The notes under the pieces are model-generated. The model searched no databases. It had not been told where the DNA came from and worked only from the letters and a program-made list of their open reading frames with translations. Positions 1 through 64,000 of a DNA stretch of 64,000 nucleotides are shown piece by piece; position 1 is the first letter of the stretch, and each line of letters begins with the position of its first letter. Location of the stretch: positions 1-64,000 of the forward strand of contig NZ_CAMYMK010000008.1 of NCBI RefSeq assembly GCF_947259545.1. The letters run 5' to 3'. This DNA comes from an uncultured Marinobacter sp. (GTDB taxonomy: Bacteria > Pseudomonadota > Gammaproteobacteria > Pseudomonadales > Oleiphilaceae). The position numbers and the translations under genes were made by a program.

Positions 1-64
1 TGAAACAGACCTGCGCCGATGGTAGTGTGGTCCGTCCATGTGAGAGTAGGTCATCGTCAGGCTC
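1..64 (+). rRNA. rrf: 5S ribosomal RNA, 3' part
   Basis: The window opens inside a 5S rRNA. The segment carries the conserved 3' half: GCGCCGATGGTAGTGTGG at about 13-30, then GAGAGTAGG and a terminal CAGGC that would pair with the 5' end lying outside the window. The 3' boundary is set within a few bases by comparison with the E. coli molecule. It is followed directly by a strong intrinsic terminator, so this is the end of an rRNA operon transcribed on the plus strand. Confidence 0.9.
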
Positions 65-73
65 TTAATACCG

Positions 74-107
74 AAAAACCCCAGCATCCTTGATGTTGGG
101 GTTTTTT
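74..107 (+). terminator. rRNA operon intrinsic terminator
   Basis: An inverted repeat pairs AACCCCAGCATC (77-88) with GATGTTGGGGTT (92-103), including one G-T pair, and runs into a T tract (102-107). The A run at 74-78 makes it partly bidirectional. It lies about ten bases after the 5S rRNA and should end rrn transcription before the nitrate transporter gene. Confidence 0.9.
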
Positions 108-432
108 ATTGCCTGAAGGAAAGTTCAGCGCCAGTTGCCACAAACCAGTGCGCCGTGCACATGCATCGCCTCGCTATAGTGCACTTTAACCTGTCTGGCA
201 TTTATAGGTATACCCTAGGGTGCTGAAATAAAAGGAAAAGGTGTGGGTGGAACGTATTTTGCTGCTAACCCTGTGATCAATTCCCCATCAGGCAATCGGC
301 AACGGCGCCGTCGCTAGAAGTCCCCAGGTGTCGGCCAGGTCTGTTCCTGTTTCAGGTGAGTTTGCTCCGTTGATATCTGTGGGATTCGCTCAACCCGGTG
401 GGTTCATTTGCCAGGTTTTGACAGGATCAGCC
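108..432. other. Intergenic region upstream of the nitrate transporter
   Basis: This 325-base stretch holds no convincing gene. A possible sigma70-like promoter is TTAACC (186-191), a 17-base spacer and TATACC (209-214). A small hairpin, AACCC-GGT-GGGTT, occupies 392-404, about 29 bases before the transporter start. I saw no convincing sigma54 -24/-12 element, although nitrate assimilation genes are often NtrC controlled, and no clear terminator of the kind used in NasT-type leader antitermination. Confidence 0.4.
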
Positions 433-1902
433 ATGACGGACACCGCTTTTCGCTTCCTTTCCTATACCGGAAAAACCAAAGTGCTCCACCTGAGTTGGGT
501 GGCCTTTTTTATCAGCTTCCTGGTGTGGTTTAACCACGCACCGCTGATGTCTGCTATCCGCGAGCAGTTCAGTCTCTCTGCCGCGGAGGTCAATACACTG
601 TTGTTGCTTAACGTAGCGCTGACGATACCAGCCCGAATCCTGATTGGCATGTTGGTGGATGGGCTTGGTCCTCGCCGTGTATACAGTCTGGTGCTGATTA
701 TTTCCGGAGTACTGTGTATAGCCTTTGCTCTGTCGACCACCTTTGAGCAATTGGCTTTAAGTCGGTTCCTGCTTGGCTTTGTCGGTGCCGGGTTCGTTGT
801 CGGTATTCGCTTGATCAGCGAGTGGTTCCCGGCCCGTGAGTTGGGGCTGGCTGAGGGTATCTATGGCGGTTGGGGCAACTTTGGTGCTGCCTTTGCCGGG
901 CTTTCACTGCCCGCTCTTGCGCTCTGGTACGGCGGCGATGACGGGTGGCGCTGGGCCATTGGTACGACTGGTGTTATTGCCATTCTGTATGCGGCGGTGT
1001 TCTATCACCAGGTCAGGGACACGCCCAAGGGCTCTACCTATTTCAAGCCCAAGCGCGGTGGTGCCATGGAAGTGACCAGCCGGGGAGATTTCATCCTCTA
1101 TCTGGTAATGAATCTGCCGCTGTTCCTAGCTTTGGCGTTGATCGTCTGGCAATTGGGCCCGCAAAAACTCGGGTTGTTGGGCGTGGCAACAACCTATGTG
1201 CTGTACGGCGTTATTCTCCTGATGCTGACTGTTCAGGTTGTCCGTATCTGGCAGATCAATGGCCATGTTTTCCAGCGTGCGGTGCCCGCGTTTGATCGCT
1301 ATCCTTTCAAACAGGTGGCGTTGCTGAATCTCGTTTATATGGCCAGCTTTGGTTCTGAACTTGCCGTAGTTTCGATGTTGCCACTGTATTTCCTGGACAC
1401 CTTTGATATCTCACCATTGCTGGCTGGCATGCTCGGCGGCAGCTTTGCATTAATGAATCTGTTTGGCCGTCCTGGTGGCGGGTATCTCGCCGATCGGTTT
1501 GGTCGCAAATTCATCACCCTGGTGATGTTGGCAGGTATTGCCCTGGGATATATGTTCATGGCGCAGATTGACAGCCATTGGCCGTTACCACTGGCCGTGG
1601 CTCTGGTCGTGTTCTGCTCGGTGTTTGTGCAAGGTGGTTGTGGTGCCGTCTATGCCTCTGTGCCACTGGTCAAACGTCGGTTAACCGGGCAAGTGGCCGG
1701 TATGGCTGGTGCTTATGGCAACGTCGGTGGGGTGGTTTTCCTGGTGGTGTTGGCGATGGTGACTCCCAAGGTATTCTTCCTGGTGCTGGGCGGCATTGCC
1801 GTGGCGATCATGGCGTTGGTGATGATCTTTATGGACGAGCCCAGCCCGCAGACCAGTGAAGTCATGCCTGATGGTTCCGTGCGGATGATTGATGTGACAT
1901 GA
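433..1902 (+). CDS. NNP-family nitrate/nitrite MFS transporter (NarK/NrtP/NasA type)
   Basis: A polytopic inner-membrane protein of 489 residues, predicted to import nitrate (or exchange nitrate and nitrite). It shows the major facilitator motif around GMLVDGLGPRR after the second membrane segment and its repeat GGYLADRFGRK in the second half. Two glycine-rich nitrate signatures are present: GGWGNFGAAFA in the N-terminal half and GAYGNVGGVVF in the C-terminal half. The long central insertion recalls the cyanobacterial NrtP branch rather than short NarK1 proteins. The reading frame is open from 328, but the ATG at 433 gives the usual N terminus and removes an unrelated 35-residue extension. 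Its stop overlaps the kinase-phosphatase start (ATGA), so the two are translationally coupled. The usual nitrite and nitrate reductase genes are not adjacent. Confidence 0.88.
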   Translation: MTDTAFRFLSYTGKTKVLHLSWVAFFISFLVWFNHAPLMSAIREQFSLSAAEVNTLLLLNVALTIPARILIGMLVDGLGPRRVYSLVLIISGVLCIAFALSTTFEQLALSRFLLGFVGAGFVVGIRLISEWFPARELGLAEGIYGGWGNFGAAFAGLSLPALALWYGGDDGWRWAIGTTGVIAILYAAVFYHQVRDTPKGSTYFKPKRGGAMEVTSRGDFILYLVMNLPLFLALALIVWQLGPQKLGLLGVATTYVLYGVILLMLTVQVVRIWQINGHVFQRAVPAFDRYPFKQVALLNLVYMASFGSELAVVSMLPLYFLDTFDISPLLAGMLGGSFALMNLFGRPGGGYLADRFGRKFITLVMLAGIALGYMFMAQIDSHWPLPLAVALVVFCSVFVQGGCGAVYASVPLVKRRLTGQVAGMAGAYGNVGGVVFLVVLAMVTPKVFFLVLGGIAVAIMALVMIFMDEPSPQTSEVMPDGSVRMIDVT

Positions 1903-3608
1903 GCCCCCAACTGCACCTGACAATCGGTCAATACAGCTCAGCGGGTCGCAAGGAGACCAATGAGGACAGCCTGGGTATCTGTTACCCGGAGGGTGAGGCG
2001 CTCGCCCTCAAGGGGGCCGTAGCTGTAATTGCCGATGGGGTCAGTGCGTCCGAATCGGGGCGGGAGGCAGCGGAAGCGTGCGTGAAGGGCGTGTTGCATG
2101 ACTACTACAGCACGCCTGACTCCTGGTCGGTGGAAACATCGGTCGGACGGGTCCTGGGCGCCCTGAACCGCTGGCTGCATGGCAAGGGGCATCGCAGCCA
2201 TGGTGATGCTACAGGTATGGTCTGTACCTGCAGTCTGGTGGTGATCAAGAATAATCGTGCTTACGTTTTCCACGTGGGAGACAGCCGAGTCTACCTGTTC
2301 CGTGACGGACGGCTGGACTGCCTGACCCGCGACCATCATGTCCTGCTGGGGGCCGACAAGACCGCTTTGTCCCGTGCCATGGGCGTTGAGCTTAACGTTG
2401 AAATAGATATGAGCCGGGTCAGTTTGCAGCCAGAAGACTGTCTGGTGCTGACCACCGATGGTGTCCATGGCTATTTAAGTGACGGGGCCATGGCTGAAAA
2501 GGTTCGCGGTGTCCGTCCCGAAGAGGCCGCCAGGGCGCTGGTGGACGCGGCCATGGAGCAGGGCAGTCCGGATAACCTGAGTGCCCAGGTGCTGGTCGTG
2601 GACAAACTGCCAGAGGAAGACATTGAGGCTCATTACGAGCGCCTGGTTGCCTTACCATTCCCGCCGCCACTGGAGCCTGGGCAGCACCTGGATGGTTATC
2701 GAATTGTTCGTGAAATCCATGCCAGCCGCCGCACCCAGGTCTACCTTGCGGAGTCGCTGGGAGATGGGGCGCTGGTGGCCATGAAAACCCCCTCTCCGAA
2801 CTTTGTGGATGACGCTGCCTATATCGACCGCTTCCTCACGGAATCCTGGGTGGCCAAGCGGATTCAGAGCCCCCACGTGGTGCGTTTTCTGGACCCACCT
2901 CAAGGTCGTCAGTGCCTTTACTGCCTGACCGAGTTTATTGATGGGCAAACGCTGCGAGAGTGGATCAATGATAATCCCGTGGCGGACCCGTCCGTGGTGC
3001 GGGGCATGGTCAGGCAGATCGTCGCCGGTTTGCGTGCGCTACATCGCCTGGAAATGGTGCATCAGGATCTGAAGCCGGAGAACCTGGTGATCGACCGCCA
3101 GGGCACCCTCAAGATCATCGATCTGGGCGCGGTTCGTATTCGTGGCATTGAGCAGATCGACGTGCCCTGGGGCCACGATGTGCAACTGGGAACCGAGAGT
3201 TACGCCGCGCCTGAGTGCCTGGAGGGAGAGCTCGCCACAGCCGCTTCTGATCGCTACTCTCTGGGCGTCATCGCCTATGAGTTGTTGACCGGGCGCCTGC
3301 CCTACGACAAACCACCGAAACCCTCCAATCGACGTAAGCTGGTGTATCGCAGTGCGCGGGAGGTCAACCCCGATTTACCGGTGTGGCTGGATGCCTGTCT
3401 GCAAAAGGCTGTGTCACTAAAACCGGAGGCCCGCTATCCCGCGTTGTCGGAGTTTCTGAGGGATCTGGAATTCCCGAACCCGGCCCTGGTTCCATCCTCC
3501 AGGGCGCCCCTGGCGGAGCGGGTTTCAACACGGGACTGGCGTTTCATTGCGACCCTCTCGCTACTGCTGAACCTGATCCTGCTGTCATCGCTGCTGGTCA
3601 GGGGGTAG
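1899..3608 (+). CDS. Fused PP2C-type phosphatase / Ser-Thr protein kinase, membrane anchored
   Basis: A 569-residue bifunctional signalling protein. Residues 1 to about 235 form a PP2C phosphatase with the metal-binding motifs [13 protein letters not shown] and GSPDNLSAQ. Residues about 265-520 form a Hanks-type kinase with the ATP-binding lysine in VAMK (about 296), the catalytic loop HQDLKPEN (about 388), DLG in place of DFG, and an activation segment ending in YAAPE. A single hydrophobic segment at the extreme C terminus (about 548-566) suggests tail anchoring with both enzymes in the cytoplasm. It overlaps the nitrate transporter gene by four bases. Proteins of this architecture occur next to nitrate assimilation genes in Pseudomonas, so control of nitrate uptake or reduction is the likely role, but the substrate is unknown. 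Confidence 0.88.
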
Positions 3609-3636
3609 TCCCCTTCAGCGAGTTTTCGGCAATCAG

Positions 3637-3645
3637 TGATATACT
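3637..3645 (+). promoter_or_regulatory. Extended -10 promoter for leuA
   Basis: TG-A-TATACT (3637-3645) is an extended -10 element about 44 bases before the leuA start. No good -35 is visible, which is tolerated with an extended -10. The 5' leader would be under 40 bases, too short for a leucine-rich leader peptide and attenuator. Confidence 0.5.
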
Positions 3646-3688
3646 CTTCACACAAAACATTGAGCCGTTGCCTGCTGATGGAGAGCCT

Positions 3689-5239
3689 ATGTCCGCGCAA
3701 GATCACCTGGTCATTTTTGATACTACCCTGAGAGATGGCGAGCAAAGCCCTGGTGCCACCATGACCAAGGCTGAGAAGCTCCGTATCGCCAAGGCCCTGG
3801 AAAAACTGCGTGTGGACGTGATTGAGGCGGGTTTTCCGATCGCCAGCCAGGGTGACTTTGAAGCCGTAAAGTCGATTGCCGAAACCATCAAGGGCTCTAC
3901 CATTTGCGGCCTGGCACGCGCAATGGATGGCGATATCGATCGTGCGGCCGAAGCCATTCAGCCGGCGGAAAGTGGTCGTATCCACACCTTCATAGCAACC
4001 TCTCCGATTCACATGCAGCACAAACTGCAGATGCAGCCGGATGAAGTCATAGAGCAGGCGGTTCGTGCGGTCAAGCGGGCTCGCGGCCACGTGGACGATG
4101 TCGAATTTTCCTGTGAGGATGCCGGTCGTTCCGAACTGGATTTCCTGTGCCGGATTATTGAGGCGGCCATTGATGCCGGTGCCCGCACCATCAATATCCC
4201 TGACACCGTTGGCTACGCCATTCCCGAGCAGTTCGGGGAAACCATCCGCCAGTTGTTAAACCGCATTCCCAACGCCGATAAGGCTGTTTTTTCCGTGCAT
4301 TGCCATAATGATCTTGGCCTGGCGGTGGCAAACTCGCTGGCAGCGGTCTGCCAAGGTGCCCGGCAGGTGGAATGTACGATCAACGGTCTCGGTGAAAGGG
4401 CCGGCAATGCCTCGCTGGAAGAGATTGTCATGGCGGTGCGCACACGCCAGGATCTGTTCTCCATCGATACCCGCATCGACACCCAGCACATTGTTCCTGC
4501 ATCGCGCCTGGTTTCGACTATTACCGGCTTCCCGGTGCAGCCCAACAAGGCGATTGTTGGCGCCAATGCCTTTGCCCATGAGTCCGGTATTCACCAGGAT
4601 GGTGTGCTCAAGCACCGGGAAACCTATGAAATCATGCGGGCCCAGGACGTTGGCTGGCACACCAACAGCCTGGTTTTGGGTAAGCATTCCGGGCGCAATG
4701 CCTTCCGTACCCGCCTGTTGGAGTTGGGCATCCAGTTTGAGACAGAAACCGAGCTGAATGAGGCCTTTACCCGGTTCAAGGCTCTGGCGGACCTGAAACA
4801 TGAGATCTTTGATGAGGATCTGCAGGCCATTGCCAGCGACACCCGGCAGAAAGAGGAAGAAGGTCGGTTCGGACTGGTGTGTCTTCAGGTCTGTTCGGAA
4901 ACCGGTGTGGTCCCCAAGGCCAGCCTGACGCTGATGATGGATGGCAGGGAGCACAACGTGGAGGCCGAAGGCAGTGGGCCGGTGGATGCTACTTTCAAGG
5001 CCATCGAATCTCTGGTGGATTCCGGTTGTAATCTGCAGCTGTATTCCGTCAACAATATTACCAGTGGTACCGATGCCCAGGGCGAGGTGACCGTTCGACT
5101 GGAGCGGGGCGGACGGATTGTGAATGGCGTGGGCGCGGATACCGATATTATCATTGCGTCAGCCAAAGCCTACATTGAGGCCCTGAACCTGATCAGCCGA
5201 GGTGGCGTACGCCAGCACCCCCAGGTTGCGGATGTGTGA
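3689..5239 (+). CDS. leuA: 2-isopropylmalate synthase
   Basis: Catalyses the first committed step of leucine synthesis, condensing acetyl-CoA with 2-oxoisovalerate. The 516-residue product matches the E. coli length (523) and has the HMGL-like TIM barrel signature [13 protein letters not shown] near the N terminus. The metal-binding HCHND lies near residue 203, and a C-terminal regulatory domain (from about 390) is where leucine would bind for feedback inhibition. The frame is open from 3383, inside the kinase gene, but the ATG at 3689 follows GGAG and an extended -10 promoter and gives the standard N terminus. No other leu genes are adjacent, which is common where leuCDB lie elsewhere. Confidence 0.96.
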
Positions 5240-5266
5240 GGCTGTAGTCATAACCGGGGCGATTGA

Positions 5267-6094
5267 ATGAGATATTCGGAAGCAGAGAGACAGTTCTATC
5301 TCGGGATGGCAGGCATTCGCGCCTGGTATGCCCGGGAGCCGCTGCCGGGTGCGGCCCCAAGTCCGGAGTTTGAGTTTCCCGAGGAGTCTGAGCTGCCGGT
5401 ATTTGCCGAGCCGTTGGCTCGCAGTGACCGGGCCGCCGCCAAAGCACCTGGCAACAGCAAACCCACCGGGCCGGAGGCGGGGCAGGCGATTGAACGCATT
5501 GCCAATCTGCAGGCGATGATGGCTGGTGAAAATGCTTCCGGCAGCGTTGATGCAACAGAAGCTGTGGCAGAGTCAAAACCGGAAGGCGCTGCGGCCACGG
5601 CGTCGATCGATCGTGAGAGTGATACTCCAGAGGTTCTGGTCCCGGAGTCGGTGGTGATGACCGGTTTGAAGGCAACCCTTGGGGTATGGCAAGCCGGGAA
5701 TGTGCTGTTGCTTGGCGAATTGTCAGAAGATGCCAGCACCCGTCTGCAGGATTCTCTGGCCAACAATATACTCAAAGCGCTGGGTTATGATGAGCCGGTG
5801 AAAGCGGAATGTCTGAGGTGGCCCGTTTTTGCCAATCCACTGGTGCCAGGCAACAGCTTCGCTGACTTCACCGGTGTGTTGAAATCCCTGGTGGGTGACA
5901 TCGATGGCCGGCGCCTTATCCTGCTCGGTTTATTGGTGGACACGCTACCGGAAGATCGTGGCGCATGGCTCGATAACACGTTGGGACAACCTGCCGTTGA
6001 CTTCCCGCACACTCTGGCAGAGTTGGCTGCCGTTCCCTCATACAAACGGGCACTCTGGGAGCAGCTCAAACCGTTGGCCAGAGGCAAGGCGTGA
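5267..6094 (+). CDS. holD: Probable DNA polymerase III psi subunit (HolD-like)
   Basis: A 275-residue protein usually left hypothetical. It sits immediately before rimI, the place of holD in E. coli (holD-rimI-yjjG-prfC). Its N terminus (about residues 1-28: YLGMAGIRAWYAREPLPGA) resembles the start of E. coli psi, QLGITQW followed by an RRPGA segment. Its C terminus ending YKRALWEQLKPL resembles psi's ARAALWQQI. Between them lies a low-complexity Ala/Glu/Pro linker (about 35-125) and a domain from about 130. It is about twice the length of E. coli psi (137 residues); long, divergent psi proteins have been described in pseudomonads. Psi would bridge the clamp-loader chi-psi module to SSB-coated DNA. 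The assignment rests on synteny and short terminal matches, not on a search. Its stop overlaps the rimI start. Confidence 0.62.
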   Translation: MRYSEAERQFYLGMAGIRAWYAREPLPGAAPSPEFEFPEESELPVFAEPLARSDRAAAKAPGNSKPTGPEAGQAIERIANLQAMMAGENASGSVDATEAVAESKPEGAAATASIDRESDTPEVLVPESVVMTGLKATLGVWQAGNVLLLGELSEDASTRLQDSLANNILKALGYDEPVKAECLRWPVFANPLVPGNSFADFTGVLKSLVGDIDGRRLILLGLLVDTLPEDRGAWLDNTLGQPAVDFPHTLAELAAVPSYKRALWEQLKPLARGKA

Positions 6095-6576
6095 ACCGTC
6101 TGCAGTACGATCAGGTTCGTCAGAATGATCGGTTGATCCGGCCGATGGTTTCCGGGGATTTGTCAGCCGTGCTGGAGATCGAGCTGCAGAGTTATTCGCA
6201 TCCCTGGAGCGAGACGGTTTTTCGTGACTGTTTTCGGGAGAATTACAGGCTCTGGGCCTACGATTGCGGAGGCGTTCTTGGTGGTTATGCAATCGTTGCC
6301 CATATGTATGACGAAGCCCATGTTCTTAACCTGTGCGTTGCCCCGGCCGTTCGCAGGGAAGGGGCGGGGCGCCACCTGCTGAGACACCTGCTGGCCCATG
6401 CTGCTCATGAGGGTATGGAGCAGGGTATTCTTGAGGTTCGGGCGTCCAATCAGGCGGCCATCGATCTCTACCAGTCCGAGGGGTTCCGGATTATTGGTGA
6501 GCGGCCTGGCTATTACCCTTCTCCAGAGGGGCGGGAAGACGCCATCGTGATGACGGTCAACCTGTCCAGCGCCTAG
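6091..6576 (+). CDS. rimI: Ribosomal protein bS18 N-alpha-acetyltransferase
   Basis: A GNAT-fold acetyltransferase of 161 residues that acetylates the N-terminal alanine of ribosomal protein bS18. The acetyl-CoA pyrophosphate-binding loop RREGAGRHLL occupies residues 88-97. The following LEVRASNQAAIDLYQSEGF and the C-terminal YYPSPEGREDAIVM are characteristic of RimI. The GTG start overlaps the stop of the upstream psi-like gene, so the two are probably translated together. The first 15 residues are longer than in E. coli RimI (148 residues) and an internal start cannot be excluded. Confidence 0.9.
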   Translation: MNRLQYDQVRQNDRLIRPMVSGDLSAVLEIELQSYSHPWSETVFRDCFRENYRLWAYDCGGVLGGYAIVAHMYDEAHVLNLCVAPAVRREGAGRHLLRHLLAHAAHEGMEQGILEVRASNQAAIDLYQSEGFRIIGERPGYYPSPEGREDAIVMTVNLSSA

Positions 6577-6632
6577 GGGCTATCCACCATCTGGTCACCG
6601 CTGCATTGTTCGCGTCTTGATCTGATTCCCCT

Positions 6633-6638
6633 TATAAT
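6633..6638 (+). promoter_or_regulatory. Candidate prfC promoter, -10 element
   Basis: A perfect TATAAT lies 42 bases before the prfC ATG, in the gap after rimI. No matching -35 is evident at 16-18 bases, so only the -10 is claimed. Confidence 0.4.
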
Positions 6639-6679
6639 GGCGGCCTTTTCAGCGTATTTGATTCAGGTTGCTCTCCATT

Positions 6680-8260
6680 ATGTCCACCCTTTCACAAGAA
6701 GTTTCCAAGCGTCGTACATTTGCGATCATCTCGCACCCGGACGCTGGTAAAACCACCATTACGGAAAAGGTTCTGTTGTTCGGGCAGGCCCTCCAGAAAG
6801 CCGGCACGGTTAAAGGCAAGAAATCCGGGCAGCATGCCAAGTCGGATTGGATGGAGATGGAAAAAGAGCGGGGGATTTCTGTGACCACCTCCGTTATGCA
6901 GTTTCCCTACCATGACCGCCTGGTAAACCTGCTGGATACCCCGGGCCATGAGGATTTCTCAGAGGATACCTACCGGACCCTGACCGCGGTCGATTCCTGT
7001 CTGATGGTAATCGATAGCGCCAAGGGTGTTGAGGAACGGACCATCAAGCTGATGGAAGTTACCCGCTTGCGGGATACTCCGATTCTGACGTTCATGAACA
7101 AGCTGGATCGGGACACCAGGGACCCGGTGGAACTGATGGACGAGGTTGAAGATGTTCTAAAGATCGCCTGCTCCCCGGTGACCTGGCCCATTGGCATGGG
7201 CAAGAATTTCAAGGGGGTGTACCACCTGTTGCGGGACGAGGTGATTCTGTATCAGTCGGGCCAGGGCCATACCATCCAGGAGCGTCGCGTGATTCCCGGT
7301 CTCGACAATCCCGAGCTGGACGATGTGCTGGGTGCCTACGCCTCCGACCTTCGTGATGAAATCGAGCTGGTCAAAGGGGCTTCCCATGAGTTTGATCACG
7401 ATGCGTTTCTCAGAGGTGAGATGACCCCGGTGTTTTTCGGGACCGCGCTGGGCAACTTCGGCGTCGATCATATGCTCGACGGGTTGGTGGAGTGGGCGCC
7501 GGCACCACAGCCCCGGGAAACCGACCTGCGACCGGTTGAACCCGCTGAAGATATGTTCTCCGGCTTTGTCTTCAAGATCCAGGCGAATATGGATCCCCAG
7601 CACCGCGACCGGGTGGCCTTTCTGCGGATCGTATCAGGCCGCTACAGTCAGGGCATGAAGGCCCGCCATGTCCGTATCGGCAAAGAAGTGCGTTTTTCCG
7701 ATGCGCTGACGTTCATGGCAGGTGATCGCGAGCACGCGGAGGAGGCCTTCGCCGGGGATATTATCGGCTTACACAACCATGGCACGATACAGCTGGGGGA
7801 TACGTTTACGGCCGGTGAGGCTATGAAATTCACCGGGATTCCTAACTTTGCTCCGGAACTGTTTCGCCGTATTCGCCTGAAAGATCCCCTGAAATCCAAG
7901 CAACTGCAGAAAGGGTTGATCCAGCTGTCCGAGGAAGGGGCAGTGCAGGTATTCCGCCCTCTGAGGAACAACGACCTGATTGTCGGTGCGGTCGGTGTTC
8001 TGCAGTTTGACGTGGTGGTCAGCCGTCTTAAGAGCGAGTACAAGGTGGAAGCTTTGTACGAGCCGATCAATGTGGCGACCGCACGTTGGGTGACTTGCAG
8101 CGACGAGCGCAAACTGGACGAGTTCCAGCGCAAGAACAACGATTATCTGGCACTGGATGGAAGCGACCAGCTGGCCTACATCGCACCCACCATGGTGAAT
8201 CTGCAGCTGGCCCAGGAGCGTTACCCCGACGTCCAGTTCCACAAAACACGGGAACACTAA
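6680..8260 (+). CDS. prfC: Peptide chain release factor 3
   Basis: A translational GTPase of 526 residues that recycles release factors RF1 and RF2 from the ribosome after peptide release. The G1 motif SHPDAGKTT is at residues 18-26, followed by the switch region around [14 protein letters not shown]3 DTPGH and G4 NKLDRD. The length matches E. coli RF3 (529). A TTG at 6668 would add four residues; the ATG at 6680 is preferred because it gives the family N terminus [20 protein letters not shown]. The TatD-family gene follows after 15 bases. Confidence 0.96.
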
Positions 8261-8275
8261 TCAAAGGCGAGCGCT

Positions 8276-9064
8276 ATGGAGCTGGTCGATGCCCACTGTC
8301 ACTTCGATTTTCCGGAATTTGACGGCCGGAGGGAGGAGGTGCTTGCCCGGGCTCGCAGTCATGGCGTGTCCCGCCTGGTGATACCCGGTGTCACACGGAA
8401 GCATTGGGAGCGGGTTGTTAACACCGCGACCAGTCAGCCGGGGCTGTTCTATTGTCTTGGCATTCACCCGTGGTTTGTTCAGGAGCACGAGCAGGACGAT
8501 CTCGGGGTTCTGGAAAGCCGGCTTGCCCGCAAGGACAGTCGTTGCGTGGGACTTGGGGAGTGTGGGCTGGATCGTCTAAGGGGCGAACTTTCACAGCAGT
8601 TTCCCTGGTTCGAGGCTCAGGTGGATCTGGCGGCCCGTTTGGGCTGTCCGCTGGTGATTCACTCGGTGCGGACGCACGATGAGGTCCACAGTGCGCTGAA
8701 GGCCCGGGGCTTTCATGGTAAAGCGCTGGTGCATGGTTTTTCCGGGAGTTATCAGCAGGCCCGGAAGCTCGTGGATCTGGGGTGTTTCATCGGGATTGGT
8801 GGCGTCATTACCCATGCGCGCGCGCGAAAGACCCGGGATACCGTGTCGCGCCTGCCGCTGGAAGCGTTGGTGCTCGAAACCGATGCTCCGGACATGCCCC
8901 CCGAGGGCGTGGCAAAAGGAATGAACTCCCCGGAGCATCTGCCGGCGATATTCGGCGCGCTCGCCAGTCTGCGCCGGGAGCCGCGCGAGCAGCTCTATGA
9001 GCAGTTGCTGGGCAATGTTTCCGAGCTTTACGGTTGGGCGCAGGCGTCAGGCGTAAGGGAATAA
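8276..9064 (+). CDS. TatD-family metal-dependent hydrolase (YjjV-like)
   Basis: A 262-residue TIM-barrel hydrolase of the TatD DNase family, probably cytoplasmic and two-metal dependent. Metal ligands are visible: His7 and His9 in DAHCHFDF, the Glu of GECGLD, the His residues of VIHSVRTHDEV and LVHGFSGS, and the Asp of LETDAPDM. The closeness to rimI and prfC parallels E. coli, where yjjV lies in the same neighbourhood. The substrate could be 3' DNA ends or D-aminoacyl-tRNA, as for relatives; the sequence does not settle it. Confidence 0.85.
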   Translation: MELVDAHCHFDFPEFDGRREEVLARARSHGVSRLVIPGVTRKHWERVVNTATSQPGLFYCLGIHPWFVQEHEQDDLGVLESRLARKDSRCVGLGECGLDRLRGELSQQFPWFEAQVDLAARLGCPLVIHSVRTHDEVHSALKARGFHGKALVHGFSGSYQQARKLVDLGCFIGIGGVITHARARKTRDTVSRLPLEALVLETDAPDMPPEGVAKGMNSPEHLPAIFGALASLRREPREQLYEQLLGNVSELYGWAQASGVRE

Positions 9065-9084
9065 CGAAATACGGCGCTTCGGGG

Positions 9085-9113
9085 TTGGCTTTATGGTGCA
9101 GTTTGGATATACT
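9085..9113 (+). promoter_or_regulatory. Promoter of the rplM-rpsI operon
   Basis: TTGGCT (9085-9090), a 17-base spacer and TATACT (9108-9113) form a good sigma70-type promoter. The start point would be near 9120, giving a leader of about 145 bases before rplM. Confidence 0.65.
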
Positions 9114-9191
9114 TCGCGCCCTGGCTTTTCAAGGCGATGTCGTCATCTCAGCCCCGAATGATGTCACTGCCAATTAATTACAGGTACAGAA

Positions 9192-9230
9192 CCTCCTCCG
9201 GATGCCAAGCATTTACCGGCGGCGGTTTTT
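9192..9230 (+). promoter_or_regulatory. Structured rplM leader with terminator-like hairpin
   Basis: In the leader, CCTCCTCCGG (9192-9201) can pair with CCGGCGGCGG (9216-9225): eight of ten positions pair, with a 14-base loop, and TTTTT (9226-9230) follows at once. This is the layout of an intrinsic terminator or attenuator 34 bases upstream of the start codon. Autogenous control of L13-S9 operons is known in other bacteria; whether this hairpin does that here is inference. Confidence 0.45.
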
Positions 9231-9263
9231 AACGTTTCTTATATAGCGTTCAAGGCGGAATCA

Positions 9264-9692
9264 ATGAAGACTCTGAGTGCGAAACCAGAAACAGTAACAC
9301 GTGACTGGTACGTTGTAGACGCAGCCGGCAAGACGCTGGGTCGTCTGTCAACCGAAATCGCCCGTCGTCTGCGGGGCAAGCATAAGCCTGAGTATACCCC
9401 TCATGTAGACACTGGCGATTACATCGTTGTTATCAACGCGAGCCAGGTCCGGGTTACCGGGAAAAAAGCATCTGCGAAGATGTACTACAGCCACACTGGC
9501 TTTCCGGGTGGAATCAAGTCCATCAACTTCGAGAAGCTGGTCGACAAGGCTCCTGAGCAAATCATTCAGAAGTCTGTCAAAGGCATGCTTCCGAGTGGCC
9601 CGCTCGGCCGTGCCATGTTCAAGAAGCTGAAAATCTATGCCGGCGCTGAGCATCCTCACGCAGCCCAGCAGCCCAAAGAACTCGACATTTAA
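9264..9692 (+). CDS. rplM: 50S ribosomal protein L13 (uL13)
   Basis: A 142-residue ribosomal protein of the large subunit that binds 23S rRNA early in assembly. The family N terminus is present ([20 protein letters not shown], then [20 protein letters not shown]), as is the C-terminal [21 protein letters not shown]. The length equals that of E. coli L13. It is the first gene of a two-gene operon with rpsI, 12 bases downstream, the standard bacterial pairing. Confidence 0.98.
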
Positions 9693-9704
9693 CGGAAGGC
9701 GGAT

Positions 9705-10097
9705 ATGTCTGTAGCACAAAATTACGGTACTGGTCGCCGCAAGACATCCACGGCTCGGGTTTTCATCAAGCCGGGAAGCGGTAACATCTCTATTAACGGT
9801 CGCTCCATCGAAGATTTCTTCGGTCGTGAGACCCTGCGCATGATCGTTCGTCAGCCGCTGGTGGTTGCTGAGTCTACTGATCGTTTCGACATCAACATCA
9901 CTGTCAAAGGTGGTGGCATTAGTGGTCAGGCGGGCGCAATTCGCCACGGTCTGACTCGTGCCCTGATGGACTACGACGAGACTCTGCGTCCGGCGCTGCG
10001 TCAAGCGGGTTACGTTACCCGTGATGCGCGTGAAGTTGAGCGTAAGAAAGTGGGTCTGCGTAAGGCGCGTAAGCGTCCTCAGTTCTCCAAGCGTTAA
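9705..10097 (+). CDS. rpsI: 30S ribosomal protein S9 (uS9)
   Basis: A 130-residue small-subunit protein whose C-terminal tail reaches the P-site tRNA. It shows the family start [14 protein letters not shown], the central [19 protein letters not shown], and the invariant basic tail ending RPQFSKR. It is co-transcribed with rplM and followed by an intrinsic terminator. Confidence 0.98.
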
Positions 10098-10119
10098 TCT
10101 CGCTGGAGCGCTACCCAGA

Positions 10120-10147
10120 AAGCCCGGTCCTTTGGCCGGGCTTTTTT
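10120..10147 (+). terminator. Intrinsic terminator after rpsI
   Basis: AAGCCCGG pairs with CCGGGCTT across a short loop and is followed by a T run. It closes the rplM-rpsI operon. Confidence 0.9.
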
Positions 10148-10252
10148 ATTGTCTGAAGGTATGCCGCCAAATTGATTTTGGACAGAGTTGGTCCCTTGTT
10201 GACGGCTTTCCGACTTGTAAGGCTGGGGTAATTTCATTACCATTTGTGCGCT

Positions 10253-10258
10253 TATAAT
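10253..10258 (+). promoter_or_regulatory. Candidate petABC promoter, -10 element
   Basis: A perfect TATAAT lies 81 bases before the petA start and after the rpsI terminator. The -35 region is poor, so an activator may be needed or the true promoter may lie elsewhere in the 240-base gap. Confidence 0.4.
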
Positions 10259-10338
10259 TTTGGGTTGTGAAGTCCTTTTGAAGTGTGGTGACGCCGATTT
10301 GCGGCGCTCTGCACCTCGCCTGATGGGAGAAAACCATA

Positions 10339-10935
10339 ATGAGTAATGGCGACGTGAGCCAAGGCCGGCGCCGGTTTCTGATCGGTGCTACGTCGGTGGT
10401 AGGTGGAGTCGGCGTCGTCGGTGCGGCCGTTCCTTTCGTGGCGTCCTGGAATCCCAGTGCCAAAGCGGAAGCAGCTGGTGCGCCGGTCACCGCTAATGTA
10501 AGTAAACTGGAGCCGGGTCAGCAAATGACGGTGGAATGGCGGGGTAAGCCTGTCTGGGTTATCCGTCGTACACCGGAAATGCTCGAAAATATCGAGAAAT
10601 TGAACGAGCGGGTAAAAGATCCCAAGTCTCAGGATGCGGACCAGCCTGACTACATCGAAGGCATATACCGTGCTGTCAGGGAAGAGTATGTGGTTCTGGT
10701 CGGAATCTGTACGCACCTCGGGTGCTCGCCGCAATTTCGCCCTGAAGTAGCTCCGGCGGATCTTGGTGAGAACTGGCTGGGCGGGTTTTACTGTGCCTGT
10801 CACGGTTCCCGTTATGACCTGGCCGGCCGTGTGTTTGCTAACCAGCCGGCACCGCAGAACCTGGAAGTGCCTCCGTATCGTTTCGACGATGAGAACACTC
10901 TGACAATAGGTCTTGATCCGGAGGGGGCAGCGTAA
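10339..10935 (+). CDS. petA: Ubiquinol-cytochrome c reductase, Rieske iron-sulfur subunit
   Basis: The 198-residue [2Fe-2S] subunit of cytochrome bc1, which takes the first electron from ubiquinol at the periplasmic Qo site. The N terminus carries a twin-arginine-type sequence (RRRFLIGATS) leading into a transmembrane anchor, as expected for Tat-inserted Rieske proteins. The cluster ligands are in CTHLGC (about 124-129) and CACHGS (about 153-158), which also contain the disulfide cysteines. It starts the petABC operon; its stop shares one base with the petB start. Confidence 0.96.
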   Translation: MSNGDVSQGRRRFLIGATSVVGGVGVVGAAVPFVASWNPSAKAEAAGAPVTANVSKLEPGQQMTVEWRGKPVWVIRRTPEMLENIEKLNERVKDPKSQDADQPDYIEGIYRAVREEYVVLVGICTHLGCSPQFRPEVAPADLGENWLGGFYCACHGSRYDLAGRVFANQPAPQNLEVPPYRFDDENTLTIGLDPEGAA

Positions 10936-12167
10936 TGCAAAAGCTAGTATCCTGGATTGACGAGCGTCTTCCGATTGTTGACGCCTGGAATAAGCACGTT
11001 GGCAAGTATTACGCGCCAAAAAACTTCAACATGTGGTACTTCTTTGGCTCGTTGGCCATGCTGGTGCTGGTCAATCAGCTGATTACCGGTATCTGGCTGA
11101 CCATGAGCTACAACCCGTCTGCCGAGGGCGCTTTCGCTTCGGTGGAATACATCATGCGTGATGTCGAGTGGGGCTGGTTACTGCGCTATCTCCATTCCAC
11201 CGGCGCATCCGCATTTTTTGTGGTGGTCTATCTCCACATGTTCCGCGGCCTGATGTATGGCTCCTATCAGAAGCCCCGTGAGCTGATCTGGATCTTCGGC
11301 ATGCTGATCTACCTGGTGCTGATGGCTGAAGCCTTCATGGGCTACCTGCTGCCTTGGGGTCAGATGTCCTACTGGGGTGCTCAGGTTATCGTTAACCTGT
11401 TTGGCGCTATTCCGGTGATTGGTGATGACCTGTCCCTGTGGATTCGCGGTGACTATCTGATCTCCGGCATTACCCTGAACCGTTTCTTCGCGCTCCATGT
11501 GGTTGCTCTGCCGATTGTTCTTCTGGGCCTGGTTGTTCTGCATATCCTTGCTCTCCACGAGGTTGGCTCCAACAACCCTGATGGTATCGATATCAAGAAG
11601 AACAAGGACGAGAATGGCATTCCCAAAGATGGTATTCCTTTCCATCCGTATTACACCGTTCACGATCTGCTCGGTGTCGGCGTGTTCTTCTTTATTTTCT
11701 TCATCGTGGTGTTCTTCTTCCCGGAAATGGGTGGCCTGTTTCTGGAAAAGCCGAACTTCGAGCCCGCTAACGCACTGAAGACGCCGGATCACATTGCACC
11801 GGTCTGGTACTTCACGCCGTTCTACGCGATGCTGCGTGCGGTCACCGTTGATCTGTTTGGACTGGACGCCAAGTTCTGGGGTGTTGTAGTCATGGGGGCG
11901 GCCATCGCTATCCTGTTTGTCCTGCCGTGGCTTGATCGCAGTCCGGTCCGCTCTATGCGTTACAAAGGCTGGTTGAGCAAGATCGCTCTGGCAATCTTCG
12001 CGGTGAGCTTTGTGATTCTGGGATATCTGGGCATCGTGCCGGCAACTGAGGGCCGGACGATGGTTGCGCAGATCCTGACCACACTTTACTTCCTCTACTT
12101 TATTCTCATGCCGTTCTATACGCGCATGGAGAAAACCAAGCCAGTTCCAGAGAGGGTGACAGGATAA
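10935..12167 (+). CDS. petB: Cytochrome b of the bc1 complex
   Basis: A 410-residue integral membrane cytochrome b carrying two haems b and both quinone sites. Haem ligands sit in the second and fourth helices (the HSTGASAFFVVVYLHMFRG and HVVALPIVLLGLVVLH segments). The Qo motif, usually PEWY, reads PVWY here (HIAPVWYFTPFY), a variant known from other beta- and gammaproteobacteria. The C terminus has the extra helix that makes these proteins longer than 380 residues. It overlaps petA and petC by one base each. Confidence 0.96.
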   Translation: MQKLVSWIDERLPIVDAWNKHVGKYYAPKNFNMWYFFGSLAMLVLVNQLITGIWLTMSYNPSAEGAFASVEYIMRDVEWGWLLRYLHSTGASAFFVVVYLHMFRGLMYGSYQKPRELIWIFGMLIYLVLMAEAFMGYLLPWGQMSYWGAQVIVNLFGAIPVIGDDLSLWIRGDYLISGITLNRFFALHVVALPIVLLGLVVLHILALHEVGSNNPDGIDIKKNKDENGIPKDGIPFHPYYTVHDLLGVGVFFFIFFIVVFFFPEMGGLFLEKPNFEPANALKTPDHIAPVWYFTPFYAMLRAVTVDLFGLDAKFWGVVVMGAAIAILFVLPWLDRSPVRSMRYKGWLSKIALAIFAVSFVILGYLGIVPATEGRTMVAQILTTLYFLYFILMPFYTRMEKTKPVPERVTG

Positions 12168-12922
12168 TGAGAAAGCTGATTTTTGGTCTTTTCATCACAA
12201 TCCTGCCGGCCCTTGGCCTGGCAGCGGGAAGCTCTGTGCCTTTGGATACCATGGAGCCGGACCATGCAAACAAGGCATCCCTGCAGCGTGGCGCTGCCTT
12301 GTTTACCAACTATTGCATGGGGTGCCACTCTGCTGAGTTCGCTCGCTATAAGCGCGTCTCCGATGATTTGGATATCCCGGCAAAACTTTATGAAGAGAAC
12401 CTTATTTTCACCGGTGCCAAGATTGGTGAGTTGATGAAGGTTTCCATGAACAAGGATCAGTCTGCTGACTGGTTCGGCAATCCTCCTCCCGATCTGACGT
12501 TGGAATCCCGTCTGCGTGGTGAGAGCTGGGTGTACTCCTACCTCCGTGGTTTTTACAAGGATGACAGTCGTCCGTTGGGCGTAAACAACGTTGTTTTTGA
12601 AAATGTTGGTATGCCTCACGTTTTGGTGAGCTTGCAGGGGCTGTGTGCCGTTGAGCCCAAAATCGGCCATAGCGCCAGCGTTGATCCCCTCAGTGGCAAC
12701 GTCAATAACGCGGATGCCTGTCCCGAATATGCCATTGAGGGCAGCATGTCCTCGGCAGAATTTGATCGGGCGATGTATGACCTGACCAACTTCCTGTCCT
12801 ATATGGGCGATCCGGTGAAACTGGAGCGTGAGCGCCTGGGGATTTTCGTACTGATCTTCGTGGCGATTTTCTTTGTATTTGCCTACCTGCTCAATCGGGA
12901 GTACTGGAAGGACGTACACTGA
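12167..12922 (+). CDS. petC: Cytochrome c1 of the bc1 complex
   Basis: A 251-residue membrane-anchored cytochrome c1. It has a Sec signal peptide (residues 1-19, cleavage after GLAA), the haem attachment motif CMGCH at 50-54, and a single C-terminal helix near 222-245 ending in a short cytoplasmic tail. The methionine ligand of the haem is likely in the VGMPHVLVSLQG segment. Last gene of petABC; it passes electrons from the Rieske protein to a soluble or membrane cytochrome c. Confidence 0.96.
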   Translation: MRKLIFGLFITILPALGLAAGSSVPLDTMEPDHANKASLQRGAALFTNYCMGCHSAEFARYKRVSDDLDIPAKLYEENLIFTGAKIGELMKVSMNKDQSADWFGNPPPDLTLESRLRGESWVYSYLRGFYKDDSRPLGVNNVVFENVGMPHVLVSLQGLCAVEPKIGHSASVDPLSGNVNNADACPEYAIEGSMSSAEFDRAMYDLTNFLSYMGDPVKLERERLGIFVLIFVAIFFVFAYLLNREYWKDVH

Positions 12923-12931
12923 GATTTCAGG

Positions 12932-12937
12932 TATAAT
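12932..12937 (+). promoter_or_regulatory. Possible sspA promoter, -10 element
   Basis: A perfect TATAAT lies just after petC but upstream of the petC terminator hairpin. If used, the hairpin would sit in the sspA leader and act as an attenuator. No clear -35 is visible. Confidence 0.3.
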
Positions 12938-12952
12938 ATCGGACCCTGAGTT

Positions 12953-12985
12953 CCAGCGGGCAATTGCCGGCCCGCTGGATTTTTG
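12953..12985 (+). terminator. Intrinsic terminator after petC
   Basis: CCAGCGGG (12953-12960) pairs with CCCGCTGG (12971-12978), followed by ATTTTT. It ends petABC ahead of sspA. Confidence 0.85.
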
Positions 12986-13030
12986 CGTTTTTCAGGATCA
13001 TTTCGGTTTGTTTACTCGTGAGGTAGTTCT

Positions 13031-13660
13031 ATGGGCGTTGTGACCAAGCGGTCATCAATGACGTTTTTCTCGGACCCGGCCAGCCATTACAGTCACCGTG
13101 TGCGTATTGTTCTGGCAGAGAAGGGTGTGACGGTTGATGTCGTCAATGTTGACCCGGATAACCCCCCGGCGGAGTTGGCCGACCTTAATCCCTACAATGC
13201 CCTGCCTACGCTGGTGGATCGTGACCTTGTGCTCTACGAGCCTAATATCATGATGGAATACCTGGACGAACGGTTCCCGCATCCGCCTTTGTTGCCGGTT
13301 TATCCCGTGGCGCGGGCCAACAGTCGTCTGATGATCCACCGGATCCAGAAAGACTGGTGTGGGTTGGTTGACCAGATTCTGGCGCAGCCCGGAGCCAAGG
13401 CGTCCGAGGCGGCTCGAAAGGAACTGCGGGAAAGCCTGCTGGCGACAGCGCCATTGTTTGGTGAAATGCCCTTCTTCCTGTCAGAAGAATTCACGATCGT
13501 GGATTGCTGCATCGCCCCGATCCTGTGGCGTCTTCCTGCATTGGGCATTGAGCTTGACGACAAGCAGGCCAAACCGCTACTGAAGTACATGGACAGCATT
13601 TTCAGTCGTGAGGGATTCAAGGCGAGTCTTTCGGATCTGGAAGAAGATATTCGTAGCTAA
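13031..13660 (+). CDS. sspA: Stringent starvation protein A
   Basis: A 209-residue glutathione-S-transferase-fold protein that binds RNA polymerase in stationary phase and acid or starvation stress. The N-terminal thioredoxin-like half has [21 protein letters not shown]; a GST C-terminal helical half follows with the [14 protein letters not shown] linker. SspA lacks GST activity in E. coli because the catalytic residue is absent. The ATG at 13031 is preceded by GAGG at good spacing. sspB follows 42 bases later, the conserved pair. Confidence 0.95.
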
Positions 13661-13702
13661 TACAGCAATGCAGGGCCTGAAGAGCGGGTCGGGAGAAAGG
13701 CA

Positions 13703-14137
13703 GTGCCTGATAGCAAAGTTACCATGACATCCAGTCGTCCCTATCTGGTCAGGGCGTTCAATGAGTGGATTCTGGACAATGACTGTACCCCTTACATCGT
13801 TGTTGATGCTGGTGTGCAAGGGGTTCAGGTGCCGACCGAGCATGTTGCCAATGGTCAGATTGTTTTGAATATCAGCCCGGGCGCAGTGCGCGGGCTGGTG
13901 GTCGGCAACGGAGCGCTGGAATTCAGCGCCCGATTTGGTGGTGTCCCGATGCAGGTGTTTATACCGTTGCAGGCGGTCATGGCCATCTATGCCAAGGAAA
14001 ACGGTGAGGGCATGGTGTTTGGAAGTGAGCCAGGTTCTCCCGATCCTGATGACGATGGCACCCATGATTCCGGGGGGAGTAATCAGAACTCCGGAGAGCG
14101 TCCGGCAGGGCGTCCGACACTCAAAGTGGTCAAATAA
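13703..14137 (+). CDS. sspB: ClpXP adaptor / stringent starvation protein B
   Basis: A 144-residue adaptor that delivers ssrA-tagged proteins from stalled ribosomes to ClpXP. The N-terminal substrate-binding domain contains SSRPYLVRAFNEWILDN and the NISPGAVRGLVVGNG loop. An acidic, disordered linker (about 105-130) leads to the C-terminal ClpX-binding tail RPTLKVVK. The GTG at 13703 has a GGGAGAAAGG ribosome-binding site; an ATG at 13724 would give a start nearer the E. coli one. A terminator follows. Confidence 0.95.
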   Translation: MPDSKVTMTSSRPYLVRAFNEWILDNDCTPYIVVDAGVQGVQVPTEHVANGQIVLNISPGAVRGLVVGNGALEFSARFGGVPMQVFIPLQAVMAIYAKENGEGMVFGSEPGSPDPDDDGTHDSGGSNQNSGERPAGRPTLKVVK

Positions 14138-14152
14138 AGTAGTCAGAATCTG

Positions 14153-14179
14153 AAAAGCCAGCGTCCAGCTGGCTTTTTT
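14153..14179. terminator. Bidirectional terminator between sspB and diaA
   Basis: AAAAGCCAGC and GCTGGCTTTTTT pair across a five-base loop (GTCCA). A runs on the left and T runs on the right let it serve both sspB (plus) and diaA (minus), which converge here. Confidence 0.88.
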
Positions 14180-14180
14180 A

Positions 14181-14771
14181 TTAGCCGCCGAAAAGTTTGC
14201 TGTCGATCAGGCCGCACAGGGCATTGATTATAACCAGCAGCAAGGGGGTTGCTGCGGTAGCGGACAGATTGTCCAGGGCTATCTCGTGGTCTTCCGGGTG
14301 GAGCAGCGAGGTGATGTCGGACTTCTCTTTGGCGCTCAGCACGACGATACGCATTTCCCGGTCATGAGCGGCCTGAATGGCCTGGATCAGGTTGGCTTTG
14401 TGCCCGTCATCGACGATGACAAAGAGCAGGTCATCGGCCTTTCCTATGGCGCGGACCTGCCTGGAAAACGTGTCGTTAAAGCGGTTATCCCGACAGATTG
14501 CGGAATAGGTGGTCGCGTCAGCGCCGAGGTTGATGGCGGGCAGTGCCGGTCGATCATGCTCGAAGCGATTAAGGAGAGCGGTGCAAAAGTACTGGGCAAG
14601 GATATTGGCATTGCCGTTGGCGCACGTAATGATCTTGCCATCGCTGAGCAGCGTGTGCACAAACGCATCTACCGCGCTTTCGATGGCGGGGGCCGTTGTG
14701 CTGGCGGCCTGAGCTGTGTGCTCCATGTGCGCGGCGAACCATTGATTGATCTGTTGTTCAGTGTCGGTCAT
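14181..14771 (-). CDS. diaA: DnaA initiator-associating protein (SIS domain)
   Basis: A 196-residue SIS-fold protein, the same length as E. coli DiaA, which forms tetramers that bind DnaA and promote ordered initiation at oriC. The family core is visible: LLSDGKIITCANGNANILAQYF, LNRFEHDRPALPAINL and the C-terminal CGLIDSKLF. The related phosphoheptose isomerase GmhA is the main alternative, but the order lpoA-yraN-diaA beside rsmI matches the E. coli locus. An ATG at 14801 would overlap yraN; the ATG at 14771, two bases after the yraN stop, gives the family length. Confidence 0.86.
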   Translation of the reverse strand: MTDTEQQINQWFAAHMEHTAQAASTTAPAIESAVDAFVHTLLSDGKIITCANGNANILAQYFCTALLNRFEHDRPALPAINLGADATTYSAICRDNRFNDTFSRQVRAIGKADDLLFVIVDDGHKANLIQAIQAAHDREMRIVVLSAKEKSDITSLLHPEDHEIALDNLSATAATPLLLVIINALCGLIDSKLFGG

Positions 14772-14773
14772 AT

Positions 14774-15145
14774 TCACGCCTGAATTGCATTCTTGATCCA
14801 TTGTATCCGGTATTTTTTGACATCGCCCGGTGCGATGGCAATCACATCGATGCGGCTGGGGATGTTCCAGAGCCCGTTCCTGTGCAGATAGAAGGAGGCC
14901 GCTCTGATCAGCCTGCGCTGCTTGGCCGGAGTGACCGATTCGGCGCCACTGGTCAGGCTGCCGGACCCGCGATAGCGCACTTCAAAAAAGACCAGAGCCT
15001 CGCCATCGCGCCCGATTAGGTCAATTTCACCGCCGCGGCTGAAGACGTTCCGCTCGACAATGTTAACGCCGCGACTCTGCAGGTAGCGTGCAGCCACGGC
15101 TTCGGTGTGGTTGCCAATGGCTTTGCTGTCGGGTTTGCCGTCCAT
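14774..15145 (-). CDS. yraN: YraN family protein (UPF0102), predicted endonuclease fold
   Basis: A 123-residue protein of the UPF0102 family. It carries the restriction-endonuclease-like signature GGEIDLIGRDGEALVFFEVRYR, in which the usual K of ExK is R, as also in E. coli YraN. The ending IDVIAIA followed by WIKNAIQA is typical of the family. The molecular role is not established; Holliday-junction-resolvase-like folds have been proposed from structure. It lies between lpoA and diaA in one minus-strand transcript. Confidence 0.9.
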   Translation of the reverse strand: MDGKPDSKAIGNHTEAVAARYLQSRGVNIVERNVFSRGGEIDLIGRDGEALVFFEVRYRGSGSLTSGAESVTPAKQRRLIRAASFYLHRNGLWNIPSRIDVIAIAPGDVKKYRIQWIKNAIQA

Positions 15146-15173
15146 GGCGATTCTCCGGTTATGTGTTTCCTGG

Positions 15174-17012
15174 CTATTCTACTTCTGTCTGTGGGTCTGC
15201 CGGCTCTGGCGTTAACAGCTGCGGTGTGCCGTTTGTGAAGCGGGCCCACAGTTGCTGGCGATGAATGCTGCCGCCTGATGCCATGGTCAGCACCCCGGTC
15301 TGCCCCTCGATGGAGGCGCCTTCCACCTGACGCAGCAGTGGCAGGCGTTTGCTCAGCTCCCAGGCATCCGCGCCCATGGCAAACAGCCGGCCCAGCTGGC
15401 CCTGCATGTCGGGTAGCGCCTGGGTGGCGGTATTTCGGAACTCGTTCTGGTCATCAAGGACCCAGGGAATATCGGTAAAGATGACATTGTTGAGGTCCCG
15501 GTCCCTGGAGGGGTTGTTATTGCCTTCATACACCATGGATGGTGAATATACCGGGAGGTCACCGCCAAAATAGAAAGCAAACAACGGTTTGAATTGCCGG
15601 GCGATGGTAGGTTCCGCGACCATTACGACGGCATCGGCATCCTGCCGGCGTCGGGGCTCAAACTCGACGTTCACCCCGGCGGTGCGTTCCACGTCAATGG
15701 CTCGCTCTCGAGAGGCGGTTATGCCCAGCAAGTCAGCGACGACCGTGCGAAAATTGTCTTCCCGGAAGTAACGCTCAATGTCCAGAGCGATGCTGCCATT
15801 CTCCGCCATGCGCTCAAGTAGGGCAGTCTCCAGGCGATCCCCCCACTCACCCTGTGGAATGAGTGCCAGCGCCTGATCGTTGTTTTCCCGGGCCAGTCGG
15901 TCGGCAATCTGGCGGGCTTCGTCCTCGGCAGACAGGCCAAACTGATAGAGACCTGAGGGCGCCTTGGTGTCCTGAGGCAGGTAGTTCAGTCCGAGTACAG
16001 GGACGGCCATGGTGTTCAGATCGGCCAGGCTCAGCAGCGCCTCCTTCTCAAGGGGGCCGACAATGAGATCCTGATCTTCCTTGGCGAGCTCCTGATACAG
16101 ATCCCGGAAATTCTGTCCGGCCGTATTCACCACGCGGATACTGGTCTTGCTCCGATCCGCTGACTGGTCATCATAGTAGGCCGCAAAGAAACCGTCCCTG
16201 ATCGCTTTCCCGGCACTTGCCAGCGGCCCTTCAAGTGGTAGGGCCAGGGTGATCTGCTCAGGCCGGGTCTCCGCCAGGCTGGCAATCAATTGCAGTTCCG
16301 AAGGCGGCGTGATGGCGGCGGGGTGCCCCGGCCAGTTATTCTGCCATTGTCTGACTGCGCGGCCCTGCTCATCCAGATTCAGGCCGGGTTCCCGCAGGAT
16401 ACCGGCCAGTTCTATCCAGCCCTGGGCTTCGTATCCAATCACCTGGCCGCCTTCCTTCGACAGCTGTGTGTCGGACGTGGCTTTCAGCGCTTCCCAGATG
16501 CGGTCGTGTATCTGCTGCGCATTCTGGCGGGTATCGGACTGTCCAAGCAGGATGAGGGTGGCTGCTGCAGACAAATTGTCATCGGCCAATTGCAGAGTCT
16601 CTGCCTGAAGGGCAGCGGCGCGGGCCATCAGGCCACGCTCGTAATTGAGAAACTGGTCCGGTTGCAGCTGGCGGGAGAGTTCTTCGGCCCAAGCGCTGTC
16701 TTCCAGCGCCGTCGCGCTGCCCATGGCGAGCAGTAGATACTGGTCTTTCAGTTCGCCCGACGGATCCGCCATTGGCTGACTTTGCAGAATGCTCCGGACG
16801 GACTCATGGTCCCCCTGGCTCTGGAACCCGTTGGCGGAGCGCAACAGATACCGTTGGGCTTCGTTGCGATCGCTGTGCTTGCTTGCCGCATCAATAGCCT
16901 GACTGGCGGTTTCAGGCTGGGCTTCCAGGTTGACGCTGGCACATCCGGTGGCCAGCATTGTCAGCAGTAGAACGGTGGCGAAAGTTCTCAGGGTCAGACA
17001 GTGTTTGGTCAT
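15174..17012 (-). CDS. lpoA: Penicillin-binding protein activator lipoprotein LpoA
   Basis: A 612-residue outer-membrane lipoprotein that in E. coli activates the peptidoglycan synthase PBP1A from outside. The N terminus has a lipoprotein signal peptide with lipobox LATGC just after a hydrophobic stretch. An N-terminal TPR-like helical half (to about 270) is followed by a periplasmic-binding-protein-fold half (from EQITLALPLEGPLASAGKAI). The ATG at 17012 is chosen over an upstream one at 17072, since only it places the signal peptide at the N terminus. It is divergent from rsmI, with 179 bases between. Confidence 0.9.
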   Translation of the reverse strand: MTKHCLTLRTFATVLLLTMLATGCASVNLEAQPETASQAIDAASKHSDRNEAQRYLLRSANGFQSQGDHESVRSILQSQPMADPSGELKDQYLLLAMGSATALEDSAWAEELSRQLQPDQFLNYERGLMARAAALQAETLQLADDNLSAAATLILLGQSDTRQNAQQIHDRIWEALKATSDTQLSKEGGQVIGYEAQGWIELAGILREPGLNLDEQGRAVRQWQNNWPGHPAAITPPSELQLIASLAETRPEQITLALPLEGPLASAGKAIRDGFFAAYYDDQSADRSKTSIRVVNTAGQNFRDLYQELAKEDQDLIVGPLEKEALLSLADLNTMAVPVLGLNYLPQDTKAPSGLYQFGLSAEDEARQIADRLARENNDQALALIPQGEWGDRLETALLERMAENGSIALDIERYFREDNFRTVVADLLGITASRERAIDVERTAGVNVEFEPRRRQDADAVVMVAEPTIARQFKPLFAFYFGGDLPVYSPSMVYEGNNNPSRDRDLNNVIFTDIPWVLDDQNEFRNTATQALPDMQGQLGRLFAMGADAWELSKRLPLLRQVEGASIEGQTGVLTMASGGSIHRQQLWARFTNGTPQLLTPEPADPQTEVE

Positions 17013-17191
17013 GGCAGGCTCACGGTACTCCGGGTAATTGCGCTTGTGACGCCAGGTAAACGACGGCATCATGCCGGGAACCCGGAATTCATCGGGTTCC
17101 CCTGTATCATTCTCAGGCTGGCAAGTTTAACAGCTCCCGGGCCATTTCACATGACGTTGGTGTCATGGTCCCAAGGTAAAGAGAGGCATAT

Positions 17192-18064
17192 GTGAAATCA
17201 GATCCCAGTTCTCCGGAAAGGTCGGGCACGCTTTATATTGTGGCAACCCCCATAGGTAATCTGGAGGACCTGTCCCCGCGGGCATCCTCGACACTGGCTG
17301 GTGTTAGCCTGATTGCGGCGGAAGATACCCGTCATAGCGGGCGGCTACTACAGTTTCTCGGGATTCAGAAGCCTATGCTGGCGCTACATGACCACAACGA
17401 ACGGAATCGGGCTGCCCAGGTGCTGGATCGTCTTGAGGCCGGAGAGGATGTAGCACTGGTATCCGATGCGGGAACACCATTAATTTCCGATCCCGGTTAC
17501 GTGCTGGTTCGCGAAGCGCGGGAACGGGGGCTCAGGGTGAGTCCGATTCCCGGGCCCTGCGCGATGGTGGCTGCCTTGAGTGCTGCGGGGCTGCCCACGG
17601 ATCGTTTCCTTTTTGCCGGGTTTCTGCCTGCCAAGCGCGGTGCCCGTCGGTCCGCACTGGAAGAATTGGTGACGGAAACCGCCACCCTGGTGTTCTATGA
17701 ATCGCCTCATCGAATTCTGGAAACCGTCGCGCAAATCAGCGAGGTGATGGGAAGTGGTCGGGAAGTGGTTTTGGGGCGGGAGCTCACGAAAACATTCGAA
17801 ACCTTCTATGCCGGGCCGGCGGGGGACGTCAGCAACAGCATTGAGGCGGACCCCAATGGCGCTCGCGGTGAGTTCGTGGTGATGATTCACGGAGCGAAAC
17901 GCAATCCGGAGCAGGGCGATGCCGAGGCAGTGGATACCGACAGGCTGCTGCAGTTGCTAGTGGCTGAGTTGCCGGTCAAAAAAGTCGCCAAAATTGTAGC
18001 TGAACTGACGGGGCGTTCCAAAAACGAGTTGTACCAGCGTGCTCTGGAATTGAAGCCTGAGTAG
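17192..18064 (+). CDS. rsmI: 16S rRNA (cytidine-1402-2'-O)-methyltransferase
   Basis: A 290-residue SAM-dependent methyltransferase of the tetrapyrrole-methylase fold that 2'-O-methylates C1402 in the decoding centre. Visible family motifs are LYIVATPIGNLEDLSPRA near the N terminus, AAEDTRHSGRLL, VSDAGTPLISDPGYVLV and PIPGPCAMVAALSAAGLPTDRF. The C-terminal LPVKKVAKIVAELTGRSKNELY is typical. The GTG at 17192 follows AGAGAGG at good spacing. RsmI genes commonly lie next to lpoA, as here, and upstream of rnpB and mraZ in pseudomonads. Confidence 0.96.
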   Translation: MKSDPSSPERSGTLYIVATPIGNLEDLSPRASSTLAGVSLIAAEDTRHSGRLLQFLGIQKPMLALHDHNERNRAAQVLDRLEAGEDVALVSDAGTPLISDPGYVLVREARERGLRVSPIPGPCAMVAALSAAGLPTDRFLFAGFLPAKRGARRSALEELVTETATLVFYESPHRILETVAQISEVMGSGREVVLGRELTKTFETFYAGPAGDVSNSIEADPNGARGEFVVMIHGAKRNPEQGDAEAVDTDRLLQLLVAELPVKKVAKIVAELTGRSKNELYQRALELKPE

Positions 18065-18092
18065 TATTATCGGGTTAATGGGAGGGTTTCGC

Positions 18093-18121
18093 TTGCACGC
18101 CCTCGATCGCAGGAGTATTGT
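18093..18121 (+). promoter_or_regulatory. rnpB promoter
   Basis: TTGCAC (18093-18098), a 17-base spacer and TATTGT (18116-18121) place the start point seven to eight bases later, exactly where the RNase P RNA 5' stem begins. Confidence 0.7.
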
Positions 18122-18128
18122 CGTGCCC

Positions 18129-18475
18129 GAGCTCGCCAGACAGTCGCCGCCAGTACGCCTGGGGGAGGAAAGTCCGGGCTCCGCAGGGCAAGGTGCCAGG
18201 TAACGCCTGGGCGGCGTGAGCCGACGGAAAGTGCAACAGAAAGTATACCGCCTAAGCACCTTCGGGTGCCGGTAAGGGTGAAATGGTGCGGTAAGAGCGC
18301 ACCGCGTGACTGGCAACAGTTCACGGCGATGGTAAACCCCACCTGGAGCAAGACCAAATAGGAATCCAATGGCGTGGCCCGCGCTGGATTCGGGTAGGTT
18401 GCTTGAGGCCTGTGGTGACGCAGGCCCTAGATGAATGACTGTCCACGACAGAACCCGGCTTATCGGCGAGCTCAA
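18129..18475 (+). ncRNA. rnpB: RNase P RNA (class A)
   Basis: The catalytic RNA of RNase P, which trims tRNA 5' leaders. The ends pair: GAGCTCGCC at the start with GGCGAGCTC at the end. Conserved cores are all visible: CAGACAGTCGCCGC, GGGGGAGGAAAGTCCGGGCT (P4 5' strand), GCCAGGTAACGCCTGGG, GGTAAGGGTGAAATGGTGCG, GTAAGAGCGCACCGC, and the 3' P4 strand ACAGAACCCGGCTTATCGG. The P3 stem is reduced to a short hairpin compared with E. coli, as in Pseudomonas. Exact ends are uncertain by a few bases. Confidence 0.96.
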
Positions 18476-18679
18476 TTTTCCATTCCCGATCCTTATCCTT
18501 CTCAGACAGTGTCCTTTATAGCCAAAAAATCTTAAACCTCACTTTTCATCTGCAGATCGTTTTGCAGGTATCTGATTTTCCAGTCTTTCTTTTTCGTAAT
18601 TTGCGCATCTCGGCGAACCCTCGCCTGTAACCTCTTGTCATAAAAGGAACTTTTGCAGGTGCGACGCCGTTAGCGGCGC

Positions 18680-18708
18680 TTGCATTGTGTATTGCGTGTT
18701 TCTATAGT
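18680..18708 (+). promoter_or_regulatory. Pmra, promoter of the dcw cluster
   Basis: TTGCAT (18680-18685), 17 bases and TATAGT (18703-18708) form a strong sigma70-type promoter with a start near 18715. A GC-rich imperfect palindrome (about 18661-18680) abuts the -35. The rest of the gap back to rnpB (18476-18660) shows no gene. Confidence 0.72.
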
Positions 18709-18716
18709 GTGCACAA

Positions 18717-18750
18717 GTGGGAAAAAGTGGTTTTTAGTGGTTTTTTTTGG
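18717..18750 (+). promoter_or_regulatory. MraZ operator (phased GTGG repeats)
   Basis: GTGG recurs at 18717, 18727 and 18737, with a degenerate TTGG at 18747: a 10-base period, one helical turn, separated by A/T-rich spacers. MraZ of E. coli and mycoplasmas binds repeated TGGG/GTGGG boxes of this spacing. The array begins directly after the predicted start point of Pmra and lies 26 bases before mraZ, so autorepression of the cluster is expected. Confidence 0.75.
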
Positions 18751-18775
18751 TTTCTGAACCCCAGAGTCGGTGCAA

Positions 18776-19228
18776 ATGAGCAACTTTCTTGGCAGTCATG
18801 CCATCAATATGGATGCGAAGGGTCGTCTTGCGATCCCCGCCAAGGTGCGCGAAGAACTCGCGCAAGCCTGTGGCGGCCGCATTGTATTGACTGCCAATGC
18901 TGATGAGGAGCGCTGTCTGTTGGTGTATCCGGAGCCAGAGTGGGAAATTCTTCGACCCAAAGTTGAAGCGCTCCCCAACATGAATAAAGCCGCCCGCCGG
19001 TTGCAGCGTCTGATTCTGGGTAATGCTGCGCCGATGGAGCTGGATGGCGCCGGGCGAATCCTGGTGCCGCCCACGTTGCGCAGTTATGCGCATCTGGAGA
19101 AAAAGCTGATGCTGATCGGGCAGGGTAAAAAACTTGAGCTCTGGAGTGAGGAGCGCTGGTTCGCCTGGCTGGATGAATCATCGGATGACGATGAGATGCC
19201 GCCAGAGATGGAGGCCCTTTCCCTATGA
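18776..19228 (+). CDS. mraZ: Transcriptional regulator MraZ
   Basis: A 150-residue DNA-binding protein with two AbrB-like half-domains, each marked by the signature [16 protein letters not shown] and its degenerate repeat [14 protein letters not shown]. It forms ring-shaped oligomers and represses its own promoter by binding tandem GTGGG-type boxes, which are visible just upstream. A GTG two codons earlier (18770) is possible, but the ATG at 18776 gives the family N terminus ([16 protein letters not shown]). Its stop overlaps the rsmH start (ATGA). First gene of the dcw cluster. Confidence 0.95.
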
Positions 19229-20211
19229 CCTCCGAACGTAAGCCGGGGGCTGCGGGCCAGAAGTACTCGCATCGCTCCGTGCTCCTGGATTCGGCGGTCG
19301 ATTATCTGATTAATGACCCCGATGGTTTGTATGTCGATGGCACCTTTGGTCGAGGTGGCCACAGCCGGCTTGTACTTGGGAAGCTGGGCGAAAGCGGCCG
19401 CTTGCTGGGAATCGACAAGGACCCGGAGGCAATTCGCGTAGCCCGGGAGCTGGCTTCCGAGGACGCTCGATTCTCCTGCTATCACGGTTCTTTCGCAGAG
19501 CTTGATGCTGCGATCCGGGAACAGGGCTGGGAAACCGTCAACGGTGTTTTGCTGGACCTGGGTGTGTCGTCACCGCAACTGGATGATGCCGCTCGGGGGT
19601 TCAGTTTCATGCGCGACGGTCCATTGGATATGCGCATGAATACCGAACAGGAGCCCAGTGCTGCGCAGTGGTTGGCGGAGGCTGACGAGCGTGAGATCGC
19701 AGATGTGATCTATCGGTACGGCGAGGAACGTTTTTCCCGGCGCATCGCGCGCCGGGTGGTGGAACGTCGTCAGGAGGCACCACTGCAAACCACTCGGGAG
19801 TTGGCAGAGCTGGTCAGTCAGGCTGTCCCGAAAAAGGAAAAAAACAAGCATCCCGCCACGCGGACATTCCAGGCTATCCGGATTTTCATCAACCGGGAAC
19901 TGGAGGATCTGGAGGCGGGACTTGCTTCGGCGGCGGAGCGGCTTGCACCGGGTGGACGCCTGGTGGTGATCAGCTTCCACTCGCTGGAGGATCGGTTGGT
20001 CAAGCGGTTCATGCGGGATCTGGCTCGCGGGCCCAGATTGCCCAAAGGTGTGCCGGTGACGGCTGCCCAGGAGGCGTCGGAGTTCCGTTTGATTGGCAAG
20101 GCCAGTAAGGCCAACACAGAAGAAGTAAGCGATAACGTTCGGGCGCGAAGTGCAGTCATGCGGGTGCTTGAGCGTGTTCATAACAAACAGGGTTTGCAAG
20201 GGAGCGCGTGA
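19225..20211 (+). CDS. rsmH: 16S rRNA (cytosine-1402-N4)-methyltransferase
   Basis: A 328-residue methyltransferase that N4-methylates C1402, the same nucleotide modified by RsmI encoded 1.2 kb upstream. The SAM-binding motif is [16 protein letters not shown], and further family motifs are [29 protein letters not shown] and [18 protein letters not shown]. It overlaps mraZ and precedes ftsL, the standard order. Confidence 0.97.
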
Positions 20212-20213
20212 CT

Positions 20214-20618
20214 ATGGGCGCCGTGGCAATTGAGCCGGCCGTTAAAACCGCCGGTTTGAACAAGCAGAAGGTCAAGGACGGGTTGGCAAGTGCCGTTCGC
20301 GTATCGCAGCAGGTATTTGAGTCGCTGCAGCAGAAACAGGTGTTGATATCCGTCGCCTTGGTCGGGCTATTGATTGTGTCGTCCATCGGTGTCGTCGTGA
20401 GCGCTTACAAGAACCGCGAGCTGTTCAATACCTTGTCGCAGCTTCAGGCAGAGCGGGACCAGTACCAGCGCGAATGGAGTCAGCTGTTGCTGGAGCAAAG
20501 TGCATTGAGTGCCCACAGTCGGGTTGAAACGCTCGCTGCGCAACGCTTTGGCATGGTTGTGCCAGGTAAAGAGGATATTGTGCTGGTGCCCTTGATGGCG
20601 CCGGTAGCAGGTCTTTGA
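20214..20618 (+). CDS. ftsL: Cell division protein FtsL
   Basis: A small bitopic division protein of 134 residues that forms a periplasmic coiled coil with FtsB and FtsQ and helps activate FtsWI. It has a cytoplasmic N terminus, one transmembrane helix (about 44-64, VLISVALVGLLIVSSIGVVV) and a short coiled coil (ELFNTLSQLQAERDQYQREW). The ATG at 20214 has AGGGAG ten bases upstream; a GTG at 20208, overlapping the rsmH stop, is an alternative. Confidence 0.9.
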   Translation: MGAVAIEPAVKTAGLNKQKVKDGLASAVRVSQQVFESLQQKQVLISVALVGLLIVSSIGVVVSAYKNRELFNTLSQLQAERDQYQREWSQLLLEQSALSAHSRVETLAAQRFGMVVPGKEDIVLVPLMAPVAGL

Positions 20619-20650
20619 ATATTCATAACAACTAACTCAGGGTGGCTGTT

Positions 20651-22390
20651 TTGTCCGATCAGGGAAAGAACCCAACATGGAGCCAACGACTGGCTGCCGG
20701 GCTGAAAGCCTGGCGCTACGGTTCTGTGCTGGGTGTTTTTCTGCTGGTGGTCGGGGCTCTTGGCTGGCGCCTGGTCGATCTGCATGTTGTGGATAATGAA
20801 TTCCTGCGGAAACAGGGGGATGTGCGCACCATTCGTGTGGAGTCCATCGACGCCCACCGGGGAGTCATTACTGACCGTCACGGGGAATCCCTGGCCGTCA
20901 GCACGCCCGTTCAGACGGTGTGGGCCAATCCTTCTGAACTTGATCCGGAAGAGCCCAGATTATCGCACCTGGCGCGTTTGCTCGATATCAGTGAGGCACG
21001 CCTTAGGCAGCGGCTGGTGACCTACGAGGGTCGTGAGTTCATGTACCTGCGTCGCAAGATCCAGCCGGGACTGGCGGAGCGTGCGTTGGCTCTGGAAATT
21101 CCGGGAATCTACAGCCGCCAGGAGTACCGTCGCTACTATCCGGCAGGTGAGGTCACCTCCCATGTGGTCGGGTTTGCGAACATTGATGAAAATGGCCAGG
21201 AAGGCATTGAGCTGGCTTATAACCAGTGGCTCAGTGGTGAAAAAGGCCGTAAGCGGGTGCTCAAGGACAATCGCGGTCGGGTGATCAAGGACCTGACGTT
21301 GATCCGTGATGCCCGGCCCGGTCGCGATTTGGCGCTGAGTATCGACCTGCGGCTGCAATATCTGGCATACCGTGAGCTCAAGGCGGTCGTGGAGGCCCAC
21401 AGCGCCCGGGGTGGAACCCTGGTCATGCTGGATGTCGATACCGGCGAAGTATTGGCGATGGTGAATCAAGGGTCATACAACCCCAATGATCGCAGTCAGC
21501 TAAGTGCGGACCGGCTGCGAAACAGGGCGATTACGGACTTGTTTGAGCCGGGGTCGACCATGAAACCGGTCGCCATGGCAGCGGCCCTGGAATCGGGAAA
21601 ATACAATCTCAACAGCACCATTGATACTGCGCCGGGTTACCGGCGCTTTGGTCGTTTTACCATTCGTGACAGTCACAACTACGGGGTGCTTGGTGTCACC
21701 GGTATCATTGCCAAGTCCAGTAATGTGGGCATGAGCAAGATTGCGACAGAGCTGGGCGGGGACGTCATCCGGAATCTTTACTCCCGCCTCGGTATCGGGC
21801 ACCCCACGGGAATTGGCTTCCCCGGTGAGGCGGTGGGTGTACTGCCGGCACCGCCCAAGTGGCGCCCCGTTGAAGAGGCGACGCTTTCTTATGGCTACGG
21901 CATGAGTGTGAATGCCCTGCAACTGGCCCAAGCATACATGGTGCTGGCCAATGGCGGTATTCGCTACCCCTTGAGTTTGATGAAAAGGGATGAGCGACCG
22001 GTCGGGGAACGTGTGCTTTCCGAGAAGGTCTCATTTCAAGTACGGGAAATGCTGCGCGAGGTGGTCGAGAACGGTACCGGTAAACGTGCGCAGCCAGGAT
22101 TCTACTCCGCCGGCGGCAAGACCGGCACCGTACATCTGGTGGGTAAGGGCGGCTACGAAGACAGTCAATACAAAGCCATTTTTGCCGGAATGGCGCCCAT
22201 TGATCATCCGAGAATCGTAACAGTGGTAGCGGTAGATGCACCTCAATCCGGCGAATACTACGGCGGCGAAGTGGCGGCGCCGGTATTTGCCAGGGTTATG
22301 AGTGATGCATTGCGGCTGCTGAATGTGAAACCGGAACTGGAAGTCGGTGAAGTGCCAGCAGGGCCGAAAACACCCGGGGAGCGGGGGTAG
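20651..22390 (+). CDS. ftsI: Peptidoglycan transpeptidase FtsI (PBP3)
   Basis: The septum-specific class B penicillin-binding protein, about 579 residues. It has a short cytoplasmic tail and a single N-terminal helix (about 22-42). A pedestal domain with the RRYYPAGEVTSHVVGFAN motif follows, then the transpeptidase domain with SxxK as STMK (serine near 302), SSN and KTGT. It partners FtsW, encoded downstream. The start is ambiguous: TTG at 20651 has GGGTGG at good spacing and is preferred; GTG at 20642 lacks a ribosome-binding site. Confidence 0.96.
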   Translation: MSDQGKNPTWSQRLAAGLKAWRYGSVLGVFLLVVGALGWRLVDLHVVDNEFLRKQGDVRTIRVESIDAHRGVITDRHGESLAVSTPVQTVWANPSELDPEEPRLSHLARLLDISEARLRQRLVTYEGREFMYLRRKIQPGLAERALALEIPGIYSRQEYRRYYPAGEVTSHVVGFANIDENGQEGIELAYNQWLSGEKGRKRVLKDNRGRVIKDLTLIRDARPGRDLALSIDLRLQYLAYRELKAVVEAHSARGGTLVMLDVDTGEVLAMVNQGSYNPNDRSQLSADRLRNRAITDLFEPGSTMKPVAMAAALESGKYNLNSTIDTAPGYRRFGRFTIRDSHNYGVLGVTGIIAKSSNVGMSKIATELGGDVIRNLYSRLGIGHPTGIGFPGEAVGVLPAPPKWRPVEEATLSYGYGMSVNALQLAQAYMVLANGGIRYPLSLMKRDERPVGERVLSEKVSFQVREMLREVVENGTGKRAQPGFYSAGGKTGTVHLVGKGGYEDSQYKAIFAGMAPIDHPRIVTVVAVDAPQSGEYYGGEVAAPVFARVMSDALRLLNVKPELEVGEVPAGPKTPGERG

Positions 22391-22394
22391 GGTT

Positions 22395-23879
22395 ATGTGT
22401 ATCACGTCACTCAGCACATTGTTACAGGGGATCGCGCCGGTGCCGTCCGTCTTTGACGTGACGATTCACGGTTTGCAAACGGACAGCCGGCAGGTGACGT
22501 CGGGGGATGCTTTCATCGCCCTGGCGGGCAGTCGAACGACCGCGGACCATTATGTGGATCAGGCAGTGGCCGCAGGTGCGACCGTCATCATCCTTGAGAC
22601 CGATGAGCCCGGAGAGTGCCGGGAACACCTTGGCGCACTGATTGTGCCGGTGGTCGGGCTGCGAAGTAAGCTGGGAAAGATCGCCGATCGCTTTTTCGAG
22701 CATCCTTCACAGCGCTTGCGACTGATCGGGGTGACTGGAACCAATGGTAAAACGTCGGTCAGCCACTACATCGCACAGCTGCTGCAGCAGACCGGAACCC
22801 CTTGCGGGTTGTTGGGTACCCTGGGCTACGGCATGCCAGGGGCGTTGCAGGTGGCTTCCCACACCACGCCGGATGTGGTTCAGGTCAATCGCGTTCTGTC
22901 ACGAATATTGAAACAGGGTGGTCGCGCGGCGGCGATGGAAGTGTCCTCTCATGCGCTGGATCAGGGGCGGATTGATCGCATCACCATGACCGGTGCGGTG
23001 TTTACCAACCTGACCCGGGATCACCTCGATTACCACGGCTCCATGGAAGAGTATGGCGCCGCCAAGGCGAGGCTTTTTGAGCGCGAGGAGCTGCATTACG
23101 CGGTTGTGAATTTCGATGATCCGTTCGGGCGTCAGCTGTATGAGCAGCTTGAGGGCAAATGCGACCGGGTACGCTATAGCCTCCATGAGGCCCAGACTGA
23201 GCTCTGGCTGACAGGGTTCGAGCCGACGCTTCACGGCTTTACCGCATCAGTGGATGGCGAGTGGGGGGCGTTCGACGTCAATGTTCCGTTGATGGGGAGT
23301 TTCAATGCCAGCAACGTGCTGGCGTCCATGGCTGCAGTCTTGAGTCTGGGCGTGCCGGTGGAGCGTGTGCAGAGGGCTGTCGAGACTTTGCAGCCGCCCC
23401 CTGGCCGCCTGGAACCGTTCACTGGTGCCAATGGCGTGAGGGTCGTGGTGGATTATGCTCACACGCCGGATGCACTGGCGAATGCGTTGGCTGCGCTAAA
23501 GCCCCATGTAACGGGACGCCTGTTTTGCGTGTTCGGTTGCGGTGGTGACCGTGACAGTGGCAAACGCCCGGAAATGGCCGCTGAGGCAGAGAAGGCGGCT
23601 GATGTTGTTGTAGTGACTGACGACAACCCCCGGGGAGAGCATCCGGACACGATCGCCAGGGACATTCTCAGGGGATTTGCAAACCCGGATCAGGTCGCAG
23701 TGATTCATGATCGTGCCGAGGCGATTGCCCGCACCATACGACAGGCCGGCGAAGGCGACATTGTACTGATCGCTGGCAAGGGGCATGAAACCTATCAGGA
23801 GACGGCCGGCCAGCGTGTGCATTTCAGCGATGCAGAGCAGGTGCAGCACATCCTGCAGCTCAACGGAGGTGTGGCATGA
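22395..23879 (+). CDS. murE: UDP-MurNAc-L-Ala-D-Glu:meso-diaminopimelate ligase
   Basis: A 494-residue cytoplasmic Mur ligase adding meso-diaminopimelate as the third residue of the stem peptide. The ATP-binding loop is GVTGTNGKTSVSHY, and the C-terminal motif DDNPRGEHP contains the DNPR signature that selects diaminopimelate over lysine, as expected for a Gram-negative. The ATG at 22395 follows the ftsI stop by four bases; upstream in-frame codons lie inside ftsI. Confidence 0.97.
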   Translation: MCITSLSTLLQGIAPVPSVFDVTIHGLQTDSRQVTSGDAFIALAGSRTTADHYVDQAVAAGATVIILETDEPGECREHLGALIVPVVGLRSKLGKIADRFFEHPSQRLRLIGVTGTNGKTSVSHYIAQLLQQTGTPCGLLGTLGYGMPGALQVASHTTPDVVQVNRVLSRILKQGGRAAAMEVSSHALDQGRIDRITMTGAVFTNLTRDHLDYHGSMEEYGAAKARLFEREELHYAVVNFDDPFGRQLYEQLEGKCDRVRYSLHEAQTELWLTGFEPTLHGFTASVDGEWGAFDVNVPLMGSFNASNVLASMAAVLSLGVPVERVQRAVETLQPPPGRLEPFTGANGVRVVVDYAHTPDALANALAALKPHVTGRLFCVFGCGGDRDSGKRPEMAAEAEKAADVVVVTDDNPRGEHPDTIARDILRGFANPDQVAVIHDRAEAIARTIRQAGEGDIVLIAGKGHETYQETAGQRVHFSDAEQVQHILQLNGGVA

Positions 23880-25267
23880 TGCGCACCTTCTCGCTGGCTG
23901 ATGCTATTGCATTGACCGGGGGGCAGTGCCACCTCGGAGATGCCGCCCAGCGAACTTTCTCGGGCGTGTCTACCGATACCCGCAAGATCGGTCGTGGGGA
24001 TCTGTTTGTGGCATTGCGCGGTGACAACTTTGACGGACACCAGTTCCTGGCGAAGGCCAGGGATTCAGGAGCGGTTGGTGCCATTGTGGATACCGAAGAC
24101 ACGTCGGTGGACCTTCCCCAGGTGGTTGTCAGCGACACTGTTGATGCGCTGGCACAGCTCGCTGCTGGCAACAGGAATGAGAGCCAGGCCCGTTTCGTGG
24201 CCATTACCGGCAGCAGTGGTAAAACCACGGTCCGGGAGATGGTCGCGTCCATTCTGACGCAGATGGGCTCCACGCTTTCCACGGAAGGCAACCTGAACAA
24301 TCACATAGGTGTTCCGCTGACCCTGTTCCGGCTGGAAAAGCGGCACCAGTTCGCAGCCATTGAACTGGGGGCCAGCGGTCTGGGGGAAATCGCCCATACC
24401 GTCGCGATTACCCGGCCAGACGTGGTCATTCTGACCAATGCGGGACAGGCGCACCTGGAGGGTTTTGGTAGTTACGAGAACATTGTCCAGGCCAAAGGGG
24501 AGATTATTGATGGCGTTGGCGCCAACGGGCTTGTTGTCCTTAATGGTGACGATCCTGCGTTTGGCGTCTGGCGGCAACGGGCTGGCGAGCGGAAGGTGAC
24601 TGCCATCAGTGGTAAGGCCGGCGGCCCGGCAGATTATTATCCCTCGGCAGTCAGCGTTGATATCCATGGACAAAGTTTCATCGCACACGGACCTGATGAC
24701 TGGCAGTGTAGCGTCCAGCTGGCTCTGAGCGGTGAGCACAACATCACAAACGCGCTTCTGGCTATCGCCGCTACCCGTGAGCTCGGGGCGACAGATGATG
24801 CCATTCGGCAAGGTTTGCAAGCCCTGACCGCCGTCAAAGGTCGCTTGCAGATGATCGAGTTGTCTTCAGAGCTGGTGCTGATCGATGACAGCTACAACGC
24901 CAACCCGTCTTCCATGAAGGCAGCCATTGGCGTGCTCGCGGCAAGACCCGGGGCCCGGGCGGCAGTGCTTGGTGCTATGGCAGAACTGGGGTCCGATAGC
25001 CGGGCGTTGCATCGCGAGGTGGGCGTTTGTGCCCGTGAGCAGGGAATAGAGCGCCTGTTGGTCGTTGGGCCGGGATGTGAAGGTTATATCGAAGGTTTTG
25101 GGGAGTCTGCCGAGGTGTGTGCTTCCCACGAAGATGCCGTGGACCGTCTGTTAGCCGGGCCGCAATTGCCGATGACCATTCTGGTCAAGGGTTCTCGCAG
25201 TTCCGCCATGGATCGCGTGGTGGAGGGAATGAAAGAAAAGGTGAATAACTCATGCTGCTCTGGCTGA
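23876..25267 (+). CDS. murF: UDP-MurNAc-tripeptide:D-Ala-D-Ala ligase
   Basis: A 463-residue Mur ligase that adds the D-Ala-D-Ala dipeptide to complete the UDP-MurNAc-pentapeptide. It contains the P-loop [14 protein letters not shown], the [12 protein letters not shown] segment specific to MurF and the C-terminal [12 protein letters not shown]. It starts inside the last codons of murE with tandem ATGATG after GGAGGT, and its own 3' end overlaps mraY by 16 bases. Confidence 0.97.
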
Positions 25268-26337
25268 CAGAGGTTCTATCACAATATTTTACGGCCCTGA
25301 CGGTGTTTCAGTATCTGACACTGCGTGGGATTCTGGGCACCCTCACCGCGCTGGCCATCTCACTGCTTATTGGTCCGGTGATGATTCGTAAGTTAAGCCA
25401 GTACCAGATCGGTCAATCGGTACGTGATGATGGTCCGCAGACCCACTTGAGCAAGGCCGGCACGCCAACCATGGGGGGCGCGCTGATCCTGGTTGCCATT
25501 GGTATCAGTACCCTGCTGTGGGCGGATCTTAGCAACCGCTATGTGTGGGTGACGATTCTGGTAACGCTCCTGTTTGGCGCTATCGGCTGGGTTGATGATT
25601 ACCGCAAGGTTGTGGAGCGCAATCCACGCGGTCTTCCGGGCCGCTGGAAATACTTCTGGCAATCCGTGATTGGTGCCGCGGCAGCAGTGGCGCTGTATTT
25701 CAGTTCTTCGTTGCCGCAGGAAACGTCGCTGTATGTGCCGTTCTTCAAGAGTGTATCGCTGACCCTCGGGCCAGTGATCTTCATCCTGCTGACCTATTTC
25801 GTGATCGTGGGTAGCAGTAATGCGGTGAACCTGACCGATGGACTGGATGGGCTGGCGATTATGCCAACCGTGATGGTGGCCGGGGCATTGGGCCTGTTTG
25901 CCTATCTGTCCGGGCATGCCCAGTTTGCCGATTACCTGCTGATCCCCCATTTGCCGGGTACCGGCGAGCTGATTGTGTTCTGCGGCGCCCTGGTTGGCGC
26001 TGGCCTCGGGTTCCTCTGGTTTAACACCTACCCGGCGCAGGTCTTCATGGGGGACGTGGGGGCACTGGCGCTGGGGGCCGCCCTTGGGGTTGTTGCTGTG
26101 ATCGTCCGACAGGAGATTGTCCTGTTCATTATGGGCGGTGTGTTTGTCATGGAGACCGTGTCGGTCATCCTGCAGGTGGCGTCATACCGGTTGACCGGGC
26201 GGAGAATCTTCCGCATGGCACCGTTGCACCATCATTTCGAATTGAAGGGCTGGCCTGAACCGCGCGTCATCGTGCGTTTCTGGGTGGTTACCGTGGTTCT
26301 GGTTCTGATTGGCCTTGCCAGTCTGAAACTGCGATAG
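25252..26337 (+). CDS. mraY: Phospho-MurNAc-pentapeptide translocase
   Basis: A 361-residue inner-membrane enzyme with ten predicted helices that transfers phospho-MurNAc-pentapeptide to undecaprenyl phosphate, forming lipid I. Catalytic loops are visible: the [18 protein letters not shown] substrate loop, [17 protein letters not shown] and the C-terminal triple histidine in [12 protein letters not shown]. The 16-base overlap with murF points to coupled translation. Confidence 0.98.
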
Positions 26338-26352
26338 GGGAATGGCGTCTCT

Positions 26353-27693
26353 ATGAGTGTCATCGTGTCAGATCGTCGCACACTGGTCGTAGGGCTCGGT
26401 AAAACCGGGCTTTCCTGCGTGCGCTATCTGTGCGCTCAGGGGCGGGAAATTGCCGTCGCTGACAGCCGGGAAAATCCGCCGGGACTGGATGAACTCAAAT
26501 CCGGCTGGCCGGATGTGCCGGTGCATACGGGACCGTTCGACGCCGAGCTTTTTGCCACCTTTAACGAGCTGATTGTCAGTCCGGGCGTCAGTGTTGAGAC
26601 ACCCGCCATTCGAGATGCGGTGGCCAGAGGTGCGCAGGTGCGAGGGGATATCGACCTGTTTGCGCAGGCGGCGGACGCCCCCATCGTTGCGATTACCGGA
26701 TCCAACGGTAAAACCACCGTGACCACGCTGCTGGGTGAAATGGCCCGGGCGGCAGGCCGTAGAGTCGAAGTGGGGGGCAATATTGGTACGCCGGCTCTGG
26801 ATCTGCTGGGGCGGGGCGCCGATTTGTATGTCCTGGAGCTGTCCAGTTTCCAGCTGGAAACCACTGAAGAGCTGAATGCCCTGGCGGCGACGGTGCTTAA
26901 TGTTAGCGATGACCATATGGACCGGTATCCGTCCAAAATGGAATATTTTCAGGCCAAACAGCGAATCTTCCGGGGCTGCAAGAACGCGATTGTGAATCTG
27001 GATGATGCCCTGAGTACACCCATGGCGCGGGATAACCTGAGGTTCCTGTGTTTTGGCTTTCACCGGGTTAATCCGGACACGTTCAGCACCCGCGAAGACG
27101 ACCAGGGCACCTGGATTACCTTCGGTTTTGACAATCTGTTGCTGGCGGAAGATCTCAAGCTTCTTGGCCGCCACAACCTCAGTAACGTCATGGCGGCGCT
27201 GGCACTGGGGCAGGCGGCAGGGTTGCCCATGGATACCATGCTGGCAGTCGCCCGGGAGTTCCGCGGGCTGCCCCATCGCTGCGAATTCATACGTCGGGTC
27301 AACGATGTGGATTATATCAATGACTCCAAGGGCACCAACGTTGGCGCAACCGTCGCGGCTATTGAGAGCCTGGTCCCGGTCAGCGGCAGGATTGTTCTGA
27401 TTGCGGGCGGCGATAGCAAGGGGGCTGATTTCTCGCCACTGGAAGCGCCAGTGACCCTGCATTGCCGCGCGGTTGTGCTAATCGGTCGCGATGCCAGCCG
27501 CATTGCTGACAACATTGGAAAGGCCGCCACGGTCACGTATGCAGACACCATGGCGGAGGCAGTCTCCCAGGCTGCAGACCTGGCCCGGCCCGGTGACCGG
27601 GTGTTGTTGTCACCGGCCTGCGCGAGTTTTGACATGTTCCGAGATTACAGCGATCGCGGTGACCAGTTCCGGCAACAGGTGGAGGGGTTGTGA
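26353..27693 (+). CDS. murD: UDP-MurNAc-L-alanine:D-glutamate ligase
   Basis: A 446-residue Mur ligase adding D-glutamate to UDP-MurNAc-L-alanine. It shows the N-terminal Rossmann-like VVGLGKTGLSCVRYL, the P-loop AITGSNGKTTVTTL, the central NVSDDHMDRY and the C-terminal LLSPACASFDMF with its phosphate-contacting serines. Its stop is immediately coupled to ftsW. Confidence 0.97.
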   Translation: MSVIVSDRRTLVVGLGKTGLSCVRYLCAQGREIAVADSRENPPGLDELKSGWPDVPVHTGPFDAELFATFNELIVSPGVSVETPAIRDAVARGAQVRGDIDLFAQAADAPIVAITGSNGKTTVTTLLGEMARAAGRRVEVGGNIGTPALDLLGRGADLYVLELSSFQLETTEELNALAATVLNVSDDHMDRYPSKMEYFQAKQRIFRGCKNAIVNLDDALSTPMARDNLRFLCFGFHRVNPDTFSTREDDQGTWITFGFDNLLLAEDLKLLGRHNLSNVMAALALGQAAGLPMDTMLAVAREFRGLPHRCEFIRRVNDVDYINDSKGTNVGATVAAIESLVPVSGRIVLIAGGDSKGADFSPLEAPVTLHCRAVVLIGRDASRIADNIGKAATVTYADTMAEAVSQAADLARPGDRVLLSPACASFDMFRDYSDRGDQFRQQVEGL

Positions 27694-28892
27694 TGCAGGC
27701 CAATCTCACACTCCCGAACCGGCAGCAAGTGCTCAGCGATCTGCAGCCACTGCCTTTGTTGATCATCAGCTCGGTGTCCTTGCTGGTGATGGGTGTGGTT
27801 ATGATTTCCTCGGCCTCCATGGATATGGCCGCGGAAACGGTTGGTAACAGCTACCACTATGTTATCCGGCAACTGATTTTTGCCGGAATCGGATGTTTTC
27901 TGGCGCTGGTGGCGGTGAATGTGCCGGTTTCCTGGTGGGAGCGAAGCGGATGGTTGCTGCTGGGTGTGGGTTTGCTGGTGCTGATACTGGTATTGACTCC
28001 GCTGGGGCGAACCGTCAATGGCTCCACTCGATGGATTCCATTCGGGCTGTTCAATGTTCAGGTATCGGAAGTCGCCAAGTTATGTCTGATTGCGTACCTG
28101 GCTGGGTACGTGGTTCGTCGTCGTGAGGAGCTTCTCAACACCTGGCCAGGATTTCTCAAGCCGCTGGTCGTGCTCGGGTTTGCCTCCATGCTACTGGTGA
28201 TCCAGCCGGATTTCGGGGCGACCGTGGTGCTGGTGACCGCAGCCGCAGGGATGATTTTCCTGAGTGGTGTCAGGCTGACCCGGTTCATGCCACTGATCGG
28301 GATTCTGGTAGGGCTGGGCATCTTACTGGTTGCAACGCAGCCATACCGACTCAAGCGGGTTGTCAGTTATCTCGATCCCTGGAAAGACCAGTTCGACAGT
28401 GGCTATCAGCTCACCCAGTCCTTGATTGCGTTTGGGCGCGGTGAGTGGGCCGGTGTCGGGTTGGGGAACTCGATACAAAAACTGTTCTATCTGCCCGAGG
28501 CTCACACTGACTTTATTTTCGCCATTATTGCCGAGGAGTTCGGTCTGCTGGGTTCGCTGATTGTACTGTCGCTGTTTGCGGTACTGGTGATCAGCGGCTT
28601 TGTGATCGCTCGTCGCGCTGAACTGGCCAACATGCCGTTTGCTGCCTGCTTTTCGTATGGCATCACATTGCTGATTGGCCTGCAGGCTGGGATCAACATG
28701 GCCGTCAGCACCGGGTTGCTCCCGACCAAGGGGCTGACCTTGCCCCTGGTCAGTTACGGCGGGTCGAGCCTGATGATTACCTGCATTTCTCTGGGCGTCC
28801 TGGCTCGGGTGGAAATGGAACGCCTGGACCGGGAGCGGTTGGCGCAGGAGAAAACCGGGAAACGGGTCAGAGGAGGCGCTGTGTATGAGTGA
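27693..28892 (+). CDS. ftsW: Septal peptidoglycan polymerase FtsW
   Basis: A SEDS-family glycosyltransferase of about 399 residues with ten predicted transmembrane helices; it polymerises septal glycan strands in complex with FtsI. Family motifs are present: GRTVNGSTRWIPFGLFNVQVSE, LLVIQPDFGATVV, LPEAHTDFIFAIIAEEFG and LPLVSYGGSSLM. Either the GTG at 27690 or the adjacent ATG at 27693 could start it; the ATG has GGAGG at better spacing. Confidence 0.97.
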   Translation: MQANLTLPNRQQVLSDLQPLPLLIISSVSLLVMGVVMISSASMDMAAETVGNSYHYVIRQLIFAGIGCFLALVAVNVPVSWWERSGWLLLGVGLLVLILVLTPLGRTVNGSTRWIPFGLFNVQVSEVAKLCLIAYLAGYVVRRREELLNTWPGFLKPLVVLGFASMLLVIQPDFGATVVLVTAAAGMIFLSGVRLTRFMPLIGILVGLGILLVATQPYRLKRVVSYLDPWKDQFDSGYQLTQSLIAFGRGEWAGVGLGNSIQKLFYLPEAHTDFIFAIIAEEFGLLGSLIVLSLFAVLVISGFVIARRAELANMPFAACFSYGITLLIGLQAGINMAVSTGLLPTKGLTLPLVSYGGSSLMITCISLGVLARVEMERLDRERLAQEKTGKRVRGGAVYE

Positions 28893-29970
28893 CAAGCGTC
28901 GTTTCCTGATGATGGCTGGCGGTACCGGTGGGCACGTGTTCCCGGCCCTGGCGACCGCACGTAGCCTGCAGGAGAAGGGCCACGAGGTGTTCTGGCTCGG
29001 CTCTGCTGGCGGCATGGAAGAGCGCCTGATCGGGGAAACGGATATACCGCTGTCTCTTATCCATATCTCCGGGTTGCGGGGTAAAGGCGGGTTGGCCCTG
29101 TTGCTGGCCCCTTTCCGCCTGATGCGGGGCCTCGGTGAGGCTTTCACCGTGGTTCGCAGAATCCGGCCTGACTGTGTGGTGGGCATGGGTGGCTTCGTGA
29201 CCGGCCCGGGTGGTGTTGCCGCCTGGCTGAACCGGATCCCTTTGGTGATACATGAACAGAATGCGGTAGCGGGAATGACCAATCGGCTGCTTGTGCGTTT
29301 TGCGGAAACGGTCCTGGAAGCATTTCCGGACAGCTTTGGCGCCAAGGTTGTAACCCGTTGTACCGGCAACCCGGTACGCCAGGACCTGGCCAAACTGGCC
29401 GTCCCGGAAGAGCGCATGGCAAAGCGGGAAGGACCACTGCATTTGCTGGTCGTTGGCGGCAGCCTGGGGGCCCAGGTATTCAATCAGCAGGTGCCTGAAG
29501 CCCTGGCGAAACTCGAAGAAGCCGACCGGCCTGTGGTGCGGCATCAGTGTGGCGAAAAGCATGTGGATGCTGCCCGTGATGCCTACGAACAACACGGTGT
29601 AGAGGCGTCCGTTGAACCCTTTATCAAAGACATGGCGGAAGCCTATAGCTGGGCCGATCTGGTGTTGTGTCGTTCCGGCGCCCTGACGGTATCCGAGCTT
29701 TGTGTGGCGGGACTGGGGGCGATCCTGGTGCCGTTCCCCCATGCCGTGGATGACCACCAGACCAGGAATGGCCAGCGGATGGTAAACGCCCAGGCTGCGG
29801 TTTTGGTGCCGCAGTCGAAGCTGAATCCCGGATCGCTGGCGGAAACACTGAGGGACCTGGCCAGAGATCGGTCCCGGGTATTGAACATGGCGAAGGCGGC
29901 GAGATCGCTGGCTCGCCCAGATGCAACGGAGAGAGTCGTGAATTATTGTCTGGAGGCCGCCAATGGCTGA
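28885..29970 (+). CDS. murG: Lipid II-forming GlcNAc transferase
   Basis: A 361-residue GT-B glycosyltransferase on the inner face of the membrane that adds GlcNAc to lipid I, making lipid II. The first glycine-rich loop is [14 protein letters not shown], followed by [28 protein letters not shown] and, in the donor-binding half, [31 protein letters not shown]. Its start overlaps the ftsW end and its end overlaps murC. Confidence 0.97.
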
Positions 29971-31408
29971 TGCAACCAATCCGCCGCTGGTCTATCAGGT
30001 GCCTGAAATGCGCCGTATTCGCCACATTCACTTTGTGGGAATTGGCGGTGCCGGCATGAGCGGTATTGCCGAGGTTCTCAAGAACCAGGGGTATGACGTC
30101 TCCGGCTCTGATATTCGCGAAGGTGCGGTGACTGATCGCCTCAAGGCCATGGGAGTGGAAGTGCACATCGGCCACCGGGAAGAGAACAGTGCCAAGGCCG
30201 ATGTCGTGGTGGTCTCCACGGCGGTTTCCGGGGATAACCCGGAAGTGGCGTCGGCTCGCAATCGTCGGGTGCCCATTGTTCCCCGGGCGGAGATGCTGGC
30301 GGAAATCATGCGGTATCGCCACGGCATTGCCGTGGCGGGCACCCATGGCAAGACCACCACGACCAGCCTGATCGCGTCAGTGCTGGGTGAAGCCGGGCTC
30401 GACCCTACGTTTGTGATCGGCGGCAAGCTGAACAGTGCCGGAACCAACGCCAAATTGGGTGGATCCCGGTACCTGGTGGCCGAGGCGGATGAGAGCGACG
30501 CTTCGTTCCTTCACCTGACCCCGGTGATTTCGGTGGTGACCAATATCGAAGCCGATCATATGGATACCTATGGCGGTGATGTTGAGCGACTGAAGCAGAC
30601 GTTTGTGGACTTTCTTCACAACCTGCCTTTCTACGGCGTGGCGGTGATGTGCGTGGACGACGGCTACGTGCGTGAAGTGATTCCCCGTATCTCCCGCGCG
30701 ATTATCACCTACGGCATTGATAATCCCGATGCCGATTATCGGGCGGAACAGATCAGCTCCGACGGTCTACGGACGCATTTCCTGGTTCGTCGGCCGGGTG
30801 GACGCAAGGACTTGCAGGTAGAGCTCAAGATGCCGGGGCGTCACAACGTACTCAATGCGTTGGCAGCGATTGCCGTGGCCACCGATGAAGGCGTCGATGA
30901 CGCTGCCATTTGCCGAGGCTTGGCGGGCTTTGCCGGTGTGGGCCGTCGTTTTCAGGTCTATGGCGACTACGAAACGCCCAACGGCACCATCACCCTGGTG
31001 GACGACTATGGTCATCACCCGACTGAAGTGGAAGCGGTCATCCGCGCGGCTCACGATGCCTGGCCGGATCGAAGGCTGGTCATGCTGTATCAGCCCCATC
31101 GTTTTACCCGTACCCGCGACCTGTATGAGGACTTTGTACGGGTGCTCTCGGAAGTGGATGGCCTGTTACTGATGGATGTGTATGCCGCCGGTGAGCCGGC
31201 GATACCGGGTGCCGATGGTCGGGCCCTGTGCCGCAGCATTCGCCAGCGCGGGAATGTGGAGCCGGTGTTTGTGGAAGACAACAGCGAAATTGAACAGTTG
31301 CTGGCCAATACCCTGCGGGATGGTGATCTGCTGATCACCCAGGGCGCAGGGGATATTGGCGGCGTTGCTGCACGCCTGGCGGCGGCAGGAGTGATTGCCA
31401 GTGAGTGA
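29963..31408 (+). CDS. murC: UDP-MurNAc:L-alanine ligase
   Basis: A 481-residue Mur ligase starting the stem peptide. Motifs are [17 protein letters not shown], the P-loop [37 protein letters not shown] and [10 protein letters not shown]. It overlaps murG by eight bases and ddl by eight bases. Confidence 0.97.
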
Positions 31409-32375
31409 TGCAAAGCGCATGGATACACAGGGTTATCAGGCGACACCGGAGACCGTCCGGGCGCTCGGTCGCGTGGCTGTGTTCATGGGTGGTGATTCGG
31501 CAGAGCGTGAGGTCTCCCTGAAGAGCGGTCACGCGGTGTTGGCAGCGTTGCAGTCCGCAGGTGTGGACGCCTATGGCGTGGATGTCCAGGGCTGCCTGCT
31601 GCGGACAGTGGATAACCCGGAATTTGACCGGGTGTTTATCGCACTTCATGGCCGTGGAGGCGAGGACGGAACGCTGCAGGCCATCCTGTCCCAGGCCGGG
31701 ATTCCGTACACCGGCAGTGAAATGCTCGCGTCCGCACTCGCCATGGACAAGCTGCGAACCAAGTACGTTTTTGAAGGCTGTGGTCTGCCCACGCCCCGTT
31801 TCCGGGCTATGGGCGCCGTGAGTGAGGCGGATGATATCCTCCGCGACCTGTCACTGCCGCTGAGTGTGAAGCCTTCCCGTGAGGGATCGAGTATCGGTAT
31901 TCGCAAGGTGACCAGCCGCGAAGAGCTCGTTGAGGCCTACCAGGAAGCTTGCGCTCTGGATTCGCTGGTGTTGGTGGAGGAGTGGATCGAGGGCCCGGAA
32001 TTCACCGTCAGCCTGCTTCAGGATCAGGCGTTGCCGGCTATCGGGCTGAGCACTGACCACGTGTTTTACGACTACGAGGCGAAGTACCTCGCAGATGACA
32101 CCAACTACCGCATTCCGTGCGGGCTGGATCCGGATACGGAACTGGAATTGCAGCACCTGGCTCTGGACGCCTTCCGGGTTATTGGCTGCCGCACCTGGGG
32201 ACGGGTGGACATCATGCAGGATCGTGATGGCGGTTTCTGGTTGCTGGAAGTGAATACCGTTCCGGGGATGACGGACCACAGCCTGGTGCCAATGGCTGCA
32301 AGGGCAGCGGGCATCAGCTTTGAAGAACTGGTTGTGCGGATTCTCAAGGACACTCTGGAGGATGGCCATGCTTGA
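31401..32375 (+). CDS. ddl: D-alanine:D-alanine ligase
   Basis: An ATP-grasp ligase of about 324 residues that makes the D-Ala-D-Ala dipeptide used by MurF. The N-terminal [19 protein letters not shown], the [14 protein letters not shown] loop and the metal site [18 protein letters not shown] are clear. Three starts are possible (TTG 31395, GTG 31401, ATG 31419); GTG 31401 has AGGAG nine bases upstream and overlaps the murC stop. Confidence 0.96.
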
Positions 32376-33210
32376 CAACCTTCTGATCCGGACCCGGGCG
32401 GTACCGCCTGAGCCTCCTCGTCGGCGCGGGGCAACGACCCTTGGGCCAGAGCGGCAGCGGTTCGGATTGTTGAAGGCTGTGCTGGCGGCCGTGCCCTGGC
32501 TGCAGGTTGGCATGGGGGCCGCCATTGTGCTGGCGGCGGCGATGGTGCCCTGGGGGACCAGTCAGGTGTTGAGCGCCATGGATCGTCAGATCCTGGCGAT
32601 TGATGTCACCGGCAACCTGGTGGGTGAGAGTCGCACGGACCTTGAGCGCAAGGCAGGTGACTGGATCGGGAAGAGTTTTTTTGCCACCGATCTGTCTGAG
32701 ATCAAGAGCGAACTGGAGCTGCGGCCCTGGGTAGAATCGGCGGCGGTTCGGCGAGTCTGGCCGGATCGACTGGAGATTGAGATTCGCGAGAAGAAACCGC
32801 TGGCTTACTGGAACAGTGATCGCCTGGTGAGTCGGACCGGAGAGCTTTTTTCTCCGGATAACCCGGAAGTGGCAGGTCGTCTGCCAAGGCTTGCGGGGCC
32901 TGATGAGCGGGTCAGGGATGTCATTCGTATGGCCCGCACCATGAGCGACACACTGGCAGGGCGCGGGCTTGGCTTTGCCGGTCTGACCCTGGAGCAACGG
33001 GGAGCCTGGACCCTCAGTCTGGCAAACGGCATCGAGGTCGTGCTGGGGCGTGATCAGGTGGAGGAACGCTTTGCGCGTTTCCTAACGGTGTATGAAAACC
33101 GGCTGATATCCCGTGCAGACGAGGTCAGTCGGGTGGATGCCCGCTACACCAATGGTGTGGCGGTTAAGTGGAAGTCGGAAAAGATCGCCGGCTCCGGAAC
33201 GAAATCATAG
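32368..33210 (+). CDS. ftsQ: Cell division protein FtsQ
   Basis: A bitopic division protein of 280 residues that recruits FtsL and FtsB. A basic, proline-rich cytoplasmic tail precedes one helix (about 45-66). A periplasmic POTRA domain follows (ILAIDVTGNLVGESRTDLERKAG, LRPWVESAAVRRVWPDRLEIEIREKKPLAYW) and then the FtsQ beta domain. GGAGG at 32357-32361 fixes the ATG at 32368 rather than 32362. It overlaps ddl by eight bases. Confidence 0.94.
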   Translation: MLDNLLIRTRAVPPEPPRRRGATTLGPERQRFGLLKAVLAAVPWLQVGMGAAIVLAAAMVPWGTSQVLSAMDRQILAIDVTGNLVGESRTDLERKAGDWIGKSFFATDLSEIKSELELRPWVESAAVRRVWPDRLEIEIREKKPLAYWNSDRLVSRTGELFSPDNPEVAGRLPRLAGPDERVRDVIRMARTMSDTLAGRGLGFAGLTLEQRGAWTLSLANGIEVVLGRDQVEERFARFLTVYENRLISRADEVSRVDARYTNGVAVKWKSEKIAGSGTKS

Positions 33211-33246
33211 CAACGTCAAATACAGACCTACGGTTTGGTGGAATAC

Positions 33247-34482
33247 ATGTCATCGGTTGAAACGGAAAACATGATTGTCGGCCTCGATATCGGAACCTCG
33301 AAGGTGGTTGCGATTGTCGGCAAGCGCAAGATGGACGGGACCATTGAGGTGGTAGGCATTGGCTCGCACCCGTCACGGGGGCTGAAGCGTGGTGTGGTGG
33401 TGAATATCGAAACCACCGTGCAGGCCATCCAGCGCGCTGTGGAAGAGGCCGAGCTCATGGCGGGGTGCCGGATTCATTCGGTGTACGCCGGCATCGCCGG
33501 TAGCCACATCAAGAGTCTGAACTCTCACGGCATTGTCGCCATCCGGGACCGGGAAGTGACCCAGGCGGACATTGACCGGGTGATTGACGCTGCGCAGGCG
33601 GTGGCCATTCCGGCGGACCAGAAGATTCTCCACATCCTGCCACAGGAATTTGTCATCGACAGTCAGGAAGGCATCAAGGAGCCCATGGGGATGTCCGGGG
33701 TGCGCCTGGAAGCCAAGGTGCACCTGGTGACCTGTGCGGTGAACGCTGCCCAGAACATCGAGAAATGTGTGAAACGCTGCGGTCTGGAAGTGGATGACAT
33801 CATTCTGGAGCAGCTGGCGTCGAGCCACGCGATTCTGACCGAAGACGAAAAAGAACTGGGCGTGTGTGTGGTCGATATTGGTGGCGGCACCACGGACATC
33901 GCCGTGTTCACTGGCGGCGCGATTCGTCACACCGCGGTGATTCCCATCGCCGGCGATCAGGTCACCAATGACATTGCCATGGCCCTGCGCACCCCCACGC
34001 AGAATGCCGAAGAGATCAAGATCAAATATGCCTGCGCGCTGACCCAGCTGGCCGGCGCGGATGAAACCATCAAAGTGCCCAGCGTGGGAGACCGTGCACC
34101 GCGGGATCTATCGCGCCAGGCGCTGGCCGAGGTGGTGGAGCCTCGTTACGAGGAGCTGTTCACACTCGTGCAGTCGGAGCTTCGCCGGTCAGGATTTGAG
34201 GACCTGATTCCCGCAGGCATCGTGATTACAGGCGGTTCCTCCACCATGGAAGGGGTGGTGGAGCTGGCTGAAGAAATCTTCCACATGCCGGTAAGGCTGG
34301 CCTGTCCGCAGGCAGTCTCCGGTATGACGGAGGTAGTCAACAATCCGATCTACGCCACCGGCGTGGGGTTGTTGATTCATGGTTTCCGCCAGATGGATCT
34401 GGGGCGGACGCCCGTGCTCAAGGGTGAAGACGCACCCTCGCTGTTTGAGCGCATGAAGGCCTGGTTTACCGGTCATTTCTGA
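33247..34482 (+). CDS. ftsA: Cell division protein FtsA
   Basis: An actin-like ATPase of 411 residues that tethers FtsZ filaments to the membrane. It shows the phosphate-1 motif VGLDIGTSKVVAIVG, phosphate-2 VVDIGGGTTDIAVF and the adenosine motif GIVITGGSSTMEGVVELAEE. The C terminus SLFERMKAWFTGHF is an amphipathic membrane-targeting helix. The ATG at 33247 gives the family N terminus. Confidence 0.97.
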   Translation: MSSVETENMIVGLDIGTSKVVAIVGKRKMDGTIEVVGIGSHPSRGLKRGVVVNIETTVQAIQRAVEEAELMAGCRIHSVYAGIAGSHIKSLNSHGIVAIRDREVTQADIDRVIDAAQAVAIPADQKILHILPQEFVIDSQEGIKEPMGMSGVRLEAKVHLVTCAVNAAQNIEKCVKRCGLEVDDIILEQLASSHAILTEDEKELGVCVVDIGGGTTDIAVFTGGAIRHTAVIPIAGDQVTNDIAMALRTPTQNAEEIKIKYACALTQLAGADETIKVPSVGDRAPRDLSRQALAEVVEPRYEELFTLVQSELRRSGFEDLIPAGIVITGGSSTMEGVVELAEEIFHMPVRLACPQAVSGMTEVVNNPIYATGVGLLIHGFRQMDLGRTPVLKGEDAPSLFERMKAWFTGHF

Positions 34483-34578
34483 CGGTCCCGGGTTAGCAGT
34501 AAAACGAAGGTATCTCGAAAACACAATCTCGAACAAACAGCCTGGAAAAGGCTGAAAACAGCACGAAGGAGTAGGGGA

Positions 34579-35736
34579 ATGTTTGAACTCGTCGATAATG
34601 TCCAGCAAAACGCTGTCATTAAAGTAGTAGGTGTAGGTGGAGGCGGCGGCAACGCTGTGCGCCACATGCTTAACAGTGACATTGAAGGTGTGGAATTTAT
34701 CTGCGCCAACACTGATGCACAGGCCCTGACCGACATGGATGCCCGCCAGATCATCCAGCTTGGTGGCAACATCACCAAAGGTCTGGGCGCCGGAGCCAAT
34801 CCGGAAGTGGGTCGTCAGTCGGCCCTGGAAGACCGTGACCGTGTGGCGGAAGCCATCAAGGGTGCCGATATGGTCTTTATCACTGCCGGCATGGGCGGTG
34901 GTACCGGCACGGGTGCCGCGCCGGTCGTTGCAGAGGTCGCCCGTGAGTTGGGTATCCTGACCGTGGCCGTGGTCACCAAGCCATTCCAGTTTGAGGGTGG
35001 CAAGCGAATGAGTGTCGCTGAATCCGGCCTGAAAGAGCTGGAGGAGAGCGTTGACTCCCTGATCACCATCCCCAACGAGAAACTGCTGGCGGTCATGGGC
35101 AAGAAAACCAGCCTGCTGGACGCGTTTGCGGCCGCCAACGACGTGCTGCTCGGTGCTGTTCAGGGCATTGCCGACCTGATCACCCGCAACGGCATGATCA
35201 ACGTCGACTTTGCCGACGTCAAAACCGTGATGTCCGAAATGGGTATGGCGATGATGGGTACCGCCCGTGCCACCGGTGAAAACCGTGCCCGCGAAGCGGC
35301 CGAAGCCGCAATCCGCAGCCCGTTGCTGGAAGATATCAATCTGCAGGGCGCCAAGGGTATCCTGGTCAATATCACCGCCGGTATGGATCTCAACCTGGGC
35401 GAGTTCTCCGAGGTTGGCGACATTGTGCGTGAATTCGCATCGGATTCCGCCACTGTTGTTGTAGGCACGGTGATTGATCCGGAAATGACCGACGAACTGA
35501 AGGTTACTGTGGTTGCGACTGGCCTCGGCGGTGACCGTGAGAAGCCGACCAAGGTGGTGGACAACACCCGCACTCTGGACGGCACAACGGATTACAATCA
35601 GTTGGATAGGCCTGCAGTGCTGCGCCGCCGCGCGGTTGCTCATGGTAATGTAGCGATTGACCAGAGCAAAGAAAGCGAAGAGCAGGGTGTCGACTATCTC
35701 GATATTCCCGCATTCCTTCGCCGTCAGGCTGACTGA
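34579..35736 (+). CDS. ftsZ: Cell division protein FtsZ
   Basis: The tubulin-like GTPase of the division ring, 385 residues. The tubulin signature [14 protein letters not shown], the T7 loop region [20 protein letters not shown] and the C-terminal conserved peptide [14 protein letters not shown], which binds FtsA and ZipA, are all intact. The start is preceded by GGAGTAGGGG. A 96-base gap after ftsA holds a small hairpin (AGCCT/AGGCT) but no terminator. Confidence 0.98.
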
Positions 35737-35932
35737 TAATCTGTTGCAATTAACAGGTGGAGATGCAACCCGTTGCGCCGCCTGACGCGTACTGTTTGCC
35801 GGTCCGGCCAGGGTGCTGGATGACAATTCGGTAATCCCGGGTTGGTTAAATGGTATTCAGTCTTGTTTTCTGGTATCTTCCGGGCAGAATTTTGCCCAGA
35901 ATACCGCAAACTTGTGACGGAACTATGTACCG

Positions 35933-36850
35933 ATGATCAGACAACGGACACTTAAAAACACCATCCGTGCCACCGGTGTTGGCTTGCATTCGGGTGAGAA
36001 GGTTTATCTGACCCTGAAGCCTGCACCTGTGGATTCAGGGATCATTTTCCGCCGTACCGACCTTGACCCGATGGTCGAGATCCGAGCGTGTGCGGAGAAT
36101 GTGGGTGAGACCATGCTGTCCACGACGCTGGTAAAAGACGGTGTCCGTGTGGCAACAGTAGAGCATCTGCTGTCAGCCATGGCTGGTCTCGGAATTGATA
36201 ACTGCTTTGTGGAGCTCAGCGCTGCCGAGGTGCCCATCATGGACGGCTCTGCCGGTCCTTTTGTGTTCCTTCTGCAGTCTGCCGGTATTGCCGAGCAGGA
36301 AGCCGCCAAGCGTTTTATCCGCATCAAGCGCGAAGTGACCATTGAAGAGGATGACAAGAAGGCGACCTTCCTGCCGTTCGAAGGCTTCAAGGTCAGCTTC
36401 GGGATCGACTTCGATCACCCTGTCTTCAAGGGGCGTGCCCAGACCGCTACTGTCGACTTCTCCAGCACGTCTTTCGTGAAGGAGGTCAGTCGCGCCCGCA
36501 CTTTCGGTTTCATGCGTGATATCGAAAAACTGCGTGCGATGAATCTGGCACTGGGTGGCAGTGTGGATAACGCCATCGTGGTTGATGACTACAAGATTCT
36601 TAACGAGGACGGTCTTCGTTACGATGATGAGTTCGTCAAGCACAAGGTCCTGGACGCTATTGGTGACCTGTACCTGCTGGGCAACAGCCTGATCGGTGAG
36701 TTCCGTGGCATCAAGTCCGGTCACGATCTGAATAACAAGCTGCTGCGCAAGCTCAGGGCGGAAGAAGATGCGTGGGAAGTGGTGACCTTTGACGACGAGG
36801 CCACTGCCCCGATTTCTTACATGAAACCTGTGCTGGCGGCCCAGGCTTAA
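35933..36850 (+). CDS. lpxC: UDP-3-O-acyl-N-acetylglucosamine deacetylase
   Basis: A zinc amidase of 305 residues catalysing the committed step of lipid A synthesis. The zinc ligands lie in [11 protein letters not shown] and [14 protein letters not shown]; further motifs are [10 protein letters not shown] near the N terminus and [13 protein letters not shown]. The long C terminus ends in ALKP-less MKPVLAAQA; in enterobacteria this tail is the FtsH degradation signal. It lies 196 bases after ftsZ, the usual end of the dcw cluster. Confidence 0.97.
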
Positions 36851-36865
36851 AGCGGGACGCTTTAA
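36847..36865. terminator. Shared hairpin spanning the lpxC and dciA stop codons
   Basis: TTAAAGCG-GGA-CGCTTTAA forms an eight-base-pair stem that contains the stop codon of lpxC on one side and that of the convergent dciA on the other. T runs are weak, so its strength as a terminator is uncertain. Confidence 0.5.
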
Positions 36866-37308
36866 TCCCGGACGTGGCTTGCGAGTTTTTCGAGAACCTC
36901 GCGTAATTGTTTGTCCTTCGTGTGCCCGGCTTCTTCTTTAAGGAGTCGGGCATTTTCTTTGCTGAGAGGCGTTTTCTCCACTTTTGGTTTTTCGTGGAAG
37001 CGTGGTGGCGCAACCTTCACCTTCAGTTTCCAGACAAAACGGAAAAGCTCTTCCTTTCTCAGGTTCTCCATAATTTCGTGTTGGCGAAAACGGATCTGAC
37101 TTGCTGTTCCGGCAGTTTCTGCCGACAGCACAAGCTCACCTTCCTGGCAGCTGACGAAGCGTGTGCCGGTCGCCAGATGCCTGGGTAGCGTCGCCAATAC
37201 CACAGCTTCTGCTTGCTGATGCAGTTCGGCTTTGTTCATCAGTTCGCGAAGTACGGGGGCCCGACGGAAGGTGTTCGGGGTGATTCTGGTCTCGGATTGC
37301 TTTTTCAT
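36862..37308 (-). CDS. dciA: DciA family protein (DUF721), predicted replicative helicase loader
   Basis: A 148-residue protein of the DUF721 family. DciA is the ancestral bacterial loader of DnaB helicase in species lacking DnaC or DnaI. The KH-like N-terminal domain is visible in NKAELHQQAEAVVLATLPRHLA, VSCQEGELVLSAETAGTASQIRFRQHEI and WKLKVKVAP. A charged, probably disordered C-terminal tail (from about 95) follows. The location between lpxC and secA matches Pseudomonas aeruginosa. The ATG at 37308 is chosen; 17 upstream codons are unlike the family. Confidence 0.82.
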   Translation of the reverse strand: MKKQSETRITPNTFRRAPVLRELMNKAELHQQAEAVVLATLPRHLATGTRFVSCQEGELVLSAETAGTASQIRFRQHEIMENLRKEELFRFVWKLKVKVAPPRFHEKPKVEKTPLSKENARLLKEEAGHTKDKQLREVLEKLASHVRD

Positions 37309-37538
37309 TGTCGCAGTTTTTCTCGACGACTCCGGTTGCGATTGGTTACACTTCGGCACAGATTGGAAGCAGTGCCTGTATTACACTCCTTTTACATTGT
37401 CTCAAGTGTATATGTCTACGGGCGGCTGCGAGTATTTGAGCGCGTAGTTGTTGCTAAGGATAGCAGTCCCGGCTAGAAAGCCTGAGGCGCAACACTACAG
37501 GACCAGGTTGCGGCTCTTCTATGAAACCAGAAGACGAT

Positions 37539-38477
37539 ATGAATATAATTTTCGTTGGCAAGCACCACGGAAGATCAAGGGTGGTCGCAGTGAATGCCCC
37601 GGTTGCTGCCGGTCTGGTGTTGGTCATTTTTGCATTGTTGGCATTGGCAGGCTGGTCCGGTTACCGGGTCGCTGTCACTCAGGCAGAAGCGGCAAAGCCT
37701 TCACCTTCGGAGTTGGTGGTTGAGTGGAAAACCAAGCTCCAGCACCAGAAATCCGAACTTGCCCAGATAGAGCACAATGTTCAGCAGCAGATTGATGCGC
37801 TGACCTTGCGGCTGGGTGAAATGCAGGGTCGTTTGCTACGGCTGGATGCCCTGGGGCAGCGATTCGTGGAGTCCGGCCTGGTGGCCAGCGATGAGTTTGA
37901 TTTCGGTCAGCCGGCCGCGGTGGGTGGTCCGGAAAACGAGGGGCTTTCCGGCGATTCCTTTACCGCTCCGGAGCTCACGAGCATGATAGATCAGCTCTCG
38001 CGCCTTATTGATGACCGGGAGCAGCAGCTTCGTTTGCTGGATGAGGTGACTTCCCGCAAAAAGCTCGAGGATGAGCTGTTTGTTGAGGGACGTCCGATCA
38101 CCTGGGGCTGGTTGTCGTCCCGCTATGGGTACCGTTCGGATCCCTTTACCGGTAAGCGCACCTGGCATTCCGGCGTTGATCTGGCCGGCAAAGACGGCAG
38201 CGATATTATCGCGGTCGCAGGTGGCGTGGTGACATACGCCGACAAGCGTTATGGCTACGGCAACCTGGTAGAGGTGGACCACGGCGACGGACTGGTTACC
38301 CGTTATGCCCACGCCAAGTCCATCAAGGTTGATGTGGGTGATGTGGTACAGAAGGGGCAGGTTGTTGCGTTGATGGGTAGCACAGGCCGCTCTACCGGTC
38401 CTCACGTACACTTTGAAGTTATCCGTAACGGTAAATCCGAAAACCCGGAAACCTACATTCAGCGCGCCAGCCGCTGA
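37539..38477 (+). CDS. M23 family metallopeptidase, membrane anchored
   Basis: A 312-residue periplasmic protein with one N-terminal helix (about 21-42), a coiled-coil region (about 60-105 and 150-180) and a C-terminal LytM/M23 domain from about 195. The zinc ligands are in RTWHSGVDLAG (HxxxD) and GPHVHFEVIRNG (HxH), so it should be an active D,D-endopeptidase rather than a degenerate EnvC-type activator. It occupies the place where enterobacteria have secM, between lpxC and secA. An ATG at 37521 would add six residues. Confidence 0.88.
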   Translation: MNIIFVGKHHGRSRVVAVNAPVAAGLVLVIFALLALAGWSGYRVAVTQAEAAKPSPSELVVEWKTKLQHQKSELAQIEHNVQQQIDALTLRLGEMQGRLLRLDALGQRFVESGLVASDEFDFGQPAAVGGPENEGLSGDSFTAPELTSMIDQLSRLIDDREQQLRLLDEVTSRKKLEDELFVEGRPITWGWLSSRYGYRSDPFTGKRTWHSGVDLAGKDGSDIIAVAGGVVTYADKRYGYGNLVEVDHGDGLVTRYAHAKSIKVDVGDVVQKGQVVALMGSTGRSTGPHVHFEVIRNGKSENPETYIQRASR

Positions 38478-38486
38478 TTCTTTACG

Positions 38487-38515
38487 ACGGGGTCTGTCTT
38501 TGGCCCCGTGTCTTT
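38487..38515 (+). terminator. Weak terminator after the M23 peptidase gene
   Basis: ACGGGG (38487-38492) pairs with CCCCGT (38504-38509), followed by only a poor T tract (GTCTTTC). Confidence 0.4.
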
Positions 38516-38605
38516 CGCTTTCAGATTCACTTCCGTAATATCAGGGCGCTATCTCCCGGCAGGGGGTATTTCGGCTGCAATTCGTGCCGGTGTGAGCCCT
38601 GCCTT

Positions 38606-38633
38606 TTGTACTGTCGGCAAATAAGGTTAGAAT
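38606..38633 (+). promoter_or_regulatory. secA promoter
   Basis: TTGTAC (38606-38611), a 16-base spacer and TAGAAT (38628-38633) give a start near 38640 and a leader of about 30 bases. No secM-like arrest peptide fits in this leader. Confidence 0.6.
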
Positions 38634-38670
38634 GCCGGCTTCCTCCGATTAATCAAAGAAGCATTGGTCT

Positions 38671-41409
38671 ATGTTCACAAAGCTTGCAACGAAGATGTTC
38701 GGCAGTAAAAACGCCCGAGAAATCAAGAGAATGCGCAAAGATGTCATGCGTGTTAACGAACTTGAAGAGCAGTTTGGCCGTTTGTCCGATACCGAGTTGC
38801 AAGGCAAGACCGCTGAGTTCCGTCGCCGTTTGGGCGAGGGCGAGAAGCTTGACGCCCTTCTTCCGGAAGCCTTCGCTACCGTTCGGGAAGCGAGTCGCCG
38901 GGTCATGGGCATGCGTCATTACGACGTCCAGCTGATTGGTGGTATTACCCTGCACGAAGGTCACATAGCGGAAATGAAAACCGGCGAGGGTAAAACCCTG
39001 GTGGCCACCGCGTCCGTGTATCTGAACGCGCTCCCGGGCAAGGGGGTTCATGTGGTCACGGTGAACGATTACCTGGCTCGTCGTGATGCGGAGTGGATGG
39101 GTAAGCTGTATCGCTTCCTTGGTCTTCAGGTGGGAGTGGTCGTTGCTGGCCAGGCGCCGGACGAAAAGCGTGCGGCCTACCAGGCGGATATCACCTACGG
39201 CACCAACAACGAATTCGGCTTTGACTACCTGCGCGACAATATGGCGTTCAGCACCGAGGATAAGGTCCAGCGTGGTCTGAACTATGCGATTGTCGATGAG
39301 GTGGATTCGATCCTGATCGACGAGGCTCGTACTCCGTTGATCATCTCTGGCGCCGCAGAGGACAGCTCCAGGCTCTATCAGGCGATCAATACGCTGATCC
39401 CGAGCCTGGAAAAAGGCGAGGAGAACGAGGAAGGCGAGCCCAGCGGCGACTTCACGATTGATGAAAAATCCCGTCAGGTTGAGCTCACCGAAGGCGGCCA
39501 TGAAAGAGTGGAAGAGTTGTTGCTCGAACGCGGCCTGCTGAAGGAAGGCGAGAGCCTCTATTCCGCGGCCAATCTGAGCCTTCTGCATCACGTGCACTCT
39601 GCTCTGCGTGCCCATCACCTGTTCCAGAAAGATGTCGACTACATTGTGCAGGGTGATCAGGTCGTTATTGTTGACGAGCACACCGGCCGTACCATGCCGG
39701 GCCGTCGCTGGAGCGAAGGCCTGCATCAGGCGATTGAAGCCAAGGAAGGGGTGCGCATCCAGGCTGAGAGCCAGACCCTCGCTTCCACTACGTTCCAGAA
39801 CTATTTCCGGCTCTATGACAAACTGGCCGGCATGACCGGTACTGCCGATACCGAAGCATTCGAATTCCGCCAGATCTATGGTCTGGATGTGGTGGTTATC
39901 CCGCCGAACAAGCCGATTCAGCGGATTGACTACAACGACCTGATCTACCTGACACAGGAAGAAAAGTTCCACGCGATTATCGACGAGATCAAAGACGTGA
40001 CGTCGGAAGGGCGCCCCATTCTGGTCGGCACCGCGTCGATCGAAGCGTCCGAACTGTTGTCCATGCTGCTCAAGAAGGCACGCATCGATCACAAGATCCT
40101 CAACGCCAAGCAGCATGAGAGTGAAGCCCAGATTATTGCCCAGGCTGGTCGTCCGGGTGCGGTGACCATCGCTACCAACATGGCGGGTCGGGGTACCGAT
40201 ATTGTGCTGGGTGGTAACTGGGAATTCGAGGTCGCGGGGCTGGAGAACCCGACCGAGGAAGAAGTGGCCCGTATCAAGGCGGAGTGGACAGAGCGTCACA
40301 ATCAGGTGCTGGACGCTGGCGGTCTGCACATTATCGGCACCGAGCGCCACGAATCCCGCCGGATCGATAACCAGTTGCGCGGCCGTGCCGGTCGTCAGGG
40401 CGATCCGGGCTCCTCCCGTTTCTTCCTGTCCCTGGAAGATAACCTGATGCGTATTTTTGCGCCGGATCGGGTCAAGAGCCTGATGCAGGCCATGGGGATG
40501 AAGAAGGGCGAGGCGATCGAGCACCGGATGGTGACCAACGCCATCGAGAAGTCCCAGCGCAAGGTCGAAGGCCGCAACTTTGATATGCGGAAAACCCTGC
40601 TGGAGTATGATGACGTTGCCAATGACCAGCGTACGGTCATTTATGAACAGCGTAACGAAGTCATGTCCTCGGATGACATCTCCGAGATGATTAACACCAT
40701 CCGTGAAGACGTCGTGGATTCGTTGGTCAGCGAATATATTCCACCGCAGAGCATGCCTGAGCAGTGGGATGTGCCGGGTCTCGAATCCCAGTTGCAGTCG
40801 GAAATGGCCATCGACCTGCCAATCCAGAAATGGCTGGACGAAGACAGCAAGCTTTACGAAGAGAGCCTGCGCCAGAAGATTCTGGATGCCATCGTGGGTG
40901 AGTACCAGGCCAAGGAAGAGGTTGCCGGGTCCGAGTCCATGCGCAAGTTCGAGAAGCAGGTTTTCCTGCAGGTGCTGGACACGCTCTGGAAAGAGCACCT
41001 GTCAAACATGGATCATCTGCGCCGCGGTATCCACCTGCGTGGCTATGCCCAGAAGAACCCGAAGCAGGAATACAAGCGTGAGGCTTTCAACCTGTTTGAA
41101 ACCATGCTTGAGACCATGAAGCGGGATGTCACCCGGGTACTTTGCCACGTGCGCGTCCAGAGTCGTGAAGAGATGGAAGAAGTCGAGCGTCGTCGCAAGC
41201 AGGAGTTGGAGCGGGAACTGGCCAGGGCCAAGCTGCAGCATGATGAAACCAGTGCCACGGCTCAGAAACAGAGCGAGGAAGGACAGGGCGGCAGCCAGCA
41301 GGGAACACCGGAAACCTTCGTCCGACAGGAACGAAAGGTCGGTCGAAACGAGCCCTGTCCCTGTGGGTCCGGTAAGAAGTACAAGCAGTGTTGCGGTAAG
41401 GTCAGCTAA
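38671..41409 (+). CDS. secA: Preprotein translocase ATPase SecA
   Basis: The 912-residue motor that drives proteins through SecYEG. Nucleotide-binding domain 1 has Walker A in [12 protein letters not shown] and the DEAD-like [14 protein letters not shown], followed by the preprotein cross-linking domain. Nucleotide-binding domain 2 has [17 protein letters not shown] and [21 protein letters not shown], and the helical scaffold comes after. The C-terminal zinc finger, [15 protein letters not shown], binds SecB and phospholipid. Length and domain order are standard. Confidence 0.98.
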
Positions 41410-41438
41410 CACCTGGCAACATTGCAGTGAACCAGATG

Positions 41439-41473
41439 ACCCGCACCTGAAGCTGTCAGGCTGCGGGTTTTTT
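41439..41473 (+). terminator. Intrinsic terminator after secA
   Basis: ACCCGCA-CCTGA pairs with TCAGG-C-TGCGGGT, a stem of 12 pairs with one bulged base, followed by a T run. Confidence 0.87.
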
Positions 41474-41516
41474 ATTAAACAGTGATGGATTTCTGAACAG
41501 TTTAAGGAGAGGCAGC

Positions 41517-42734
41517 ATGGCGGTAGGTCCCGGTACCTTGCCCGAATTTTTCCCGATCCCCGGTGTCAGGCTTGGCATTGGCAGCGCCGGCATCAAGAAG
41601 CCGGGACGCAAGGACCTGGTGGTCTTTGAGCTGGCCCCGGACAGTCGTGTGGCCGGCATATTTACCCAGAACCAGTTCTGCGCCGCACCGGTGACCGTCA
41701 GTCGTCAACATCTCGCCCAGTGTTCGCCACGATACCTGCTGATCAATACCGGAAATGCCAACGCCGGCACCGGTGAGCAAGGCATGAAAGACGCACTGAG
41801 CTGTTGTCAGGCATTGGCGAGCGCTGCGGGGATTGATGCCACTGAGGTGCTGCCGTTCTCGACCGGTGTCATCGGAGAGCCACTGCCGCTGGACAAGATT
41901 GTCTCTGCGTTGCCTGCTGTCGTAGCAGACACTGATGAGAACCGCTGGGCGGAGGCGGCATCCGGTATTATGACCACCGACACGCGTCCCAAGGGTGCGT
42001 CCTGCCAGCTGGATCTGGACGGGCATACCGTATCGATCTCCGGCATCAGTAAAGGTGCTGGTATGATCCGTCCCAATATGGCCACCATGCTCGGCTTTAT
42101 TGCCACCGATGCAAGGATTGCGCCGGATGTGATGGAAATACTGGCCTCTGAGCTTGGGGAAAAATCCTTTAACCGCATCACCATTGATGGCGATACCTCC
42201 ACTAATGATGCCTGTATGCTGATCGCCAGTGGCCAATACAGCGGTCCGGAAATCACATCGGACAGTCCGCTGCTGCCCAAGCTGCGCGAGGCGTTGCAGC
42301 AGGTATACCTGGATCTGGCCCATGCCATTGTCCGTGACGGTGAGGGCGCCACCAAGTTCGTTACCATCGAAGTCAGTCAGGCGGCAAGCCAGCAGGAGGC
42401 TCTGGATGTCGCCTACACTGTCGCCCACTCGCCGCTGGTCAAGACCGCGCTGTTTGCCTCCGACCCCAACTGGGGCCGGATTCTTGCGGCGGTTGGTCGC
42501 GCCGGGGTCGCGGGACTGGATCTCAACGCTCTGGAAATCTACCTCGGAGATGTCTGTCTCGTTCGCAACGGCGGGCGCGCAGACGATTATTCCGAAGAGC
42601 GCGGACAGGCAGTAATGGATCGTGAGGAAATCACCATTGCCATCGATCTCAAGCGGGGCGCGGTCATGGAGCGGGTCTGGACCTGCGACTTCTCCCACGA
42701 TTACGTGACTATTAACGCCGAGTACCGTACCTGA
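41517..42734 (+). CDS. argJ: Bifunctional ornithine acetyltransferase / N-acetylglutamate synthase
   Basis: A 405-residue Ntn-type enzyme that transfers acetyl from N-acetylornithine to glutamate, closing the cyclic arginine pathway. The self-cleavage site is the ATML motif (RPNMATMLGFIATDARI), the threonine becoming the N terminus of the beta chain. The C-terminal FASDPNWGRILAAVGRAG and the ending VTINAEYRT are family hallmarks. It starts with GGAGAGGCAGC before the ATG. The Nudix gene follows after three bases. Confidence 0.96.
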   Translation: MAVGPGTLPEFFPIPGVRLGIGSAGIKKPGRKDLVVFELAPDSRVAGIFTQNQFCAAPVTVSRQHLAQCSPRYLLINTGNANAGTGEQGMKDALSCCQALASAAGIDATEVLPFSTGVIGEPLPLDKIVSALPAVVADTDENRWAEAASGIMTTDTRPKGASCQLDLDGHTVSISGISKGAGMIRPNMATMLGFIATDARIAPDVMEILASELGEKSFNRITIDGDTSTNDACMLIASGQYSGPEITSDSPLLPKLREALQQVYLDLAHAIVRDGEGATKFVTIEVSQAASQQEALDVAYTVAHSPLVKTALFASDPNWGRILAAVGRAGVAGLDLNALEIYLGDVCLVRNGGRADDYSEERGQAVMDREEITIAIDLKRGAVMERVWTCDFSHDYVTINAEYRT

Positions 42735-42737
42735 ACC

Positions 42738-43694
42738 ATGGCCGTTACCGAAATCCATGTCGCCGTCGCGGTGATTATCCGTGAGGGCAGGGTGCTGATC
42801 GCCCGCCGACCGGACCATGTGCATCAAGGGGGGCTGCTGGAGTTCCCAGGTGGCAAGGTTGAGCCCGGCGAAACCGTACAGCAGGCGCTGGTGCGGGAAA
42901 TTCAGGAAGAAACCGGTCTCCAGGTCCCCGTGGCCTCCCTGAGTCCGGTTATCGGGATTCGCCATGATTATGGTGATAAGCGGGTCTTTCTTGATGTCTG
43001 GCGTACCGACGCGGCCATTGGTGAAGCAGAAGGGCGGGAAGGCCAGCCGGTGCAATGGCAAAGGGTTGGTGAGCTCAGGGATGAGGAGTTCCCGGCCGCC
43101 AACCGGCCGATCATCCGTGCCCTCAAGCTGCCATCATGGCTGGCCATTACCGGGCAATACCGAGCACCCGCGGACATATTGAATCAGTTTCAGGAACGTA
43201 TCCGGGTGGCCCGGCCGGAGCTTGTGGTTTTTCGTGCTCCGATGCTGAGCGCCACCGAATACCAGACGATTGCGCGCGATCTGGTGATGGCTGGTCGTGA
43301 ACAGGGCGTGCAGATCATTCTTCATGGTGCCGCCGACAGACTGGACAGGGTACCTGAAGCGGCGGGCGTGCATCTGCCGTGGCGTGAAGCCGACAGGTGC
43401 GGGCAGCGCCCTGTCCCGGCAGGCAAATGGCTGGGAGTATCCTGTCATAGCGCGGCGGAAGTTGCCCACGCCGAGGTCATCGGGGTGGACTATGCCACGC
43501 TCGGTCCGGTCTCGCCGACCCCTTCTCACCCGGGAGCCCCGGTGATGGGGTGGGAATCCTTTGGCCGGCAGGTGGCCGCTGCCGCGGTGCCGGTGTACGC
43601 CCTTGGCGGACTTACGCCGGACGACGGTGACATCGCCAGGAGGCTGGGCGCGCAAGGTGTTGCTGGTATCAGTCTCTGGTGGTCCGGGATCTGA
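42738..43694 (+). CDS. Nudix hydrolase fused to a thiamine-phosphate-synthase-like domain
   Basis: A 318-residue two-domain protein. Residues 1 to about 132 form a MutT-like Nudix domain with the full Nudix box GGKVEPGETVQQALVREIQEE followed by TGL, expected to hydrolyse oxidised nucleoside triphosphates such as 8-oxo-dGTP. Residues about 140-318 resemble a ThiE TIM barrel (HGAADRLDRVPEAAGVHLP, VSCHSAAEVAHAEVIGVDYATLGPVSPTPSHPG, YALGGLTPDD), as found in pseudomonad proteins at the same argJ-adjacent locus. Whether the ThiE half is catalytic is unclear. Confidence 0.9.
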   Translation: MAVTEIHVAVAVIIREGRVLIARRPDHVHQGGLLEFPGGKVEPGETVQQALVREIQEETGLQVPVASLSPVIGIRHDYGDKRVFLDVWRTDAAIGEAEGREGQPVQWQRVGELRDEEFPAANRPIIRALKLPSWLAITGQYRAPADILNQFQERIRVARPELVVFRAPMLSATEYQTIARDLVMAGREQGVQIILHGAADRLDRVPEAAGVHLPWREADRCGQRPVPAGKWLGVSCHSAAEVAHAEVIGVDYATLGPVSPTPSHPGAPVMGWESFGRQVAAAAVPVYALGGLTPDDGDIARRLGAQGVAGISLWWSGI

Positions 43695-43789
43695 TGATTG
43701 TCAGATCGCTGGGAGCAGGGGTTCTGTTACCATGAGGCTTATGTCCTTCCAATTGTTGCAGTGCCGGATAACCGGACACAGGAGAAAGT

Positions 43790-44278
43790 GTGAGTAAGCT
43801 GACCCACCTGGATGAGAAAGGCGAAGCCCGGATGGTGGATGTGACCACCAAGGACGTGACCGAACGTGAGGCGCGAGCTGAGGCCAGGATACGTATGTCA
43901 TCCAAGACCCTTGAGATGATTGTGGATGGTCAACACCCCAAGGGGGACGTCCTTGCTGTTGCCCGCATTGCCGGCATCATGGCGGCCAAAAAGACCCATG
44001 ACCTGATTCCGCTGTGTCATTCGCTGAATCTCACGTCGGTGAAAGTGGAACTGACACCCGGTGAGGATGGGGAATCCGTGCATATAGCTACCTTCTGCAA
44101 GCTTTCGGGGCAGACGGGGGTAGAGATGGAAGCGCTGACAGCCGCCAGTGTGGCAGCCCTGACGCTCTACGATATGTGCAAGGCCGTTGATCGCGGTATG
44201 GTTATCGATCAGGTCCGCCTGCTGGAGAAGAAAGGCGGTCGTAGCGGTCACTGGTCCGCATCACCCTCCGGATCGTAG
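43790..44278 (+). CDS. moaC: Cyclic pyranopterin monophosphate synthase
   Basis: A 162-residue enzyme that converts the MoaA product to cyclic pyranopterin monophosphate in molybdenum cofactor synthesis. It shows [37 protein letters not shown] and [26 protein letters not shown], with the catalytic residues of the family. The GTG at 43790 follows AGGAGAAAG closely. It stands apart from other moa genes; cofactor demand for nitrate metabolism is a plausible but unproved link to the transporter at the start of the window. Confidence 0.96.
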
Positions 44279-44341
44279 AGCTGTTTGCCCCTCAGGCTGG
44301 AAGCGCAACCGTGCAGAGACTACGCCAAGAGGGTAGCCACG

Positions 44342-44350
44342 TGATAGAAT
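44342..44350 (+). promoter_or_regulatory. Extended -10 promoter for ribA
   Basis: TG-A-TAGAAT lies 36 bases before the ribA GTG in the moaC-ribA gap. No clear -35 and no FMN riboswitch are seen. Confidence 0.45.
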
Positions 44351-44385
44351 GCGCGGCTCGATTGATTGAACCACGAGGAAAGACT

Positions 44386-45000
44386 GTGGCTGTTCGTTAC
44401 ATCCAGACCTGCCGATTGCCTACACCGTTCGGGGTCTTCGACATGCACGGCTTCGAAGAGCCGGACACGGGCAAGGAGCATGTGGCTCTGACATTGGGTG
44501 ACCTGAACAGCAGCGAGCCGATGCTGGCCCGTACCCATTCCGAGTGCCTGACCGGCGATGCGCTCTACAGTATGCGTTGTGACTGCGGGTATCAGCTGGA
44601 AGAGGCCTTGCGCAGTATTGCCCGCGAAGGACGGGGCATCCTCATGTACCTGCGCCAGGAGGGGCGGGGTATTGGCCTGTTGAACAAGATTCGTGCCTAC
44701 CATCTGCAGGATCAGGGAGCTGACACCGTAGAGGCCAATGAAAAGCTGGGCTTTGCGGCGGACCTGCGCGACTACAGTATGTGTAAGGATATGTTGGAGC
44801 ACCTGGGCATCGAAAGCCTCAGGCTGATGACCAATAACCCGCGTAAGGTGGATGCATTAACGTCCTACGGTATCAATATTACTGAGCGGGTCCCGCTTCA
44901 TGTTGGCCGTAATCCCCATAACGAGCAGTACCTCAATACCAAGCAAAGCAAGCTGGGACACTGGTTTGAGACCCACCAGGACGACGATCCGCAGGAATGA
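44386..45000 (+). CDS. ribA: GTP cyclohydrolase II
   Basis: A 204-residue zinc enzyme opening riboflavin synthesis from GTP. The zinc cysteines are in [19 protein letters not shown], the catalytic loop is [31 protein letters not shown] (spanning about 110-140), and the C terminus carries [18 protein letters not shown]. The frame is open from 44311, but GTG 44386 is preceded by GAGGAAA at seven bases and gives the family N terminus. This is a free-standing RibA, not the RibBA fusion. Confidence 0.95.
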
Positions 45001-45009
45001 AGAATAACG

Positions 45010-45050
45010 TGGCCAACCGGAGCGCCTTTTGACAGGGCGCCGATTGGCCA
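45010..45050. terminator. Hairpin between convergent ribA and dxs
   Basis: TGGCCAA...GCGCC and GGCGC...TTGGCCA form a long interrupted stem around 45010-45050. T tracts are poor on both sides, so this may stop transcripts inefficiently or protect 3' ends. Confidence 0.5.
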
Positions 45051-45055
45051 GCTGA

Positions 45056-46987
45056 TTACTTGACCGCTTTCAGGGTCTGGTGACGCAGCCGTTCCAGGCG
45101 CATTTCAATCGAGTGGCGAATGCCGTCGGCATCCAGCCCGCAGCCACTGAGCAACTCCCCGTGTTTACCGTGATCGATAAAGGTGTCGGGCAACCCCAGT
45201 TGCAGAACGGGCTGACTGACATCCCGTGCGTTGAGAAACTCAGTAACGGCGCTGCCGGCGCCACCAGCGATGGCGTTTTCTTCCAGAGTGACCAGCAGGT
45301 CGTGGCGTTCAGCCAGCGACAGGATCAACTCTTCATCTAGCGGTTTCACGAACCGCATATCCGCTACCGTGGCGCCCAGGGCCTCCGCGGCTTCGAGTGC
45401 CGGGGTCAGCAAGGTGCCGAAGTTAAGCACGGCAACGCCGCTCCCTTCCTTCACCACGCGTCCTTTGCCGATGGGCAAGGGAGTGAGCGCCTTGACGATT
45501 TCCGCTCCGGGTCCCGTTCCTCTGGGATAGCGCACGGCCGCGGGTCCTTCGAACATCAGTCCGGTATGGAGCAGCTGACGGGTTTCATTCTCATCAGACG
45601 GCGCCATGACCAACATATTGGGGATGCAGCGCAGGTAACTGATGTCGAAAGCCCCGGCATGAGTCGGACCGTCTTCGCCGACCAGGCCGGCACGATCAAT
45701 GGCAAACAGCACGTCCAGGTTCTGGATGGCGACATCGTGGATCAGCTGATCGTAAGCCCGTTGCAGGAAGGTGGAATAGATGGCTACTACCGGTTTTGCA
45801 CCATCGCAGGCCAGGCCCGCAGCCAGGGTCACGGAGTGCTGCTCGGCAATGGCCACATCGTGGTAACGGTCCGGGAAGCGCTCAGAAAATGCCAGCAGGT
45901 CTGACCCTTCGCACATCGCCGGGGTAATACCGACGACCCGCTCATCCTGCTCCGCCGCATCGCACAGCCATTGACCAAAAACATTGGCGTATTTGGGCCC
46001 GGAGGGCTTGGGTTTCACCGGTTCCGGCTTGCTGGCGGGTACCGGCTCAATCTTGTTGATGGCGTGGTAACCGATCGGGTCTGCCTCGGCCGGCGCAAAG
46101 CCCTTGCCCTTGGTGGTGACCACGTGCAGGAACTGCGGCCCCTCAAGTTCGCGGATGTTCTCCAGGGTTTCGAGCAGCAGCGGCAGGTCATGGCCGTCAA
46201 TTGGTCCGATATAGTTGAAGCCAAGCTCTTCAAACAGGGTGCCCGGGGCAATCATGCCCTTGAAGTGCTCTTCGGTCTTCTTCGCCAGCGCCATCAGGTT
46301 GGGGGTCCCCTGAAGGACCTTCTTGCTGCTGTCCCGCACCTGATTGTAGGTGCGGCTGGCCAGCAGTTTGGCAAAGTAATTGGACAGCCCCCCGACATTG
46401 CGGGAAATGGACATGTCATTGTCATTCAGGATCACCAGCATGTCGGCGTGCAAATGGCCGGCGTGGTTCAATGCCTCAAAGGCCATGCCCGCGGTCATTG
46501 CACCGTCGCCGATGACGGCGATGCTCTTGCGCCCGGTTTTCTGCATACGGGCAGCCATGGCCATGCCAAGAGCCGCACTGATGGAGGTGCTGGAGTGCCC
46601 CACCCCAAAGGTGTCGCATTCGCTTTCAGCGCGTTTGGGGAAGCCCGCCAGTCCGCCCTTGCGGCGAATGGTGCCCATCTGCTCGCGGCGGCCGGTCAGG
46701 ATCTTGTGCGGGTAGGCCTGGTGGCCTACATCCCAGACCAGGCGGTCCTCCGGGGTGTTGAAGACGTAGTGCAGGGCGACGGTCAGTTCGAGTACGCCCA
46801 GCCCTGCGCCGAAATGGCCACCGGTCTGGCCCACGGACCACAGCAGGAACGACCGTAACTCGCGGGCCAGTTGCGTCAGCTGCTCTGCCGGCAGTTCCCG
46901 TAACTGATCCGGAGTGTCAATCCTGTCCAGTAGCGGCGTGTTGGGCCGCTGTGGCGGGATTTCCTTGAAAATGTATGTGTCCTGCAT
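45056..46987 (-). CDS. dxs: 1-deoxy-D-xylulose-5-phosphate synthase
   Basis: A 643-residue thiamine-diphosphate enzyme that makes DXP from pyruvate and glyceraldehyde 3-phosphate, the entry to the MEP isoprenoid pathway. The cofactor motif runs from [18 protein letters not shown] to LNDNDMSIS. Family motifs include [27 protein letters not shown]-like [15 protein letters not shown] and [18 protein letters not shown]. It lies about 110 bases after ispA on the same strand, an arrangement (xseB-ispA-dxs) shared with E. coli. Confidence 0.97.
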
Positions 46988-47097
46988 CTGTTAGGGTCTT
47001 TCTCGATCTGTGTGACGAATCAATTGTTGTCGGATGACACCTGCGGCTAATCCGACTTACAGGGTATTGACAGTGTGCGCTTCCAGCCCCGGATCAA

Positions 47098-47997
47098 TCA
47101 ATGGCTCCGGGCGACCACGTAATCCGCCATGGCTCTCAGCGGGTCCGCTTCCGGACCGAAGTCGGCCAGGTGGTCGAGTGCGGTCTTCAACAGCTGTGAC
47201 AAGAGCTCTCTGGCGCCGTTATTGCCAAGCAGTGACGGGAACGTAGGTTTGCCCCTGGCGAGGTCAGAGCCCTGGGGTTTTCCGATAACGGCAGTGTCAC
47301 CCTCAATGTCCAGCAGGTCATCCTGAACCTGGAATGCCAGCCCGAGAGCCCGGGCGTAGCCGGTTAGCGCAGTGAGGTGCTGCTCTGGCAGGGAGTCCGC
47401 CGTCAAGGCGCCTATGCGAACACTGGCTTCAATCAACGCACCGGTCTTGTGGCGGTGCATGTTTTCCAGTTCGCCAATGCTCAGCGTTTTGCCCACGGAG
47501 GCCAGATCAATGGCCTGACCGCCCACCATGCCCCGATGGCCGCTGGCAACGGCCAGTTCGCGGACCATGGCCAGACGTGTGGCATCGGTCAGCTTGGGGG
47601 CTTCCGCCAGCCAGCCGAAGGCCAGGGCCTGCAGGGCGTCGCCGGCGAGAATGGCGGTTGCTTCGTCGAAAGCGATGTGGGCTGTGGGGCGTCCCCTGCG
47701 TAATTCATCGTTATCCATGGCGGGGAGGTCATCGTGGATCAACGAATAGGCATGGATCAGCTCCAGGGTACATGCCGGGACCAGGGCTCGCTCCGAATCC
47801 TGGCCCACGGCCCGGGCGGCCGCGAGGCAGAGAGCCGGACGGATGCGCTTGCCACCACCGAGTACGCTGTAGCGCATGGCCTCCTGCAGACGATCGGAGG
47901 CCCGGCCACCGGCTTCGATGTGCTTATCCAGCGCGGCATCCACCCGGGCCCGTGAGGTTTCAAGAAAACTTTCCGCAATCAGGGGCTGTGCGGTCAT
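47098..47997 (-). CDS. ispA: Farnesyl diphosphate synthase (short-chain prenyltransferase)
   Basis: A 299-residue trans-prenyltransferase that condenses IPP with DMAPP and then GPP. The first aspartate-rich motif is HDDLPAMDNDELRRG and the second is FQVQDDLLDIEGD. The GGGKRIRPALCLAAA segment binds IPP. Its start overlaps the xseB stop by one base. GPP synthase cannot be distinguished from sequence alone, but farnesyl synthase is expected in this context. Confidence 0.95.
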   Translation of the reverse strand: MTAQPLIAESFLETSRARVDAALDKHIEAGGRASDRLQEAMRYSVLGGGKRIRPALCLAAARAVGQDSERALVPACTLELIHAYSLIHDDLPAMDNDELRRGRPTAHIAFDEATAILAGDALQALAFGWLAEAPKLTDATRLAMVRELAVASGHRGMVGGQAIDLASVGKTLSIGELENMHRHKTGALIEASVRIGALTADSLPEQHLTALTGYARALGLAFQVQDDLLDIEGDTAVIGKPQGSDLARGKPTFPSLLGNNGARELLSQLLKTALDHLADFGPEADPLRAMADYVVARSH

Positions 47998-48251
47998 CAG
48001 GCGGACTCATCCGGGGTGAAGGGGCGGGTTTCCAGCGTGCCATCGTTGTTCTGTACCAGTTGTTCAACCCGTTGTTCTGCTGTTTTCAGGGCTTGCTGGC
48101 ACTCGCGGGTCAGCTTGACGCCCCGCTCAAAGGCGGTCAGTGACTGCTCCAGGGACAATTCGCCCTGTTCCAGGTCACGAACCAGCTTTGCCAGCTCATC
48201 AAGGGATTTTTCAAAGTCGGCGATGGATGTTGCGCCTTGTTCACCGGCCAT
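47997..48251 (-). CDS. xseB: Exodeoxyribonuclease VII small subunit
   Basis: An 84-residue all-helical subunit of exonuclease VII. The family core is [35 protein letters not shown] (about 11-45), followed by [19 protein letters not shown]. The large subunit gene xseA is not in the window. It leads the xseB-ispA-dxs transcript. Confidence 0.94.
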
Positions 48252-48306
48252 GTGAGGCCCTCCGGTTGCTTCGCGGGTTTTGGCGGATTATATCAAAGGT
48301 TGCGTG

Positions 48307-49083
48307 CTACCGCTGCCAACAGAACTGACGACGTTCGCCTGGTTCGCCCATGGGCCTCCAGCCCTGCTCGGTCACCCGGATTTCCCCGGAGCGGCAGACG
48401 GACACAATAGTGGTCGCGCGGGTGCCGTAATCACTGCCGACGATAAAGGGCGATGACAGGAAACGCTCGGTTTCCAGCCCGACACCGGTATCGGGCAGAT
48501 CCCGGTCCGGCGCGGGTGTAGTGTCGTGAAGCAGCGTGATCAGAGCGTCATGGAGTGGCTCCGAGGCATCCGCTGGCGTCTCTGCCAGCGTATGTGACAT
48601 GGCGTTGCGAAGTTTCAGAAGTTTCGGCCATGGCGTCTGCAGTAGATGGTTGCTGAGTCCATAGGTGCCCCTGTGGATCTTGCGCCCGGGGTGGGCGTCC
48701 CGATTGCTGAAATACCAGCCGGACTGCCCGTCCAGATGGATCAGGTTGAAACCGGAATAATCGTCCTGTTGGTGCGCCAGTTGCTGTTCCAGATCTGCCA
48801 CCGGCATAGCCAGAGCCTGCAGCGGCAACTCGCCCCGGCTTTTACGCCCGGGTTCGGCAGTGCCTTCCCGCACATTGGTTACTGCAGAGACCCGGCCATC
48901 CTCGCTGACAGCCAGCCAGGTGCCGCCGGACAGCAAATCCCGGCCGGCCAGAACCGGAGGCTGGTCCCCCTCCTGCCACCAGTCCATGGCGGCCGTGGGC
49001 CGGCGGAAAAATTCATCGCGATTGGCGGCAACCACCAGCGGGTAATCGGGATTCTGTCCGAGGGAAAAGGCGATCAGGCACAT
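48307..49083 (-). CDS. NRDE family protein (TANGO2-like)
   Basis: A 258-residue protein with the diagnostic N-terminal motif AANRDEFFRRPT and a free Cys at position 2 (MCLIAFS), suggesting an Ntn-hydrolase-like fold. LAGRDLLSGGTWLAVSEDGRVSAVTNVRE is the second conserved block. Eukaryotic TANGO2 is linked to haem and lipid handling, but the biochemical function of bacterial members is not established. It is divergent from the TauE/SafE gene 85 bases away. Confidence 0.85.
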   Translation of the reverse strand: MCLIAFSLGQNPDYPLVVAANRDEFFRRPTAAMDWWQEGDQPPVLAGRDLLSGGTWLAVSEDGRVSAVTNVREGTAEPGRKSRGELPLQALAMPVADLEQQLAHQQDDYSGFNLIHLDGQSGWYFSNRDAHPGRKIHRGTYGLSNHLLQTPWPKLLKLRNAMSHTLAETPADASEPLHDALITLLHDTTPAPDRDLPDTGVGLETERFLSSPFIVGSDYGTRATTIVSVCRSGEIRVTEQGWRPMGEPGERRQFCWQR

Positions 49084-49168
49084 GGGGGTATCGATGCTCT
49101 CATAATGAACTCGGCGACGTCGGTGTGTATCATACCAGCCTTGTTTCCTGACTGCGTATGGCTGTGCT

Positions 49169-49966
49169 ATGACCCTGTTAAACGTATTTGGCCTCTACCT
49201 CGCGCTCGGCGCCTTTGCCGGGACGCTGGCGGGGTTGTTTGGTATAGGTGGCGGGCTGATCATTGTGCCTGTGCTTATCTTTAGCTTTGGATTACAGGGT
49301 ATTAGCACGGAAATAGCCGCGCATATGGCAGTAGGTACGTCGCTGGCCACCATTGTGTTCACTTCCATGAGCTCCATCCGTTCCCACCACCTCCATGCGG
49401 CCGTGCGCTGGGATATATTCAAGCCGATGACCGTTGGTATTGTCATGGGTGCCTTGGTGGGCGCCTGGACAGCGTCCCTGCTGAGTGGGCCGGCGCTGGA
49501 ACTGGTCATCGGTGTTTTTGTCATTCTGGTGGCGTTGAAAATGATATTTGAGGTGAATCCGAAGCCGGGCCGTGTCGTGCCCGGCCCCGCCGGGCTCGGA
49601 GCCGCCGGCGGTGGTATCGGGTGGGCTTCCGCGATATTCGGCATTGGCGGAGGCACACTGACCGTGCCTTACCTGAGCTGGTGTAACGTGAACATGCAAC
49701 AGGCTGTGGGCACATCGGCTGCCTGCGGTCTGCCGATCGCCGTGGCCGGTGCCCTGGGTAATATCTGGACCGGCTGGGGAAGTCCTGAGTTGCCGACCCT
49801 GAGCCTGGGCTTCATCTATTTGCCCGCGCTGTTGGGTATTATCCTTACCAGCGTGTTTTTTGCCCGGGTCGGGGCAAATCTCGCGCACCGTATGAACGCC
49901 CGGCTATTGAAACGAATATTCGCCATCATGCTGATCCTGGTCGGCATCCGCTTTCTTCTGAGCTGA
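49169..49966 (+). CDS. TauE/SafE family membrane protein (predicted anion exporter)
   Basis: A 265-residue polytopic inner-membrane protein with about eight helices in two repeated halves. The repeats carry GLFGIGGGLIIVPVL in the first half and AIFGIGGGTLTVPYLSW in the second, the family signature. Characterised relatives move sulfite, sulfoacetate or other organosulfur anions; no neighbour here indicates the substrate. It ends ten bases before lgt. Confidence 0.9.
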   Translation: MTLLNVFGLYLALGAFAGTLAGLFGIGGGLIIVPVLIFSFGLQGISTEIAAHMAVGTSLATIVFTSMSSIRSHHLHAAVRWDIFKPMTVGIVMGALVGAWTASLLSGPALELVIGVFVILVALKMIFEVNPKPGRVVPGPAGLGAAGGGIGWASAIFGIGGGTLTVPYLSWCNVNMQQAVGTSAACGLPIAVAGALGNIWTGWGSPELPTLSLGFIYLPALLGIILTSVFFARVGANLAHRMNARLLKRIFAIMLILVGIRFLLS

Positions 49967-49976
49967 GAGGTTTTAG

Positions 49977-50765
49977 ATGCTGCAGCATCCGCAGTTTGAT
50001 CCCGTGGCCATTTCACTGGGGCCCCTGAAAATCCACTGGTACGGACTGACCTATCTGGTGGGCTTTATTGCCGGCTGGTGGCTGGGCAGAATCCGCGCCC
50101 GCAAACCCTGGTCGCCCCTGAACGAAGAGCAGGTGGGCGATCTGTTGTTCTACATCGCCCTCGGGGTCATTCTCGGCGGCCGCTTCGGTTACGTGGTGTT
50201 CTACAACTTCGATACTTTCATCGCCGACCCGCTCTGGCTTCTGCGGGTCTGGGAAGGCGGCATGTCCTTCCACGGTGGCTTGCTGGGCGTCATGTTTGCC
50301 ATGTGGTGGTACGGCCGCAAAGTCGGCAGCGGTTTCTGGAGAATGGCGGACTTCGTTGCTCCGCTGGTCCCTATCGGCCTCGGAGCCGGACGCATCGGCA
50401 ATTTCATCAACGGCGAACTCTGGGGCAAACCCACGGACGTCCCCTGGGGTATGGTGTTTCCCCAGGCGCCGGATGCCTTGGCGCGCCACCCGTCTCAGCT
50501 GTACCAGTTTGCCCTGGAGGGGGTGGTGTTCTTTATCATCCTCTGGTGGTTCTCCTCCAAGCCCCGTCCACGCATGGCGGTATCCGGCCTGTTCCTGGTC
50601 TGCTACGGCGTGTTCCGCTTCCTGGTGGAATTCGTGCGCCAGCCTGACGCCCAGATCGGCTACCTCGCCTTCGACTGGCTCACCATGGGGCAGGTGCTGT
50701 CGTTCCCGATGATCGTGGCCGGTGCCGGCCTTATGTTGATTGCTTATCGCAGAGGTATTGAATGA
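49977..50765 (+). CDS. lgt: Prolipoprotein diacylglyceryl transferase
   Basis: A 262-residue inner-membrane enzyme with seven helices that transfers diacylglycerol to the lipobox cysteine of prolipoproteins, such as LpoA encoded in this window. Key motifs are the catalytic [10 protein letters not shown] and the phosphatidylglycerol-binding [17 protein letters not shown]. It overlaps thyA by four bases, the same lgt-thyA pair as in E. coli. Confidence 0.97.
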
Positions 50766-51601
50766 AAGCCTATCTCGACCTGATGAAAGACGTGGTAGAT
50801 AACGGCCTGGACCGGGGCGACCGAACCGGCGTTGGCACCCGCTCCGTCTTTGGCCGCCAGATCCGTTTCGACCTGGAGCAGGGCTTCCCGCTGGTCACCA
50901 CCAAGAAAGTCCATTTGCGTAGCATCATCCAGGAACTGCTGTGGTTCCTGCAGGGTTCCACCGACAACAACTGGCTGAAAGAACGCAACGTCTCCATCTG
51001 GAACGAATGGGCCCTGGAAAACGGCGACCTGGGTCCGATCTATGGCAAACAGTGGCGCAGCTGGCACTGTCCGGACGGTAGCACCGTTGACCAGATCAGC
51101 GATGTGATCGACCAGATCCGCAACAAGCCCAACTCCCGCCGGCTGATCGTGTCCGCCTGGAACCCGGCGGAGCTCCCGGACGAATCCATCGGCCCCCAGG
51201 ACAACGTCCGCCAGGGCCGCATGGCTTTGGCGCCGTGCCACTGCCTGTTCCAGTTCTATGTCGCCGACGGCAAGCTCTCCTGCCAGCTCTACCAGCGCAG
51301 CGCTGACCTGTTCCTGGGCGTGCCGTTCAACATCGCCTCATACGCGCTGCTGACTCACATGATTGCCCAGCAATGTGATCTGGGGGTGGGCGAGTTCGTG
51401 CATACCTTTGGTGACTGTCACCTGTATCAGAATCACCTGACCGACGACATCGTGTTCGAGCAGTTGAAGCGGGAACCGCGGGCTCTGCCTAAACTTGTGA
51501 TCAAGCGGAAGCCGGAGTCGATCTTTGGATACGAGTTGGAAGATTTCGAGTTTGAGGGGTATGAGCCTCATCCGGTGATAAAGGCTCCCATCGCTATTTG
51601 A
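50762..51601 (+). CDS. thyA: Thymidylate synthase
   Basis: A 279-residue enzyme methylating dUMP to dTMP with methylenetetrahydrofolate. The catalytic cysteine is the first of [13 protein letters not shown]; other conserved parts are [23 protein letters not shown] and the C-terminal [20 protein letters not shown] and IKAPIAI. It is about 15 residues longer than E. coli ThyA because of a loop ([15 protein letters not shown]) just before the catalytic region. Dihydrofolate regenerated by FolA, encoded next, closes the cycle. Confidence 0.97.
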
Positions 51602-51637
51602 CCTATGTTTGGGCCCGGTCCGATTGTTGTGGGGGCT

Positions 51638-51749
51638 GCAGGGTAGCGGGTTGGGCTTTCCGAAAAACGCCTCAAGGCATCCATGCGCGGCTTCGGCTCC
51701 GCCATCCATGGCTCCGCAGATTTTCGGAAAGCCCAACCCGCTACCCTGC
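51638..51749. repeat. 112-bp palindromic element, copy 1
   Basis: Two perfect 29-base inverted arms (51638-51666 and 51721-51749) enclose a 54-base core (51667-51720). The core is the reverse complement of the core of copy 2 with 49 of 54 matches. The arms differ in sequence from those of copy 2 (18 of 29 matches) yet are the same length and placed identically. It starts 36 bases after the thyA stop. No coding function is apparent; it could be a repeated extragenic hairpin, a small mobile element or a transcript-end structure. Confidence 0.85.
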
Positions 51750-51861
51750 GTTCTGACGATAAGGTTTGCTTATCGAAAAGAGAACGTCGGGTTTTGGTAT
51801 TTACGCAGGGTTATGAGTTCTGAATACTTGAATCTTGAATCACTGACTGCGATGTCGAGTC

Positions 51862-51973
51862 GCGAGAGGGCGGGAAGGGGTGTTCAAAAATCTGCGGAGC
51901 CATGGATGGCGGAGCCGAAGCCGCACACGGACGTCTTGAGGCGCTTTTTGAACACCCCTTCCCGTCCTCTCGC
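51862..51973. repeat. 112-bp palindromic element, copy 2
   Basis: Arms 51862-51890 and 51945-51973 pair at 28 of 29 positions, with one mismatch at 51870, around a 54-base core (51891-51944). Core and arm lengths equal those of copy 1, in inverted orientation. Its right end lies 45 bases before the folA start, so it would sit in the folA leader if transcription comes from thyA. Confidence 0.85.
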
Positions 51974-52018
51974 AGCCCCCAAGTCAAAAAAAGTAACTCC
52001 CAGCCAAGAGATCAAAAC

Positions 52019-52534
52019 ATGAGAAAAGCCCTGATAGTCGCCATGTCCCGTAACCGGGTCATCGGCCGTAACAACAAGCTACCGTGGTACCTGCCCGGCG
52101 ACCTGCGGTACTTCAAGCAGGCTACCATGGGGAAACCGATCATCATGGGGCGGAAAACCTGGGATTCCATTGGGCGGCCGTTGCCGGGGCGGATGAACGT
52201 GGTTATTTCCCGCAATCCGGAATGGGAAGCACCCGCTGGAACGGTAGCAGCGAAATCATTGGAAGAGGCGCTGGTCAAAGCCGAAGCTCAGGCTGAAATC
52301 GAGGGTGGGGACGAAGTGATGATTATCGGGGGCGGGCAGATCTACGCTGAGGCCCTGCCGATGGTGGATCGAATCTACATCACCCAGGTGCACGCAGAGG
52401 TTGAGGGAGACGCATTCTTTCCGGAAGTGAACTGGGATGAGTGGGAAGAAATCGGACGGGAGGATTTCTCCGCGTCCGATAACAACCCTTACGACTACAG
52501 TTTCGTCGTCTATCAGCGCTTGGCGTCGGCCTGA
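52019..52534 (+). CDS. folA: Dihydrofolate reductase
   Basis: A 171-residue enzyme reducing dihydrofolate with NADPH, and the target of trimethoprim. The family block is ALIVAMSRNRVIGRNNKLPW followed by YLPGDLRYFK, whose Asp is the catalytic acid. Then come GKPIIMGRKTWDSIGRPLPGR and the NADPH-binding IIGGGQIYAEAL. The ATG at 52019 gives the family start. Its last 22 bases overlap, antiparallel, the 3' end of the helicase gene. Confidence 0.97.
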   Translation: MRKALIVAMSRNRVIGRNNKLPWYLPGDLRYFKQATMGKPIIMGRKTWDSIGRPLPGRMNVVISRNPEWEAPAGTVAAKSLEEALVKAEAQAEIEGGDEVMIIGGGQIYAEALPMVDRIYITQVHAEVEGDAFFPEVNWDEWEEIGREDFSASDNNPYDYSFVVYQRLASA

Positions 52535-54048
52535 CGGGCAGGGCGCTTACCAGCGGGCTTGCCGCCCTTGCCTGGGGGCTTGCCCTTCGGGCCGGGGCCG
52601 CCGCGACCTTTCGGGCCTTTCTTGAAGCCCGGCTTGAATCCGGGCTTGCCACCCTTGCGGCCATCGCCCGGACGACCGCCCTTGCGATCCCTGCGTGGTG
52701 GCGTCGCCGACACTACAGGCAAGGCTTCCGGCTGTTCCAGAGGCATGGAGCCCGGCAGGGCTGCTTCCATCCAGCAGGCCAGAGCACCGGCCACCATCGC
52801 CATGTCCATATCATTGCGCTCGGCGATTTCATCCAGCAGCGCCATCGACTTGGCCAGCTTGCGGTCCTCGGCAAAGCCCAGCAATTGCGCTTCGAACTGC
52901 TGCTCACGCATCTTTTTCAGATCCGTGGGTGAGGGCAGCTCATAAGCTTCCATGGGCGAGTTGGTGGCGCGCTCAAGGGTGCGCAGCCAGCTGCGTTCCC
53001 TCGGGGTGACCAGCAGGATTGCCTTGCCTTCACGGCCGGCGCGGCCGGTACGACCAACCCGGTGGATATAGGCTTCGGTATCGTAAGGGACATCGTAGTT
53101 GATGACGTGGGTAATCCGCGGCACATCCAGGCCCCGGGCCGCCACATCCGTGGCTACGATGATGTCTTTCTTGCCGCGCTTGAGATCTTCGACCGTCTGC
53201 TCGCGCTGGCGCTGGTTCAGGTCACCATTCAGAGGAGCGACAGCGTGCCCGCGGGCGGACAGCTTTTCGGCCAGCAGTGTGGTTTCCGCCTTGGTGCGCA
53301 CGAAAATAATCGAGGCGTCAAACGGCTCCACTTCAAGGATGCGGGTCAGGGCGTCCAGTTTGCGTTCGGCGTAGACCGGCAGAACAAACTGGGAAATCCG
53401 CTCGACCGTGCGGGTTTCGCTCTCGATTTTGACTTCGGTCGCGTTGCGCAGGTAGGTCTGGGCGACCTTCTTGATCTGCGGCGGCATGGTGGCCGAGAAC
53501 AGCGCGCGCTGGCAGTTCTCCGGTGTCTTGGCGAGAATCGCCTCCACATCGTCGATGAAGCCCATGCGGAGCATTTCGTCGGCCTCGTCCAGCACCAGCG
53601 CTTTCAGGCTGTCCAGTTTCAGGGTGCCACGGCGCAGGTGATCCAGCAGGCGACCCGGGGTGCCAACGATAACCTGGGCACCGCGCTTGAGGGCCTTCAA
53701 TTGCGGATAGAAGTCCTGGCCACCGTAGATCGGCAGTACGTGAAAACGACTGAACTTGCTGGCGTATGTGGTAAAGGCTTCTGCTACCTGAATCGCCAAC
53801 TCCCGTGTGGGAGCCAGTACCAGAATCTGGGGCTCGCTCACGGAAGCATCAATCCGACTCAGCAGGGGCAGCGCAAACGCTGCAGTCTTGCCGGTACCGG
53901 TCTGGGCAACCCCCAGAAGGTGGTTGCCGGCAAGCAGTGCAGGAATGGCCTGGGCCTGTATGGGAGACGGGGTTTCATAACCGACGGCGGTTACAGCGTC
54001 GAGAACGGCTGAATCCAGACCAAGTTCGGCAAAAGACAATTCTGACAT
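52513..54048 (-). CDS. DEAD-box RNA helicase (DeaD/RhlE-like)
   Basis: A 511-residue ATP-dependent RNA helicase. The two RecA domains have the Q motif YETPSPIQAQAIP, Walker A AQTGTGKT, PTRELA, VLDEADEML, SATMP, and in domain 2 IIFVRTK, VATDVAARGLD and HRVGRTGRAG. The core resembles E. coli DeaD. However, the C terminus (from about 410) lacks a clear DbpA-type RNA-binding domain and ends in a basic Gly/Lys/Pro-rich tail (about 450-511) likely to bind RNA nonspecifically. The ATG at 54048 is preferred; the open frame upstream to 54480 is unrelated. Confidence 0.92.
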   Translation of the reverse strand: MSELSFAELGLDSAVLDAVTAVGYETPSPIQAQAIPALLAGNHLLGVAQTGTGKTAAFALPLLSRIDASVSEPQILVLAPTRELAIQVAEAFTTYASKFSRFHVLPIYGGQDFYPQLKALKRGAQVIVGTPGRLLDHLRRGTLKLDSLKALVLDEADEMLRMGFIDDVEAILAKTPENCQRALFSATMPPQIKKVAQTYLRNATEVKIESETRTVERISQFVLPVYAERKLDALTRILEVEPFDASIIFVRTKAETTLLAEKLSARGHAVAPLNGDLNQRQREQTVEDLKRGKKDIIVATDVAARGLDVPRITHVINYDVPYDTEAYIHRVGRTGRAGREGKAILLVTPRERSWLRTLERATNSPMEAYELPSPTDLKKMREQQFEAQLLGFAEDRKLAKSMALLDEIAERNDMDMAMVAGALACWMEAALPGSMPLEQPEALPVVSATPPRRDRKGGRPGDGRKGGKPGFKPGFKKGPKGRGGPGPKGKPPGKGGKPAGKRPARQADAKR

Positions 54049-54244
54049 TAATGTACTCGGAATTCGGAGGGTAAAGCATTGCGGGGCAATGCATGATGTG
54101 ATCGCATTATAGCCCGTTTGCGATTGCTTTAATACGCAAAATAGTGGACTTGTCGTAGGTAGTTGCCGGAGCGCGCCATTGCGTTGTGGTGCTTTATTGG
54201 GCAGTCTTTGATTTTTCAGGTAGCAAGCTAACAGGAAGGGCCAA

Positions 54245-55033
54245 ATGAATTTCGATGACGTGCTGGCGGCCGGCAGGGCTGAAGGGGAGTTGGTGTTTAC
54301 GCCTGACTGGGCACAGGGGCGTGCCACCTTTGGCGGCATTATTGCGGCACTGGTGTTCGACAGGATGGAAAAGATTGTGGCACCCGGGCGCGCCATGCGA
54401 TCCATGCAGGTGTCATTCGTCGGGCCGGTAACCCCGGGGGTGCCGGTGGAGATTGATGCGGACATTCTGCGGGAGGGCAAGGCCGTCAGCCAGGTTCAGG
54501 GCAGGATTCTGCAGGAGGGCGAGGTAAAACTGGTGTGCCTGGCCAGTTTTGGCGGGGACCGGGAATCGACAGTGGCCGTCAGTCCGCTGCCGGCACCCGA
54601 AGCGACGCCGGTGGACGCGTGCCAGGGGTTGCCCTACATCAAGGGTATGACACCGGAGTTCACCCAGCATATCGAGATGCGCTGGGCCTTCGGTTCTTTC
54701 CCGTTCAGTGGCAAGGGCGGTCGTGACATGGGCGGCTGGATGCAGTTCCGGGAGCGGCCGGAGGAAATCTCCGATGCCCATATTGTCGCGCTGGTGGATG
54801 CCTGGCCTCCGGCGCTCCTGCCTCATCTGAAAGAGCGCGTGCCTGCCAGCTCCCTGAGCTGGGCCCTGGATATCATGCATCCCCGTCCCGCCATGGCGCC
54901 GGGAGACTGGTTGCTCTACAAGGCAACGATCGATCAGGCCGGTGCGGGTTACGGACATACCCAGGCGGGCATCTGGACCAGCAAAGGCGAATTGGTGGCG
55001 CTGAGTCGTCAGACCGTTACTGTGTTTGGCTAA
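54245..55033 (+). CDS. Acyl-CoA thioesterase family protein (double hotdog)
   Basis: A 262-residue protein resembling the TesB-like thioesterase family. The first hotdog half is TPDWAQGRATFGGIIAALVFDRM followed by RSMQVSFVGPVTPG; the second ends LSWALDIMHPRPAMAPGDWLLYKATIDQAGAGYGHTQAGIWTSKGELVALSRQTV (about 202-257), typical of the family. It likely hydrolyses acyl-CoA esters in the cytoplasm. It converges with the dehalogenase-like gene, 24 bases apart. Confidence 0.82.
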   Translation: MNFDDVLAAGRAEGELVFTPDWAQGRATFGGIIAALVFDRMEKIVAPGRAMRSMQVSFVGPVTPGVPVEIDADILREGKAVSQVQGRILQEGEVKLVCLASFGGDRESTVAVSPLPAPEATPVDACQGLPYIKGMTPEFTQHIEMRWAFGSFPFSGKGGRDMGGWMQFRERPEEISDAHIVALVDAWPPALLPHLKERVPASSLSWALDIMHPRPAMAPGDWLLYKATIDQAGAGYGHTQAGIWTSKGELVALSRQTVTVFG

Positions 55034-55057
55034 GGCGCTTGCCGGGACGGGCGGCCC

Positions 55058-55957
55058 TCAAGCTGCCTGTACCGATTTCAGGGCGTCGTTGATGATGCGG
55101 GCAAAATCCTCAGGAGAGTCTTCCTGCAGGAAATGTCCTCCCCGAAGGGTAATGTGTGGCTGACCATAGGCACCGGGGATACGTCGTTGCATGTGCCGGT
55201 CACCGCCGCGGGTAATGGGATCGCCACTGCTGAAGCAGGTAATGAATGGCTTTCGCCACTTCTCCAGGACTTTCCAGGCCGCCTTGTTGGGGCCACTGGC
55301 CGGGTCATCCGGTGAAACCGGCACCAATTTTGGAAACGCTCTGGCTCCGGCCTTGTACTCGGGGCTGGGGAATGGTGCCTCGTACGCGGCCAACTCAGCC
55401 GTGCTGAGGGTACGCTCCGTACCCAGTTGCACGATGCGTCCTACCGGAAACCATGGGCTGTGGGTGGCAAAGGCTTTCCACAGGGAGAAGACCGTGGGAA
55501 TAGGGGTTTCACCCGTGGGCAGCATGCCGTTGCCAACGATAATTCGTTGAAACAGCTGCGGATTTTCGGCCACCAGACGCAGTCCGAGCAGGGAGCCCCA
55601 GTTCTGGCACACCAGGGTAATGTTGGTCAGTTCCAGGGATTCCAGCCAGTGGGTCAGCCAATCAATATGGCGCTGGTAACTGTAGTCGCCTACGTCGGCG
55701 GGTTTGTCAGACTTGCCGAACCCGATCAGGTCCGGGGCCAGAACCCGATGACCGGCGGCTGCGACGATAGGAATCATGTGGCGATACAGGTACGACCACG
55801 ATGGCTCACCGTGAAGCATGACGACGGGCGAGGCGGTTGCCGGTCCTTCATCAACAAAATGCATTCTCAGGCCTGGTTCCACGTCCAGGTAGTGAGGTGC
55901 AAAGGGATAATCCGGGAGGCCTTGGAAGTGGGCCTCATCGGTTCTCAGAATGCGCAT
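55058..55957 (-). CDS. Haloalkane-dehalogenase-like alpha/beta hydrolase with Asn at the nucleophile position
   Basis: A 299-residue alpha/beta hydrolase closely resembling haloalkane dehalogenases of the DhlA/DhmA branch. It has HGEPSWSYLYRHMIP (Glu51), APDLIGFGKSDKP, the nucleophile-elbow strand LVCQNWGSLLGLRL, a cap with YEAPFPSPEYKAGARAFPKLVP, a likely acid Asp246 (SSGDPITRGGD) and the catalytic His275 (GGHFLQED). The elbow, normally QDWG with the nucleophilic Asp, reads QNWG: residue 119 is encoded by AAC. The neighbouring halide-binding Trp120 is kept. It may be inactive, depend on deamidation, or have another activity. Confidence 0.85.
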   Translation of the reverse strand: MRILRTDEAHFQGLPDYPFAPHYLDVEPGLRMHFVDEGPATASPVVMLHGEPSWSYLYRHMIPIVAAAGHRVLAPDLIGFGKSDKPADVGDYSYQRHIDWLTHWLESLELTNITLVCQNWGSLLGLRLVAENPQLFQRIIVGNGMLPTGETPIPTVFSLWKAFATHSPWFPVGRIVQLGTERTLSTAELAAYEAPFPSPEYKAGARAFPKLVPVSPDDPASGPNKAAWKVLEKWRKPFITCFSSGDPITRGGDRHMQRRIPGAYGQPHITLRGGHFLQEDSPEDFARIINDALKSVQAA

Positions 55958-56081
55958 GCCATCGACTGTCCTGACTGAGTGGTTGCGTGGCTGTAGTAGT
56001 CGCAGCCTTTACTTCAGTCAGGATAAAGCAGATGGAAAATTTGTGTGTTTGGTTTAGGTAACAGTGCGTTGCCGGATTGAA

Positions 56082-56330
56082 TCAGGACGCCAGGCCAAAC
56101 AGTGTGTCCGGATTGTCGAATGCCGCCAGAGCGTCGTCACAGCAGTTAACCGCGCCGCAGTCGTCGGCGGAGCAAAGGCCGATGGTCCGGCAGTGAAAAT
56201 CCTCGAAGCGCTCACCGTCGTTACGGAAAATACGGGCGCGGGGCAATGTGGAATGACAATGCCCGCAAAGCAGTGTCGGAACGGCGCTTCCTTCAGCCGC
56301 TACGGCACGGTAATGGTCGTGTTTACTCAT
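56082..56330 (-). CDS. Small cysteine-rich protein, possible zinc ribbon
   Basis: An 82-residue protein I do not recognise. It has paired cysteine motifs CGHC (about residues 22-25), HCRTIGLC, and CGAVNCC, spaced as in metal-binding ribbons, and no membrane segment. The ATG at 56330 has GAGGT at seven bases, better than the in-frame start at 56375. It is probably monocistronic, between the dehalogenase-like gene and another unknown gene. Confidence 0.7.
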   Translation of the reverse strand: MSKHDHYRAVAAEGSAVPTLLCGHCHSTLPRARIFRNDGERFEDFHCRTIGLCSADDCGAVNCCDDALAAFDNPDTLFGLAS

Positions 56331-56453
56331 TATAAACCTCCTCAATATGTCTAACATAAGGGCCCGATGTGACAATTCAAAGACCGGCGCTCTGTGTGTC
56401 AGGGATGAGAAGTACGTACGTAACCCTCTTGATGTTCACTTTTCGCGGTAGAT

Positions 56454-56825
56454 TCAGTTATTTGCGTCTGGAATTGGGCGCCGGTTAGAGCGTTTGTCAT
56501 CCCAGCTCAGTTCTTTCGGGTTGTACCAGCCAATCCGGTCCAGAACCTTGTCCCTGGTAGCCGGAGACAACGTCGGCCAAAGCTCCTGAAACTCGTCCAG
56601 GCCCTGTTCACGCTGCTTTTGCTGTTTGCTCTGCAGGCGGCGGATGATGCGCGGGAGATGAAGAGCCTCGCCCAGTTGGCCAGGTACCCAGACGTCCTGC
56701 CCCATCACCTTTCGGCGGTGGGTCCTGGCTGCCAGCACCTTGTTCAGGGCGGTGGCCGCATCCAGCGCGGTTTCGATAGTGAACTCTTCGTGATCCAAGG
56801 GGCGACCTGTTTTATTACTGATCAA
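56454..56825 (-). CDS. Hypothetical protein, 123 residues
   Basis: An unrecognised soluble protein. It is charged, largely helical in appearance, with RIIRRLQSKQQKQREQGLDEF in the middle and a C-terminal LSWDDKRSNRRPIPDANN. No ATG begins the frame; the TTG at 56825 is the longest start, and a TTG near 56798 (then DHEEFTIETALDAATALNKV) is a shorter option. A TATAGT just upstream could be its -10. Codon use is like the neighbours, supporting a real gene. Confidence 0.6.
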   Translation of the reverse strand: MISNKTGRPLDHEEFTIETALDAATALNKVLAARTHRRKVMGQDVWVPGQLGEALHLPRIIRRLQSKQQKQREQGLDEFQELWPTLSPATRDKVLDRIGWYNPKELSWDDKRSNRRPIPDANN

Positions 56826-56921
56826 TAACCGATCACTATACCCTGAAAAAGCCTGTGCTGGCCACGGGCCGTGTTAGGCTATGGCCCAGTTATCAGGAAC
56901 AGCATGGGAGACAATCGATCG

Positions 56922-57998
56922 ATGTACAAAAAACTGGAAACACGGACTTTTCTGGCCATGCTGCTGGGGGTCTCCCTGGCCTTCATTCTGTTGATGAAGC
57001 CGTTCTTTGGCCCCATTTTCTGGTCCGTCGCGATCGCGCTTATTTTCTACCCGGTGAGGGAAGCGTTAGCGCGCAGACTCGGGAACCGTCCAAATGTTGT
57101 CGCCTTGCTCACACTCACCATCTGCATGGTGATTGTGGTGATACCGGTCATTATTCTGGTGACGTCACTGATTGCAGAGGGATTGGGGCTGTACCAGAAG
57201 ATCCAGAGTGGTGAGATCCAGCCGGGGGAATACATTGACAGGGTTAACCAGTCGTTCCCGGCAATAGAGGCTTTCCTTGCCCAGTTCGATATTGATTTCA
57301 GGGGGGTCAGGGATCGCGTTGTGAATGCCTTCCTTGGGGGGAGCCAGTTCCTGGCGAAGCAGGCCCTTGGGCTTGGCCAGAATACGTTCCAGTTCTTTCT
57401 GGGACTGGCGTTGATGGTGTATCTCGCTTTTTTCCTGATTCGGGATGGCAACAAGCTGGTGGATCTGTTGATTCGTGCCTTGCCGCTGGGTGATGAGCGC
57501 GAACGTTTGCTGTTTGCCAAGTTTGCCGAGGTCACCCGGGCAACCGTAAAAGGCAACCTGCTGATCGCCATTATCCAGGGCGCCCTTGGCGGCCTGATCT
57601 TCTGGATACTGGGTATCACCGGGGCCCTGCTGTGGGGCGTGGTCATGGCTATCGTTTCACTCATTCCGGCAATTGGCGCTTCTCTCGTCTGGGTGCCGGT
57701 GGCAATCTACCTGGCCGCTGCGGGGGAGGTCGTTTCCGCCGTCGTGCTGACGGCCTTCGGGGCTATCGTGATCGGCCTTGCCGATAACGTTCTGCGGCCC
57801 ATCCTGGTTGGCCGTGATACCAAGCTTCCGGACTATATCGTTTTGCTGTCAACGCTGGGGGGCATCGTCATGTTCGGTATTAATGGATTTGTAATGGGGC
57901 CTCTGGTCGCTGCCCTGTTTATGGCGTTCTGGGGCATTTTTATTCGAGAGTTTGGTGAAGTGCCGGTTGCAACGGTAGATCAGGAATCTGATCAATAA
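56922..57998 (+). CDS. AI-2E family transporter (PerM-like permease)
   Basis: A 358-residue integral membrane protein of the AI-2E exporter/PerM family with about eight helices: two near the N terminus (about 10-50), one near 65-85, a soluble central region (about 90-150), then a C-terminal bundle. The family motifs VTRATVKGNLLIAIIQGALGG and a C-terminal PLVAALFMAFW are visible. Members export autoinducer-2 or, in other species, act as Na+/H+ antiporters; the substrate here is unknown. An ATG at 56904 would add six residues. Confidence 0.87.
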   Translation: MYKKLETRTFLAMLLGVSLAFILLMKPFFGPIFWSVAIALIFYPVREALARRLGNRPNVVALLTLTICMVIVVIPVIILVTSLIAEGLGLYQKIQSGEIQPGEYIDRVNQSFPAIEAFLAQFDIDFRGVRDRVVNAFLGGSQFLAKQALGLGQNTFQFFLGLALMVYLAFFLIRDGNKLVDLLIRALPLGDERERLLFAKFAEVTRATVKGNLLIAIIQGALGGLIFWILGITGALLWGVVMAIVSLIPAIGASLVWVPVAIYLAAAGEVVSAVVLTAFGAIVIGLADNVLRPILVGRDTKLPDYIVLLSTLGGIVMFGINGFVMGPLVAALFMAFWGIFIREFGEVPVATVDQESDQ

Positions 57999-58062
57999 CG
58001 CGAAACTGTGACCTGTATGGAATCAGGCGGGTTGGAAGGTATGTTAGGCTGCCGGCGACATA

Positions 58063-58089
58063 CCCCATTCATGGGGATAGGCTCTATCC
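58063..58089 (+). promoter_or_regulatory. Two mutually exclusive small hairpins upstream of the peptidoglycan-binding gene
   Basis: CCCC (58063-58066) can pair with GGGG (58073-58076), and GGATA (58075-58079) can pair with TATCC (58085-58089). The two share bases and cannot form together. They lie 50-80 bases before the downstream start. Function is unknown. Confidence 0.3.
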
Positions 58090-58141
58090 AACAATAAGAA
58101 TCGATGTCGTGATGATATCAGGTGATTCTCAGGAGAATTCC

Positions 58142-58555
58142 ATGCCCGCAACAACACTTAAACGTCGCTCGGTGATCGCAGCCCTGATCACCGCCGCATT
58201 GGCCATGAGCGCCGCGCCCGGGGCGTTTGCCAACAATACTGTGGCCCTCAAAAACGCGCTCTATGGCGCGGGTTATGACTTGGATAACGTCAGTAAAGCG
58301 ATGGATAGCGATACCCGTTCCGCACTTCGTGCCTTCCAGCAGGATCAGGGGCTGAAAGTCACGGGTGAGCTGAATGAGGCCACCAAGTCGGCACTGGGTA
58401 TGGTGCCGATGGAGGTTGCGGTTAATCAGGCGTCCGGTGGCAATAATCCCTCTGCGAAGGGCGGCAGCGAGGCTGCTTCAGTGAAAGCGGAGTCGAATCC
58501 GGAACAGGAAGACGCCGTTGAGGAGGATGATGACGGAGGCTGGTCGCTGTTCTGA
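58142..58555 (+). CDS. Exported peptidoglycan-binding domain protein
   Basis: A 137-residue secreted protein. It has a Sec signal peptide (MPATTLKRRSVIAALITAAL, cleavage likely after GAFA at about 31). A single peptidoglycan-binding type 1 domain (about 35-87) has the repeated LKNALYGAGYDLDNVSKAMDSDTRSALRAFQQDQGL pattern. A low-complexity acidic tail ends EEDDDGGWSLF. It has no catalytic domain, so it may only bind the wall or a partner. AGGAGA at seven bases fixes the ATG at 58142. Confidence 0.82.
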   Translation: MPATTLKRRSVIAALITAALAMSAAPGAFANNTVALKNALYGAGYDLDNVSKAMDSDTRSALRAFQQDQGLKVTGELNEATKSALGMVPMEVAVNQASGGNNPSAKGGSEAASVKAESNPEQEDAVEEDDDGGWSLF

Positions 58556-58570
58556 TACTGAGGCTGTACC

Positions 58571-58609
58571 AAAAAGCCCGCCAGGCTTTTGACCTGAGCG
58601 GGCTTTTTT
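58571..58609. terminator. Bidirectional terminator between the peptidoglycan-binding gene and ilvD
   Basis: AAAAAGCCCGC pairs with GCGGGCTTTTTT, with an inner AGG/CCT extension. A and T runs flank it on both sides, so it can serve both convergent genes. Confidence 0.88.
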
Positions 58610-58624
58610 GTGCCTGGGCCGTGA

Positions 58625-60460
58625 TTAATCGAGCTTTTCGAGATCCCTGACGGCGCCCTTGTCGGCACTGGTGGCCAGCAGGGCATAGGCTTTCAGTGCT
58701 GCGGAGACCTTGCGGTCCCGGGGGAGCTCGGGTTTCCAGCCCTTATCGTCACGCTCGGCGCGCCGGCGATCCAGCTCCCGTTGGTCGATTTCCACGTTGA
58801 TGCTCCGGTTCGGGATATCAATGCGGATGAGATCGCCATTTTCAATCAGGCCAATGGCACCGCCCGCTGCTGCTTCTGGTGAAGCGTGACCGATAGACAG
58901 CCCCGAGGTGCCGCCAGAGAAACGGCCATCGGTCAGCAGGGCACACTCCTTGCCCAGGCCTTTCGATTTCAGGTAGCTGGTGGGGTAGAGCATTTCCTGC
59001 ATGCCGGGTCCGCCGCGCGGCCCTTCGTAGCGGATAATGACAACTTCACCGGGCTTGACTTCGTCGCTGAGAATGCCGGCAACAGCGGAATCCTGGCTTT
59101 CAAACACACGGGCCTTGCCTTCAAATACATAGATGCTTTCATCCACGCCGGCGGTCTTGACCACGCAGCCATCCAGGGCAATGTTGCCATACAGAACCGC
59201 AAGGCCGCCCTCGGACGAGTAAGCATGCTCAACGGAGCGGATGCAGCCGCTTTCCCGGTCGCCGTCCAGGGAAGGCCAGCGGGTGGCCTGGCTAAACGCG
59301 GTCTGGGTGGGAATGCCCGCCGGACCCGCCTTGTAGAACTCCACCACTTCCGCTGGCGGTTTGCGCATGATGTCCCAGGTTTCCAGGGCTTCGTGCATGG
59401 TTTTGCTGTGAACTGTCGGCAGGTCGGTGTTGATCAGCCCGCCACGTTCAAGCTCACCGAGGATGCCCATAATCCCGCCAGCGCGGTGGACGTCTTCCAT
59501 GTGGTATTTGGGGGAGTTGGGCGCCACCTTGCAAAGCTGCGGTACCCGGCGGGAGAGCTGGTCGATTTCGTTCAGCGTGAACGGAACGTTTCCTTCCTGC
59601 GCCGCTGCCAGCAGGTGCAGTATGGTATTGGTGGAACCGCCCATGGCTATGTCCATTACCATGGCATTTTCAAAGGCGGCCATGGAGGCAATGCTCAGCG
59701 GCAACACACTGGCATCGTCTTCTTCGTAAAAGCGTCGTGCGTTCTCTACAATCTGGCGACCGGCTTTGAGGAACAGCTGTTCGCGGTCGGCGTGAGTGGC
59801 CAGCATGGAGCCGTTGCCGGGCAGTGCCAGGCCGATGGCTTCGGTCAGGCAGTTCATGGAGTTGGCCGTGAACATGCCAGAACAGGATCCGCAGGTGGGG
59901 CAGGCGCTGCGCTCGTATTCGGCGACCGTTTCATCATCCGCATTGGGATCGGCGGCGATGACCATGGCATCCACCAGGTCCAGCTTGTGCTCGGACAGTT
60001 TGGTTTTACCGGCTTCCATGGGGCCGCCGGAGACAAAAATAGTGGGGATGTTCAGGCGCATGGCGGCCATCAGCATGCCCGGGGTGATTTTGTCGCAATT
60101 GGAAATGCACACCAGGGCATCGGCGCAGTGCGCATTGACCATGTATTCCACGGAATCGGCGATGATTTCCCGCGACGGCAGGGAGTAAAGCATGCCGTCG
60201 TGACCCATGGCGATACCATCGTCTACGGCGATGGTGTTGAACTCTTTGGCAACGCCCCCTGCAGCCTCGATTTCGCGACAGACCAGCTGGCCCAGATCCT
60301 TCAGGTGCACATGGCCCGGTACAAACTGGGTAAAGGAGTTGGCAACGGCGATGATCGGCTTTCCGAAATCTTCGTTTTTCATACCGGTGGCTCGCCAGAG
60401 CGCACGGGCACCGGCCATGTTACGGCCTGCGGTGGATGTCCGCGAACGATACTGAGGCAT
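58625..60460 (-). CDS. ilvD: Dihydroxy-acid dehydratase
   Basis: A 611-residue iron-sulfur dehydratase of the isoleucine/valine pathway; its valine-branch product 2-oxoisovalerate is also the substrate of LeuA, encoded early in the window. Cluster cysteines are visible in [11 protein letters not shown] and [42 protein letters not shown] is the C-terminal hallmark. The ATG at 60460 gives the family start [20 protein letters not shown]; an open frame extends to 60538. Confidence 0.97.
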
Positions 60461-60635
60461 GGGGTTCAGGTCTCTCTTTGTGTTGCTTTTGACAAGGGTT
60501 GGGAGGACAAAGGATACCAGATTCGACTCTGATCGCATGGTTGTTTTACCGGACCGTGTTTACAATGAGTAACAATAGGATCAAACAGTCGCCTCCGAAG
60601 ACAGGAAAGACTGGGTAAATGGAGAGAGTGTGTTT

Positions 60636-61892
60636 ATGGCCGAGCAGGAAAACCTGTCACTACGCCAGCTCAAGCAGTTTCAGCCCCTTAACCGGTTAAC
60701 CGATGACCAGCTGGTACTGTTGGCCAGTCGGGCGGAGCGTCGGGTGCATGGGGCCGGTCAACGAGTGGTTGAGCGAGGGGCACGGGATGGCATGGATCTG
60801 TTCCTGGTGGCAGGCGCGGTAGAGCTGCAATCGGGGGATGGCCGCAAATCCACCATCGAGGCAGACAGTGAAAAGGCGCTGAACCCCATCGCCCGTCTGC
60901 AACCGCGGATCTACGATGTAACCGCGGTTCAGGATTGTGAATTCCTCGCGGTGGAGCAGGATATCCTCAACCAGATGTTGCGCTCCGCCCCGGTCCAGCA
61001 GGTGGAGATTGAGTCGGGCACGGACTTTGGTAGTGACGAAAGTGAGGAACATCGCCTGTTGATGGAGTTCTACCTGGAATTGCGTTCCAACCAGATGAGT
61101 CTGCCGAGCGTGCCGGATGTCGCCTGGAAGGTGAGGCGGCTGGTTGAACGTGAGGACACCAGTGCAGAGCAGGTGGCGCAGGCGGTGTCGGCTGATCCTG
61201 CCATGGCCGCCAAGCTCGTGCGAGCCAGTAACAGCCCCCTGTATCGTGGCTTCCGGGACGTCCGCAATATGCGGGAAGCGGTGGTGCGGCTGGGTATGAG
61301 GACAACCCGTCAACTGGTAACCGTCTTCGCCATGCGGGAGGTATTCAATACCCGACAGGCCTCCCTGCAGAAGGAAATGGATCGGCTGTGGCGGCACTCC
61401 AGAGAGGTAGCTGCCCTGTGTTGGGTTTTGGCCGACAGCGCGACCCGGTTGAATCCGGAAGAAGCGATGCTGGCGGGGTTGTTGCACGACATCGGTGTGG
61501 TGCCGGTGCTGGTTCAGGCAGAGCATCACGTCAATCTGTTTGCGGATCAGGCCAATCTGAATCATGTTATAACAGAGCTCAGAGGCGATGTTGGCACTGC
61601 CGTGCTGGAGAATTGGTCATTTCCCGGGACCTTTGTCGAGGCGGTGCGCCACGCCGAGGACTGGGGGTATGAAAGTCGTGAGCCGGAACCGCAACTGGTG
61701 GATGTGGTGATTGTTGCCCAGTTGCACTCGATGATTGGTTCCAGCCAGAATTCAGATCTTCCCTCATTTGATGAAGTCCCGGCATACCGCAGGTTGGGCG
61801 AGCTCGAGCTCAATGCATCCCGGAGCCTGCAACTGCTGACAGAGGCTCGTGCCCGGGTAGATGAGGTTCACCAGCTTTTGTCAATTCACTGA
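60636..61892 (+). CDS. HDOD-domain signalling protein with N-terminal cNMP-binding-like domain
   Basis: A 418-residue cytoplasmic protein. Residues about 15-120 look like a cyclic-nucleotide-binding fold (LTDDQLVLLASRAERRV, GMDLFLVAGAVELQSGDG), but the phosphate-binding cassette is not clearly conserved. Residues about 150-360 form an HDOD domain (LPSVPDVAWKVRRLVEREDTSAEQVAQAVSADPAMAAKLVRASNSPLY, about 152-200, and LAGLLHDIGVVPVL). HDOD proteins lack HD phosphohydrolase metal sites and usually take part in signalling. The ATG at 60636 has GGAGAGAG seven bases upstream; a GTG at 60630 is an alternative. Confidence 0.85.
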   Translation: MAEQENLSLRQLKQFQPLNRLTDDQLVLLASRAERRVHGAGQRVVERGARDGMDLFLVAGAVELQSGDGRKSTIEADSEKALNPIARLQPRIYDVTAVQDCEFLAVEQDILNQMLRSAPVQQVEIESGTDFGSDESEEHRLLMEFYLELRSNQMSLPSVPDVAWKVRRLVEREDTSAEQVAQAVSADPAMAAKLVRASNSPLYRGFRDVRNMREAVVRLGMRTTRQLVTVFAMREVFNTRQASLQKEMDRLWRHSREVAALCWVLADSATRLNPEEAMLAGLLHDIGVVPVLVQAEHHVNLFADQANLNHVITELRGDVGTAVLENWSFPGTFVEAVRHAEDWGYESREPEPQLVDVVIVAQLHSMIGSSQNSDLPSFDEVPAYRRLGELELNASRSLQLLTEARARVDEVHQLLSIH

Positions 61893-61941
61893 GGTTGTGT
61901 GATGGTAATTCCAGATTCGACTGACAGGTGACCGCGTCCCG

Positions 61942-62520
61942 ATGAACGTGCCCCTTTTCCCACTCAACTCCATTGTGCTGCCCAAGGGGCGAATCCCCTT
62001 GCAGCTTTTCGAGCCGCGCTACATCGACATGCTGACCCGGTGTCTAAAGGAAGATCGGGGGTTTGTGGTGGTGATGCTGCGAGAGGGGCTGGAGACTGCC
62101 AAAGAGGCCGCGTTCTATGACATCGGTACCTACGTTCGGATCATCGATTTCCAGCAGTTGGATAGCGGTTTGCTGGGTATTACCGTCGAAGGTGAGGGCA
62201 AGGTTTCCGTGGTTCGGAGTTGGCAGGAGTCCGATGGGCTGAACCTGGGGGACGTCGAACGCCTGATGAACGAAGCCAGCTGTGAGGTGCCGGAACGCTA
62301 TCTCGAATTGCCTGCAGTGTTGAAGGCTCTGTTTCGCCATCCTGTAATCCGCGATCTGGATATGGAGGTCGACTACAGTGATGCCCGGGATGTGGGATGG
62401 AGGCTGACTGAATTGTTGCCCCTGGACAAGCGGGAGAAGCAAAAGCTGGTTGAACTACAGGACCCTATCGAAAGGCTGAGCCGGTTGCATTCCCTGCTTG
62501 AGGCGCTGGAGGAGGGCTGA
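61942..62520 (+). CDS. LON N-terminal-domain (LON substrate-binding) protein
   Basis: A 192-residue stand-alone LON-N domain protein without AAA+ or protease domains. The N terminus VPLFPLNSIVLPKGRIPLQLFEPRYIDML is the family signature, followed by GFVVVMLREG. Such proteins are widespread in Gram-negatives next to unrelated genes; their function is not established. It lies 49 bases after the HDOD gene and could share its transcript. Confidence 0.87.
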   Translation: MNVPLFPLNSIVLPKGRIPLQLFEPRYIDMLTRCLKEDRGFVVVMLREGLETAKEAAFYDIGTYVRIIDFQQLDSGLLGITVEGEGKVSVVRSWQESDGLNLGDVERLMNEASCEVPERYLELPAVLKALFRHPVIRDLDMEVDYSDARDVGWRLTELLPLDKREKQKLVELQDPIERLSRLHSLLEALEEG

Positions 62521-62547
62521 GCGGTTTTCCTGGTGTTGGGTCTCAGG

Positions 62548-64000
62548 TCAGAGTCCGTTGGGTGTGTAGAGTGCCAGTGTGTGCGGCCATTGGTACCAGA
62601 TATAGGCTGCCGTAAAGACTCCCCCGGCAATCATCGCTGCCAGTAATGAAAAGTCCTGGGACAGCGGTACCCGGTCGTAGCGACTGTAGCTGGCGCGAAT
62701 ATAGCCGGTAATGGCCAACCCCAGAAAGAATCCCCCGATCACATCCGTGAACCAGTGTGCTCCGAGATACAGGCGGCTGACCGCGACCAGAAGGATGGGC
62801 AGGCTGAGCACCAGATAGATGCGCCAGCGTTGGCGGTGTCTGGTTTCCCTGGCCACGAAATTGGCAGTCAGCATGCAGAAGACAGTGATGCCTGCTGTGT
62901 GTGTGCTGGGAAAGGAGCCTGACGCGGGTGGGTTCAGTAAGAGATCCGGTCTCGGGATGGCGGTGAGTGTCTTGAATAGCCACACCAGAAGGGTCGTGAG
63001 CGCAAGAGCGGCAATAATATGCACGGCCGCGCCGTAATACCCCCGAAAGGCAAGCACAAGCGACAGACACGCCCCGGCGACGCTGAGAACCAGCGCCTCA
63101 CCTGTCAGGCTAAAGAAGAGCATGGCGGGATCAAATAGCGGTTGTCGCAACTGCGAGAACCAGGTGGCTGCGGCACTGTCGAGGGGCTGGAGCAGGGTGG
63201 TGCTCATCACCAGTTGGCTCCATATCAGGAACAGTGCCGTGGCAGCGACAGCGAGGGACAGTGAGGGCAGCGGGAATTCACCGCCCTGGGCGGGACGGTC
63301 ACTGGAGTAGAGGCGCCAGAATCGGTGTGTGGCGTCGTACTGTGCCATTTTTCTGGCCAGCCACTGATAGAATCGGCTGCTGTAACCCAACCCCAGCTGA
63401 AAACGGAAAACGGTCAGGTAGATGACAATCAGCGTAGCCATGCTGATTGCGACAACCGGATAAAAATGAGCTGGTGGCCGAACGTCGCTGGCCAGTGCGC
63501 TGCCTACCAGGTAACCCGGAATCATATACACGGGGGCCCAACCCACCGCGGACGTAAGGTTGAACAGCAGGAACCGGCGCCAGGGCATCATCAGGGCGCC
63601 GGCGACCAGCGGAATCACCGGTCGTATCGGGCCCACAAAGCGCCCGATTATGATGCTGACACCGCCGTACCGGTAAAAGAAGTATTCGCCCTTGTGGATG
63701 GCTCTGGGATACCGGCTCAGGGGCCAGATCCGATCCAGCTTGCCCTGACAGAGGCGTCCCAGTGCGAAACTGATGCCGTCACCTGCAATGGCGCCCAACG
63801 CCGCCCAGAGTAAGACCTCCGACAGTGGCATGGAGATTTGTCCGGCCAGGGCGGCTGCGGCGAACATAATAGCCACGCCCGGTATCAGTATGCCGGCAAT
63901 GGCCAGGGATTCGACAAACGCGGTTCCGAAAATTGCCAGGGCAAGCCACTCGGAGTGGTTGATTAACCAGGCGGAGAGGGAGGAAAGCCAGTCACCGCTC
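62548..64000 (-). CDS. DedA-family / PAP2 phosphatase fusion membrane protein, N terminus outside window
   Basis: A polytopic membrane protein whose frame stays open to the window edge, so the start lies beyond 64000. The N-terminal part is DedA-like (AFVESLAIAGILIPGVAIMF, GDGISFALGRLCQ, GRFVGPIRPVIPLVAG), a family tied to undecaprenyl-phosphate or phospholipid translocation. The C-terminal part is a PAP2 phosphatase with KTLTAIPRP, SFPSTHTAG and SRLYLGAHWFTDVIGG, the three catalytic motifs. The fusion suggests linked flipping and dephosphorylation of a lipid phosphate, which is an inference. Confidence 0.88.
   Translation of the reverse strand, partial: SGDWLSSLSAWLINHSEWLALAIFGTAFVESLAIAGILIPGVAIMFAAAALAGQISMPLSEVLLWAALGAIAGDGISFALGRLCQGKLDRIWPLSRYPRAIHKGEYFFYRYGGVSIIIGRFVGPIRPVIPLVAGALMMPWRRFLLFNLTSAVGWAPVYMIPGYLVGSALASDVRPPAHFYPVVAISMATLIVIYLTVFRFQLGLGYSSRFYQWLARKMAQYDATHRFWRLYSSDRPAQGGEFPLPSLSLAVAATALFLIWSQLVMSTTLLQPLDSAAATWFSQLRQPLFDPAMLFFSLTGEALVLSVAGACLSLVLAFRGYYGAAVHIIAALALTTLLVWLFKTLTAIPRPDLLLNPPASGSFPSTHTAGITVFCMLTANFVARETRHRQRWRIYLVLSLPILLVAVSRLYLGAHWFTDVIGGFFLGLAITGYIRASYSRYDRVPLSQDFSLLAAMIAGGVFTAAYIWYQWPHTLALYTPNGL

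Follow-up and report, generated by a model that had tools for sequence, protein, structure and literature searches.

Dispersed intergenic TwoAYGGAY-type palindromes in Marinobacter as candidate dual-site CsrA/RsmA-binding RNAs

The sRNAs CsrB/CsrC and RsmX/Y/Z are present as one or few per genome. Each carries many CsrA/RsmA sites in the form of ANGGAN hairpin loops, and CsrA-family proteins are described as recognising ANGGAN hexaloops (PMC7652899). A second described system, TwoAYGGAY (RF01731, clan CL00106), has a long basal stem and two terminal GGA loops, and was tabulated as a probable, non-cis-regulatory RNA from the human gut, gamma-Proteobacteria and Clostridiales (PMC2864571). Its CsrA binding was predicted from motifs, and its outer stem is referred to as "not well conserved" in the same source (PMC4333381); the RNA type has thus been published, and so has the prediction that it binds CsrA.

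The palindromes described here, located between thyA and folA of an uncultured Marinobacter sp., share the basal stem, the two terminal GGA loops and the RNA strand with TwoAYGGAY, but they occur in about 95 dispersed copies, with a stem unique to each place, with outward-pointing pairs and with a loop 2 that is often AGGGAY instead of AYGGAY. While their ANGGAN hairpin loops resemble those of CsrB/CsrC and RsmX/Y/Z, they are spread over many loci with two predicted sites each. They are also dispersed, intergenic, palindromic and partly paired like REP/BIME and MITE elements, from which they differ by the lack of a conserved stem sequence, by an RNA-strand bias and CsrA-type loops, and by the absence of a Y1 transposase. 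In the literature search, which covered the main texts of openly accessible papers, no dispersed TwoAYGGAY family of about 95 copies, no outward pairs and no paired stem rewriting were found.

The window, i.e., the whole stretch of 64,000 nucleotides that was analysed, contains thyA at 50762–51601 and folA at 52019–52534, both on the plus strand and both assigned from the ORF list and profile matches. Thymidylate synthase clears the NCBIfam cut-offs, and dihydrofolate reductase scored 164.5 bits against PRK10769, slightly below the cut-off of 168. Re-measurement of the arms confirmed the two palindromes of 29+54+29 nucleotides that the initial annotation had placed in the gap. Copy 1 (51638–51749, minus strand) consists of a 5′ arm at 51749–51721, a core at 51720–51667 and a 3′ arm at 51666–51638, the 29-nt arms being 100% complementary with 54 nt between them. 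Copy 2 (51862–51973, plus strand) has its 5′ arm at 51862–51890, core at 51891–51944 and 3′ arm at 51945–51973, with 29-nt arms that are 97% complementary, also 54 nt apart; their sole mismatch is a G-U on the plus (RNA) strand. As had been noted, the cores are opposite in orientation and identical at 49 of 54 positions (5/54 differ once copy 2 is reverse-complemented). The spacer at 51750–51861, recognised by the outward-pair geometry and the family flank motif, separates the 5′ ends of the two copies and contains the 5′ flanks of both.

No other stems of at least 20 nt were found in the 64-kb window by a stem scan that required >85% Watson–Crick pairs and at most 220 nt between seeds, and a promoter scan found no sigma-70-like promoter in the thyA–folA gap. 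With regard to the earlier remark that no open reading frame explains the elements, ORFs do cross them, but they are read from the repeat itself and nothing supports them. One ATG within copy 2 shares the reading frame of folA (ORF 51902–52534); the supported folA start is 52019.

A 20-base core motif, allowing up to 3 mismatches, was found at 45 places in the genome, of which one with 3 mismatches was dropped. Of the 44 copies aligned by script, two whose stems measured 11 and 4 were omitted, leaving an alignment (A1) of 42 copies. The covariance model R1, built from these 42 copies, gave 104 matches in the genome at E ≤ 0.01, which came down to 95 separate places once nine matches on the opposite strand of a place already counted had been merged; since scoring covered 150 of the 1344 first-look candidates, a few places were possibly missed. 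Copies 1 and 2 scored 116.1 and 109.9 bits with R1, respectively. The initial annotation had considered a dispersed hairpin family and had named the absence of further copies as a refuting outcome; genome-wide, copies are present at 95 places, none of which (0/95) extends more than 20 bases into a gene predicted by a simple codon-based gene caller. Four weak or odd places were omitted from the statistics below on 91 copies, and one place has no right neighbour in its stretch.

The fixed arm length suggested by the two window copies did not extend to the family, where arms of 28–29 bp occur in 46/91 copies and the range is 19–35. Outside the stem, weak conservation is found over about 18 nt per side and none farther out. 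The element is well delimited, with sharp edges and a length of about 150 bp, and carries a similar, degenerate GAAGGCTA-like sequence at either end; no conserved promoter or motif was seen upstream of its flank. All 15 pairs of copies less than 1 kb apart stand 5′ to 5′ and point outward, with gaps of 72–211 bp in 13 pairs and of 625 and 847 bp in two; one partner is weak. Single copies are not oriented to neighbouring genes (39/64 co-directional, p = 0.10; 29/63).

A long self-complementary stem is present in 42/44 copies that had been found by the core motif alone. In the 42 aligned copies, 98.1% of the cells pair, compared with 71.8% when shuffled and 38–42% when slid, and covariation is 0.680 vs. 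0.152. Arm mismatches were counted under a strand-neutral rule, and among 2500 pairs in the 91 copies they comprise, read on the RNA strand, 48 G-T/T-G, 1 A-C/C-A and 17 others; for the first 42 copies, G-U mismatches outnumber A-C by 21 to 1. Since symmetric mutation of DNA is expected to give G-U and A-C equally, selection for pairing acts on the strand that bears the GGA loops, and imperfections that are G-U on one strand indicate that this strand acts as RNA. The bias persists (7 to 0) among the 14 single copies lying antisense to the genes on either side. Together with the RF01731 match described below, the strand-specific G-U bias supports the structured RNA that had been offered among the options for these palindromes.

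The sequence of the stem hardly follows the identity of the core. No outer-arm 12-mer is common to any two of the 91 copies, and mean outer-arm identity in three large core classes is 0.39–0.44 against 0.40 expected from column frequencies, rising up to 0.57 in three pairs with identical cores. There are exceptions to these unrelated stems: two copies that differ in their cores have outer arms that are 88% alike, and members of close pairs, 14 of 15 of which entered the comparison, are somewhat more alike both in their arms (0.46 vs. 0.36, p = 0.007) and in their cores (0.88 vs. 0.73, p = 1e-5).

The best bacterial Rfam match for the RNA strand of both window copies was RF01731, with 38.5 bits for copy 1 and 31.9 bits for copy 2. 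Both scores are under the gathering score of 43 bits, and therefore the copies are filed as TwoAYGGAY-type and not as certified members. One sibling copy clears the cut-off with 44.3 bits and a full-length alignment. In the whole genome, RF01731 gave 43 matches at E ≤ 1, 1/43 being above the cut-off, and 0/14 control genomes matched. Matches to miRNA families were discarded as chance hits on long hairpins, below the families' own cut-offs. A search for RsmZ (RF00166) was uninformative, with 3 matches in the genome, none above the cut-off, and matches at E ≤ 1 in 8/14 control genomes too; its best match covers an ORF end and the following gap.

Loop 1 is AUGGAU in both window copies (51704–51709, minus strand, in copy 1; 51902–51907, plus strand, in copy 2), closed by a GCC/GGC stem of 3 pairs. 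Loop 2 is AUGGAU in copy 1 (51679–51684, minus strand) and ACGGAC in copy 2 (51927–51932, plus strand). Both copies thus have the AYGGAY terminal loops, although the second closing stem has only 2 pairs, and both hairpins are enclosed by a basal stem, as seen from the 29-bp stems and the covariation. In the family, two six-base ANGGAN loops, each closed by a stem of 3 or more pairs, occur in 81/91 copies and one such loop in 10/91, the latter including copies 1 and 2 with their weaker second stem. ANGGAN hairpins were found on the opposite strand in 0/91 copies, and two of them in 5/1820 shuffled cores. The start-to-start spacing of the ANGGAN motifs is 23–25 nt in 81/91 copies and 37–38 in 8/91.

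The sequence ACANGGANGU is present in 79/91 cores, and the exact SELEX consensus RUACARGGAUGU in only 5/91. When six copies were folded singly, the long stem formed, with hairpin 1 in the lowest-energy fold of three and hairpin 2 in none, while the consensus fold of the alignment contains both hairpins. Hairpin 1 is invariant across the 42 copies, so covariation is uninformative for it; hairpin 2 has two pairs changed on both sides. Elements with an insert in loop 1 bearing extra GGA hairpins were observed at G031:C20 ~305,700 and in L108 (G058), as if the element unit can grow.

Among relatives, 18 congeners gave very uneven numbers of R1 matches, from 3 to 126 each (up to 129 candidates scored per genome), and four of 10 genomes from other families of the order had matches (21, 20, 2 and 2). 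At the level of the class, 27/143 genomes, this one included, matched at E ≤ 1e-4 with 26 candidates scored each. The exact core pattern was found in at least 115 stretches, all Marinobacter among the matches listed. For distant loci in other families, two of 11 were skipped for lying near contig ends, and the long stem with two GGA hairpins on one strand was present in 9/9 measurable ones; pairs closer than 1 kb in other families pointed outward in 3/3 cases among the matches listed.

The thyA–folA region was surveyed in the genus at 50 loci, from which 48 gaps were extractable. By a regular expression for the core, 19 gaps contain two outward elements, 15 contain one and 14 none, an undercount since L122 and L110 visibly contain variants. 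Many congeners carry elements at this site, and at the site of copy 1 the core type switches between species with the arms still recognisable. Thirteen element-free gaps of 20–78 bp were inspected by eye: arm pieces are clear in L125 and L126 and perhaps present in L118 and L127, and the remaining 9/13 show no arm remnant. The explanation of all short gaps as deletions was dropped, since only 2 (perhaps 4) of 13 retain arm pieces; the nine remnant-free gaps could be sites never occupied. The L106 gap (G002) holds a chimera with one half from each inverted element, as after a deletion between both elements.

Orthologous stems change mostly on both sides together. In pairwise comparisons of thyA–folA orthologs, 1519 pairs differ on both sides, 199 on one side and 204 are unpaired for copy 1 (22 sequences), and the respective numbers for copy 2 (30 sequences) are 4012, 644 and 652, counts that are non-independent and in which some rows are possibly out of register. 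A set of close orthologs was taken from two relatives with flanks 84–97% identical (21 comparisons, 11 sites), and seven comparisons were omitted, five out of register and two with a different palindrome. In the 14 in-register comparisons, 316 of 374 pairs were unchanged, 44 had changed on both sides and 5 on one side, and 9 were unpaired. Divergence depends on the site, with one pair at 51637 and 8–10 pairs at 104265 and 104465. In copy 2 of G064, a block of the 3′ arm has been replaced and the partner arm has not, which is a visible unrepaired state. No donor of this block was found, its 16-mer being present at that place only, in G064, and absent, at up to one mismatch, from the genome under study and from G031. 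Template switching between the arms would explain blockwise paired change.

At C8:185148, 1 of 11 compared sites, both relatives have a different palindrome in place of the element. At C8:238.3k, the element is lost here and present in both relatives, and the end of one arm remains. A second palindrome family with the core ...gtgtctgagcgaagcgagttcttttcccg... and stems of about 29–31 bp was observed at L187:15162–15260 and 18836–18936 (G064) and at orthologous places in G031; one of its copies occupies the site equivalent to C8:185148, and no Rfam family matched it above its own cut-off. A separate REP-like palindrome, GTCGGATTACGCC..GGCTAATCCGAC, lies at G000:C8 ~238,300 beside the lost element and at G031:C20 ~229,200, elsewhere in G031.

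The family is intergenic and dispersed, paired changes maintain its basal duplex, one of the two strands acts as the RNA, and the loops match the CsrA/RsmE recognition shape. On balance we favour reading the palindromes as dual-site CsrA/RsmA-binding RNAs on long double-stranded handles, where binding, expression and effect are what we infer; confidence is slightly reduced by the weak second hairpins of the window copies, missing in the single-sequence folds. The genome has one csrA gene. CsrA was found in 24/27 element-bearing genomes of the class, including 21/21 complete ones (p = 0.05), the three genomes without it being 67–88% complete; this co-occurrence is in consistent but weak agreement with CsrA binding.

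The placement of the elements also fits a read-through barrier or transcript-end element, whose long hairpin would end or protect transcripts at gene 3′ ends, the GGA loops being incidental or secondary. Convergent gaps are enriched among the element-bearing ones (23/79 vs. 78/566 gaps of at least 20 bp in 864 kb of genus Marinobacter, p = 0.0014; 22/294 in this background counting only gaps of at least 130 bp), and outward pairs are frequent between convergent genes. However, T-runs after the stems are absent from the flanks of the 42 copies, no terminator was detected at the elements by a terminator scan, the direction of single copies is unrelated to transcription, and a pure terminator would need no two conserved ANGGAN loops with a set spacing, which makes this explanation unlikely. 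A role in which the stem serves RNase III as a substrate or forms a cruciform in DNA, with the RNA strand processed and the function in the duplex instead of the loops, would agree with the duplex of about 29 bp being the longest and best-paired part. A DNA-only role leaves the 48 G-U against 1 A-C unexplained, and across families it is the loops that are conserved and not the stem sequence; we hold this role to be very improbable.

A selfish REP- or MITE-like element, spreading as DNA or RNA, would use the hairpin as its recognition structure and have CsrA binding as a by-product. The high copy number, very uneven in congeners, the sharp-edged unit with similar ends, the short thyA–folA gaps without remnant (9/13) and the site where relatives have another palindrome instead (1/11) speak for it. 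On the other hand, a Y1 transposase is absent from the genome (PF01797, 0 matches), copying of whole elements would leave 12-mers common to outer arms, of which there are none, and many thyA–folA copies are common across the genus. Moreover, at least one absence in the genome itself goes back to a deletion in which part of an arm stayed behind, and copy 1 has no match in plasmid or phage records. Selfish spread is thus considered rather improbable. Of the three options that had been offered, structured RNA and dispersed hairpin family stand, while the small non-autonomous mobile element is unsupported, given the site common to congeners and the lack of Y1, arm 12-mers and plasmid or phage matches.

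For the CsrA/RsmA-binding RNAs, the proposed mechanism would start from transcription by read-through or from an own start, and the basal duplex of about 29 bp would present the two small hairpins with ANGGAN loops. One CsrA/RsmA dimer may dock on both loops, whose ANGGAN starts are in most copies separated by 23–25 nt, and the RNA may be protected against decay by its stable duplex. The stem sequence would be free as long as pairing holds and could drift by paired changes, and the core would be constrained, with swaps between subtypes. Jointly, the roughly 95 copies would buffer CsrA from scattered positions and tag the transcripts next to them. More tentatively, and with some doubt, it is proposed that Marinobacter possesses a distributed CsrA buffer made up of about a hundred RNAs with two sites each, every one at its own intergenic site and often in outward pairs, with handles rewritten symmetrically (both arms, sometimes in blocks of 8–10 bp) and the CsrA-binding core exchanged between copies.

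TwoAYGGAY has stood without an assigned function since 2010. With about 95 copies, outward pairs among them, and one csrA gene, the present genome opens the CsrA hypothesis to a direct test; if it is true, these bacteria would set their CsrA activity through intergenic RNAs scattered over the genome and not through a few dedicated sRNAs. Paired stem rewriting offers a natural test case for how the arms of long palindromes are kept matched. Should the distributed-buffer proposal be true, this would be a dispersed repeat kept by RNA structure rather than by sequence, with the stem as a locus-specific tag.
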